Assembly (NCBI GenBank): GCA_020049575.1
Contig: JAIFKM010000140.1
Coordinates: 1-40,476, forward strand
DNA length: 40,476 nucleotides
Reading direction: 5' to 3'
Source of the DNA: Desulfobulbaceae bacterium
GTDB lineage: Bacteria > Desulfobacterota > Desulfobulbia > Desulfobulbales > Desulfocapsaceae
Shown here: positions 1 to 40,476 of the stretch, one piece after another
Layout: the number at the start of each line of letters is the position of its first letter
Position numbering within the stretch: the stretch's first letter is position 1
Translations under genes and position numbers: made by a program
Notes under the pieces: model-generated
Told to the model about the DNA's origin: nothing
Databases searched by the model: none
The model's input: the letters and a program-made list of their open reading frames with translations, nothing else

Positions 1-36
1 TCACCTGCCCTTTGTGTTTTCCTTAAGATCAACAGG

Positions 37-240
37 TTATTTTTTGTTGAATTTCAAATTGTTGAGATTTTCCAGGGAATATCTACTGGAACAGCTGTTG
101 AAATCTTCGCATGTTACCTTCTCTTCCTCGGAGAGGGACGCCATATTTGTCCTTTCTTCAAGGTCTTCGCTTACCTTGCAGACATACCCGCGACCTTCGT
201 TATCGGTTATCCATATGTGGGATGCAAAATTCTCTTTCAT
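37..240 (-). CDS. Small hypothetical protein (67 aa)
   Basis: I do not recognise a family. The protein is short, acidic and soluble, with no membrane segment and three cysteines: one in a GYVCK stretch and two in the C-terminal part. The frame is open up to a TTG at 336 (99 aa), closed just upstream by a TAG, but that TTG has no convincing ribosome binding site. The ATG at 240 is preceded by GAGGAC five bases away, so I prefer it. The residues between 336 and 240 still look protein-like, so the longer form is possible. Its direction matches the downstream minus-strand genes. Confidence 0.5.
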   Translation of the reverse strand: MKENFASHIWITDNEGRGYVCKVSEDLEERTNMASLSEEEKVTCEDFNSCSSRYSLENLNNLKFNKK

Positions 241-405
241 TATGTCCTCGCTTGATTGAAAATACGTGTATTTACCCCGGCAAAATAGATGTTCCCCGTT
301 GCCGGTTATGATCCTTTCGTCCCGGGAATATGACAATCCAGATTTCTACGATCCTACGTACTTTTCTGCGCAAAACAACAGTTGCAAGTGCGTTGACAAT
401 AGGGA

Positions 406-430
406 AGGGGCAACCAAAGTGGTTGCCCCT
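406..430 (-). terminator. Strong hairpin downstream of the 86-aa gene
   Basis: An 11-bp perfect stem (406-416 with 420-430) encloses a 3-base loop. It lies about 45 bases past the stop of the minus-strand gene ending at 475. There is no clear T-run after the stem on either strand, so it may be a weak terminator or an RNA-stabilising hairpin. Confidence 0.45.
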
Positions 431-474
431 GAAGGTATTGCATACTGCTGGTTTGAATAGCTGCCCTGACTGGA

Positions 475-735
475 TTACTCGGCGCAGGAGGGCATGTCGA
501 AATTGTGTTTAAGCTGAGCAACTTGCATTCCCAGAGGAATACAAGATTTTCCTTCCAGGCAGCTGTCAGCTTCGTCGGTTTCAATGAAGGTTTTCAGGTG
601 ATGATCGCCATGGTGCAGATCCACTGACCATGCACGGATTTCATCATCGTATTCGACATCAAAATCAACGCCGCATGTTCCGGCTTTGGGGAAAACCGAC
701 TCAATTTTTTTGCATACTTCTTCTTTGGTTGCCAT
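475..735 (-). CDS. Small cysteine-containing hypothetical protein (86 aa)
   Basis: Unrecognised small acidic protein starting MATKEEVCKK. It has four cysteines (in VCKK, GTCG, DSCLEG and PSCAE contexts, plus one in KSCIP) and a His-rich LHHGDHH patch, which could suggest metal binding, but no family assignment is made. The frame also has an ATG five codons upstream at 750. That ATG is itself part of the GGAGG ribosome binding site, which sits about eight bases before the ATG at 735, so 735 is the likely start. A hairpin at 406-430 follows the stop. Confidence 0.65.
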   Translation of the reverse strand: MATKEEVCKKIESVFPKAGTCGVDFDVEYDDEIRAWSVDLHHGDHHLKTFIETDEADSCLEGKSCIPLGMQVAQLKHNFDMPSCAE

Positions 736-1012
736 GATCGTAGCCTCCATTTTGGCTCAAGGACCACACGGCAAAGACCTTCTCTGCCGATACTGATACT
801 GTAAGGATCATAAACCGGAAAACAAGAAAACTCAGGACAGTGACAAAGTGAGTGAGGTATTCGGGGACGAACAGTTCCACAGGAGGGTTCGGCGGTCTAT
901 GCAACCAAGCAAAGAATGCCTAAATTTTTGGTCTCGGTTAATGGCATAGCCATTTCGCTGGCTTGTCAAGGACAGTTCAACGTGTTGAACAGGAACGACA
1001 CCCAAAGGAGTT

Positions 1013-1180
1013 TCAAAATTTCGTCAAGGCCTCTGCTCTTCCTTTCAGGTCAAGAGCTGCCTCTTGAGTTGCAGAAGCCGCTTCCTTTGATTTTTCAGCA
1101 GTTTCTTTCGCATCTTCACTACTGCATCCGTAACGTGCCAATACGAGAAGGCCTGCAAGAACAATTGCCGTTGTTTTCAT
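1013..1180 (-). CDS. Small putative lipoprotein (55 aa)
   Basis: A 55-codon frame begins with MKTTAIVLAGLLVLARYGC, a basic start and hydrophobic stretch ending at Cys19, followed by an Ala/Glu/Lys-rich helix to the stop at 1013. AAGGAG lies six bases before the ATG. The shape is that of a small entericidin- or Lpp-like lipoprotein with an amphipathic tail. The odd point is the lipobox: Arg-Tyr-Gly-Cys instead of the usual Leu-Ala-Gly-Cys, so lipidation is uncertain. It lies downstream of the phzF-like gene on the same strand, 82 bases from its stop. Confidence 0.6.
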   Translation of the reverse strand: MKTTAIVLAGLLVLARYGCSSEDAKETAEKSKEAASATQEAALDLKGRAEALTKF

Positions 1181-1261
1181 GACAATCTCCTTGGGTTTGT
1201 AGTTTCAGGATTTCTCCGGACGGGATAGGTAGGTGGGATTCATCCCCTGTTGTTCTCCAGG

Positions 1262-2164
1262 TTACACTACGAGTTCGGATTTGAAGACAACGACGGCATG
1301 TCCTCCGACGCGCACTGTCTTGGGTCTGCCTTCCTCAATCTCCACCGTGATCTCGACTGTTCCCAGACGACCGATAGCCTCTCCTTGCTGACCCTTGAAC
1401 GAAAAATGGTGTCCGTCATGCTGTGCGAGGCGATGATGAACCAGATATGCCCCCAACGGGCCATTCGCGTTGCCTGTCACCGGATCTTCCGCAATGCCGA
1501 TGGCCGGCGCAAACATACGGCCGTGGGAAAGCACATCGCTTCCATTGTTGAGCAGCGAAAAGACAAAAAAACCATTGCACTTGATCCGCCGGCTGATATC
1601 ACTCAATTGGGCCAGGTTGGGTTGAAGCAGGTCCAGGGTCGATTTATTCTTGATTCCAATCAAGACCTTCGAGTGTCCCGTGGAAACGATCTCCATCGGG
1701 CAATGGTCATCCAGATCGCTCTGACAAAGTCCCAAGGCTGCGATAATCTCATCGCATTCCAGGCGAGGTAAGGGCTCGTCGAATTCTATGGTTCCTTGAG
1801 TCATCACAATGCGGTAATCGCCATCTTCACAGATAATTTCTACGGGCAGGATTCCTGCGCCAGTTTTCTGAAGTACCCGACCCGACGGAAGCCTCAGTTC
1901 CAGCGCTCGCACATAATGAGCAGCGATCGTTGCGTGTCCGCATATCGGGACTTCAGTCGTGGGTGTGAAAAAGCGAACCCATACTTCATGATCGGCGGTG
2001 GTCGGCGAAAGAATGAAGGCGGTTTCGGAATTGTTCATTTCCCGTGCAATTGCCTGCATCTGTGTTGCCGAAAGGTTGTCGGCGTTGGCGACAACTCCGG
2101 CCGGATTTCCTCGAAAGAGATCTTTTGTGAATGCGTCAACCTGATATACTCTGTAATTTTTCAT
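1262..2164 (-). CDS. PhzF family isomerase/epimerase-like protein
   Basis: A 300-residue protein with the full PhzF architecture: N-terminal YQVDAFT, then FRGNPAGV, and the NSETAFI segment, whose Glu is the catalytic acid in PhzF and related diaminopimelate-epimerase-fold enzymes. In the C-terminal half, a GxxEDPVTGxANGPLG signature (around residue 230) completes the second lobe. The family acts on small unsaturated or cyclic acids by proton shift; PhzF itself isomerises dihydro-3-hydroxyanthranilate. There are no phenazine genes nearby, so this is one of the many orphan PhzF-like proteins with unknown substrate. The ribosome binding site is weak, but the ATG matches the family N-terminus. 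It lies about 60 bases downstream of the PEGA lipoprotein gene on the same strand. Confidence 0.9.
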   Translation of the reverse strand: MKNYRVYQVDAFTKDLFRGNPAGVVANADNLSATQMQAIAREMNNSETAFILSPTTADHEVWVRFFTPTTEVPICGHATIAAHYVRALELRLPSGRVLQKTGAGILPVEIICEDGDYRIVMTQGTIEFDEPLPRLECDEIIAALGLCQSDLDDHCPMEIVSTGHSKVLIGIKNKSTLDLLQPNLAQLSDISRRIKCNGFFVFSLLNNGSDVLSHGRMFAPAIGIAEDPVTGNANGPLGAYLVHHRLAQHDGHHFSFKGQQGEAIGRLGTVEITVEIEEGRPKTVRVGGHAVVVFKSELVV

Positions 2165-2225
2165 CAGTGTGTTATTGACTGCGGCAACCTCTCGGTCTGC
2201 ACCAACCCTGTTGCCTTTTTTTCGT

Positions 2226-2792
2226 TCATTTTGTCAGATCAAAGTGCAGGGACTCAGGGAATTCGAAAACTGTGCCATTATCTTGGGGCAGGAATTCCTT
2301 GAGCACAGTCTCACTTTCCCGATAGCCTTCCTTGACTGCCACAAAATTAAAGATCCTTGGATTTCCGACCATCTCCCTGACTGTGTAGGTAAAAGGCGTT
2401 TCGCCAATCACCTCACTGTTCAAGGTCACCATGGCACCGCTCGGTTCGGAGGTAATATAGATTGCGTATTTTTCCCTTTCCTCCAGGACGAAGTGCAGTG
2501 TCGAGGGAATGACATCTGCCACTGTCTGCTGGTGGAATTGTTCCTTGAAGGCCTTGCGCGCCGGCATATAGTTTTCCTTCACCACCCTGAAAGTATAAAT
2601 GTTGTAATCCCCCAGTCGCTGGTCGATAGTCGTATCGAGAGGTGTCTCGCCAAGCACCTTGTCGTTGTGGAAAACCATTGCGCCTGAAGGATCGGAACTG
2701 ATATGCACCACATGCGGCGGCATGCCGCATCCCCCGAGAAACACCATGGCGACAAGCAATGCGATGCGGTATGGCCATCTTTTCTTCTTCAT
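2226..2792 (-). CDS. Lipoprotein with two PEGA domains
   Basis: The 188-residue protein starts MKKKRWPYRIALLVAMVFLGGCG, a signal peptide with a good lipobox and the lipidated Cys at 23. Two tandem PEGA repeats follow. Each begins with IxSxPSGAMV and a GETPL/F turn (about residues 30-100 and 110-180) and ends in a VKExY segment. PEGA domains are small beta-sandwich modules found in surface and envelope proteins. An ATG seven codons upstream exists, but GGGAGG sits just before the ATG at 2792, which also gives a proper signal peptide. The role is unknown beyond an envelope location. Confidence 0.8.
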   Translation of the reverse strand: MKKKRWPYRIALLVAMVFLGGCGMPPHVVHISSDPSGAMVFHNDKVLGETPLDTTIDQRLGDYNIYTFRVVKENYMPARKAFKEQFHQQTVADVIPSTLHFVLEEREKYAIYITSEPSGAMVTLNSEVIGETPFTYTVREMVGNPRIFNFVAVKEGYRESETVLKEFLPQDNGTVFEFPESLHFDLTK

Positions 2793-2918
2793 TCCAATCC
2801 TCCCAGGGTTCATCCTTCATCTGTCCAATAGTGCCAGAAGCAAGGTTTAAAATTATTCTTCGTGCCTTTCGCTGAAAATGGCAAGAAGAACTTTGTCACA
2901 CATCGTATCCATTGGAAT

Positions 2919-3611
2919 TTAGCTGTTGTCATTCCCTTCAGTAAGGCGAATTTCGATGTTTTTCAACCACTTTCGTTGTGCCTGCGGGTCATGGAACAGT
3001 GATGTGTCTTCATCGAACCTGGTGTGTTCTTGAAGACTCGCTTCCATCGTTTCCTGTCCCATATTTTTCAGCTTTTCAACGATTTCTTTCTCGACCTCAG
3101 AGTAACTGTTACCGAATGCAATATAGCTTTGCATCTCGTAACCGGCTTTACTGGTCAGCTTGCGTGCGGCTATTTCCGCCAGGGCGAAATGAATCTGTTC
3201 GTGCTGGAGGACATATTCATTCTTTCTCCTGTCAAGCGCCGGATTCCACCACGAACACTCCGGAACGAAGATCGCCTCAAATTTGAGGTGCGAAAGAGTC
3301 CCGGAATAAAACAACATATTCTGATAGTACGCCTGCCCGATGTGAATTTTCAAATCGCGGGAAGGCCGGATACTTATACATGATTGTGCGCCGATACTGT
3401 GATCATATTGACGATAGTCCGGAGGGAGAGACGCTGCCTTAAAATCTGCAACCAGCAACAGTCGGTAGCCAAATCCTTTCCTACTGACCAGGGCTTCATC
3501 CTGAGGGGCATAAAAATGCGGTTGCGCGTGTTTGGGTAATTGGGCGCAACCGGCAATCAACCCCAGCAGAAGTAGCAGCAGGAGATTTCTTAAACGGTTT
3601 CGATGATCCAT
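2919..3611 (-). CDS. Lipoprotein with HExxH-like zinc protease motif (DUF922-like)
   Basis: From the ATG at 3611 the protein has 230 residues. It opens with MDHRNRLRNLLLLLLLGLIAGCA, a lipoprotein signal with Cys at about residue 22. The middle contains VLQHEQIHFALAEIAARKL, an HExxH motif with a following Glu, as in the DUF922 putative secreted zinc proteases, which also carry the upstream LLxxDFKA-type segment seen here. The frame extends 35 codons upstream to 3716, but that extension would bury the signal peptide. It is the downstream partner of the fragment at 3717-3992. Peptidase activity is inferred from the motif only. Confidence 0.7.
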   Translation of the reverse strand: MDHRNRLRNLLLLLLLGLIAGCAQLPKHAQPHFYAPQDEALVSRKGFGYRLLLVADFKAASLPPDYRQYDHSIGAQSCISIRPSRDLKIHIGQAYYQNMLFYSGTLSHLKFEAIFVPECSWWNPALDRRKNEYVLQHEQIHFALAEIAARKLTSKAGYEMQSYIAFGNSYSEVEKEIVEKLKNMGQETMEASLQEHTRFDEDTSLFHDPQAQRKWLKNIEIRLTEGNDNS

Positions 3612-3716
3612 TTGAAATCTGTCTCCGGTTGAATTTCCTGAGTCATGAGCATTACATTGGCCGGGAATGCCTTGCTCAGAAGAATTCCAGGTGTCGCCGT
3701 AGATAATAGCCATCAT

Positions 3717-3992
3717 CTATATTTTATAACCAAAGTCATCATCAATGGTACCTGGATAACCATGCTGAACCAGAATGTTCTGCAGTTCAGCGGCATCCGG
3801 CCTCTGATCTTTTTTCTTGAGTGGTAATGTCATAGTCAACATTCCCCTGGGTGGAAGCAACTCAATTTCAAAGGGAGAAACCTTTTTCTTGATCTTGTCG
3901 AGGTAGTGGAGCCGGAACCTCGTCAAATCGAGATGGTCATCTTTGGGTTCGATGGACTTGATAACTTTTTCAGCGAGAACAGCCTCGTCATG
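3717..3992 (-). pseudogene. Open frame without a good start, probable 5'-damaged gene
   Basis: A protein-like frame (ending in a VQHGYPGTIDDDFGYKI tail) runs from a TAA at 3993-3995 down to a TAG at 3717. It has no ATG or GTG near its beginning. The only start codon is a TTG at 3926, which would discard about 22 upstream residues that look equally coding. An ATG at 3991 exists one base out of frame, so one indel near the 5' end would explain the arrangement. Otherwise the gene lost its 5' part or uses the TTG. It stops about 100 bases before the lipoprotein start at 3611. No family recognised. Confidence 0.4.
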
Positions 3993-4047
3993 TTAAGATT
4001 CTAAAATGATAAGGGTTTGTCTCAATATTTCGGAAAAGGAGAAAAAC

Positions 4048-4485
4048 ATGAAATGGCAGCAGGGTCTGTATACAATCTCATCAGATCAGGATGATCTCGA
4101 TATTGAGATAATTCACGGTTTTTTAAGTGCTTCGTATTGGGCGAAAGGCATCCCGAAAGCGGTTGTAAGGAAAGCGATACAAAATTCTCTGGCCTTTGGG
4201 GTGTATCATGAAGGTGGCCAAATTGGTTTTGGGAGGGCAATCACAGATCGAGCCACTTTTGCCTATTTGGCCGATGTGTTTATCCTTCCAGAGTTCAGGG
4301 GGCGAGGTCTTGGGAAGTGGTTGATTTCCTGCATTCTCGCGCATCCTGAGCTGCAGGGACTTCGTCGCTGGCTGCTGGCCACTTCCGATGCCCATGGCCT
4401 GTATCGTCAATTGGGGTTTGTCCCGCCCAAAAAGCCAGAAAACATCATGGAGATCAATGTCCCCGATATCTATCAAAGAAAATAA
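4048..4485 (+). CDS. GNAT family N-acetyltransferase
   Basis: A 145-residue single-domain GNAT protein. The acetyl-CoA binding motif A is clear: VFILPEFRGRGLGKWLI, with the Q/R-x-x-G-x-G/A loop, preceded by strand ATFAYLADV. The C-terminal motif GLYRQLGF completes the fold. GNAT enzymes move an acetyl group from acetyl-CoA to an amine; the substrate here cannot be told. An upstream start at 4006 is in frame, but AAGGAG lies six bases before the ATG at 4048, which is therefore chosen. It is one of few plus-strand genes here and stands alone between minus-strand genes. Confidence 0.88.
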   Translation: MKWQQGLYTISSDQDDLDIEIIHGFLSASYWAKGIPKAVVRKAIQNSLAFGVYHEGGQIGFGRAITDRATFAYLADVFILPEFRGRGLGKWLISCILAHPELQGLRRWLLATSDAHGLYRQLGFVPPKKPENIMEINVPDIYQRK

Positions 4486-4518
4486 TCAGGGCATGAGCAT
4501 CTGCACTTTCCTTCTCGT

Positions 4519-4731
4519 CTATTCAGGATGGGGCCAGTCCCCGCTTCCTTCTTCCACCAGATAGCAGAATCGATCCCATTCAACCTCACGCCCTGAGAAG
4601 GGGCAGCGCAGATTGACCTTTCGGTCGCTGAGGTCTATTACTTCCCAATCTCCCCGTCGGGGGCCGCTTTCAATAAAAATCTTTTGGCCGATCCGCATGG
4701 GATACGGCTTGAAAACTAAAAACGTGGACAT
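4519..4731 (-). CDS. Small hypothetical protein (70 aa)
   Basis: Unrecognised small soluble protein beginning MSTFLVFKPYP. It contains GQKIFIESGPRRGDWEVIDLSDRKV, which looks like a compact beta-barrel (SH3- or KOW-like) segment: 'set property, then describe how it changes'. The ATG at 4731 has GGAGG seven bases upstream; the in-frame ATGs further upstream lack a site. A nitroreductase gene lies upstream on the same strand, about 110 bases away. The function is unknown and the barrel idea is inference from residue pattern only. Confidence 0.6.
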   Translation of the reverse strand: MSTFLVFKPYPMRIGQKIFIESGPRRGDWEVIDLSDRKVNLRCPFSGREVEWDRFCYLVEEGSGDWPHPE

Positions 4732-4840
4732 GAATCCCTCCGCCATGTGGTGATGTGAAATTTTATAACATATTGTATTCAAACTCAGTAAGGTGATTGG
4801 GGATTATCCTATTTATTTCAAATAATTGATCGTTCAGATG

Positions 4841-5662
4841 TCATCGCCAATGAATTATTGGTGGTTTGCGCTCGGGGAGGCGATAATAGCGCACCTTGGA
4901 GTAGCCGATCATCAGCGGGAAGTGGAAAGGATACTCCTGTGGAATGCCCACCGCTTGTTTGAGAGAGGGATTGGCGAGCATCGCTCCTTGCAGAAGACCG
5001 GCCCAGCAGGTCCCCAGGCCATATTGGGGCGCGGCCAGTTCCAGGTAGCTGAGCGCCAGGGTCAGATCGATCATGCGGACCGATGCGGGACCTGGCGCCA
5101 TGGCCGTCACCAGACAGGGGGCAGAACGCAGGATTGTATCGACACCGGCATCCCAGGCCTTCACCAGCATAGGATAGTATGGCATCACTGTGGCTTTGGG
5201 GTCCTGCAGCAGAGAACGCATCCAGTCAATCACCTGAGCGGCGATGAGGTGTAACCGCTGCGGATCGTCTATGACCAGCCATTCCACCAATTGCAGATTG
5301 CTGGCAGTCGGGGCATAGCGGGCAGTCGCGATCAATTGTTGCAACGTGGCCTTTTCCACCGGCTTATCCTTGAACTGCCGGACGGAGCGTCGTGAACGCA
5401 GGAACTGATCAGCCTGGGCCGGTGTGATGGCCAGTGCCTTATCGATGGCTGTGCATGCGGCCAATGGCACATCGAGGTGATCCAGGGCACCGTGGGGACA
5501 AACTGCTACACAGTGGCCGCACCGTATGCACATCGATTCGCTCTCGGGTAAGATCTCAGGGTAGTGGCCTTTTCCTTCGAATCGAATAATCCCCATGGGG
5601 CAGTCAGCCGCGCAGAGGCCGTCCTGCTTGCATTTTTTTTGATCAATGGTCAATAGGCTCAT
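4841..5662 (-). CDS. Nitroreductase with N-terminal ferredoxin domain
   Basis: The 273-residue protein joins a two-cluster ferredoxin domain (about residues 1-65) to an FMN-dependent nitroreductase domain (about 85-270). The second iron-sulfur motif is complete, CIRCGHCVAVCP. The first is CKQDGLCAADCP, which has three cysteines with Asp where the second Cys would be, a common variant in this family. The nitroreductase domain starts with RSRRSVRQFKDKPV and has ARYAPTASNLQ, both FMN-site signatures. Such fusions are frequent in anaerobes and are thought to pass ferredoxin-level electrons to a flavin; the physiological acceptor is unknown. Upstream, 5663-5917 shows no supported gene. Confidence 0.9.
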   Translation of the reverse strand: MSLLTIDQKKCKQDGLCAADCPMGIIRFEGKGHYPEILPESESMCIRCGHCVAVCPHGALDHLDVPLAACTAIDKALAITPAQADQFLRSRRSVRQFKDKPVEKATLQQLIATARYAPTASNLQLVEWLVIDDPQRLHLIAAQVIDWMRSLLQDPKATVMPYYPMLVKAWDAGVDTILRSAPCLVTAMAPGPASVRMIDLTLALSYLELAAPQYGLGTCWAGLLQGAMLANPSLKQAVGIPQEYPFHFPLMIGYSKVRYYRLPERKPPIIHWR

Positions 5663-5917
5663 ATAAGACCTTAATTACGTTTGGATATTAATAAATACGA
5701 CTTGAAAAAATGAATCGATTACTTTGTGTTGAAGGGTATATCTCAAATATCTTTACCCTTTTTAAGGAGCGATGCATCGACGGCTACGCGGAGCATCTGT
5801 AGAATTCTGTGCCAAGTTTAGACCCACTACCGAACGCCCATTGAGCAAAAGGAAAGAAGTGGGTGCATTGTGCTATGCCTTTTTGACAAATTTAAAATCG
5901 TTAGGGAGAGCCTGACA

Positions 5918-6685
5918 CTACTCCCAGAGTTTCTGAATCCATTCCCGGCTCAGGTCCAGATATTTGTGTTGCATATTCGGATCATTGCAGAAAATTTCCA
6001 GGGTGATGGTACTATTGTAACCGGCGGCCTTCAATGAATTTACGGCATTTTCCCAATTCACGGTTCCTATACCCAGGGGCATATGATCATCGGATCTTGA
6101 TCGGTTGTCAGAAAAGTGAACATGTTCGATGTGTTCTCCGAGCTCTCCGCAAAAAACCTCATGATTATCCTTGCCGAAGTTTGTGTGCCCGAAATCGAGA
6201 TGAAGTTTTAAACCCGGCACTTCCTTCAGCAAGTTTTTAAAGGTGGAAACCTGGTCAAACGGGGTTTTGTAGTTTTCAAATACCAGTATGAGTCCATAGG
6301 ATGCTGCCATTGCAACAATGGGTTGCAGCGCCTCAATATTGAATGAGACCAAATCCTTTCTCATAGCTGGAGGACAGAGATAGCAGGGATGAATATTCAT
6401 GACCTTCGCCCCCAGGGACGAAAATACCCTGGCACATCGCTCCAGTTCTATTAAGCACGCTTTACGGACTCCCTGGATGGGATACGCATGCGGAAGGCAG
6501 GGGTCGGTATGCCCGGTGATGGATAAGCCATAGGAATCAAGGATCGGCTTCAATTGCGCAATATCAACGTTGGTAGCGTGAGGGCCTTCGATGGTAAGAT
6601 CCAGAAAATCGAAACCGGCTTTGCCACAGAATGCCGCTTCATCATAGACTGATTTTGACGGGTTGTTCATTATCCCGATTTTCAT
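5918..6685 (-). CDS. TIM-barrel sugar isomerase/epimerase family protein
   Basis: A 255-residue single-domain protein of the xylose isomerase-like/AP endonuclease 2 superfamily. The metal-site residues are visible: Glu in LVFENYKTP, Asp-x-Gly-His in HLDFGHTNFG, His in HVHFSDNRSRSDDHMPLGIG and Glu in TITLEIF near the C-terminus. Members isomerise or epimerise sugars or inositols or cleave related substrates. The GxGxVNW segment is typical of the sugar-phosphate isomerase branch. AAGGAAA precedes the ATG by five bases. There are no sugar pathway genes nearby, so the substrate is open. Confidence 0.88.
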   Translation of the reverse strand: MKIGIMNNPSKSVYDEAAFCGKAGFDFLDLTIEGPHATNVDIAQLKPILDSYGLSITGHTDPCLPHAYPIQGVRKACLIELERCARVFSSLGAKVMNIHPCYLCPPAMRKDLVSFNIEALQPIVAMAASYGLILVFENYKTPFDQVSTFKNLLKEVPGLKLHLDFGHTNFGKDNHEVFCGELGEHIEHVHFSDNRSRSDDHMPLGIGTVNWENAVNSLKAAGYNSTITLEIFCNDPNMQHKYLDLSREWIQKLWE

Positions 6686-6703
6686 CGCACTTTCCTTGAT
6701 TTT

Positions 6704-6883
6704 GTGGGGAGTGCTGCAAAACCGAATGTTTATATTTCAGCCAATCCAACTCAGATTTCAATCAGCATAACAGTCGATACAGATGAAGAGGAAATGAATG
6801 CATACATCCAGGCCAAGGAGAAAAAAGACAAGCATATCGAGAAATTATCTCTCTTTAAACAGTTTGCCACCGAATGGTGGTAA
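6704..6883 (+). pseudogene. Coding-like remnant or small ORF of up to 59 aa
   Basis: This frame ends with a charged helical segment (EEEMNAYIQAKEKKDKHIEK, then LSLFKQFATEWW) before a TAA at 6881, which reads as genuine protein rather than antisense noise. The frame stays open upstream into the neighbouring gene, and the only candidate start is a GTG at 6704 without a ribosome binding site, 19 bases from the divergent ATG at 6685. It may be the C-terminal end of a lost gene or a small protein with a weak start. No family recognised. Confidence 0.35.
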
Positions 6884-7043
6884 GAGAATCTTTTGAACAT
6901 ATCCCTTTAAGTGGTTCACGGTTTTGAATGCCACCGGCTTTGCGGAGGTTGCTTTCTTTGGGCGTAGTTTGAGACGATCCAACCATTAAACAGAGCAGTG
7001 TGGAACATTATACATAAACAACCACAAGACGCAATGGGCATAA

Positions 7044-7083
7044 AAAAAGGGTTTAACAGTCAGTTGTGACTGTTAAACCCTTT
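7044..7083 (-). terminator. Rho-independent terminator of the tRNA-Pro transcript
   Basis: A perfect 17-bp stem (7046-7062 with 7067-7083) closes a 4-base loop. Read on the minus strand it is followed by a run of seven T. It lies 10 bases after the tRNA-Pro CCA end and closes the long thrS-to-tRNA cluster. Confidence 0.93.
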
Positions 7084-7092
7084 GTGTTTAGC

Positions 7093-7169
7093 TGGTCGGG
7101 ATGAGAGGATTTGAACCTCCGGCCCCCTGAACCCCATTCAGGTGCGCTACCAGACTGCGCTACATCCCG
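7093..7169 (-). tRNA. tRNA-Pro (anticodon GGG)
   Basis: A 77-base cloverleaf with acceptor CGGGATG paired to CATCCCG, encoded CCA, D-arm with TAGCGCAGTCTGGTAGCGCA, anticodon stem CCTGA/TCAGG around loop ATGGGGT (anticodon GGG), and T-arm GGTTCAAATCC. It lies downstream of the MerR gene on the same strand, before a strong terminator. Confidence 0.97.
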
Positions 7170-7235
7170 CCGTGTGTCGCTGTATCTAACATGAGTTGTT
7201 GTGGCTGTCAACAGAAGGTGTGGCCAAGCAGGCTG

Positions 7236-7616
7236 TTACACTCGTTTTCCAGCAAGAAGTTTTTGCAGGTGCAGCAGTTCTTCCTTGATTTTGTCCAGTG
7301 CGTGACACAACTCCGGCTGAGGAGTTGCAGGCGTTTCGTGCTGATCGTCGGCCAAATCACCATGATCCGCCAGATACTTCCTGGCCCCGGCAATCGTATA
7401 GCCCTGTTCGTGAAGAAGTTCCTTGAGTTTGAGGATGAGCACTACATCTGCGCGGCGAAACAGGCGCTGTTTGGAGCTGGCTCGTTTGGGTCGAATTGCG
7501 CTGAATTCACTTTCCCAATAGCGCAGCACATGAGGAGGGACATCCGCCAGTTTGCCCACCTCACCAATCTTAAAATAGAGCTTGTCTGGAATCTGCACCT
7601 TCATTTCGCCAGTCAT
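7236..7616 (-). CDS. MerR family transcriptional regulator
   Basis: A 126-residue protein with a MerR winged-helix DNA-binding domain at residues 12-80: YFKIGEVGKLADVPPHVLRYWE, then ...KRASSKQRLFRRADVVLILKLKELL, followed by a short coiled-coil tail. It has no C-terminal sensor domain or metal-binding cysteines, so the signal is unknown. This short MerR gene directly after ihfA in the pheST-ihfA cluster is a conserved arrangement in many deltaproteobacteria. Start choice is uncertain: GGAG lies one base before the first ATG (7616) and 13 before the second (7604). Confidence 0.88.
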   Translation of the reverse strand: MTGEMKVQIPDKLYFKIGEVGKLADVPPHVLRYWESEFSAIRPKRASSKQRLFRRADVVLILKLKELLHEQGYTIAGARKYLADHGDLADDQHETPATPQPELCHALDKIKEELLHLQKLLAGKRV

Positions 7617-7643
7617 ACTCCTGTATAAGATGGGGAACGAACA

Positions 7644-7943
7644 CTACCTGTTGATCAGCTCTCTCAGTTGTTTGCTTGGCCTGAAACTGACAGTCTGCCG
7701 TTTCCTGATAGTAATCGCATCACCGGTCCGGGGATTGCGACCTTTTCGGGGAGATTTGTCCCGCAAGGAAAACGTTCCGAAGTGAACAAGTTTGATTGAG
7801 CCACCGGCCAACAGTTGCTGTTTCATCACAGCCAGAAAGCTGTCGACGATATCGGAACAGCTGCTTTGTGAGAATCCCATTCTTTCGGCAATGGATTCGG
7901 CCAGTTCTTTCCGGGTCAGGTTGAAAGTCTTGATATCAGGCAT
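7644..7943 (-). CDS. ihfA: Integration host factor subunit alpha
   Basis: A 99-residue HU/IHF family protein. It contains LTRKELAESIAERMGFS at the N-terminal helix, the FGTFSLRDKSPRKGRNPRTGD arm with the conserved Pro that intercalates DNA, and FRPSKQLRELIN at the end. IHF bends DNA sharply and assists recombination and sigma-54 promoters. Its place just after pheT is the classic ihfA location. The start overlaps the pheT stop (7936), giving translational coupling. GGAG is 12 bases before this ATG and nine before a GTG one codon earlier at 7946, so the start could be GTG. Confidence 0.93.
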   Translation of the reverse strand: MPDIKTFNLTRKELAESIAERMGFSQSSCSDIVDSFLAVMKQQLLAGGSIKLVHFGTFSLRDKSPRKGRNPRTGDAITIRKRQTVSFRPSKQLRELINR

Positions 7944-10380
7944 CACGTAAATGCGCTCCAAATTTTTCTGTCAGCAAGCTTACTAACTTTGTGTTGGATT
8001 TTTCAACATTTTTTTCTGTAAGTGTCTTGGTTGCTGAACGATAAGTGATAGACAGGGCTACACTCTTGCAGCCATTTTTGATGTTTTTTCCCTGGTAGAC
8101 ATCAAAGAGAGAAACATCTTCAATCAGCGCATCTCCGCTTCGGCGAATCGCTTGAACCATATCTCCTGCAGCGACGCCCATCGGTACAATCAGGGCTATG
8201 TCTCGTTTGACCGCGGGATAAACCGGTAACGCAGAAAAAGCCTTGGGGGACGCTTTCATTGTGCAGAGAAGGTCTAACTGGAGGTCGAAATAATAGACAT
8301 CGTGTTTAATGCCGAATCCCCGCAAGACATCTGCTCTGATCTTGCCGAGGGAACCGAGAAGCGTATCGCCCTGTTTCAGGTCTAATGCCTGGCCGACTAC
8401 CGCGAAAGGTTCAATTTCGTCATCGGTCGGCTGGTGAAACCGTAGCGAATCAGTGTCGATATCCAGAACAAGACGCATTTGTCGAAGGATAAACTCCACG
8501 GCGCCCTTGGCGTCAAGCACATCGACGTCCTCTTCCCGGAAATGCAGTATGGGGCTATAGCCGTGGCGGTTTCCGCAGAGGACGCCGGCAATCCGGGTAA
8601 TTTCTTCAGGTTGCTGCCCCTCTTTTGTTGGCTGAAAGACCTTGCCTATCTCGAAAAGTTTCACCGCAGTCTTTTGGAATCTGATATTACGATTGACATT
8701 TTCGAGCAGGCCGGGGAGGAGCAATGTGCGCATCACCGCCTGATCTTCGCTGAGCGGATTGAGAAGCCTGACAACTTTTCTTCTCTTGTCGTTAGCCGAA
8801 AGGCACAGGAGATCAATGTATTTCTCGTTCGAGAAACTGTAATTAATGGCCTCACTGAAACCAATTCCGGTCAGAAAACGACGTATCTCGGCTCGTTTGA
8901 GCCGGCTGGAATCCTGTTCCGGGTAACTGAGGTGTACCTCTGGCAGAGAAACCGGGATATTGTTATAGCCATAAAGCCGGGCAATCTCTTCGACAAGATC
9001 AGCCTCACGCTCTATGTCCATCCTGAATGAAGGTGGATTAACCCAGAGGGTATCACCGTCTTTTTGCTTGACGCGGATGCCGATAGATTCAAGCAATTCC
9101 TGTATTTCTTCTGCCGAAAGCGAGATGCCGAGGAGGTCGGATGTCCTGGAAACTCTCAAGGTCAGTGATTTGAGGGGAAGTTTTCCGCCGTACACATCAA
9201 CCCCGTTCTCTTCGGCTTTACCGCCGGCAAACTCACAGAAAAGTTGCACTGCTCGGTCCATGGCATTGCAAACTCCCTCGGGATCGACGCCGCGCTCGAA
9301 CCTATAGGATGCATCTGTTGCCAGATTGAGTCGTCGGGCAGTCTTACGGATTGATACAGAATTAAAACAGGCGCTTTCCAGTAAAACAGTGGTTGTCGTT
9401 TCCGTGACTTCAGAATTCATACCGCCCATTATGCCGGCCAAGGCCACAGGTCGCTTGCCGTCACAAATCAGCAGCATGTCGGGGGTGAGCTGACGCTCCA
9501 TGCCGTCGAGGGTCGTGAAGGTCGTTTCTTCGGCCCGCGGTGCACGAACCAGGATGCGTCCGTTTTCCAGGTTGTCAAAATCGAAGGCATGCAGGGGCTG
9601 CCCGTATTCCATCATGACAAAGTTGGTGATATCAACAACATTGTTGATGGATCTGAGACCGATCACGGAGAGGCGATTACGCAGCCATAAAGGAGATGGG
9701 CCAATTTTAATGTCGGTAATCAGGCGGGCGGCATAGCGGGGACACAGCTCGGATGATTCTACATCAACAGTGAATGCTCTGCTGGTCTGGGCGACCTGGG
9801 CATTCTGCACCGGCAGGCGCAAGGGGCGATGGATCTTGCCTGCGATCTCGCGGGCAATGCCGATGACTGATGCGCAGTCAGCCCTGTTTGGCGTAAGGTC
9901 GACCTCAATGAGGGTGTCTTCGAGCCCCATTGCCTTGATGAAGGATTGACCGTGTTCGGTGTCCTCGGGGAGCTCCATTATACCGCTATGGCTATCGCTG
10001 AGGCCAAGCTCTCTTTCTGAGCAGAGCATGCCGCAGGACTCGACGCCTCGCACCTTGGATTTTTTGATCTTGACGTTGCCAGGCAGAATTGTGCCTGGCA
10101 GGGCCACAACTGTCGCAAGACCCGCTCTGGCGTTGGGAGCCCCACAGACAATCTGCAGTGTCTCAGTTCCAACTGCGACCTGGCAGAGGGTGAGGCGATC
10201 GGCCTCGGGGTGGGGTACGGCGGTAGTAATTCGAGCTGTTTTCAAGTCTGCCAGATCCTGAAACAGAGGCAGGACGGCATCTACCTCAAGACCAAGCATG
10301 GTCAGGTGGTCGGCCAGTTGTTCGGCGGTGAGGCCTTCGGTATCGACGTATTGGTTCAACCAGTCAAGCGTGAACTTCAT
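7936..10380 (-). CDS. pheT: Phenylalanine-tRNA ligase beta subunit
   Basis: An 814-residue protein of normal length for the family. Domain order is as expected: an N-terminal start MKFTLDWLNQYVD, an EMAP-like tRNA-binding domain (about 40-150) with TPNRADC after it, the B3/B4 editing region, a B5 domain, the synthetase-like core with SYRFERGVDP, and a C-terminal anticodon-binding FDX-ACB domain (PAVKRDIALIVP...). With PheS it charges tRNA-Phe in the cytoplasm. It is 30 bases downstream of pheS and overlaps ihfA by a few bases. Confidence 0.97.
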   Translation of the reverse strand: MKFTLDWLNQYVDTEGLTAEQLADHLTMLGLEVDAVLPLFQDLADLKTARITTAVPHPEADRLTLCQVAVGTETLQIVCGAPNARAGLATVVALPGTILPGNVKIKKSKVRGVESCGMLCSERELGLSDSHSGIMELPEDTEHGQSFIKAMGLEDTLIEVDLTPNRADCASVIGIAREIAGKIHRPLRLPVQNAQVAQTSRAFTVDVESSELCPRYAARLITDIKIGPSPLWLRNRLSVIGLRSINNVVDITNFVMMEYGQPLHAFDFDNLENGRILVRAPRAEETTFTTLDGMERQLTPDMLLICDGKRPVALAGIMGGMNSEVTETTTTVLLESACFNSVSIRKTARRLNLATDASYRFERGVDPEGVCNAMDRAVQLFCEFAGGKAEENGVDVYGGKLPLKSLTLRVSRTSDLLGISLSAEEIQELLESIGIRVKQKDGDTLWVNPPSFRMDIEREADLVEEIARLYGYNNIPVSLPEVHLSYPEQDSSRLKRAEIRRFLTGIGFSEAINYSFSNEKYIDLLCLSANDKRRKVVRLLNPLSEDQAVMRTLLLPGLLENVNRNIRFQKTAVKLFEIGKVFQPTKEGQQPEEITRIAGVLCGNRHGYSPILHFREEDVDVLDAKGAVEFILRQMRLVLDIDTDSLRFHQPTDDEIEPFAVVGQALDLKQGDTLLGSLGKIRADVLRGFGIKHDVYYFDLQLDLLCTMKASPKAFSALPVYPAVKRDIALIVPMGVAAGDMVQAIRRSGDALIEDVSLFDVYQGKNIKNGCKSVALSITYRSATKTLTEKNVEKSNTKLVSLLTEKFGAHLRDA

Positions 10381-10410
10381 GGCAGTTTTCGGTGAAGGTT
10401 CTGAATAGTA

Positions 10411-11427
10411 TTAAAACTGTGAGAGAAAACGTTGATCGTTCTCGTAGTAGAGCCGGATATCGTCTATGCCATATTTGAGCATGGCGATACGCTCGATTCC
10501 AAGTCCAAAGGCAAAGCCGCTGTACACCTCAGGGTCGTACCCGACCATCCGGAAGACTTCCGGATCGATCATGCCAGAACCGAGGATTTCCAGCCAGCCC
10601 GACTTCTTGCAGACCCGGCAGCCAGAACCACCGCAGATAACGCAGGCGATATCAACCTCAGCACTCGGTTCAGTGAAGGGGAAGAAACTGGGGCGGAAGC
10701 GCAGGGGCAGTTCTTGTTCAAACATCTTCTGGGTGAAAACGGTCAGAACTCCCTTGAGATCGGCAAATGAAACATGTTTGTCGACCAGAAAACCCTCAAC
10801 TTGATGGAACATCGGTGTATGGGTGATATCTGAATCGCAGCGGTAGACCTTGCCGGGGGCGATGACCCGCAGGGGTGGCTGCCGGGTCTCCATTATGCGG
10901 GCCTGCATCGGCGAGGTGTGGGTGCGCAGCAGGATGGAGTCACTGACATAGAAAGTGTCGTGCATATCCCTGGCCGGATGATGGGCCGGGATATTGAGGG
11001 CTTCAAAGTTGTAGTAGTCCTGCTCGACATCCGGCCCTTCGGCAACAGAGAAACCAAGGTTCTCAAAGATAGCGCAGACTTCCTGCATGATCTGGGTTAC
11101 AGGATGCAGACGTCCGGTTTCCATGATTCGGCCCGGCAGGGTGAGGTCGAGGGAAATTGCCGATTTTTCGTTGGCTCCGGAAGAGGACTGTATCTCGGTC
11201 AGTCGTTCTGTAAAGAGCCGCTCAATATTTTCTTTGAGAGAATTCGCCAACAGTCCCAAGCGTGGCCTATCTTCTTCGGAAACCGTTCCGAGCTTACGCA
11301 GGATTGTGCTGAATTGTCCTTTGCGACCAAGATAACGGATTCTGAACTCTTCGAGGCCGTGGCTGTCGGAGAGGGTTTCCAGTAATTGCCGTGCCTCTCT
11401 TTCAAGGCTCTGAAGCTCAAGTTCCAT
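10411..11427 (-). CDS. pheS: Phenylalanine-tRNA ligase alpha subunit
   Basis: The frame extends to 11580, but family alignment puts the start at the ATG at 11427 (MELELQSLEREA), giving 338 residues, the usual length; the upstream part is read through the end of rplT. The N-terminal coiled coil (about 1-85) is followed by the class II core with HPVTQ, motif 2 (KVYRCDSDITHTPMFHQVEG) and motif 3 (GFAFGLGIERIAML). Class II synthetase catalytic subunit for tRNA-Phe. There is no clear ribosome binding site before 11427, so coupling or a hairpin at the rplT end (11462-11503) may control it. Confidence 0.96.
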   Translation of the reverse strand: MELELQSLEREARQLLETLSDSHGLEEFRIRYLGRKGQFSTILRKLGTVSEEDRPRLGLLANSLKENIERLFTERLTEIQSSSGANEKSAISLDLTLPGRIMETGRLHPVTQIMQEVCAIFENLGFSVAEGPDVEQDYYNFEALNIPAHHPARDMHDTFYVSDSILLRTHTSPMQARIMETRQPPLRVIAPGKVYRCDSDITHTPMFHQVEGFLVDKHVSFADLKGVLTVFTQKMFEQELPLRFRPSFFPFTEPSAEVDIACVICGGSGCRVCKKSGWLEILGSGMIDPEVFRMVGYDPEVYSGFAFGLGIERIAMLKYGIDDIRLYYENDQRFLSQF

Positions 11428-11461
11428 AGATTTTAACAAATAATGTGTACTCAATGAAACA

Positions 11462-11503
11462 GCATGCCGGCCAATGGTCGGTAAATTACCATTGCCGGCA
11501 TGC
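11462..11503 (-). promoter_or_regulatory. Large hairpin over the rplT stop codon, before pheS
   Basis: A 16-bp stem with one bulged base (arms 11462-11478 and 11488-11503, loop of nine) spans the last rplT codons and stop. It has no T-run on the minus strand, so it is not a standard terminator. Its place between rplT and pheS suggests an RNA processing, pausing or attenuation role. Confidence 0.55.
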
Positions 11504-11842
11504 ACCCAGTTGGACCAGTTTGGCGAAGGACCCGGCATCGAGAATGGCCATATTGGAAAGGACCTTTCTGTCGAGTTCAACCCCGGCCTTTTTCAGACCG
11601 CATATGAATCTGCTGTAGCTTATATCGTTCATGTCAGCGCCGGCATTTATGCGTGCGATCCATAAACGACGGAAATCCCGCTTTTTGGCTCTTCTATCCC
11701 GGAAGGCGTAATTTAATGCGCGATCAACGGCTTCTGTTGCTGAACGGAAAAGGCGCGAACGACCACCTCTGAATCCCTTGGCGAGTTTCAGTACTCTGTT
11801 TCTTCTTCTGCGTGCCTTAAAACCTCGTGTTACGCGTGGCAT
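11486..11842 (-). CDS. rplT: 50S ribosomal protein L20
   Basis: A 118-residue basic protein with the L20 start [16 protein letters not shown], the long arginine-rich helix, and the globular [22 protein letters not shown] half. L20 is an early assembly protein of the large subunit and, in many bacteria, represses its own operon by binding an mRNA leader. AAGGAG precedes the ATG by nine bases. The 119-base gap to rpmI contains small hairpins that could be the L20 target, which is inference. Confidence 0.98.
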
Positions 11843-11961
11843 GTTCTATACTCCTTTATATACCTGCCTGGTTGCTCAGGTGCAGGTTCAATAGGCTTGT
11901 CTTCCTGTCTCTCTTGGGACAGAAATGGACATATTCCTGGCTGACCAGGGTCCGCCTGATA

Positions 11962-12159
11962 TTACAGATAAGGTAGAATCTTCTTGATTTGTTTGAAATT
12001 CGCCGAGTCAACGAGGTCGCTTTTTCGCAGGCCACGTTTTCTTTTGGTTGATTTTTTGGTAAGAATATGGCTGGAAAAAGCCTTGTTACGTTTGAGTTTT
12101 CCAGATCCAGTCAGTTTGAAACGCTTGGCTGCGCCTCTTTTGGTCTTCATTTTTGGCAT
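11962..12159 (-). CDS. rpmI: 50S ribosomal protein L35
   Basis: A 65-residue basic protein with the L35 features [21 protein letters not shown], the [17 protein letters not shown] core and a terminal ILPYL. It is the usual length. GGAG lies nine bases before the ATG. It lies between infC and rplT as in most bacteria. Confidence 0.98.
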
Positions 12160-12295
12160 AATAAAACTCCTTTGCGCTTCATATGCAGCGCTACCTCACA
12201 ACACGCCGTTCATGGAAGAACGTCAGGTCACTACGGTAGCTTTTCTTGAACATTCAAATATAGTTTTTTCAACGGGGGCTGAAATTACTAATCTC

Positions 12296-12844
12296 TTACA
12301 ATTTGGGACCTACAAACATAACCAACTGCCGGCCTTCCATCTTGGGAGACTGCAGGATGATTGCATCTTCCTCAAGGGTTTCGGCTATTTTGTTCATCGC
12401 TTCGAGGCCGATTGTCTGGGCATAGACAATCTCACGGCCACGAAAACGCATGGTCAGCTTCACTTTATTTTTCTGGCTGAGGAATTTCTTTATATGGCTG
12501 ATCTTAAAGTTCAGATCATGCTCCTCAGTCTTGGGACGGAATTTTATCTCTTTGGTCTCAATTACCGTTTGCTTCTTTTTGGCTTCCTGCGCTTTTTTCT
12601 TCTGCTCGTAGCGGAACTTGTCGTAGTTCATTATCCGGCAGACAGGAGGGTCAGCGTTTGCTGAGACCTCTACCAGGTCAAGCCCTTCTTCGTAGGCCAT
12701 CTGCCGTGCCTCTTCGGCTGTGAAGATTCCTAACTGGCTTCCGTCACTGCCAATAAGCCTGACTTTTGCATAGCGAATTCCGTCATTGGTAGTGGACTGT
12801 TCTTCACGTTGAACCGGAGTCGTTTTCCCTCTTTTGTTGATAAT
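12296..12844 (-). CDS. infC: Translation initiation factor IF-3, deduced AUU start
   Basis: IF-3 blocks premature subunit joining and checks the initiator tRNA and start codon. The first ATG in the frame (12700) would give only 134 residues and lack most of the N-terminal domain. Upstream the frame stays coding (TTNDGIRYAKVRLIGSDG, then SQLGIFTAEEARQ), contains no ATG, GTG or TTG, and is closed by a TAG five codons before an ATT at 12844. AGGAGG sits four bases before that ATT. Starting there gives 182 residues, the normal length, beginning (M)INKRGKT. The enteric infC gene also uses AUU, which lets IF-3 repress its own synthesis. An ATC directly after the ATT is the only other candidate. Confidence 0.94.
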   Translation of the reverse strand: MINKRGKTTPVQREEQSTTNDGIRYAKVRLIGSDGSQLGIFTAEEARQMAYEEGLDLVEVSANADPPVCRIMNYDKFRYEQKKKAQEAKKKQTVIETKEIKFRPKTEEHDLNFKISHIKKFLSQKNKVKLTMRFRGREIVYAQTIGLEAMNKIAETLEEDAIILQSPKMEGRQLVMFVGPKL

Positions 12845-12960
12845 GTTACCTCCTCGAATCTACGAGCTTTTTAAATATGCTTACACTCCCGTAACAGGTG
12901 CGAAGTGGTTGAATATCTTCGCGGACCAGTCCAGAGTACCTTCTTCTACTATGGAGTTTG
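12845..12960 (-). promoter_or_regulatory. infC leader between thrS and infC
   Basis: A 116-base gap with a 6-bp hairpin at 12900-12922 and AGGAGG at its end. No sigma-70 promoter stands out. It may hold an operon-control element for infC-rpmI-rplT; that is inference from position. Confidence 0.3.
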
Positions 12961-14886
12961 TCAGATACCGCGTCCAGCCTGACATTCCTCCGCAACTTTT
13001 GCGGCAAATTCCTGGATCGAGAGGGGCGGCAGGTTTTTTCCGTCGCGTAAACGAACGGTGACTGTGCCATGCTCCTTTTCTTTGTCGCCGACAATCAGCA
13101 TATAGGGGACTTTGGCGAGTTGCGCCTCTCTGATCTTATAGTTCAATTTCTCGTTTCGGACATCCTTTTCTATCCGAATACCAGCCTTGCGTAGCTGCTC
13201 ATAGACTCCCTGGCAGTAGTCGGCTTGGTCGTCGGTGATGTTGAGAATCCGCGCCTGCACCGGGGCAAACCAGAGGGGGAATACCCCTGCGTAGTGTTCA
13301 ATGAGTACCCCGATGAAGCGCTCGAGAGAACCCATGAGCGCCCTGTGGATCATGATGGGCTGGTGTTCATTGTTGTCGGCTCCGGTGTAGGACATCTCAA
13401 AACGCTCAGGCAGATTGAAATCGACCTGAATGGTTGAACACTGCCAGGCGCGACCAAGGATATCCTTTATTTTGATGTCAATTTTCGGACCGTAAAAGAC
13501 TCCTTCACCGGGGTCTATCATGAACTCCAGCCCTTTTTTCTCAAGGGCCAGTTTCAGTGCATCCGTTGCTCGTTGCCAGTTCTCATCACTGCCGACATAT
13601 TTTTCCGGTCGGGTGGAGAGATAGATATCGTAATCCACGAACCCGAAAGTTTTCAGGATGTGCAGGTTCAACTCAAGAATGTTGAAGATTTCTTCCTCAA
13701 GCTGATCCGGGCGACAGAATATATGGGCATCGTCCTGGGTGAAACCCCTTACCCTTAGCAGCCCGTGCAGAGCCCCGGCGCGCTCATATCTATACACCGT
13801 GCCAAGCTCGCACCAGCGCAGCGGAAAGTCGCGGTAGCTGCGTTTGCGACTGCTGTAGACGCCGATGTGGAAGGGGCAGTTCATCGGTTTGAGCTGATAC
13901 TTTACCTCGTCTATATCCATTGGCGAGTACATGTTCTCGCTGTAGAAATCGAGATGCCCTGAGGTTTTCCAGAGGTCCTGCCGGGCAATATGCGGGGTGT
14001 AAAGCAGTTCGTAATCGTGACGGTAGTGCTCGTCCTTCCAGTAATCTTCAATAAGTCGGCGGAGTTGCGCACCCTTCGGTTGCCAGAGGATGAGTCCGGG
14101 ACCAATAGTATCCTGTGTCGTAAAGAGGTCGAGTTCACGCCCGAGTTTTCGATGGTCGCGTTTTTTCGCCTCTTCGAGGTCGTTGAGATATTTATTCAGG
14201 GCCTTCTGGTCAAAGAATGCAGTTCCGTAGATACGCTGGAGGACGTCATTTTTTTCGTCACCACGCCAGTAAGCACCGGCAACACGCAGGAGTTTGAACG
14301 ACTGGACCAGGGAGGTGTCGGGCAGGTGAGGCCCTCGGCAGAGATCGGTAAATTCACCAATGCGATAAAAGGAGACGGTTTCCGCTTCCAAATCCCGCAG
14401 CAGCTCTACTTTATATTTTTCACCCTGCTTTTCAAAGAGTTCAATGGCCTCGCCACTTGGCAGTTCAGTTCGAATGAACTGCTGTCGCTCATTGGCAATG
14501 GCGTGCATTCTCTCTTCAATTTTCTCGAAATCTTCCGTGCTGAACGGCTCATTTCTTTGAAAATCGTAGTAGAATCCGTTGTCGATGGAGGGGCCAATCG
14601 CCACTTTGACATTGGTGCCGAAGATATCTCTCACGGCCTGTGCCATCACATGGGCTGTACTATGGCGCAGAATATCAAGGCCCTCTGCTGTCTCAATCAA
14701 AATCGGTTGCAGGGTCGTGTCGGTAGTCAGTGTTCTGCTTAAATCAAGGGCAATACCATTGGCCAATACGGCAATAGTGCGTTTGCGCTGTTTGTTGGAT
14801 AAGAGCCGTTCAAGTGCCTCTCGCACTGTTATTGGCGCAGCGACTGTGACGGCCTCTCCATCCTGCAGGGTGATGACTATATCCAT
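12961..14886 (-). CDS. thrS: Threonine-tRNA ligase
   Basis: The true start is the ATG at 14886 (MDIVITLQDGEAVTV); the longer frame runs back through tRNA-Val. The protein has 641 residues, the standard ThrRS length. Domains in order: TGS (1-62), the editing domain with HSTAHVMAQAVRDIFG and the HxxxH site, the class II catalytic core with LKPMNCPFHIGVY and motif 2 region RYERAGALHGLLRVRGFTQDD, then the anticodon-binding domain (about 540-641). The zinc ligands Cys in MNCPFH and His in IMIHRALMGS are present. It charges tRNA-Thr and edits mischarged Ser. A 51-base hairpin lies just upstream (14914-14964). Confidence 0.97.
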   Translation of the reverse strand: MDIVITLQDGEAVTVAAPITVREALERLLSNKQRKRTIAVLANGIALDLSRTLTTDTTLQPILIETAEGLDILRHSTAHVMAQAVRDIFGTNVKVAIGPSIDNGFYYDFQRNEPFSTEDFEKIEERMHAIANERQQFIRTELPSGEAIELFEKQGEKYKVELLRDLEAETVSFYRIGEFTDLCRGPHLPDTSLVQSFKLLRVAGAYWRGDEKNDVLQRIYGTAFFDQKALNKYLNDLEEAKKRDHRKLGRELDLFTTQDTIGPGLILWQPKGAQLRRLIEDYWKDEHYRHDYELLYTPHIARQDLWKTSGHLDFYSENMYSPMDIDEVKYQLKPMNCPFHIGVYSSRKRSYRDFPLRWCELGTVYRYERAGALHGLLRVRGFTQDDAHIFCRPDQLEEEIFNILELNLHILKTFGFVDYDIYLSTRPEKYVGSDENWQRATDALKLALEKKGLEFMIDPGEGVFYGPKIDIKIKDILGRAWQCSTIQVDFNLPERFEMSYTGADNNEHQPIMIHRALMGSLERFIGVLIEHYAGVFPLWFAPVQARILNITDDQADYCQGVYEQLRKAGIRIEKDVRNEKLNYKIREAQLAKVPYMLIVGDKEKEHGTVTVRLRDGKNLPPLSIQEFAAKVAEECQAGRGI

Positions 14887-14902
14887 CGAAAAGATTCTTT
14901 CC

Positions 14903-14964
14903 ATATAAAAATAAAGGCTAAAGAGCAAACGCCTTGCTGTCAAGGTCGTTCTTACTTTAGCCTT
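14903..14964 (-). terminator. Hairpin with T-rich tail between tRNA-Val and thrS (possible attenuator)
   Basis: Arms 14914-14923 and 14955-14964 form a perfect 10-bp stem. The loop contains an inner 5-bp hairpin (14932-14936 with 14941-14945). On the minus strand the stem is followed by TATTTTTATAT. It ends the tRNA-Val transcript at least in part; thrS has no other clear promoter between here and its start, so partial readthrough is likely. Confidence 0.65.
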
Positions 14965-14969
14965 ATATT

Positions 14970-15044
14970 TGGTAGGCGCGGAGGGGATTGAACCCACGAC
15001 ATCTACCACGTCAAGGTAGCGCTCTCCCACTGAGCTACGCGCCT
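14970..15044 (-). tRNA. tRNA-Val (anticodon GAC)
   Basis: A 75-base cloverleaf: acceptor AGGCGCG paired to CGCGCCT, encoded CCA, D-arm GCTCAGTGGGAGAGC, anticodon stem CTACC/GGTAG with loop TTGACGT (anticodon GAC), T-arm GGTTCAATCC. It is the first gene of the thrS cluster transcript. Confidence 0.97.
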
Positions 15045-15104
15045 GTTCAAACTTGCTGGGATGCTTCAGAGAATTATGGGAAAAGAAGCAATGAACCTGT
15101 TCCA

Positions 15105-15132
15105 ATTACCAGTAAAGCGGTGGTCCTGTCAA
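15105..15132 (-). promoter_or_regulatory. Sigma-70 promoter for tRNA-Val and the thrS cluster
   Basis: On the minus strand TTGACA (15127-15132) is followed after 16 bases by GGTAAT (15105-15110, 4 of 6). The predicted start lies about 50 bases before tRNA-Val. Confidence 0.55.
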
Positions 15133-15170
15133 GGAAAAATACACAGAAGAATGAGAGAAATACATCTTGT

Positions 15171-15773
15171 TCAGACAGCAGGTGACCTGCTTTCGATCGC
15201 TTTGGCAAGTGTATGCCGGTCAGCGTATTTAATATCCATACCCATGGGGATGCCGCAGGCAAGGCGCGTGAGTTTGATTGGGGCGCCTTGCAGTCGATCA
15301 ATCAGGTACGAGGCTGTAGCCTCACCTGGGACCGTCGAGCTCGTGGCGATCAGGACTTCATCGGCGGTCCCGCTGTTGACCCTGGCGAGGAGCTCGCGTA
15401 TTTTTATTTCTTCTGGGCCGATACCGTCCATCGGCGAGAGGACACCGTGCAGGATGTGGTAATGGCCCCGGAAGCTGCCGGTTTTCTCGATGGCCAGGAG
15501 GTCGCCGGGTTGTTCGACCACGCAGATAATTGCGCTATTTCTTTTGGGATCCGCGCATATTGCACAGGGGTCGGATTCCGAAAAAGTGAAACAGCAGGAG
15601 CAGAGTTGGATGGCTCCGTGCAGTTCCGAAAGCGCAGCAGCCAGCTCAAGGGCCTGCGAGACTGGACGGCGGAGGATGTTGAGAGCCAAGCGGGTTGCGG
15701 TTTTTCTGCCGATGCCTGGCAGTTTGCCGAGGCTTTCGATGAGTCGTTCGAGGGCTGGTGGGATAACCTGCAT
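15171..15773 (-). CDS. recR: Recombination mediator RecR
   Basis: A 200-residue protein with the RecR order: helix-hairpin-helix (LIESLGKLPGIGRKTATRLAL, residues 10-30), a four-cysteine zinc finger (CSCCFTFSESDPCAIC, about 58-73), then a Toprim domain (ICVVEQPGDLLAIEKTGSFRGHYHILHG) and a Walker-B-like C-terminus. RecR, with RecF or RecO, loads RecA on gapped DNA covered by SSB. Its place after dnaX and ebfC is the widespread dnaX-ebfC-recR arrangement; it starts 18 bases after ebfC. Confidence 0.97.
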   Translation of the reverse strand: MQVIPPALERLIESLGKLPGIGRKTATRLALNILRRPVSQALELAAALSELHGAIQLCSCCFTFSESDPCAICADPKRNSAIICVVEQPGDLLAIEKTGSFRGHYHILHGVLSPMDGIGPEEIKIRELLARVNSGTADEVLIATSSTVPGEATASYLIDRLQGAPIKLTRLACGIPMGMDIKYADRHTLAKAIESRSPAV

Positions 15774-15790
15774 GGGATGTATTCCGAAAC

Positions 15791-16108
15791 TTAGAAAAGA
15801 TGAGAGAGACCCGGGATGTTTACTCCCTGGGTGAGCTGGCCCATGGCCTGCTTGCCAGCTTCTTTGGCTTTTCTCAGTCCATCATTGACCGCCGCGGCAA
15901 CGAGATCCTGCAAGAGTTCGGCTTCATCGGGGCTGATCAGTTCTTTTTCAATGGTTACAGAAAGGATCTCACCCTGTCCTGTCACCTTAGCGAGGACCAT
16001 ACCGCCCCCCGCCGAGCCCGTGACGCTCAGTTTGGCCAGATCTTCCTGTATTTTTGCCATCTTCTCTTGCATTGCCTGGGCCTGCTGCATGATACTGCTG
16101 ATGTCCAT
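15791..16108 (-). CDS. ebfC: YbaB/EbfC family nucleoid-associated protein
   Basis: A 105-residue protein from the ATG at 16108: MDISSIMQQAQAMQEKMAKI coiled-coil start, central GSAGGGMVLAKVTGQGEILSVTI, and a C-terminal helix with LVAAAVNDGLRKAKE. It is a typical YbaB/EbfC DNA-binding dimer. The longer frame back to 16249 overlaps dnaX and has no family match. It sits between dnaX and recR, with 22 bases to the dnaX stop. AGGAAA lies upstream of the ATG. Confidence 0.95.
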   Translation of the reverse strand: MDISSIMQQAQAMQEKMAKIQEDLAKLSVTGSAGGGMVLAKVTGQGEILSVTIEKELISPDEAELLQDLVAAAVNDGLRKAKEAGKQAMGQLTQGVNIPGLSHLF

Positions 16109-16130
16109 TTCGTATTTTCCTGAAAAAAGT

Positions 16131-17903
16131 CTATCGGCTCTGCTGACCGATTCGGATATCTCCAACCTGGCCACTGAAAACCTCGGCCGCCATGATGACC
16201 AGGGGATCGTTTGCGAGTTGCTGTCTCTTACTCTGTGGGGTGTCGGCACCCGGTGTTTCGGCAGCGTCCTGCTGGTCGGGTATGATGAATCGGATTTTCA
16301 GATCCTTTTGAAAAAAATCGAGAAAGTATTCTGTAAGGAGTTGGCGGTTTTCTTTTTGCCTAAGGAGGGAGCAATTGGCTGGATCGCTGTAATGCAGATG
16401 CATTTCCTTGTCCCTTTGCTTTACCGAGTCTGCACGCTGAAGATCCTGGGCCATCCACACCTTGTTGGTCCGTACGTATTTGACAAATTCCAGCCAGTCC
16501 CGGCGGATGTCTTTCTCATGCGGATGGATTTCGACGATCTTTTGCGGAGCAGGTGGAGCGACCATGGCAGAAGTCGACTGGACTGCTGTGCTTGCAGGAG
16601 TTGATTCCTGCTCCGTCGGGGTATCTTTCACCGCAGGTTTTTCAGGGATGGTGTGTGTTGTCTTGGCCGTTATTTCAGCGGCGTCAGCGCCACTGGTCGC
16701 CGGTTGTTGCCGGGTCCCTGGGGGAGGTGTGAGGTCGGGGGGCGCTGGAGCAACCTCGGCCTGTCCTTTTCCGATGAATTTCTCGAGATGACCGAGCAGG
16801 CTGCTTACTGGGATCACATTCCCTGCCTCGATGATTTTCAGAAAAGCCGTTTCGAGCGCCAGGCGAGGCTGTGTCGAGTAGCGGATCTCCTCGACCGCTT
16901 CCATGAGGAGATTGAGTTTCAGGTGCAGGGTTTCAACCGAGTAGCGTTGGGCAGTCTCTCGGAGAAGGATGATTTCCTGTTCCGGCAGATCGAGTAGCGC
17001 ATCGCATCCCTGGATTCGAGTAAGGATCAGGTTGCGGAAGCAGTTCATCAGATCAGCAGTAAATCTTTTGATGTCCATGCCGAAGGCGAAGATTTCGTCG
17101 AGGGCAATAAGGGCGGCGCGCCGATCGCCATCCAGAAGTCCAGCGGTAAGGCGCATGAGCACATCCCGGTCAACCAGGCCCAGTACTTCAACAACATCCC
17201 CGGTGCTGATGAGTTTCTCACCAAACGAAAAAACCTGATCGAGCAGACTGAGGCCATCCCGGACGGAGCCTTCCGCTTCCCGGACAATGAGGGCCATGGC
17301 CGCCGGTTCGATCTCAAATCCCTCGGAGAAGGCCAGACGATGAAAATGGTCGGAGAGTTCGGCGGCAGAGACCCGCTTGAGTTCGTACTGCTGACAGCGT
17401 GAGAGGATGGTGATCGGAATCTTGTGCAGTTCGGTGGTGGCGAACATGAAATAGACATGGGCTGGCGGTTCTTCGAGGGTCTTCAGCAGGGCGTTGAAGG
17501 CCTCTGTGGTCAGCATGTGCACTTCATCGATTATGATGATCTTAAAGCGCGACGAAGTGGGCAGAAAACGAATTTTGTCCTTGAGATCCCTGATTTCCTG
17601 GATTCCTCTGTTGGATGCGCCGTCAATTTCATGCAGGTCTAGGGAGTTGCCGGCGGTTATCTCCCGACAGGAGGCGCAGACATTGCACGGTGGGTTTTCT
17701 GTTTCACCGGTGCAGTTGATGGCCTTGGCCATGAGTCGGGCAAGTGTTGTCTTACCGACACCGCGCACGCCAGAAAAAAGAATGGCATGAGCCACACGCT
17801 TGCGGGCGAGGCTGTTCTGCAGGGTTTTGACTACCGGGCGCTGGCCGACAACTTCAGCGAAGGTCTGGGGACGTGATTTTCTAGCGAGGACGAGATAAGA
17901 CAT
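16131..17903 (-). CDS. dnaX: DNA polymerase III gamma/tau subunit
   Basis: From the ATG at 17903 (MSYLVLARKSRPQTF) the protein has 590 residues. The AAA+ clamp-loader module carries Walker A GVRGVGKT (45-52), the four-cysteine zinc site (C64, C73, C76, C79), Walker B IIIIDEVHML and sensor LSRCQQYELK. Domain III follows to about 370. A Pro/Ala/Thr-rich linker (about 395-470) leads to a tau-like C-terminal domain. It loads the sliding clamp and ties polymerase to helicase. The frame upstream of 17903 runs through the SRP RNA and tRNA-Ser and is not coding. Confidence 0.96.
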   Translation of the reverse strand: MSYLVLARKSRPQTFAEVVGQRPVVKTLQNSLARKRVAHAILFSGVRGVGKTTLARLMAKAINCTGETENPPCNVCASCREITAGNSLDLHEIDGASNRGIQEIRDLKDKIRFLPTSSRFKIIIIDEVHMLTTEAFNALLKTLEEPPAHVYFMFATTELHKIPITILSRCQQYELKRVSAAELSDHFHRLAFSEGFEIEPAAMALIVREAEGSVRDGLSLLDQVFSFGEKLISTGDVVEVLGLVDRDVLMRLTAGLLDGDRRAALIALDEIFAFGMDIKRFTADLMNCFRNLILTRIQGCDALLDLPEQEIILLRETAQRYSVETLHLKLNLLMEAVEEIRYSTQPRLALETAFLKIIEAGNVIPVSSLLGHLEKFIGKGQAEVAPAPPDLTPPPGTRQQPATSGADAAEITAKTTHTIPEKPAVKDTPTEQESTPASTAVQSTSAMVAPPAPQKIVEIHPHEKDIRRDWLEFVKYVRTNKVWMAQDLQRADSVKQRDKEMHLHYSDPANCSLLRQKENRQLLTEYFLDFFQKDLKIRFIIPDQQDAAETPGADTPQSKRQQLANDPLVIMAAEVFSGQVGDIRIGQQSR

Positions 17904-17955
17904 GCAACACCGTGGCCTGGGGAAAAGGAAAGACTCGCGGGGTGTGTATAAAAAT

Positions 17956-18056
17956 GATAGCCGGGTTACCTGCAACACACGAAGAGTGTCACTACCGTTG
18001 CTTCCTCCCGGACCTGGCGGGGTTCGTGATTCTTCGTTGCGCAGGGCCCGGCTATC
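17956..18056 (-). ncRNA. ffs: 4.5S signal recognition particle RNA (small bacterial type)
   Basis: On the minus strand a long imperfect hairpin is closed by GATAGCCGGG and CCCGGCTATC. It contains the SRP RNA core AGGTCCGGGAGGAAGCA with its GGAA tetraloop and the adjacent internal loops that bind Ffh. It is about 100 bases long, as in proteobacteria, and is followed by ATTTTTAT. It lies between tRNA-Ser and dnaX. Confidence 0.95.
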
Positions 18057-18072
18057 AAACTGTAAACTGGGA

Positions 18073-18158
18073 TGGCGGAGAGGGTGAGATTCGAACTCAC
18101 GGTACTTGCGTACACACGCGTTCCAGGCGTGCACCTTAAGCCACTCGGTCACCTCTCC
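18073..18158 (-). tRNA. tRNA-Ser (anticodon GGA)
   Basis: An 86-base tRNA with a long variable arm: acceptor GGAGAGG paired to CCTCTCC, encoded CCA, anticodon stem CACGC/GCGTG with loop CTGGAAC (anticodon GGA), and T-arm GAGTTCGAATCTC. It is located between tadA and the SRP RNA gene. Confidence 0.97.
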
Positions 18159-18266
18159 AATCATCGAATAGCTCGATGCAAATGTGAGCTACTATGTATA
18201 CTGTCGTTATTGTTTTAGCAATCAAAAAGTAAGTATCAGGACAAAAAACGCAAGCTCCATGCGGAT

Positions 18267-18791
18267 TCACAACGAATGTTCAGCAGCTCTTCGGGAGCGG
18301 AAGAAGTCCTTGAGAATGTTTGAACAGTTCTCGCCAAGGATGCCGGATGTGATCTCGATACGGTGGTTGAGAAGTCCGTCGGAACCGATGGCATAACGAG
18401 ATTGCGCAGCTCCGGTTTTCGGGTCAAGGGTTCCGAAGACCAGTCGGCAGACCCTGGCGTGCAGAAGAGCACCCATGCACATAATACAAGGCTCAAGGGT
18501 AACATAGAGCGTGGTGCCTGGCAGTCGGTAATTGCCTTTTCGGCTTGCTGCTTCCCGCAGGACCAGTATTTCTGCATGGGCCGTAGGATCATTTAGTGAA
18601 ATCGGGCTGTTACCGGCAGAGGCCAGGGCAGACTCGTTTTCGACAAGTACCGCCCCGACCGGCACCTCACCTCGCGCCGCGGCAATTTCAGCCAGGTCGA
18701 GGGCCAGGCGCATCCATTTTTCATCGTTCTCGGTTTGCCGGCAGGCTGTTAGGCGGTGGTCTTCTTCAATCAGGAGAGATGGCTGTTTCAT
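18267..18791 (-). CDS. tadA: tRNA-specific adenosine deaminase
   Basis: A 174-residue cytidine-deaminase-fold enzyme. The zinc site is complete: HAE in DPTAHAEILVLREA (about residue 72) and PCxxC in LEPCIMCMGALLHARV (about residues 100-105). The RLVFGTLDPKTGAAQS segment is typical of TadA. It converts the wobble adenosine of tRNA-Arg(ACG) to inosine. The N-terminal 20 residues precede the usual start (NDEKWMRLALDLA) and an internal start near there is possible (the ATG of WMRLAL at residue 27). Downstream lie tRNA-Ser, the SRP RNA and dnaX, all co-oriented. Confidence 0.93.
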   Translation of the reverse strand: MKQPSLLIEEDHRLTACRQTENDEKWMRLALDLAEIAAARGEVPVGAVLVENESALASAGNSPISLNDPTAHAEILVLREAASRKGNYRLPGTTLYVTLEPCIMCMGALLHARVCRLVFGTLDPKTGAAQSRYAIGSDGLLNHRIEITSGILGENCSNILKDFFRSRRAAEHSL

Positions 18792-18820
18792 AACGGAATG
18801 CAGGAAAACGATTATCGGGT

Positions 18821-18849
18821 TTGCTTTTTTTAGGGCCGGCCCTTATAAA
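18821..18849 (+). promoter_or_regulatory. Putative promoter with a palindrome in its spacer
   Basis: TTGCTT (18821-18826) and TATAAA (18844-18849) are separated by exactly 17 bases, which contain the perfect 12-base palindrome AGGGCCGGCCCT (18832-18843). This lies in the divergent region between tadA and the sigma-54 activator gene. The palindrome may be an operator; the promoter call is tentative. Confidence 0.4.
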
Positions 18850-18868
18850 TACAAGAGGAGTTACAAAT

Positions 18869-18883
18869 ATGAAATCCTATTAA
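18869..18883 (+). promoter_or_regulatory. Four-codon leader ORF ahead of the activator gene
   Basis: AGAGGAG (18854-18860), the best ribosome binding site in this region, precedes ATG-AAA-TCC-TAT-TAA (Met-Lys-Ser-Tyr-stop). The real gene starts 10 bases after the stop and has no site of its own, so reinitiation or coupling is plausible. Confidence 0.4.
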
Positions 18884-18893
18884 CCCTTTTGAA

Positions 18894-20312
18894 ATGGTCT
18901 CAATGTATACGATACTCATCTATGACTCTTCGGCCCAGACGGCTGGCGCCATGGTCTCGGCCCTTGACCATCGCTGTGAGCTGACTTGTAAATCGAATGA
19001 GGAAGATTTTCAAGAGGAGATCAATAACCGGCAATATGATCTGGTCTTCCTTGATATTGACTCGATCAACGGCCAATCGATGCAGCTTCTGGATAAGATT
19101 CATGGCAAGAATCCCTTCCTGCCCATTATCATCACCAGCAGCAGCGAAAAGGCTGATCTGATTGTCCAAGCTATCAACCGTGGTGCCAGTGATTATCTTG
19201 TCCATCCGGTCTCGCGGGAGAGGATCAATATCTCTGTCGATCGGGCAATCAAGATACGTGATCAGCAGTATGAGATCGCCTATCATCGCCACCGGCAGGA
19301 TGTTGTCTACGATTTTCGGGATGTCATTGCCAAGAGCCCGAAAATGAAAGAAATAATGAAAAGTCTCGAACGTTTTTCCAGGACTGACTCCACCATTCTG
19401 ATTACCGGTGATACCGGTACGGGTAAAAGCTTTCTTTCCGGAACGCTGCATTTTAATTCGCCCCGCCGCAAAAAACCCTTCGTCAAGATCAACTGTGCCA
19501 ATATTCCAGTTGATCTCTTGGAGTCGGAGCTTTTCGGCCACGAAAAGGGGGCCTTTACCGGGGCCGACAAACAACGGATCGGCAGATTTGAACAAGCCAG
19601 CGGCGGGACTATTTTTCTCGATGAGATCGGTGAGATGAATATGGGTCTGCAGACCAAACTGCTTCGCGTGCTTGAAGAAAAATCCTTCGAACGAGTTGGT
19701 GGCAACAAGACGATCCACGTTGATGTCCGGATTATTGCCGCAACCAACAGGGATTTGGTGCGGCAGGTGGAAAATGGGCTTTTCAGGGAGGATCTCTATT
19801 ACCGGATCAACGTCCTGCCAATCCGGCTGCCTTCCCTCAAGGAGAGAAAGGAGTGTCTGATGCCCCTGGCCGAGGTCCTTCTGCGCAAGTGCTGTCGGTC
19901 CTTGCGGCGGGATATCAAGGGATTCACCGCCGAAGCGGTGACTTCAATCGAAGCGTATGACTGGCCGGGAAATATCCGGCAGTTGGCCAACACCATCGAG
20001 AGGGCTGTTATTCTCGAGGATGACAGTCGCATAAACCTCGAAAGCCTCTCTCTACCCAATGCAAAAATGGAGTTCCGGGGGCCTTCCTCTCAGATTCTAA
20101 AGACGCACCTGGAAACACAAGCGGATACAAATGGCGAATCGTTGGCCCAGCAGGAACGGGAGTTGATCTTGCGGGCCCTGGAGGATTCTCTCTGGGTGCA
20201 AAAGAATGCCGCAAAAAAGCTTGGGATCAGTCCCCGAGCCTTGAATTATAAAATCAATAAGCTTGGAATTACGCACCACCACTGGCGGCGCAATAAAAAC
20301 GCCATGGCCTGA
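18894..20312 (+). CDS. Sigma-54 dependent response regulator (NtrC family), atypical receiver
   Basis: A 472-residue activator in three parts. The receiver (1-120) has the phospho-acceptor Asp (DLVFLDID), but the usual Asp/Glu pair is a lone Asp (IYDSS) and the conserved Lys in the final loop is His (DYLVHPVS). The AAA+ part has Walker A GDTGTGKS, the sigma-54 contact loop GAFTGA and Walker B GGTIFLDEIGEM, so it should remodel sigma-54 polymerase. The C-terminus is a Fis-type HTH (NAAKKLGISPRALNYKINKLGI). No histidine kinase gene is adjacent. The start is either 18894 or 18903 (MYTILIYD); neither has its own ribosome site, see the leader ORF at 18869. Confidence 0.93.
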   Translation: MVSMYTILIYDSSAQTAGAMVSALDHRCELTCKSNEEDFQEEINNRQYDLVFLDIDSINGQSMQLLDKIHGKNPFLPIIITSSSEKADLIVQAINRGASDYLVHPVSRERINISVDRAIKIRDQQYEIAYHRHRQDVVYDFRDVIAKSPKMKEIMKSLERFSRTDSTILITGDTGTGKSFLSGTLHFNSPRRKKPFVKINCANIPVDLLESELFGHEKGAFTGADKQRIGRFEQASGGTIFLDEIGEMNMGLQTKLLRVLEEKSFERVGGNKTIHVDVRIIAATNRDLVRQVENGLFREDLYYRINVLPIRLPSLKERKECLMPLAEVLLRKCCRSLRRDIKGFTAEAVTSIEAYDWPGNIRQLANTIERAVILEDDSRINLESLSLPNAKMEFRGPSSQILKTHLETQADTNGESLAQQERELILRALEDSLWVQKNAAKKLGISPRALNYKINKLGITHHHWRRNKNAMA

Positions 20313-20315
20313 TCT

Positions 20316-20334
20316 CGGGTTTGGAGAAAACCCG
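20316..20334. terminator. Small hairpin between convergent genes
   Basis: A 7-bp stem CGGGTTT/AAACCCG directly after the stop of the activator gene, in the gap to the convergent trpA stop (20389). No T-run follows, so it is a weak candidate. Confidence 0.3.
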
Positions 20335-20388
20335 TGCAGCAAATGGCATCCGGCGGCTGCCGGCAGAGTTCCCAGTCAGCGGAGAGCG

Positions 20389-21153
20389 TCAGCGCAGTCC
20401 GGCGATAAAGCCTCCGACCGCCTCCGGTCCTTCTTCTTCCACGAGACGGATAGTTCTGGAGCCGATGACCGCCATGTCGGTCTTGCCTTTAAGGGCCTGG
20501 ACATCAGCTCGGTCCTGGATGCCGAAACCAACGGCCAGCGGCAGATCGGTCGCCTTGCGGCAGCGGGCCAGATATGTCCCGAAATCATCGCCGAATTCCG
20601 ATTTCCGACCGGTGACGCCGCGGCGCGCGACGCAATAAATGAAACCCTTGGCCCAATGGTTCAGCTCGGCCATGCGTTCATCGGTCGAGGTTGGGGCGAA
20701 GATCAGGATCGGGGCGATCCTGTATTCCTCGGCCAGCCGAAAGAAGTCTTCTCCCATCTCCGGCGGCAGGTCGGGGATGATCAAACCCTTCAGGCCGGCA
20801 TCCTGGGTCTGTTGCAGAAACTTCTCTTCGCCATACTTAAAGATAATATTGTAGTAGGTCATGAAAAGAAACGGAATATCATAGGTATCGGCCATCTCTG
20901 CGCCGAATTCCAGGCAGTCGGCGATGGTCGTGCCGGCGGCGATGCTCTCCTGATTGGCCTTGAGAATCACGGGACCGTCGGCCATTGGTTCGGAGAATGG
21001 AATCTGCATCTCGATGCAGTCCACCCCATTCTCGACCATCTGGCGGATGACTTGGCGGTTGACCTCGAAGGAGGGATAGCCGAGGACGATATGGGTCATC
21101 AGCAGGATCTCTTTTTCCTGCCGGCGATTCTTCAGAATCTGTTCAAGTTGCAT
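20389..21153 (-). CDS. trpA: Tryptophan synthase alpha chain
   Basis: A 254-residue TIM barrel from the ATG at 21153 (MQLEQILKN). The catalytic Glu and Asp are in the expected segments: Glu in IEMQIPFSE and Asp in MADGPVI. The phosphate loop is VGFGIQ. A small variation is FSEP where FSDP is usual. TrpA splits indole-3-glycerol phosphate and channels indole to TrpB. The frame extends to 21258 over the trpB end, but AGGTGA precedes 21153. It is 46 bases downstream of trpB. None of the other trp genes is in the window. Confidence 0.95.
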   Translation of the reverse strand: MQLEQILKNRRQEKEILLMTHIVLGYPSFEVNRQVIRQMVENGVDCIEMQIPFSEPMADGPVILKANQESIAAGTTIADCLEFGAEMADTYDIPFLFMTYYNIIFKYGEEKFLQQTQDAGLKGLIIPDLPPEMGEDFFRLAEEYRIAPILIFAPTSTDERMAELNHWAKGFIYCVARRGVTGRKSEFGDDFGTYLARCRKATDLPLAVGFGIQDRADVQALKGKTDMAVIGSRTIRLVEEEGPEAVGGFIAGLR

Positions 21154-21199
21154 GGTAGTCACCTGTACTCTTTGACAAAGGCACCTGGCAGGTGCCGGG

Positions 21200-22426
<1,227 letters not shown>

Positions 22427-22556
22427 ACTCTTCTCCATCAAATTCAGGGCATGGCGGGCATGCCGTCAACGAACTCCTGCAAACAGCCCTGCACCCGCGG
22501 GCGGGTAGAATTCTGCGCAGAGAGGCAAATAGGTTGTGTGGGTTCGGGAAACTGCC

Positions 22557-22586
22557 TTGATATCAATCAGGAAAGTCTGATATAGT
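22557..22586 (+). promoter_or_regulatory. Sigma-70 promoter for fliW
   Basis: TTGATA (22557-22562) and TATAGT (22581-22586, 5 of 6) are separated by 18 bases, about 43 bases ahead of the fliW ATG. Confidence 0.6.
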
Positions 22587-22629
22587 GACTTTATTGCTGT
22601 TTTTCCCCTCATCTACCAAGGAGACGCGT

Positions 22630-23064
22630 ATGACAACTGCTGATGGTGCTGCTGTGCAATCACAGATCGATCCAGGGAAAATTGTGACGTTTCCCCAAGG
22701 AATTCCCGGTTTTGAAAAGTACACCAAGTTCAACATCTTTCACAAGGAAGAAAACGATATCAGCGCATATTGGCTGGAATCCTGCGACAGCCCGAAAATT
22801 ACCTTCACCCTTGTGGATCCGACAACGTACGGCCTGAATTACGAGCTCGATCTCAGTGATGAAGAGCAGAAGATTCTTGGCACCAGCGATCCTTTCGAGC
22901 TGGCCATCCTGATGATGCTGTCCAAGAGCGAGGATGCGCAGGACCGAAAGAGCGCACTCAATGCCAACATCGCCGGACCGATCGTAATCAACCCGAAAAC
23001 CCGGATCGGTCTGCAGAAGGTCATCGTTCGCTCACATATCAATCTCAATATTGTTCAGGAATAA
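22630..23064 (+). CDS. fliW: Flagellar assembly factor FliW
   Basis: A 144-residue protein with the FliW pattern: GKIVTFPQGIPGFEKYTKFNI at the start of the barrel, WLESCDSPKITFTLVDP in the middle, and a C-terminal NANIAGPIVINPKTRIGLQKVI segment. FliW binds flagellin and blocks the translational repressor CsrA, so flagellin synthesis follows assembly. The ATG at 22630 has AAGGAG six bases upstream; the frame also runs back to 22585 without support. Unusually there is no csrA or flagellar gene next to it here. A stem-loop follows the stop. Confidence 0.94.
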   Translation: MTTADGAAVQSQIDPGKIVTFPQGIPGFEKYTKFNIFHKEENDISAYWLESCDSPKITFTLVDPTTYGLNYELDLSDEEQKILGTSDPFELAILMMLSKSEDAQDRKSALNANIAGPIVINPKTRIGLQKVIVRSHINLNIVQE

Positions 23065-23110
23065 GGCAGACAGAAGGGAAGGTTGAATCTGCCTTCTCTT
23101 CTTTTTCCTG
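23063..23110 (+). terminator. Terminator after fliW
   Basis: Arms AAGGCAGA (23063-23070) and TCTGCCTT (23088-23095) form an 8-bp stem starting at the fliW stop, followed by a T-rich tract (CTCTTCTTTTTCC). Confidence 0.6.
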
Positions 23111-23186
23111 TCCATTGCAGAATTGGAGCGCAGTTTTTTCAACCTACCTCAGCGCACTTGCCGCGAAATGAGCGTGTTCTTCTCTC

Positions 23187-24803
23187 TCATGGCAGATGCC
23201 GCCGGCAGACTGCCGCGAAATCTTCCGGGTAATGGCCGTTGATGAATCTCAGTTGGGCCTCGCTGAATGCCCCGGGTGACTCAGGGAGCCGAGGGAGAAA
23301 GGCATAGAGCAGTGGTTGACCGGTACAGCCTTTTCCGCCGAGTCGCTTTGGGTATTCTATTGAGGTGACCATCTTTGCGCCGAGGGCCGCCAGGGTTTTC
23401 TGGGCCAAGTAGATGCCGGTATCGAGCGACTCCCTTACGCCGGTATCGGCCTCGAGGATGTTGCCGACGATTTCTCCCCGCCCGTTCCTTTTCGTCATGA
23501 GCTGCATTTCCCACTGCGAGGTCTGGGCCTTGGGGATAAAGAGCATGGCGTTATCGTCGCTCCAGACCACAAGGCTGCTTTCCAGGTCGTCTCGACCGTC
23601 CATCCGCCGATTGCCAGCGATGGCTCTGCAGTAATCATCGAAAAAATCGCTTTGATGGAGGGCGCGATACTGTTCAATCACCTCGGCGATCATGTCGCCG
23701 CAGCCAAAGGACGGCAGAATCCCGATCGCCCTGTTCGGATCACCGCTGTAGGCCTCGACTGTCTCGGGAATCATGGCATACTGCTGGTGGATCTGCTGGT
23801 GCGAGGCATGCAGTCGATAGCGTGACGGTGCGTAATCGAAGCCAAAGTTCCAACCCCAGAGGGTGGCGTGGCCGAGACATTTCGTCGTGTTTACCGCATC
23901 AGTGATTGTCCGGCGCAACTCTTCAACCTCGGTTGATGTCCAGATCCGCTTTTGATCAGCTGTGGGGAGTGCAATTTCTGCCGCTAGGCGGGCATAGGTC
24001 CGCTGATAGTAGAGATGACGCAGGGCCCGCATGTCCTGCACGCTCAGCTGTTCGATGGAATAGCGGACGGCGTCCTCGGCCATGTTGGCGGCGTAGTGGC
24101 CGCCGGCGATATAGGAGTTGCGACGCAGGTACTCATAGACATGGCTCTGTTCATCTTTTGGCCATTCACCGACGATTTCGCTTCCGCCCTGGGCTCCTGG
24201 CCGAATGACCATGACGATCTTGTAGCTGTCGGGGAGATGGGGATTGTTGGCTACGGCCTCAAAGAGCAGATGGTTATGGATGACCGGTCGCGGGGCTCTG
24301 CCCGGTTTTCTGGCGTAGCGAAGACCATTGACCTGCCCGGTTGCGTCTTTTTCGATTTCGCAGCTTATCTCGGCCAGCCGGATCAGATCGGCCGGATCGG
24401 TGGATGCAGTTGCCAGGGCCAGCAGCAGCGGTTCGGGCAGTCGTTCGATCAGCCTTGGGTCAATGCCGGCTGCGGCCAATGTCTGGTTCAGAGAAATTTC
24501 CGGCGGCGAGGTGATACGGATGCGACCAGGGTCCTCGGCGCTGGCGTCCGCCCATTCCTTGTCGATATAGGTGGTGCCTTTGAAGGGCAGGGGGTTGGCG
24601 ATCTCGAAGATCCAGTCCGCTCCGTGCACCGCGACCTCATCAGGAGGGAAATTGGCGGCGTTGTCTACCGGCTCACCCTTCTCATCACTGCCAAGCACCT
24701 GTATCCGGCTGTTCTGGCGGAGGTTGGCAACGGTATACGAGGGCTTGTGAATGCCGTAGCGGAAGGTACCTTCGGGGGTTACGCAGGTTCGCAGGTGGTT
24801 CAT
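23187..24803 (-). CDS. Unrecognised protein of 538 aa, possibly HIT/GalT-like
   Basis: I cannot assign this protein. The likely start is the ATG at 24803 (MNHLRTCVTPEGTFRYG); the frame extends to 24893 without a clear site. It looks soluble, with no signal peptide or membrane segment. A Pro/Asp-rich N-terminal part (to about 140) contains VHGADWIFEIANPLPF. Next come IHNHLLFEAVANNPHLPDSYKIVM, AGGHYAANMAEDAVRYS, WGWNFGFDYAPSRYRLHASH followed by QQIHQQ, and a C-terminal WSDDNAMLFIPKAQ region. The His-rich HASHQQIHQQ after a strand faintly resembles the HxHxQ motif of the galactose-1-phosphate uridylyltransferase/HIT superfamily. That resemblance is weak inference. It lies downstream of the FmdE/ABC operon on the same strand, separated by a hairpin at 24947-24979. 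Confidence 0.75.
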   Translation of the reverse strand: MNHLRTCVTPEGTFRYGIHKPSYTVANLRQNSRIQVLGSDEKGEPVDNAANFPPDEVAVHGADWIFEIANPLPFKGTTYIDKEWADASAEDPGRIRITSPPEISLNQTLAAAGIDPRLIERLPEPLLLALATASTDPADLIRLAEISCEIEKDATGQVNGLRYARKPGRAPRPVIHNHLLFEAVANNPHLPDSYKIVMVIRPGAQGGSEIVGEWPKDEQSHVYEYLRRNSYIAGGHYAANMAEDAVRYSIEQLSVQDMRALRHLYYQRTYARLAAEIALPTADQKRIWTSTEVEELRRTITDAVNTTKCLGHATLWGWNFGFDYAPSRYRLHASHQQIHQQYAMIPETVEAYSGDPNRAIGILPSFGCGDMIAEVIEQYRALHQSDFFDDYCRAIAGNRRMDGRDDLESSLVVWSDDNAMLFIPKAQTSQWEMQLMTKRNGRGEIVGNILEADTGVRESLDTGIYLAQKTLAALGAKMVTSIEYPKRLGGKGCTGQPLLYAFLPRLPESPGAFSEAQLRFINGHYPEDFAAVCRRHLP

Positions 24804-24946
24804 GGTGTTCTCGTGGTGGAAGGGGCTTGTCTGTCGAGACTTTTGGCTGCAATCGAGAGAATACTGCAGCAGTTGGCAGAACGCAAACATCACGAGGCTG
24901 ATTTCTTGCGCTTTTAAAAGGTGAGCAATAGGAAAGGAGGGAGAAT

Positions 24947-24979
24947 GAGAGGCCAGAATCGAGAATGATTCTGGCTCTC
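24947..24979 (-). terminator. Hairpin after the FmdE operon
   Basis: A 13-bp stem with one bulged base (24947-24960 with 24967-24979) and a 6-base loop, 22 bases after the fmdE-like stop. The tail on the minus strand is pyrimidine-rich (ATTCTCCCTCCTTTCC) but not a pure T-run, so termination may be partial. Confidence 0.6.
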
Positions 24980-25000
24980 CCGGGCAAAGGACGGGGAAGT

Positions 25001-25612
25001 TTAACGTTTCTGCTCGACCCGATCATAGCAGGGGATGCAGAGGGTTTTGCCGGCAAATCGGCGGGTCCGGGATTCCATGGTGTTTTCGCCGCATTCTTCA
25101 CAGACAAGGCTCTGCAGGACACGAGCCGGTCGTGGTGGCTGACTGTTCAATTCTTCCACCGAAAAAAGCTCCTCCGCCGGCAGGTTCATCAGACGCTGCT
25201 GCATTTCCGTGCGCATTTTCTGTAATCTGGTTTGTTCCTCGGGAGTGAGCAGACCCTGCATGTTCTTGCTCATCAATGTCGTCAATTCACTGTCCATACC
25301 ACCTTGGTCCAGTTGTTTGAACAGCAGGCGTACGCCTTTGCCGCTTATGCGGTCATGGAAGGAAAAGGCCATCTTGCCGTAGTCAAGGTGGATGAGATTG
25401 CCTTTGCCGTAGGTGCAGCCGGTCAGGAACTGGATGGCGTCGACGCCGCACATGTCCGTCTCGGTGACGCAGACGAGATGTGCCTGATCGACGTCTCCCA
25501 TTTCGCGAAGGGCTAATTCCGCAGCCCGGATGCCGATGGCGAGTCCGGGGCAGCTGTGGCCGTGGAAGGCGATTGTCTCTGCTATTCTCCGTGGTTCGAT
25601 CTGGCAGTTCAT
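25001..25612 (-). CDS. FmdE family protein with C-terminal zinc ribbon
   Basis: A 203-residue protein. The FmdE domain (about 8-140) shows the family motif HGHSCPGLAIG and ETDMCGVDAIQFLTGCTYGKGN, with the Cys and His residues that coordinate metal in this family. The C-terminus has a zinc ribbon of two CxxC pairs (CEECGEN and CIPCYD). FmdE was named from formylmethanofuran dehydrogenase operons, but most members occur without that enzyme, often beside metal or corrinoid transporters, as here. It is the last gene of the SBP-permease-ATPase operon, 14 bases after the ATPase stop. A metal or cofactor handling role is inferred from this context. Confidence 0.92.
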   Translation of the reverse strand: MNCQIEPRRIAETIAFHGHSCPGLAIGIRAAELALREMGDVDQAHLVCVTETDMCGVDAIQFLTGCTYGKGNLIHLDYGKMAFSFHDRISGKGVRLLFKQLDQGGMDSELTTLMSKNMQGLLTPEEQTRLQKMRTEMQQRLMNLPAEELFSVEELNSQPPRPARVLQSLVCEECGENTMESRTRRFAGKTLCIPCYDRVEQKR

Positions 25613-25626
25613 AGGATATTCCTTTT

Positions 25627-26421
25627 TTATGGGTGTGAATGAGCGACCTGATGGCAGGCCGGGTGTTCTTCCTGCGGTATGACGAGAGGATAACCATTGA
25701 TGTGGTGAATTTCCACCGGCAGACCGTATACCGATTCTATCATGGTTGCGGTTATCTGGCTGGTTCGGCCGTAACTGTGCACCTCGCCCTCTTTGAGCAT
25801 CAGGACGGAGTCAGCATAGCGCATCGCTCTGTTCAGGTCGTGCATCGTCATCACGGCGGCGATCTGGTGTTCATCAATGACCCGGCGCAGCAACTGCATG
25901 ATTTCCACCTGGTTTCTGAGGTCCAGGGAACTGGTAGGTTCATCGAGCAGCAGGAGTCGCGGTTCCTGGACGAGGGCCCGGGCAATGCAGACTTTCTGCA
26001 GTTCGCCGCCGCTGAGTTGGTCGATGAACCGAAGGGAGGTATTTTCGAGATGGAGATGGCGGATGGCGGAATCGACGATCTGCAGGTCGCGCTCAGATGT
26101 CTGCCAGCGGATATGCGGTTTGCGGCCCATCAGCACGGCGTCGAAGACGGTGAGGCGGGCGGTCTCGATCTTCTGGGCGACATAGCCGATGCGGGTGGCG
26201 ATATCGGCCGGCGGCATCCGCAGGACGTCGAGGCCTTCGACCAGCACAGCCCCTTCCCGGGGACGGTGGATGGCGTTGATGCATTTGAGCAGGGTGGTTT
26301 TGCCGACCCCGTTTGGGCCGAGAATGGCCAGTAATTCCCCGGGTTGCACAGAAAAATCGATATCCCGCAGGATGTCAACGCCATTATAGGCAAAATGCAG
26401 ATGGCGGGTATCGAGAATCAT
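25627..26421 (-). CDS. ABC transporter ATP-binding protein (FecE/BtuD type)
   Basis: A 264-residue ATPase with Walker A GPNGVGKT (34-41), Q-loop YVAQK, signature LSGGELQKV and Walker B LLLLDEPTSSLD followed by the H-loop MTMHD. Sequence and partners place it in the iron-siderophore/cobalamin/heme importer class. Its ATG overlaps the permease stop by four bases (ATGA), so the two are translationally coupled. The C-terminal tail is rich in His (HHINGYPLV, CHQVAHSHP), which may bind metal; that is inference. Confidence 0.95.
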   Translation of the reverse strand: MILDTRHLHFAYNGVDILRDIDFSVQPGELLAILGPNGVGKTTLLKCINAIHRPREGAVLVEGLDVLRMPPADIATRIGYVAQKIETARLTVFDAVLMGRKPHIRWQTSERDLQIVDSAIRHLHLENTSLRFIDQLSGGELQKVCIARALVQEPRLLLLDEPTSSLDLRNQVEIMQLLRRVIDEHQIAAVMTMHDLNRAMRYADSVLMLKEGEVHSYGRTSQITATMIESVYGLPVEIHHINGYPLVIPQEEHPACHQVAHSHP

Positions 26422-27488
26422 CGGCGGCCTCCGCGTATGATCAGAAAAAGGAAAACCGGTGCGCCCATGAAGGCGGTCAGCACTGAAACCGGCAGGACAT
26501 GGGGGGCAAGCATCAGGCGGGCGGCGGTGTCCGAGACCAGCAGCAGCAGAGCGCCGCCGAGAACTGCTGCAGGCAGGAGAAAGCGATGGTCGGAACCGAC
26601 GATTCGACGAACCATATGCGGCACCACCAGGCCAACAAAACCGATGATGCCGAGAAAGCTGATGATCACCGCGGTCAGTATCGAGGCCAGCATCATGCCG
26701 ACCATCCGCACCCTTTCGACGCGTACGCCCAGCCCCTTGGCGGTCTCGTCACCGGCGTCGATGGCGTTGTAGTTCCAGCTGTTAGCGAAAAAGAAGGATG
26801 CTATGGCCAGGGTTGTTGCCGCCATATAGCCGAGTTCCTGCCAGGTGGCCCTGGCAGTATCCCCGAAGGTCCAGAAAACCATAGCGGCGAGTTGCACGTC
26901 GTCGGCGAAGAACTGCAGAAACATTGTGCCGGCGGTGAAGAAGGCGCCCAGGGCAACACCGGTCAGGACCATGACCTCGGGCGTTGCCCCCCGCAGTCGT
27001 GCGATAGCGACGATGACGGCGGATGTGGCGATACTGAAGAGAAAGGCCGAGGCCGTAGTCAGATAGGGATTGGTGATCTGTACGGCGCCGACCGCGTTGG
27101 AGGTCATGATGCCGCCGCCGAGGATCATCACCGACAGGGCAGCACCGAAGGCCGCTGCATGGGAGATGCCAAGGGTAAAGGGTGAGCCGAGGGGATTGCG
27201 CAGGATAGACTGCATGGCCGCCCCGGCCACCGCCAGCCCAGCCCCGGCCACCATGCTGGACAGGGCCTGGGGGAGACGGATATTCCAGATAATGGTCTCG
27301 ATCTGTCTGGTGGTTTCAAGGCCGGCAAGGGTCTTTACGACCTGGAGAAGTGGAATCCGGGCCGCGCCGAGAGAGACGGCAACGACCAAGGCCATTGTCA
27401 GCATCAGCACGAGGCTAACGAGAAATGCCGATTTTCGTCCGATATATCGTCGGTATTCCGCGGGTATCTGACCTCCGTGAAAATGCAT
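26418..27488 (-). CDS. FecCD family ABC transporter permease
   Basis: A 356-residue membrane protein of the FecCD/BtuC family. It has about ten hydrophobic segments, the first at residues 25-45 (AFLVSLVLMLTMALVVAVSL), and the family signatures IIWNIRLPQALSSMVAGAGLAVAG, NPLGSPFTLGISHAAAFGAAL and the ATPase-coupling loop IGFVGLVVPHMVRRIVGSDHR near the C-terminus. It forms the translocation channel for a metal chelate or corrinoid. It starts 2 bases after the binding-protein stop. Confidence 0.95.
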   Translation of the reverse strand: MHFHGGQIPAEYRRYIGRKSAFLVSLVLMLTMALVVAVSLGAARIPLLQVVKTLAGLETTRQIETIIWNIRLPQALSSMVAGAGLAVAGAAMQSILRNPLGSPFTLGISHAAAFGAALSVMILGGGIMTSNAVGAVQITNPYLTTASAFLFSIATSAVIVAIARLRGATPEVMVLTGVALGAFFTAGTMFLQFFADDVQLAAMVFWTFGDTARATWQELGYMAATTLAIASFFFANSWNYNAIDAGDETAKGLGVRVERVRMVGMMLASILTAVIISFLGIIGFVGLVVPHMVRRIVGSDHRFLLPAAVLGGALLLLVSDTAARLMLAPHVLPVSVLTAFMGAPVFLFLIIRGGRR

Positions 27489-27489
27489 A

Positions 27490-28599
27490 TCAGTTGAGTC
27501 GTACAGGCTGGTAGGCCATTCCCTTAAACAGGCTGTTCATTTTCTTGAAGACCGGTTTGCCGATCATGAAGGTATAGATCTCGTCGGCCTTGGCCGCCGG
27601 CTCGATGTCGCTGAAACGATTGGGATAGAGCATTTTCCCCAGAGCATATGCGTTGGCGAAGATCGACTCGAAATTCTGGTTGTACCAGTTGTACGGCAGC
27701 AGGCCATAGACCTTGCCGGTTTTGACGGCGGAGAGGGTCTGGTAAGACGGGTCGGTCTTCAACTCATAAAGGCCTCCGGCTTCATCGCCGAGCTGCAGGG
27801 TCGAGAGATCAAGGAAGAGGTAATCGGGATTCCATTCGACGATCTTCTCTTTGGCGACATCGGTACTGGTGATCTCCTTGGCATTGGGGTTTGCGCCGTC
27901 GGCTAGGTTGCGGGCATTGATGAAACGAAATGGCGGATAGCTGGGTTCCGTCGACTGAAAGCCATGCGGGCCAGCATAGGCCACGCCGCCGAGGAAGACG
28001 GAGGGGCGGTCTTTCTCTGGGATATCAGCCGTCCGCTTTTTCAGGTCGGCGATAGCAGTATCAAAAAACGATCGCAGGTCTTCGGCCCTTTGGGTCTTGC
28101 CGAGAACCTTTGCCATGATGCGCAGTGAATCATCGAGATCCTGCCTGAATTTGCCAAGATTGCCGTATTTCAAGGCAACCACTGGAATGCCAGTCTTCTT
28201 TTGCAGATCGACGGGATCCATGCCAACCGTTCCCTTGCCTGTACCGACGAGCTTGAAAATCACCTCCGGGGCCGGGTCAAGGGTCATTATCAGCTCAGGA
28301 TTGTCCTTGCCGCGAAACTCGCCGAAGATCGGCAGTGACTTGAACTGCGGATTGGCTATGGCGTATGGTCGGGCATCGAACTGACGGCGCCTGCCCTCGA
28401 TATCGTCGACGGCCACCACCAGGTTCTGACCCTGCAGGTATGTGAGCAGGCGAAGGCAGCCGGAACCAGAACAGATGACCCGCGTCACGGTATCGGGGAT
28501 GGTGACCTTTCTGTTCAAGGCATCAGTGATTTCTCGAGCAGTGGCATGGCCTGCCGAGGCAATCACGAGACAGACCGAAAGTACCATGAATACACGCAT
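27490..28599 (-). CDS. ABC transporter substrate-binding protein (iron/chelate type)
   Basis: From the ATG at 28599 the protein has 369 residues and a classical signal peptide (MRVFMVLSVCLVIASAGHATA). The TroA/BtuF-like two-lobe fold starts with REITDALNRKVTIPDTVTRVICSG. The segment SGSGCLRLLTYLQG and the second-lobe WNPDYLFLDLS match the iron-complex binding-protein family. AGGAG sits six bases before the ATG. As first gene of the SBP-permease-ATPase-FmdE operon it delivers the ligand. The ligand cannot be read from sequence; candidates are an iron chelate, corrinoid, molybdate/tungstate or nickel complex. Confidence 0.92.
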   Translation of the reverse strand: MRVFMVLSVCLVIASAGHATAREITDALNRKVTIPDTVTRVICSGSGCLRLLTYLQGQNLVVAVDDIEGRRRQFDARPYAIANPQFKSLPIFGEFRGKDNPELIMTLDPAPEVIFKLVGTGKGTVGMDPVDLQKKTGIPVVALKYGNLGKFRQDLDDSLRIMAKVLGKTQRAEDLRSFFDTAIADLKKRTADIPEKDRPSVFLGGVAYAGPHGFQSTEPSYPPFRFINARNLADGANPNAKEITSTDVAKEKIVEWNPDYLFLDLSTLQLGDEAGGLYELKTDPSYQTLSAVKTGKVYGLLPYNWYNQNFESIFANAYALGKMLYPNRFSDIEPAAKADEIYTFMIGKPVFKKMNSLFKGMAYQPVRLN

Positions 28600-28628
28600 G
28601 ATGATCTCCTGCAGGAAGGTGAATGGTG

Positions 28629-28727
28629 GTAATACTATTTGGAAAATTTTATTATGTGTAAAAACAATTAACCTGTGATCGGGAAAACTGTCAAATGAAA
28701 AGATTATGAATGTTAGAATAGTATTAC
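28629..28727 (-). promoter_or_regulatory. ABC operon promoter flanked by an 11-bp inverted repeat
   Basis: On the minus strand TTGACA (28689-28694) is followed after 17 bases by TTAATT (28666-28671, 3 of 6 for the -10). Perfect 11-base inverted repeats GTAATACTATT (28629-28639) and AATAGTATTAC (28717-28727) flank it, 77 bases apart. The start site would be about 60 bases before the substrate-binding-protein gene. The repeats could be binding sites for a metal regulator. No known riboswitch was recognised. Confidence 0.4.
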
Positions 28728-28792
28728 GAGTGGTGCGTTCAAAATAACGTTGGGGGCTTATTCGCTGGGGGATATGGTCCAAGAGAACTTCC

Positions 28793-28831
28793 CCCAAGAG
28801 ATGAGGCCGGAAATTGGCAGAGCCTCTTGGG
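28793..28831 (-). terminator. Hairpin after rsmI
   Basis: CCCAAGAG (28793-28800) pairs with CTCTTGGG (28824-28831), with a bulged extension, about 45 bases past the rsmI stop. No T-run; weak candidate terminator. Confidence 0.35.
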
Positions 28832-28874
28832 CAGTCTAGTAAGAGTTGATGCGGGAGAAATAAAAGAACAGAAT

Positions 28875-29732
28875 TCAGTCTTTATGCTGCCAGAGTTCCA
28901 GAGCCTGCTGGTAGATCTGGGAGCGAGATAGACCGAGGTCGGAAGCCAGTTTGCGGCAGGCGTCCTTGAGTGAGAGGCCGGAGTGATCACGATACCAGAG
29001 CAGTAGTTCTTCAAGGTTGTCACCCTCAGCCTGGTTCTTGATACCTGGACAGATGATGACCACCGATTCGCCCTTGTTCCTGCGGCTACCGGCTAAAGTC
29101 AGGAGTTCGCTCAGGTTTCCGCCCTGCAGTTCCTCGTAGGATTTGGTCAGTTCCCTGGCCCAGAAGGCTCGTCGTTCACCGAGGACGGCCAGGGCATCCG
29201 CCAGCAGGCCTTCCATGCGATTGGGCGATTCGTAGACGACCAGGGGATGTTCTGAATCGGCAAGAGATGCCAGCAGCTTCTGGCGTTGACCCTTCTGGGA
29301 GGGTAGGAAGCCGAGAAAGATAAAGGTGCCCTCGGTCAGGCCCGCCGCTGACAAGGCCGTGGTAAGGGCAGATGGACCAGGGATCGGCACGACCGCAATG
29401 CCGGCCTGTCGGGCCAAGCGGACCAGGATGGCGCCTGGATCGGAGATGCCGGGGGTGCCGGCGTCACTGATCAGGGCAATGTTTTCGCCTTCCTGCAGGC
29501 GGAGGACGAGCTCATGAGCCCGCTCGGTCTCCTTCTCGCGATAATAGCTGATCAAGCGTGTATGGATGCCGAAATGATTAAGGAGCTTCTGGCTGTGCCG
29601 GGTATCTTCGGCGGCGATGAGATCGACCTCCTTGAGGGTTCGCAGAGCCCGGAGGGTGATGTCCTCAAGGTTGCCGATTGGGGTGGCAACGACATAGAGT
29701 GTGCCGCATCTGCTGTTTTCAGGTCGGGTCAT
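28875..29732 (-). CDS. rsmI: 16S rRNA (cytidine-2'-O)-methyltransferase RsmI
   Basis: A 285-residue tetrapyrrole-methylase-fold enzyme. Signatures: LYVVATPIGNLEDITLRAL at the N-terminus, AAEDTRHSQKLLNHF, LISDAGTPGISDPG, and the VPIPGPSALTTALSAAGL segment, all typical of RsmI. It methylates the ribose of C1402 in 16S rRNA using S-adenosylmethionine. The C-terminal helical part (SLKDACRKLASDLGLSRS...) is the usual RsmI tail. It stands alone on the minus strand, divergent from the arsR-like gene. Confidence 0.95.
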   Translation of the reverse strand: MTRPENSRCGTLYVVATPIGNLEDITLRALRTLKEVDLIAAEDTRHSQKLLNHFGIHTRLISYYREKETERAHELVLRLQEGENIALISDAGTPGISDPGAILVRLARQAGIAVVPIPGPSALTTALSAAGLTEGTFIFLGFLPSQKGQRQKLLASLADSEHPLVVYESPNRMEGLLADALAVLGERRAFWARELTKSYEELQGGNLSELLTLAGSRRNKGESVVIICPGIKNQAEGDNLEELLLWYRDHSGLSLKDACRKLASDLGLSRSQIYQQALELWQHKD

Positions 29733-29819
29733 GGGGATGGGGGCTGATTGAGGTTGAATCTGGGTATGAACAGAGAAAAAGCATTATGCTCAATTCACCG
29801 GCAAAATGCATCTGCTTTG

Positions 29820-29870
29820 TTGACAATCCGGCCAGTTCGTATAGTATATGATCAGATACTCATATATAAT
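29820..29870 (+). promoter_or_regulatory. Promoter and operator-like palindrome upstream of arsR
   Basis: TTGACA (29820-29825) is followed after 16 bases by TAGTAT (29842-29847). Overlapping and just downstream is the perfect inverted repeat TATATGA (29845-29851) / TCATATA (29860-29866) with 8 bases between, the AT-rich form typical of ArsR/SmtB operators. A TATAAT also occurs at 29865-29870. Autorepression of the repressor-permease unit is inferred. Confidence 0.65.
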
Positions 29871-29894
29871 CCGGCCACACACTAAGAGGAAAAC

Positions 29895-30251
29895 ATGGAG
29901 CAGGATAATTGCGGCAGCAGAATCATCCATCTGGAAAAAGTCGTCGGGGCTCGGGGAAGGGCCTTGCCGGCCGCTGAAGTTGAGGCGATCAGTCAGCTGT
30001 TCAAAGCCTTCGCCGATCCGAGCCGTTTACGCATTCTCCATGCCCTGCGGGTCGAAGAGATGTGTGTATGTGATCTCTCAGCCTTGCTCGAGATCTCCGA
30101 GTCAGCGGTCAGCCATCAGCTCAGGCTACTGCGCACTCTTCGTCTTGTGACCAACAGGCGCGACGGGACTGTACTCTATTATCGTCTGCTTGATGCCCAT
30201 GTCACTGAGTTGCTTGATCTCGCCCTGCTGCATCTGCGTGAAGAAAAATAG
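29895..30251 (+). CDS. ArsR/SmtB family metal-sensing repressor
   Basis: A 118-residue winged-helix repressor. The HTH spans FKAFADPSRLRILHAL to SESAVSHQLRLLRTLRLV, followed by the wing RRDGTVLYYRL. Two cysteines lie in MCVCDL (C57, C59), the same place as the ELCVCDL metal site of the alpha3/alpha3N sensors (ArsR, CadC), and Cys6 could be the third, N-terminal ligand. Such sensors leave DNA when soft metals bind; Cd, Pb, Zn, Cu, or As(III)/Sb(III) are possible. AGAGGA precedes the ATG by four bases. It sits 56 bases upstream of the efflux permease and is almost surely its regulator. Confidence 0.93.
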   Translation: MEQDNCGSRIIHLEKVVGARGRALPAAEVEAISQLFKAFADPSRLRILHALRVEEMCVCDLSALLEISESAVSHQLRLLRTLRLVTNRRDGTVLYYRLLDAHVTELLDLALLHLREEK

Positions 30252-30254
30252 GCA

Positions 30255-30291
30255 TGGCGCCCGCTGGTGAGCTGGTAGACACGGTTTAAGA
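30255..30291 (+). other. tRNA-Leu 5'-half-like sequence
   Basis: The arsR-permease gap contains GCCCGCTGGTGAGCTGGTAG then ACACGGTTTAAG, which resembles the acceptor strand, D-arm and start of the anticodon stem of tRNA-Leu genes. No 3' half follows, so no functional tRNA is present. It could be a remnant of an integration or recombination event, or chance. Confidence 0.35.
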
Positions 30292-30307
30292 AAAATTGAG
30301 GAAGACC

Positions 30308-31498
30308 ATGATGGCGACTCTATTCACCTTTGCTTTTCAGATATTCGCCGAGGCCTGGGAGATCCTGCTGGACTCTTCGGTGTACATACTCTTTGGTATT
30401 TTCATGGCAGGGCTCCTCAAAGTTGTTCTGAACCCGAACACTGTTGCCCGCCATCTTGGTCGGGGCCGCTTTCTCTCGGTCCTCAAGGCCGCCTTCTTCG
30501 GCGTGCCCCTCCCTCTCTGATCTTGTGGTGTGCTGCCGGCGGCAGCAGCATTGCAAAAGCAGGGGGCCAACAAAGGGGCGACAACTGCCTTTCTCATTTC
30601 CACCCCTGAATCCGGCGTGGATTCAATCGTCGTGACCTATGCCCTGCTGGATCCGATCATGACCGTGGTGCGGCCGATTGCCGCCTTTGTCACCGCCATC
30701 AGCGCCGGTTTTCTCGAAAATATCCTGCACTGGCCCAAAGATAGCCGGGCCATTGAGGTTGATCGGAGCTGCCCCGTCGACAGGTGCTGTGACGGAATCG
30801 ACTGTCCGGAAGAAATACACAGAAATCACCATCGGCCTCTGGAAAAATTGAGCGCTGGCCTGCGTTTTGCCGCAACCGAGGTCTGGGGGGACATTGCCGG
30901 CTGGTTTTTCCTCGGTCTGCTCCTGGCGGGTCTGATTACCGTCGTCATTCCCGATAATCTCATGGCGATCTGGCTGGGGGGCGGCATGGGCTCGATGTTG
31001 CTCATGCTCGTCATCGGTATTCCCCTCTATATCTGTGCCACAGCCTCCACCCCGATTGCCGCCGCCTTGATCCTCAAGGGTGTCAGTCCCGGGGCTGCGC
31101 TGGTTTTCCTGCTGGTGGGGCCGGCCACCAATATCACCTCCCTGTCGGTGCTGTTTGGCATCCTTGGCAGATGGGGAACTGCCCGCTATCTTCTTGTCCT
31201 CTCTATCTCTGCTGTCTTCTTCGGACTTGCTGTGGACCAGCTCTACCAGATTCTGCACATCTCGCCGAAGGCAGTCATCGGTGAGGCCGCAGAGCTGATA
31301 CCGGAATGGTTGAAGTATGTTGGCGTAATGATTCTGCTGGTTCTTTCCATCAAACCTCTTACTGCCGGATTGCGGAGAAAAACACCAACCGCTTCGAATA
31401 CTCATTTTCAAAGCGGCTTCCCAACACTGCCGCAGGCCGAATCAAAAGGGAACGAACAAAAAACATGTTTGCCAACCTGTGGCTGCGGGCATGATTAA
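30308..31498 (+). CDS. SO_0444-type metal efflux permease, candidate selenoprotein (in-frame TGA)
   Basis: Read through the TGA at 30518-30520, this is a 396-residue membrane protein of the SO_0444 Cu/Zn efflux (DUF318-like permease) family. Residues 60-80 read AAFFGVPLPL-U-SCGVLPAAAA; homologs as I recall them have PLPLCSCGV, so the TGA replaces the first Cys of a Cys-x-Cys pair (U71-S72-C73). Both sides stay in the same frame and all later hallmarks are intact: QKQGANKGATTAFLISTPES, a second GIPLYICATASTP repeat and GPATNITSLSVLFG. Two soluble Cys/His-rich parts, SCPVDRCCDGIDCPEEIHRNHH (about 155-178) and the C-terminal CLPTCGCGHD, suit a metal exporter. No ribosome site supports a separate start after the TGA. 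A hairpin with a G-rich loop begins 10 bases past it. A nonsense mutation is the alternative. GAGGAAG precedes the ATG at 30308. Confidence 0.8.
30518..30547 (+). promoter_or_regulatory. Candidate bacterial SECIS: TGA plus downstream hairpin
   Basis: After the TGA (30518-30520), TGCTGCC (30531-30537) pairs perfectly with GGCAGCA (30541-30547) around loop GGC (30538-30540). The loop starts 18 bases after the TGA and begins with GG, within the spacing and loop preference known for bacterial SECIS elements. The same bases encode Leu-Pro-Ala-Ala-Ala, so the hairpin could arise from codon choice. Confidence 0.5.
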
Positions 31499-31610
31499 AT
31501 GCGCCGAGGAGTATCAACGGCACATTGCCATTTGTAAAATCGTTCCCGAAAATGTATGAAGAAAGAATCGATTGGCAGCTTACCTCCACAACCCTTCACT
31601 GGATAAGACG

Positions 31611-32741
31611 ATGAACAAACATATTGGCATATTAACGGCTGGCGGCGACAGTCCGGGATTAAATGCGGCTATTCGGGCGATCGGCAAGACGGCCCTGGGC
31701 ACTGGCAGGATTGATATTGTCGGCTTCCGCGATGGCTTTCGCGGGCTCATGGAGAACCGCACCATGCGGCTCGACCGGGAAGAACTCTCATCAATCCTGA
31801 CGCTTGGTGGCACCATCCTTGGAACCAGCAGGGATAAGCCCAATCGTATGCCGGTGGGAGGTGAGGTGATGGATATGACCAAGGTGATCTGTGAAAATTA
31901 TCATCGCCACAATCTCGATGCTCTCGTTTGTATTGGTGGCGGAGGAACCCAGAAAAACGCCTATCTACTTGCCCAGTGCGGTCTCAATATCATTACTCTG
32001 CCGAAGACCATCGACAATGACGTGGCCATGACCGATCTCACATTCGGCTTTCATACCGCCATGGAGATTGCCACCCAGGCCATCGATCGCCTGCATTCCA
32101 CGGCCCACAGCCATCATCGTATCATCGTCATCGAGGTGATGGGTCATAAAGCCGGCTGGCTGGCCCTTGGCGCGGGATTGGCGAGTGGAGCCGATGTCAT
32201 TTTGATTCCCGAGATACCCTACAATCCGGTGAAGGTGGCCCAGGCCATTCGCCAGCGCCAGCAGCGGGGCACCAATTTCAGTATTGTGGTGGTGGCGGAA
32301 GGAGCCCTTTCAGTCGAAGATAATAAAAAATACGTGACCTTAAAGAAGAAAAAGACCAAGGCGCGCGAGGATAAAGATGCCAAAACCGAGAAAAAAGCCA
32401 GCGAGGCCTTACGTGACTTTGATCTCTATCGCAGCAATAATACGCTCAAACTCAGCCGCCAACTGGAGGAGATGACCGGGCTCGAATCGCGCATCACTAT
32501 CCTTGGTCATCTGCAGCGCGGCGGCACACCGACGGCAGCTGACCGGGTTTTGGCGACGCGGTTGGGCAGCGCCTGTGTTGACTATATCGAGCAGGGGGTA
32601 AAGGGAGCGATGATTGCAGTGAAGGGAGAGAGTACAGCGGTCATTCCCCTCGAGGAGGTCGTCAATAAACGATCGGTCGTGCCTCTTGATCACAGTTGGT
32701 TGAGCAGTGCCAGGAACGTCGGAACCTGTCTGGGCGACTGA
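31611..32741 (+). CDS. Phosphofructokinase (group III-like, ATP or PPi)
   Basis: From the ATG at 31611 ([20 protein letters not shown]) the protein has 376 residues of the PFK family. Signatures: IGGGGTQKN (108-116), [33 protein letters not shown]-like EVMGHKAG, and [14 protein letters not shown]. The Lys in PKTIDND is the mark of pyrophosphate-using enzymes, while the Gly two positions after GG is the ATP-type residue. The Asp of the usual GGDG motif is Gly. A Lys/Glu-rich insert ([18 protein letters not shown], about 248-265) is unusual. It phosphorylates fructose 6-phosphate; the phosphoryl donor cannot be told. A strong terminator follows. Confidence 0.93.
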
Positions 32742-32833
32742 GAGAGAAATACGGAGTTATCTGATAATCGGCAGATCTTTTGGCAACTGCTCCTTTGCCT
32801 GAAAACGGTAGAAAAGAGGATGTTTTGAAGAAG

Positions 32834-32864
32834 CGGCAATCCCCATGGATTGCCGTTTTTTTTT
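32834..32864 (+). terminator. Rho-independent terminator after the phosphofructokinase gene
   Basis: Stem CGGCAATCC/GGATTGCCG (32834-32842 with 32847-32855), 4-base loop, followed by nine T. The clearest plus-strand terminator in the window. Confidence 0.95.
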
Positions 32865-32892
32865 GTGGATTAAACAGTCCGCCTGTCCTTCC

Positions 32893-35007
32893 TCATGGAT
32901 GGGGGAGCAGGGCGTCTGCTGCCGCTCTTTCGCCCAGGCGCCGGGATATGTCCGCCAGGGCCTGATCCTCAGTGGCGAAGATATTCTCTTCCCTGATGAG
33001 GTCGAAGAGTCCGGTGGCGCGCATCACGTCGAGTATCTGTTTCTTCAATCCGGAAAAGACCAATTCAACACCGGATTCACGCAGTTGTGCCACTAAATGA
33101 TGGATCGTTTCCTCACCCGAAGAGTCGATATAGTTAATGGCGTCACCGACCACCAAGAGGTATTTTGCCTCTTTGTGTTCCGCTACTGCAGCCAGAACGG
33201 CATCCTCGAAATGGGCAATATTGGCGAAATAGAGTGAGCCGTCGAAGCGGATGGCGGTCACCAGCGTGGAGGTGGTCACGTCGGGATGAACCTTGATGTC
33301 CCGCAGGGTTCCGTCGTCATGGCGGCCGAGGATGGCGACTCGCGGAGCCATGGTACGGTAGAGATAGAGCCCGATAGACAAGGCCGTGCCGATCATGATA
33401 CCCTTGTCAAGATGCGGCGCGGCCAGCAAGGTGAAGACAAAGGTGACCAGGGCCACGATACCGTCTGGGCGGCTGGCCTTCCAGGTATGTTTGAGTGACT
33501 GGATGGTAACCAGTCCGATGACGGCCAGGAGATTGTTCGTCGCCAGCACTGCCTTTGGTAGATGGTAGAGGCCTGGGGTGAGAAAAAGCAAGGTGAGGGC
33601 GACAAAGAGGCCGTTGAATACCATGGCAAAGCCGGTCTTGGCGCCGGCCTGCAGGTTGATAGCCGAGCCGGTGAAAGAACCGCAGGCCGGATACGACTGA
33701 AAAAAGGAGCCGCCTATATTGGCCAAGCCCTGCCCGATTAGTTCCTGGTTTGGATCGATGCGCTGTTTCTCCTTGCTGGCCATGGCCTTGGCCATGGATA
33801 TCGATTCCATGAAGGCGACCATCGAGATCATCAGGGCCGCTGTAAGCAGTTGCAGCACGGCATCGAGCGTGAGGATCGGCAGGCGAAAAGAAGGTAGACC
33901 GGCTGGCACCTTGCCGACCACATCACCGCCGCCCACTAGTGCCATCTCTCCTTTCTCGATATTTTTCACATGCCATTTGCGGCCATCGGTTTGAATGTCC
34001 TTTGGCACCTTGTCAACTTCGTAGATGGGGGCGGGCACGCCTTCTCCTGCCTTTCCCTGGACAAACTGCAAACGGCGGATACTGCGCAGCCGATTGCTGT
34101 TTTCTTTCTCCAGGGCTTCGATGTCGAGCTTCATCAGGTCAAGGCGATAGCGCAGATCAGCGGCAGATCTCTTGTCATGGTCTCTTTCGGCTTGTCGTAA
34201 CTTGGCTGAAAGGCTGGTCATGTCGGCGTTCAGTTCACCAATTCGCTGGCCGGTATCCTCGTATCCGCGAACCAGTTCAAGAGCTCCTGGTGTGGCGATA
34301 TCAACGGTCCGACCGCTGGTTTTTTGTTCAAACCCGATGGCATAGCTCAGCAGGGTGGTGATAACGACGGCGATCAGGACGCTGGATTTGGACAATATCG
34401 ATACTCTTTGTAAGCCGATCATCAGGATCAGACCGAAAATCGACATAAGCAGCGTCGGCAGATGGGTCTGGGGGAGGTATCCCAGCATTTCCCAAACATC
34501 TTTCAAGAAAAAATCACTGCGTCCCTTGGGAATTCCCAGCATCATATCGAACTGAGAAAGAGCGATGATGATTGCCGCCGCATTCATGAAGCCGAGGATA
34601 ACCGGATGAGAGACGAAGTTGACGATACTTCCGAGTTTGACTAAGCCCAGAATAAGCTGGATAATGCCTACCAGCAGGGTGAGCAGCAGGGCCAAACCGA
34701 TATACTCCTCGGTATTGGGCATGGCAAGAGGCGTAACAGCGGCCGCTGTCATTAACGATATAATAGCTACCGGACCTGTGGCCAGTTGCCGCGAAGAACC
34801 CCACAAGGCACCGAGAATGGCAGGGATAAAGGCCGTGTAGAGCCCAAAATAGAGCGGCAATCCGGAGAGTTGGGCATACGCCATGGCCTTTGGCACGAGA
34901 ACGAGTGCACCGGTGATGCCGGCGACCAGATCGCCGCGCAGGATGATTGTGGAAATTGGAAACCAGAGAAGAAAGGGGAAGAATCGGGATAGCAGCTTGC
35001 TAGACAT
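32893..35007 (-). CDS. SulP family anion transporter with STAS domain and coiled-coil insert
   Basis: A 704-residue membrane protein. The SulP transmembrane core starts with DLVAGITGALVLVPKAMAYAQLSGLPLYFGLYTAF and continues through TGPVAIISLMTAA, VNFVSHPVILGFMNAAAIII and, after an interruption, LTLDAVLQLLTAALMISMVAFMES and GSFFQSYPACGSFTGSAIN. The cytoplasmic STAS domain (about 575-690) has the NYIDSSGEE motif. Between transmembrane blocks (about residues 229-365) an insert of roughly 130 residues is present, with a strong heptad coiled coil at 245-316. SulP proteins move sulfate, bicarbonate or other anions; the ion here is unknown. A UspA gene lies 108 bases upstream on the same strand, suggesting co-expression. 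Confidence 0.92.
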   Translation of the reverse strand: MSSKLLSRFFPFLLWFPISTIILRGDLVAGITGALVLVPKAMAYAQLSGLPLYFGLYTAFIPAILGALWGSSRQLATGPVAIISLMTAAAVTPLAMPNTEEYIGLALLLTLLVGIIQLILGLVKLGSIVNFVSHPVILGFMNAAAIIIALSQFDMMLGIPKGRSDFFLKDVWEMLGYLPQTHLPTLLMSIFGLILMIGLQRVSILSKSSVLIAVVITTLLSYAIGFEQKTSGRTVDIATPGALELVRGYEDTGQRIGELNADMTSLSAKLRQAERDHDKRSAADLRYRLDLMKLDIEALEKENSNRLRSIRRLQFVQGKAGEGVPAPIYEVDKVPKDIQTDGRKWHVKNIEKGEMALVGGGDVVGKVPAGLPSFRLPILTLDAVLQLLTAALMISMVAFMESISMAKAMASKEKQRIDPNQELIGQGLANIGGSFFQSYPACGSFTGSAINLQAGAKTGFAMVFNGLFVALTLLFLTPGLYHLPKAVLATNNLLAVIGLVTIQSLKHTWKASRPDGIVALVTFVFTLLAAPHLDKGIMIGTALSIGLYLYRTMAPRVAILGRHDDGTLRDIKVHPDVTTSTLVTAIRFDGSLYFANIAHFEDAVLAAVAEHKEAKYLLVVGDAINYIDSSGEETIHHLVAQLRESGVELVFSGLKKQILDVMRATGLFDLIREENIFATEDQALADISRRLGERAAADALLPHP

Positions 35008-35115
35008 GAGTAAACCTACGATGGAATGGTGCTGAAAGAGTTAGATGAACTCGTTGCGAACAATGCCTGTCCTTTACTCCGATCGGTATTCGACACAACA
35101 GATGGATAGCGTTCC

Positions 35116-35967
35116 TCAAGTTGTCACTACCAGTACCGCGCAATGGGCCCGGCCGATGACCTTTTCGGTTACCCGCCCCATGAGCATTTTGGCCATGAAA
35201 CTCTTGCCCCGGCCCCCCATTAGGATCATATCGACGTTCCGGTCCTTTGCCGTCTGCACAATGAGGTCCGTGGGGTCACCTGTCAGCACCAATGAGTCGC
35301 AGACAGCCCGCAGGCCTTCTTGACTGCACTGGTTGCAGATCTCGTCGATCATTTGTTGCGCTTGCGGCTGGTCATCGTCTTTCTTTACCACCGATATCAC
35401 TGTCAGTCGCTGCAGGGTGGTGCATGTCCGCCCCAGGCTTATGGCCTCTTGTGCGGCCTGACGGCTGTTGGGCGAACCGTCCAGGGCTAGCAGGACATGG
35501 GCGCCGGTGATGATGAAATCCTTTGGTACCACAAGGACTCGGGGAAATCCAAGGCCAATCACCTTAGCCGTCATGCTTCCCACCAGCAGGGACAGGCGGC
35601 CGGTCCTGCTATGCCGACCCATGAGAATTACGTCAGCTTTTCGTAGACGGGCCTGCTCGACGATAGTTTTTTCAGGAGAGTTGGAGCCGACTGCCATGAC
35701 TTCGAGTTCGACTCCGCTGTCCCGGGCCATTGTGCGGATCTGGTCAAGGTGGGGCGCCATTTCTTGCTGGCGCTGCATGACAGTGGAGTTTGCGGCGCGG
35801 AGAGATTCGGCTTTGGTATGCACGACATACAGGACCACCACCCGGGCACGGCAGGCCTGGCCAAAAAATATTGCCTCCTGGATAGCCCCATCGCTGAAAT
35901 GAGATCCGTCTGTCGCCAGTAGCAGGGTCTTGGCCTGACCTAGGAGACTTGTTGAAAATCGATCCAT
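35116..35967 (-). CDS. Tandem universal stress protein (UspA)
   Basis: A 283-residue protein made of two Usp domains (about 10-145 and 150-283). The first starts TLLLATDGSHFSDGAIQEAI and ends with ILMGRHSRTGRLSLLVGSMTAKVI. The second starts HVLLALDGSPNSRQAAQEAI and ends with ILMGGRGKSFMAKMLMGRVTEKVI. The second fits the ATP-binding pattern G-2x-G-9x-G, though Arg follows the last Gly. Usp proteins respond to stress and energy state, often beside ion transporters, as here with SulP. AAGGAG sits six bases before the ATG. A single promoter ahead of usp for both genes is plausible. Confidence 0.92.
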   Translation of the reverse strand: MDRFSTSLLGQAKTLLLATDGSHFSDGAIQEAIFFGQACRARVVVLYVVHTKAESLRAANSTVMQRQQEMAPHLDQIRTMARDSGVELEVMAVGSNSPEKTIVEQARLRKADVILMGRHSRTGRLSLLVGSMTAKVIGLGFPRVLVVPKDFIITGAHVLLALDGSPNSRQAAQEAISLGRTCTTLQRLTVISVVKKDDDQPQAQQMIDEICNQCSQEGLRAVCDSLVLTGDPTDLIVQTAKDRNVDMILMGGRGKSFMAKMLMGRVTEKVIGRAHCAVLVVTT

Positions 35968-36185
35968 GGAGACTCCTTGTAGGTGAGAAGGTTTCTGTCA
36001 TGAAGATTACCACTAATATTCTGTCGGCACAAGCCGTCCATTGCTGATCATCACCTGCGGTGTGTACCGGGATTACTGGGGCAGGCAGAATGTCGTGCGG
36101 TCATTTCTCGGGCGGTTGAGTGCAGTGTTCATCGGAGTTATGCCAATGGTCCGATTGAACAGGTTGTTCCGGGACTGGAGAGGGC

Positions 36186-36233
36186 AAAAAACCAAAAAGC
36201 CTCTGCAAACCAGGGGAAAGGGTCTGCAGAGGC
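36186..36233 (-). terminator. Terminator downstream of tag
   Basis: GCCTCTGCA (36199-36207) pairs with TGCAGAGGC (36225-36233) around a 17-base loop. On the minus strand TTTTTGGTTTTTT follows. It lies 145 bases after the tag stop; nothing else supported is seen in 35968-36378. Confidence 0.8.
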
Positions 36234-36378
36234 TGAATAGAATGAAGATGACAAGGACTCTATGCTACCGTTCTCCGCAGGCAATTGAATGGTACGCCAG
36301 CAGAGCCAGGTCGATGGAAGGTTCGGAGAAATGGTGGCAAAAGGGTTACATCGGTTCAATCCTGAAAAATTACGGCAA

Positions 36379-36978
36379 TTATCCTTTGGCCAGGTTGATG
36401 CTGCTGATTTCGGCATGCCGGTAGCAGTCGACCAGGTGATCGTTGACCATACCGACAGCCTGCATGAAGGCATAGCATATTGTTGATCCGACGAAATTAA
36501 ATCCTCGTTTTTTCAATGCGAGGCTCAGTGCGTCGGATTGTTCGGTGCGGGCCGGGACCTCGCTAATGTTCCGCCAGCTGTTCTGCCGCGGGACATGATT
36601 GGTATGCTGCCAGAGAAAGTCGGCAAAAGAACCGAATTCCTGCTGGATGAGGAGCGCTCCTCTGGCGTTTTTTCGGGCGGATTCGATCTTCAGCCGGTTG
36701 CGGACAATGCCCGCGTCGCCTAGCAGACACTCGATATCTGCATCAGTATAGCCCGCAACTTTTTCAATGACAAACCCATCAAAGGCTCGGCGGTAATTTT
36801 CGCGTTTTCGCAGGATGGTCAACCAGCTTAGACCTGCCTGGGCGCCCTCGAGGATGAGCATTTCAAAGAGCCGCTGATCATTGTGGAGCGGCAACCCCCA
36901 TTCCCTGTCGTGATAATCGATAGAGAGCGGGTCGCTGCCGCACCACGGACATCTGTAGATCTCATCGGCTGACGGCAT
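36379..36978 (-). CDS. tag: DNA-3-methyladenine glycosylase I
   Basis: A 199-residue Tag-family base-excision enzyme. The N-terminal zinc site RCPWCGSDPLSIDYHDREWG, the FEMLILEGAQAGLSWLTILRKRENYRRAF helix block and the C-terminal GFNFVGSTICYAFMQAVGMVNDHLVDC are all family signatures; the zinc ligands Cys, His and the late His-x-x-x-Cys are present. It removes 3-methyladenine from alkylated DNA. It lies about two bases downstream of the flavodoxin stop region and has no obvious shared function with it. Confidence 0.96.
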   Translation of the reverse strand: MPSADEIYRCPWCGSDPLSIDYHDREWGLPLHNDQRLFEMLILEGAQAGLSWLTILRKRENYRRAFDGFVIEKVAGYTDADIECLLGDAGIVRNRLKIESARKNARGALLIQQEFGSFADFLWQHTNHVPRQNSWRNISEVPARTEQSDALSLALKKRGFNFVGSTICYAFMQAVGMVNDHLVDCYRHAEISSINLAKG

Positions 36979-36980
36979 GT

Positions 36981-37424
36981 TCAGGCGAGCATGCCGCCGA
37001 GGGTGCGGCCGTAATCCTGGCAGGCCCGCATGCCTTCATCGGTCTGGACGGCGCTTTCCCTGAGGTCGAACGGCCCGAGATTAGTCATTTTCATTGAGTA
37101 GACAAATTCCATGGTATCAAAGATGATGCCAGGGGCCTCGCCGCTGTGGGTGCTGGAACCGAAGGCCCCGCCGATCTTGTCGCGGAGGCTGCCTTTCTGG
37201 GCGAGAAACAGGAAAGTCTTGAAATTTTCCGTCAAACCTTTGTGGTAGGTCGGACAACCGAAGATGTAACCGTCGTATCCTTCCAGATCCTTTTCGGACT
37301 TGATTTCGGAAATCTTCTTCAGTTCTACTCCAGCGCCGCTCAGTCGAACACCCTCGGCGATGTATTCGGCCATTTTGCCGGTCATGCCAGTTCTGCTGAA
37401 GTAAGCAACGAGTACTTTTTTCAT
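36981..37424 (-). CDS. Flavodoxin family protein
   Basis: A 147-residue protein from the ATG at 37424 (MKKVLVAYFSRTGMTGKMAEYIAEGV), with the FMN phosphate loop SRTGMTGKMA, then GYIFGCPTYHKGLTENFKTF and GAFGSSTHSGEAP, the flavodoxin/WrbA-type isoalloxazine contacts. It probably carries electrons or acts as a small NAD(P)H-linked flavoprotein. GGAGG precedes the ATG by seven bases. The frame extends to 37667 without a good site. Its stop and the tag start are almost adjacent, so they are probably cotranscribed (flavodoxin first). Confidence 0.92.
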   Translation of the reverse strand: MKKVLVAYFSRTGMTGKMAEYIAEGVRLSGAGVELKKISEIKSEKDLEGYDGYIFGCPTYHKGLTENFKTFLFLAQKGSLRDKIGGAFGSSTHSGEAPGIIFDTMEFVYSMKMTNLGPFDLRESAVQTDEGMRACQDYGRTLGGMLA

Positions 37425-37631
37425 GTGTATCCTCCATAATGGGTAATACGAAATGGTTGAAAAGCATCCTGACAAATTGCGAGAAGTGGGCAATCTGTTG
37501 GCAAGCCTACCGGAAGCGGAAGAATAATTCAATGAGATAGCGCAAGTGATCTGATCAAGAGGGAGGTTAGGTTCTCCTTCATCCTTGCGTGGGGCAAGAA
37601 AAGTAAAGAATTTGAACACATTGTTTTTCAT

Positions 37632-37697
37632 TTGACACTGCCTGATTAACAGAGAACAATACAACAACTCCGTTTCAGAACACGGAGGCTTTTCTTT
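37632..37697 (+). promoter_or_regulatory. Promoter and early hairpin ahead of the PilZ gene
   Basis: TTGACA (37632-37637) and AACAAT (37655-37660) have a 17-base spacer. Directly downstream CTCCGT (37668-37673) pairs with ACGGAG (37682-37687), followed by GCTTTTCTTTT, which looks like an early terminator or attenuator in the leader. The flavodoxin-PilZ gap (37425-37754) holds nothing else I can support. Confidence 0.4.
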
Positions 37698-37754
37698 TGC
37701 GGAAGGCGATGTTTTTGTTGATTGAAGGGATGTGCAAACCTAACCGGTGTTGAA

Positions 37755-38174
37755 ATGGGTCATAAGAGAATTTATGTCCGTGTACCCTTGAGTGGGGAAG
37801 CGGTTCTTTCAAAGAGTGGCAAGCCGACGATCAAAGCCAGAACGATCGATATCAGCCAGGGCGGAGTCGCAATCACCGCCTTCTCCGACGAGGTCAGCAG
37901 TGCTGAATACCGGATTGAGATTCTCACCGAGACCGGCCAGAGAATAGAAATATTTGCCCAGCTGGTCCGTGTCGATGATGCCATCGCCGGCTTTCAGACT
38001 CTCCAGATTGATGAAAAAAGCCAGGAAATTATAAAGAATCTTGTTTTTGAATACCAGACAACCCCAGATTTCATAAAACAGCTTGATGAATATAACCTGC
38101 TCGATGACAAGGTTATGGATGAAGACGGAAATGAGATCGAGGTTACTTTTGAAAAGGATTCCAACGTTATTTGA
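37755..38174 (+). CDS. PilZ domain protein (c-di-GMP binding)
   Basis: A 139-residue protein starting MGHKRIYVRVPLSGEAVL. The two c-di-GMP signature motifs are present: RIYVR (RxxxR) at residues 5-9 and DISQGGVAI (DxSxxG) around 33-41. The PilZ barrel ends near residue 95; a helical acidic tail follows. It should act as a c-di-GMP receptor, but its target is unknown. The ATG at 37755 has only a weak ribosome site, and a TTG at 37722 is in frame. An early leader hairpin is described upstream. Confidence 0.88.
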   Translation: MGHKRIYVRVPLSGEAVLSKSGKPTIKARTIDISQGGVAITAFSDEVSSAEYRIEILTETGQRIEIFAQLVRVDDAIAGFQTLQIDEKSQEIIKNLVFEYQTTPDFIKQLDEYNLLDDKVMDEDGNEIEVTFEKDSNVI

Positions 38175-38485
38175 GAAATTGCAATATGGTTTGCCGCTGA
38201 AATGATTTGGGGGTGCTCTCTGGCTATGGATAGCCTGGCTGGTTTGTGCCCTTTGTCGCATCGTAATGATATTTTTCTCCTCCCCGCTTTTTCTAAATTG
38301 TCTGCGTAATTTTCGAATTCTTCATTTTTCCTTCGATTTATGGTAACCGGATATTGCATTATTGTTTGGCGGTTATATTGTCAGAACATAATTATGTGAT
38401 CGGCTGTTTATACAACAGACCGGCACAAACCTGGGAGTAATAATGAGAAATTGTTTGTATCAATAATTCGTAAAAGGGTGAGCAA
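38175..38485. other. Gap without supported features
   Basis: 311 bases between the PilZ and OmpA-like genes. I see no gene, terminator with a T-run or known riboswitch. A promoter for the downstream gene must lie here, but no strong -35/-10 pair was found. Confidence 0.5.
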
Positions 38486-39538
38486 ATGAACACAAAGAGG
38501 GCGCGTTGGATAGCAGTCATGCTGGGATGTCTCTTATTGGCAGGAGGCTGTGCCAAGCAAACCGTACAGGTGGCACCAGTATTTGAAGTGCAGCCGCTGG
38601 TCAAAGAAATGTGGACGCCGAAAGCTGATAATCTGGTCTTTATCCTGGACGCTTCTGCGTCTATGTCAAAGACCCATAACGGTTTCGAGAAATTCGAAGT
38701 CGGTCGCAATGTAGTATCCCGTTTCAATAAAACCATGCCGGACCTGGCAATACAGGTTGCCTTGCGCAGTTTCGGCCACGCATTGACCTACTCCTACGAA
38801 GGCACGGTCCGGGTCTACGGTTTCAGTGAGTATTCACGCACCGGCCTTGCCGATGCCCTGGCGACGATCATCCCAGCCGGCGGCCCCAGTCCGATGGAAA
38901 AATCGTTCAAGGACGTGGCTGAGGATCTGAAGGCCACCCAAGGTAAAATCGCCATGGTTGTTGTCAGTGACGGCGAGGATATGGACAAAGGCGCTTTGAA
39001 AGCGGCCAAAGACCTGAGTGCCCAGTATGGTGATCGTCTGTGCATCTATACGGTGCTCGTCGGAGATGACGAGGCCGGCCGCGAATTGCTGTCCAATATA
39101 AGCAAACAGACCGGCTGCGGCCAGGCAATCACTACCGATGACGTTGACAATGGTGCGAAGATGGCCGATTTTGTCACGACCGTTCTACTGGATAAGGCCA
39201 CAAGCTGGATCTTCAAGGATGTCAAATTTGAGAGTGACAAGGCTGTTTTGATGAATAGTTCCTATCCGACTCTTGACAAGATCGTCGCTATTCTCAACGG
39301 AAACCCGGGTATTTCTGTCGAAATCCAAGGCCATACAGACAGCACAGCGTCTGCTGAGTATAACATCGATCTCTCTCAGCGCCGGGCCGAGACCGTTATG
39401 AACTATCTGGAAAGCAAGGGCATCGCCGCGTCACGAATGACGGCCCATGGTTACGGTGAGGGGCAGCCTATTGATACAAACAATACCGAGGAGGGCAAGG
39501 CCAACAACCGCCGGGTTGAACTCAAGCCGGTGAAGTAA
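38486..39538 (+). CDS. Lipoprotein with vWA domain and OmpA peptidoglycan-binding domain
   Basis: A 350-residue envelope protein. It starts with a lipoprotein signal, MNTKRARWIAVMLGCLLLAG then GC at residue 22. A von Willebrand factor A domain (about 48-230) has the metal site DASAS and a later VVVSDGEDMDKG. The C-terminal OmpA/MotB domain (about 235-350) has VEIQGHTDSTASAEYNIDLSQRRAETVMNYLESKGI, which binds peptidoglycan. It probably anchors a partner-binding vWA domain between outer membrane and cell wall. GGGTGAG precedes the ATG. The vWA partner is unknown. Confidence 0.93.
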   Translation: MNTKRARWIAVMLGCLLLAGGCAKQTVQVAPVFEVQPLVKEMWTPKADNLVFILDASASMSKTHNGFEKFEVGRNVVSRFNKTMPDLAIQVALRSFGHALTYSYEGTVRVYGFSEYSRTGLADALATIIPAGGPSPMEKSFKDVAEDLKATQGKIAMVVVSDGEDMDKGALKAAKDLSAQYGDRLCIYTVLVGDDEAGRELLSNISKQTGCGQAITTDDVDNGAKMADFVTTVLLDKATSWIFKDVKFESDKAVLMNSSYPTLDKIVAILNGNPGISVEIQGHTDSTASAEYNIDLSQRRAETVMNYLESKGIAASRMTAHGYGEGQPIDTNNTEEGKANNRRVELKPVK

Positions 39539-39619
39539 AGATGTTTGGGGCAGGGCAACACGTCGGTTGCCCTGCCTTATTTCCTGAGCAGATTCCTGGC
39601 AAAGGAGATTTTCTGCTGA

Positions 39620-39943
39620 TTACGGCAGATAATCCTCACGGATTGGCGAAAACACTTCAACGACGACCGAGTCTTCCAAGGCTACCACGGAATGCTCGCT
39701 CCCTCCTCGTATGCACCAGCTGTCTCCTGCTTCAATCTCGCGCTCTTCCCCATCGATGGTGAAGAGCATCTTCCCTGAAATCATTATGCCGGTCTGTTCG
39801 TGCGGGTGGCTGTGGGCTGGAATTCTGGCTCCCTGAGCCAGTGTAAATTGCCCCATCAGGGTTTTTTCTCCGTGAACCAGGGTTTGCAGATGCACCCCAT
39901 CGAGGAGCTGGCGCGGCTCTATTGTGTTATTTTTACAAAACAT
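39620..39943 (-). CDS. Small cupin domain protein
   Basis: A 107-residue single cupin. Motif 1 is PAHSHPHEQTGIMISGKMLF (His-x-His-x4-Glu-like, followed by the Gly-rich turn) and motif 2 is the GDSWCIRGGSEHSVVAL strand with its His, so the metal-binding His, His and His residues are present. Such small cupins are enzymes or sensors of unknown substrate. GGAGG sits eleven bases before the ATG. Confidence 0.88.
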   Translation of the reverse strand: MFCKNNTIEPRQLLDGVHLQTLVHGEKTLMGQFTLAQGARIPAHSHPHEQTGIMISGKMLFTIDGEEREIEAGDSWCIRGGSEHSVVALEDSVVVEVFSPIREDYLP

Positions 39944-40128
39944 CCTGGTAACATCCTCCTTGTTTGCGTGATCAACTGCAATTGTGTCAAATTATTACTT
40001 ACGTATCGAGAAATATTACGACGCGCTCTTTCCCCTGGGCCTGGTTGTTATGATTGATGGAGATCTCTCCCAGGTTTGAACATGGCAAAGCCAGCCGGGA
40101 CGGTTGCCTGCATGACCGCCTCAAGCAC

Positions 40129-40476
40129 TTATTCACTTGATAATTCGACCAATTGCTTCCAAGTGTCATGTTCCAGAAAACTTCCTGCCAGATTGGCCTC
40201 CATCTCGCTGAACAGCGCAGGCGGCATGGCAAAACTCAGCACGTCGTCTTTGAGGATACGCTTCAGATAGACCCGCGCGGAAATATCATTGAGGCCCAGG
40301 ACCGCTCGCGGCTCAGCGCGCTCCGCCTCTCTGTAGGGATAGATGCCAATGGATTGACAGCCGGCCGCAAAGGGGAAGATGACGTTTTCATTATGTCCTC
40401 GGCCGTAGTTGGCCAGGACAGTCAGCGCTGCAATTTGATCCATATTGCCGAGAAATATCACGACCCGCAGATCTTC
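40129..40476 (-). CDS. DUF169 family protein, partial (cut by window end)
   Basis: C-terminal part of a DUF169 protein; the frame is open to the window edge, so the N-terminus lies beyond 40476. Seen features: VVIFLGNMDQIAALTVLANYG, the AAGCQSIGIYP segment with the family Cys, and the C-terminal SFAMPPALFSEMEANLAGSFL. DUF169 proteins are common in anaerobes and methanogens; the function is unknown. The 39944-40128 gap downstream contains a 19-base near-copy of the VVIFL-coding bases (see findings). Confidence 0.85.
   Translation of the reverse strand, partial: EDLRVVIFLGNMDQIAALTVLANYGRGHNENVIFPFAAGCQSIGIYPYREAERAEPRAVLGLNDISARVYLKRILKDDVLSFAMPPALFSEMEANLAGSFLEHDTWKQLVELSSE

Follow-up and report, generated by a model that had tools for sequence, protein, structure and literature searches.

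To our knowledge, membrane transporters known or predicted to contain selenocysteine (Sec) are few. The SO_0444 permeases are a recorded case: Table 1 of a 2026 review (PMC13188914) lists SO_0444 (NF033936) with a UxC motif, one Sec and the example WP_014809615.1, with GenBank annotation as the source, and the text of the review, as far as it was available, names SO_0444 among Sec transporters. Beyond this listing, no analysis of the SECIS, phylogeny, regulator or structure of the Sec form was found in the portions of the literature available. The main text of the deep-Sep paper (PMC12013277) mentions no permease or transporter, and our literature search found no experimental test of a Sec transporter in the SO_0444 family. 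What the family does is known from Shewanella oneidensis, where the available text of PMC3219624 describes an SO_0444 mutant sensitive to Zn and Cu, an annotation backed by complementation, and a gene located beside a ZntR-like regulator. A relative in Nitratiruptor is induced by Cd and Cu, according to the available text of PMC10092412. The metal-export role considered below rests on the Shewanella genetics and this Cd/Cu induction, and the direction of transport, export, would follow by analogy with SO_0444.

The window, as we call the whole stretch of 40,476 nucleotides analyzed here (Desulfobulbaceae bacterium, GCA_020049575.1, contig JAIFKM010000140.1), comes from a draft and probably metagenome-assembled genome (MAG) of 225 contigs that is 75.6% complete. 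It carries a permease of the same family as WP_014809615.1, with the same U-x-C motif, Sec in first position and one Sec in total (Table 1). Cys-type members of the family, including S. oneidensis SO_0444 with its genetically demonstrated resistance role, have Cys where the window permease has Sec. The regulators differ as well, since the window permease lies beside an ArsR/SmtB-type repressor and not a ZntR-like one. Because the UxC form of SO_0444 is already in PMC13188914, the window gene is a further instance of a recorded selenoprotein and mostly not new. A second Sec site, found in another branch of the family, is moderately new.

Table 1. Positions of the features of the locus in the window, and homologs with a TGA at the second site
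Feature	Position	Strand	Basis
Operator-like perfect inverted repeat TATATGA-N8-TCATATA, upstream of repressor gene	29845-29866	+	Pattern search, shuffles
ArsR/SmtB-family metalloregulator, 118 aa, MCVCDL	29895-30251	+	NF033788, 95.8 bits
SO_0444-family metal-efflux permease gene, predicted selenoprotein, 396 aa, Sec at residue 71	30308-31498	+	Single-TGA frame, NF033936 match, purifying selection
UGA predicted to be read as Sec, U of PLPLUSCGV	30518-30520	+	Invariant Cys column; TGA in 43/121 homologs
Core SECIS hairpin, GGC apical loop at 30538-30540	30530-30548	+	Fold energy, synonymous-codon shuffles
Loop-TGA genes: L029, L030/L151, L043/L152, L044/L153, L154, L156, L159, L161, L163			
Loop-TGA genes, continued: L164, L172, L174, L178, L190, L191, L192, L194			

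The permease and its family

The preliminary description had recognized an SO_0444-type frame with a single TGA at the first Cys of PLPLCSCGV and one intact frame on both sides of it. Both observations hold: the TGA is the sole in-frame stop before the TAA at 31496-31498. In a profile search the permease scored 409.8 bits against NF033936, the SO_0444 Cu/Zn efflux equivalog (cut-off 300), over residues 17-349 and model positions 2-349 of 351, and is therefore a family member. It also matched Pfam ArsP_1 (148 bits). SaoE, the permease of the Sao selenoprotein locus, shares this ArsP_1 superfamily, but the window permease reached 174.4 bits against the SaoE model NF040736, under the cut-off of 325, and is not a SaoE member. 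An alignment of 45 diverse family members showed the TGA position (Cys or Sec), Cys73 and Cys243 to be invariant columns. The permease has in addition a Cys-rich loop (C155, C160, C161 and C166) and a C-terminal tail with CxxxCxC. Two distant ArsP_1-type paralogs without in-frame stops were found elsewhere in the same genome (contig C183:11908-12891 and C161:13458-14261).

Recurrence of the UGA codon and its hairpin

After removal of duplicates, 121 distinct Desulfobacterota homologs were available, and the codon at the column of the window's TGA was TGA in 43 and TGC or TGT in 78. That the TGA might be confined to one strain, with Cys in all close relatives, is contradicted by its presence in each of the four congeners, Cys being found in more distant relatives. 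The same TGA occurred in seven of seven relatives from GTDB contigs, among them closed Desulfosediminicola and Desulfopila chromosomes. Cultured carriers of the gene include Desulfopila aestuarii and Desulfosediminicola flagellatus (L023/L020). A phylum survey returned 16 interrupted genes above the family cut-off, and their in-frame stops were all TGA, never TAA or TAG; in 4 of the 16 the TGA was at the second (loop) site. On a tree of the 121 homologs built with the Sec/Cys residue masked, the Sec/Cys label requires at least 13 changes, at least seven of which are forced by well-supported branches. Sec and Cys thus swap at one column.

The hairpin beside the codon was found as had been described, beginning 10 bases past the TGA with its GGC loop at 18 nt. 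It has a stem of 8 bp (30530-30537/30541-30548), with an outer stem extending to about 30516-30563. The minimum free energy of 30515-30565 was -25.8 kcal/mol (z -3.5, none of 200 shuffles being as good). Across the homologs, folding beyond that of synonymous-codon shuffles, in a test covering the 39 nt 3' of the codon, averaged z -1.78 in the 43 Sec genes vs. -0.03 in the 78 Cys genes, with z below -1 in 86% of the Sec genes (Mann-Whitney p 9e-14, uncorrected for kinship). Stems of six pairs or more closing the fixed loop occurred in 35/43 of the Sec genes and 5/78 of the Cys genes. A kinship-aware independent-pairs test of hairpin against Sec went in the same direction at about 5:0, with p 0.06 from too few pairs. 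Covariation at hairpins of the window type was slight because the sequence is nearly invariant. For the homolog L019, which is 81% identical to the window permease, the hairpin region gave z +0.3 with dinucleotide shuffles and z -1.5 with the synonymous-codon test; the latter is preferred, since a dinucleotide shuffle controls poorly for a GC-rich hairpin that lies in coding sequence.

Two departures from this pattern were observed. Three Sec-type genes of one family (L106, L108 and L109, family f59) have another hairpin, whose 4-nt loop reads AGUU or UGUA and lies some 23 nt beyond the UGA; this suggests a SECIS that arose independently. In the Cys-type gene L048 (genome G270, codon TGC), the SECIS position folds into a hairpin of unusual stability (z -3.7), which may be left over from a Sec codon since lost or may be coincidental.

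In a draft, probably metagenome-assembled genome, a TGA that is one base from TGC or TGT could reflect a nonsense mutation or a sequencing error, and the gene would then be a pseudogene ended by a real stop or an intact Cys gene with a misread TGC. This is extremely improbable given the same TGA in all congeners, in 43 of 121 homologs and in closed chromosomes. The dN/dS between the window gene and L019 was 0.10 before the TGA and 0.14 after it, and the latter value places the frame past the TGA under purifying selection. The hairpin is stronger only in TGA genes, and a matched hairpin recurring across 43 genes refutes sequencing error. A split gene, in which translation stops at the TGA and restarts at an internal GTG at 30530 to give two polypeptides that jointly form the permease, has in its favor that an open reading frame from this GTG to 31498 exists. 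Such an arrangement would nevertheless lose the invariant CSC motif and place the restart codon inside the hairpin. The Cys homologs are one chain, the break falls exactly on the Cys column, and interrupted genes always have TGA at the break; we regard a split gene as very improbable. Pseudogene and reinitiation readings were both rejected in view of TGA recurrence, purifying selection, TGA-only interruptions and the hairpin. Judged from sequence evidence, the window permease is almost certainly a genuine selenoprotein, with Sec encoding, hairpin and family membership all legible in the DNA itself.

The machinery for Sec incorporation was partly recovered. Of the genes that the preliminary description had proposed to look for, tRNA-Sec (UCA), that is selC, and a Sec-type selD (contig C12, 6081-7028, minus strand) are present in the window's own genome, and this selD is itself a selenoprotein gene with an in-frame TGA in AAGUAAK. 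Neither selA nor selB was found in the 75.6%-complete MAG, where the best selB match was EF-Tu, and both are present in 4/4 congeners. In three of these four, the start of selA lies no more than about 420 bases from the end of a contig (G522 C195:185, G523 C127:417, G524 C48:371), a place where assemblies in this genus tend to break, which makes an assembly gap a plausible cause of the missing selA and selB. In the phylum survey, selB was present in all 15 genomes with a Sec-type gene of either site; as nearly all genomes have selB, its association with Sec across genomes is uninformative.

A probable second Sec site in the Cys-rich loop

Another branch of the SO_0444 family has Cys at the CSC motif and an in-frame TGA in the Cys-rich loop that separates the two repeats, where the motif reads GCGU (for example at 1930-1932 of L030). 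Genes of this type number at least 16, in 15 other Desulfobacterota genomes from nine families, and relatives have Cys at the loop position, as in the GCGC of L167. They carry a hairpin at about +15 of the TGA with an invariant GU in its loop. Across 15 sequences, 91% of the pairs in this hairpin were standard and 17 cells were double-changed (mean in shuffles 4.8, 0/500 as high), a covariation signal that is lost once the partner is shifted by a single column. One gene (L049, the same gene as L181) carries one TGA in the CSC motif (1666-1668) and another in the loop (1915-1917), and is, from its sequence, a candidate double selenoprotein. Among the GCGU-group genomes examined, selB was present in G126, G225, G267 and G307, and also in G071, which has both sites.

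Since the table of PMC13188914 gives UxC with one Sec only, the loop site is apparently unrecorded in the literature available. We lean toward the view that SO_0444 permeases took up Sec at two separate metal-ligand positions (UxC and CxU), each with its own SECIS.

The repressor and the putative metal site

The repressor gene ends 56 bp upstream of the permease start. Its product contains an HTH_5 domain, and its closest solved relatives are SmtB (1r1t, E 1e-21) and CadC (1u2w). It belongs to the same winged-helix family as these two, with a CxC in alpha-3 as in CadC, D-x-H...H-x2-E in alpha-5 and an ArsR/SmtB-type palindromic operator. We take its CVC (alpha-3) and D-x-H-x10-H-x2-E (alpha-5) motifs to be the alpha-3 and alpha-5 metal sites of the ArsR/SmtB family. 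The inverted repeat upstream had a single match within the window and none in 100 shuffles, and a palindrome matching 10 or more of the 12 arm letters precedes the repressor gene in 66 of the 85 homologous loci that have one. The preliminary description had joined repressor and permease into a Sec-based metal-resistance unit. The repressor is indeed there, but it accompanies 33/43 Sec and 52/78 Cys permeases, and an ArsR partner specific to Sec forms was therefore rejected. As the repressor is common beside both forms, what sets this locus apart is Sec; the pairing itself is usual in the family.

Within the permease, residues 65-102 and 237-274 form an internal repeat (ungapped, 15/38 identical, score 73, shuffles at most 38) that sets U71 opposite C243. 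Like the operator and the three invariant residues, this repeat is read straight from the sequence. In an AlphaFold2 model (pLDDT 82.7), helices are interrupted at 66-71 and 241-243, which places residues 71 and 243 in equivalent breaks. The top VIA-align match of the model was ArsB (Z 13.2, 281 residues, 4.8 A), followed by NaCT, NaS1, NaDC, INDY and TRAP transporters; nearly all top rows were IT-type, at Z values of 9-13 that can reflect a common arrangement of helical proteins. Foldseek with the same model gave no match with E below 0.05, and no sequence relative of the permease was found in the PDB. The permease probably has an ion-transporter-superfamily (elevator) fold.

Taken together, an autoregulated repressor with a Sec71 metal-export permease is a very likely reading of the locus. 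The SmtB/CadC-like repressor would bind the palindrome and let go of it in response to a soft or borderline metal ion (of the Cu, Zn, Cd, Pb class), making the two genes an autoregulated metal-resistance pair. SelB and tRNA-Sec would decode UGA-71 as Sec at the hairpin just 3' of it. Sec71 and Cys73 would lie where the first re-entrant hairpin breaks, with Cys243 at the matching place in the other one, and the three would form a selenolate/thiolate metal site in the membrane. The Cys-rich loop and the C-terminal tail may collect metal and load this site, and selenium may improve the binding or exchange of soft metals. We infer the metal specificity of the permease and the geometry of its site, and consider it likely that the permease exports metal and that Sec is part of the metal site.

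A true selenoprotein could have a cargo other than Cu, Zn or Cd, for example arsenite, organoarsenicals or methylated metal species. Such export has been suggested for other ArsP_1-type permeases and for the Sao system, and the window permease has the Pfam ArsP_1 match, the sub-threshold SaoE match and ArsB as nearest structural match. Selenolates also bind As(III) and Hg(II) tightly, as a matter of general chemistry. Another cargo is still unlikely for a permease that scores far over the SO_0444 equivalog cut-off and under that of SaoE, next to a repressor that is closest to SmtB and CadC and has the Cys (alpha-3) and His/Asp (alpha-5) motifs known from Zn/Cd/Pb sensors.

A practical consequence concerns annotation, as gene callers that do not allow for Sec break the permease gene in two or cut it short. 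If Sec was indeed taken up at two metal-ligand positions, its repeated and reversible recruitment would suggest that the selenolate coordinates the exported metal directly rather than serving a redox role. The many Sec/Cys swaps at one invariant metal-site position, with Cys-type members as natural controls, mean that the contribution of selenium to soft-metal binding and transport can be asked directly in this family.
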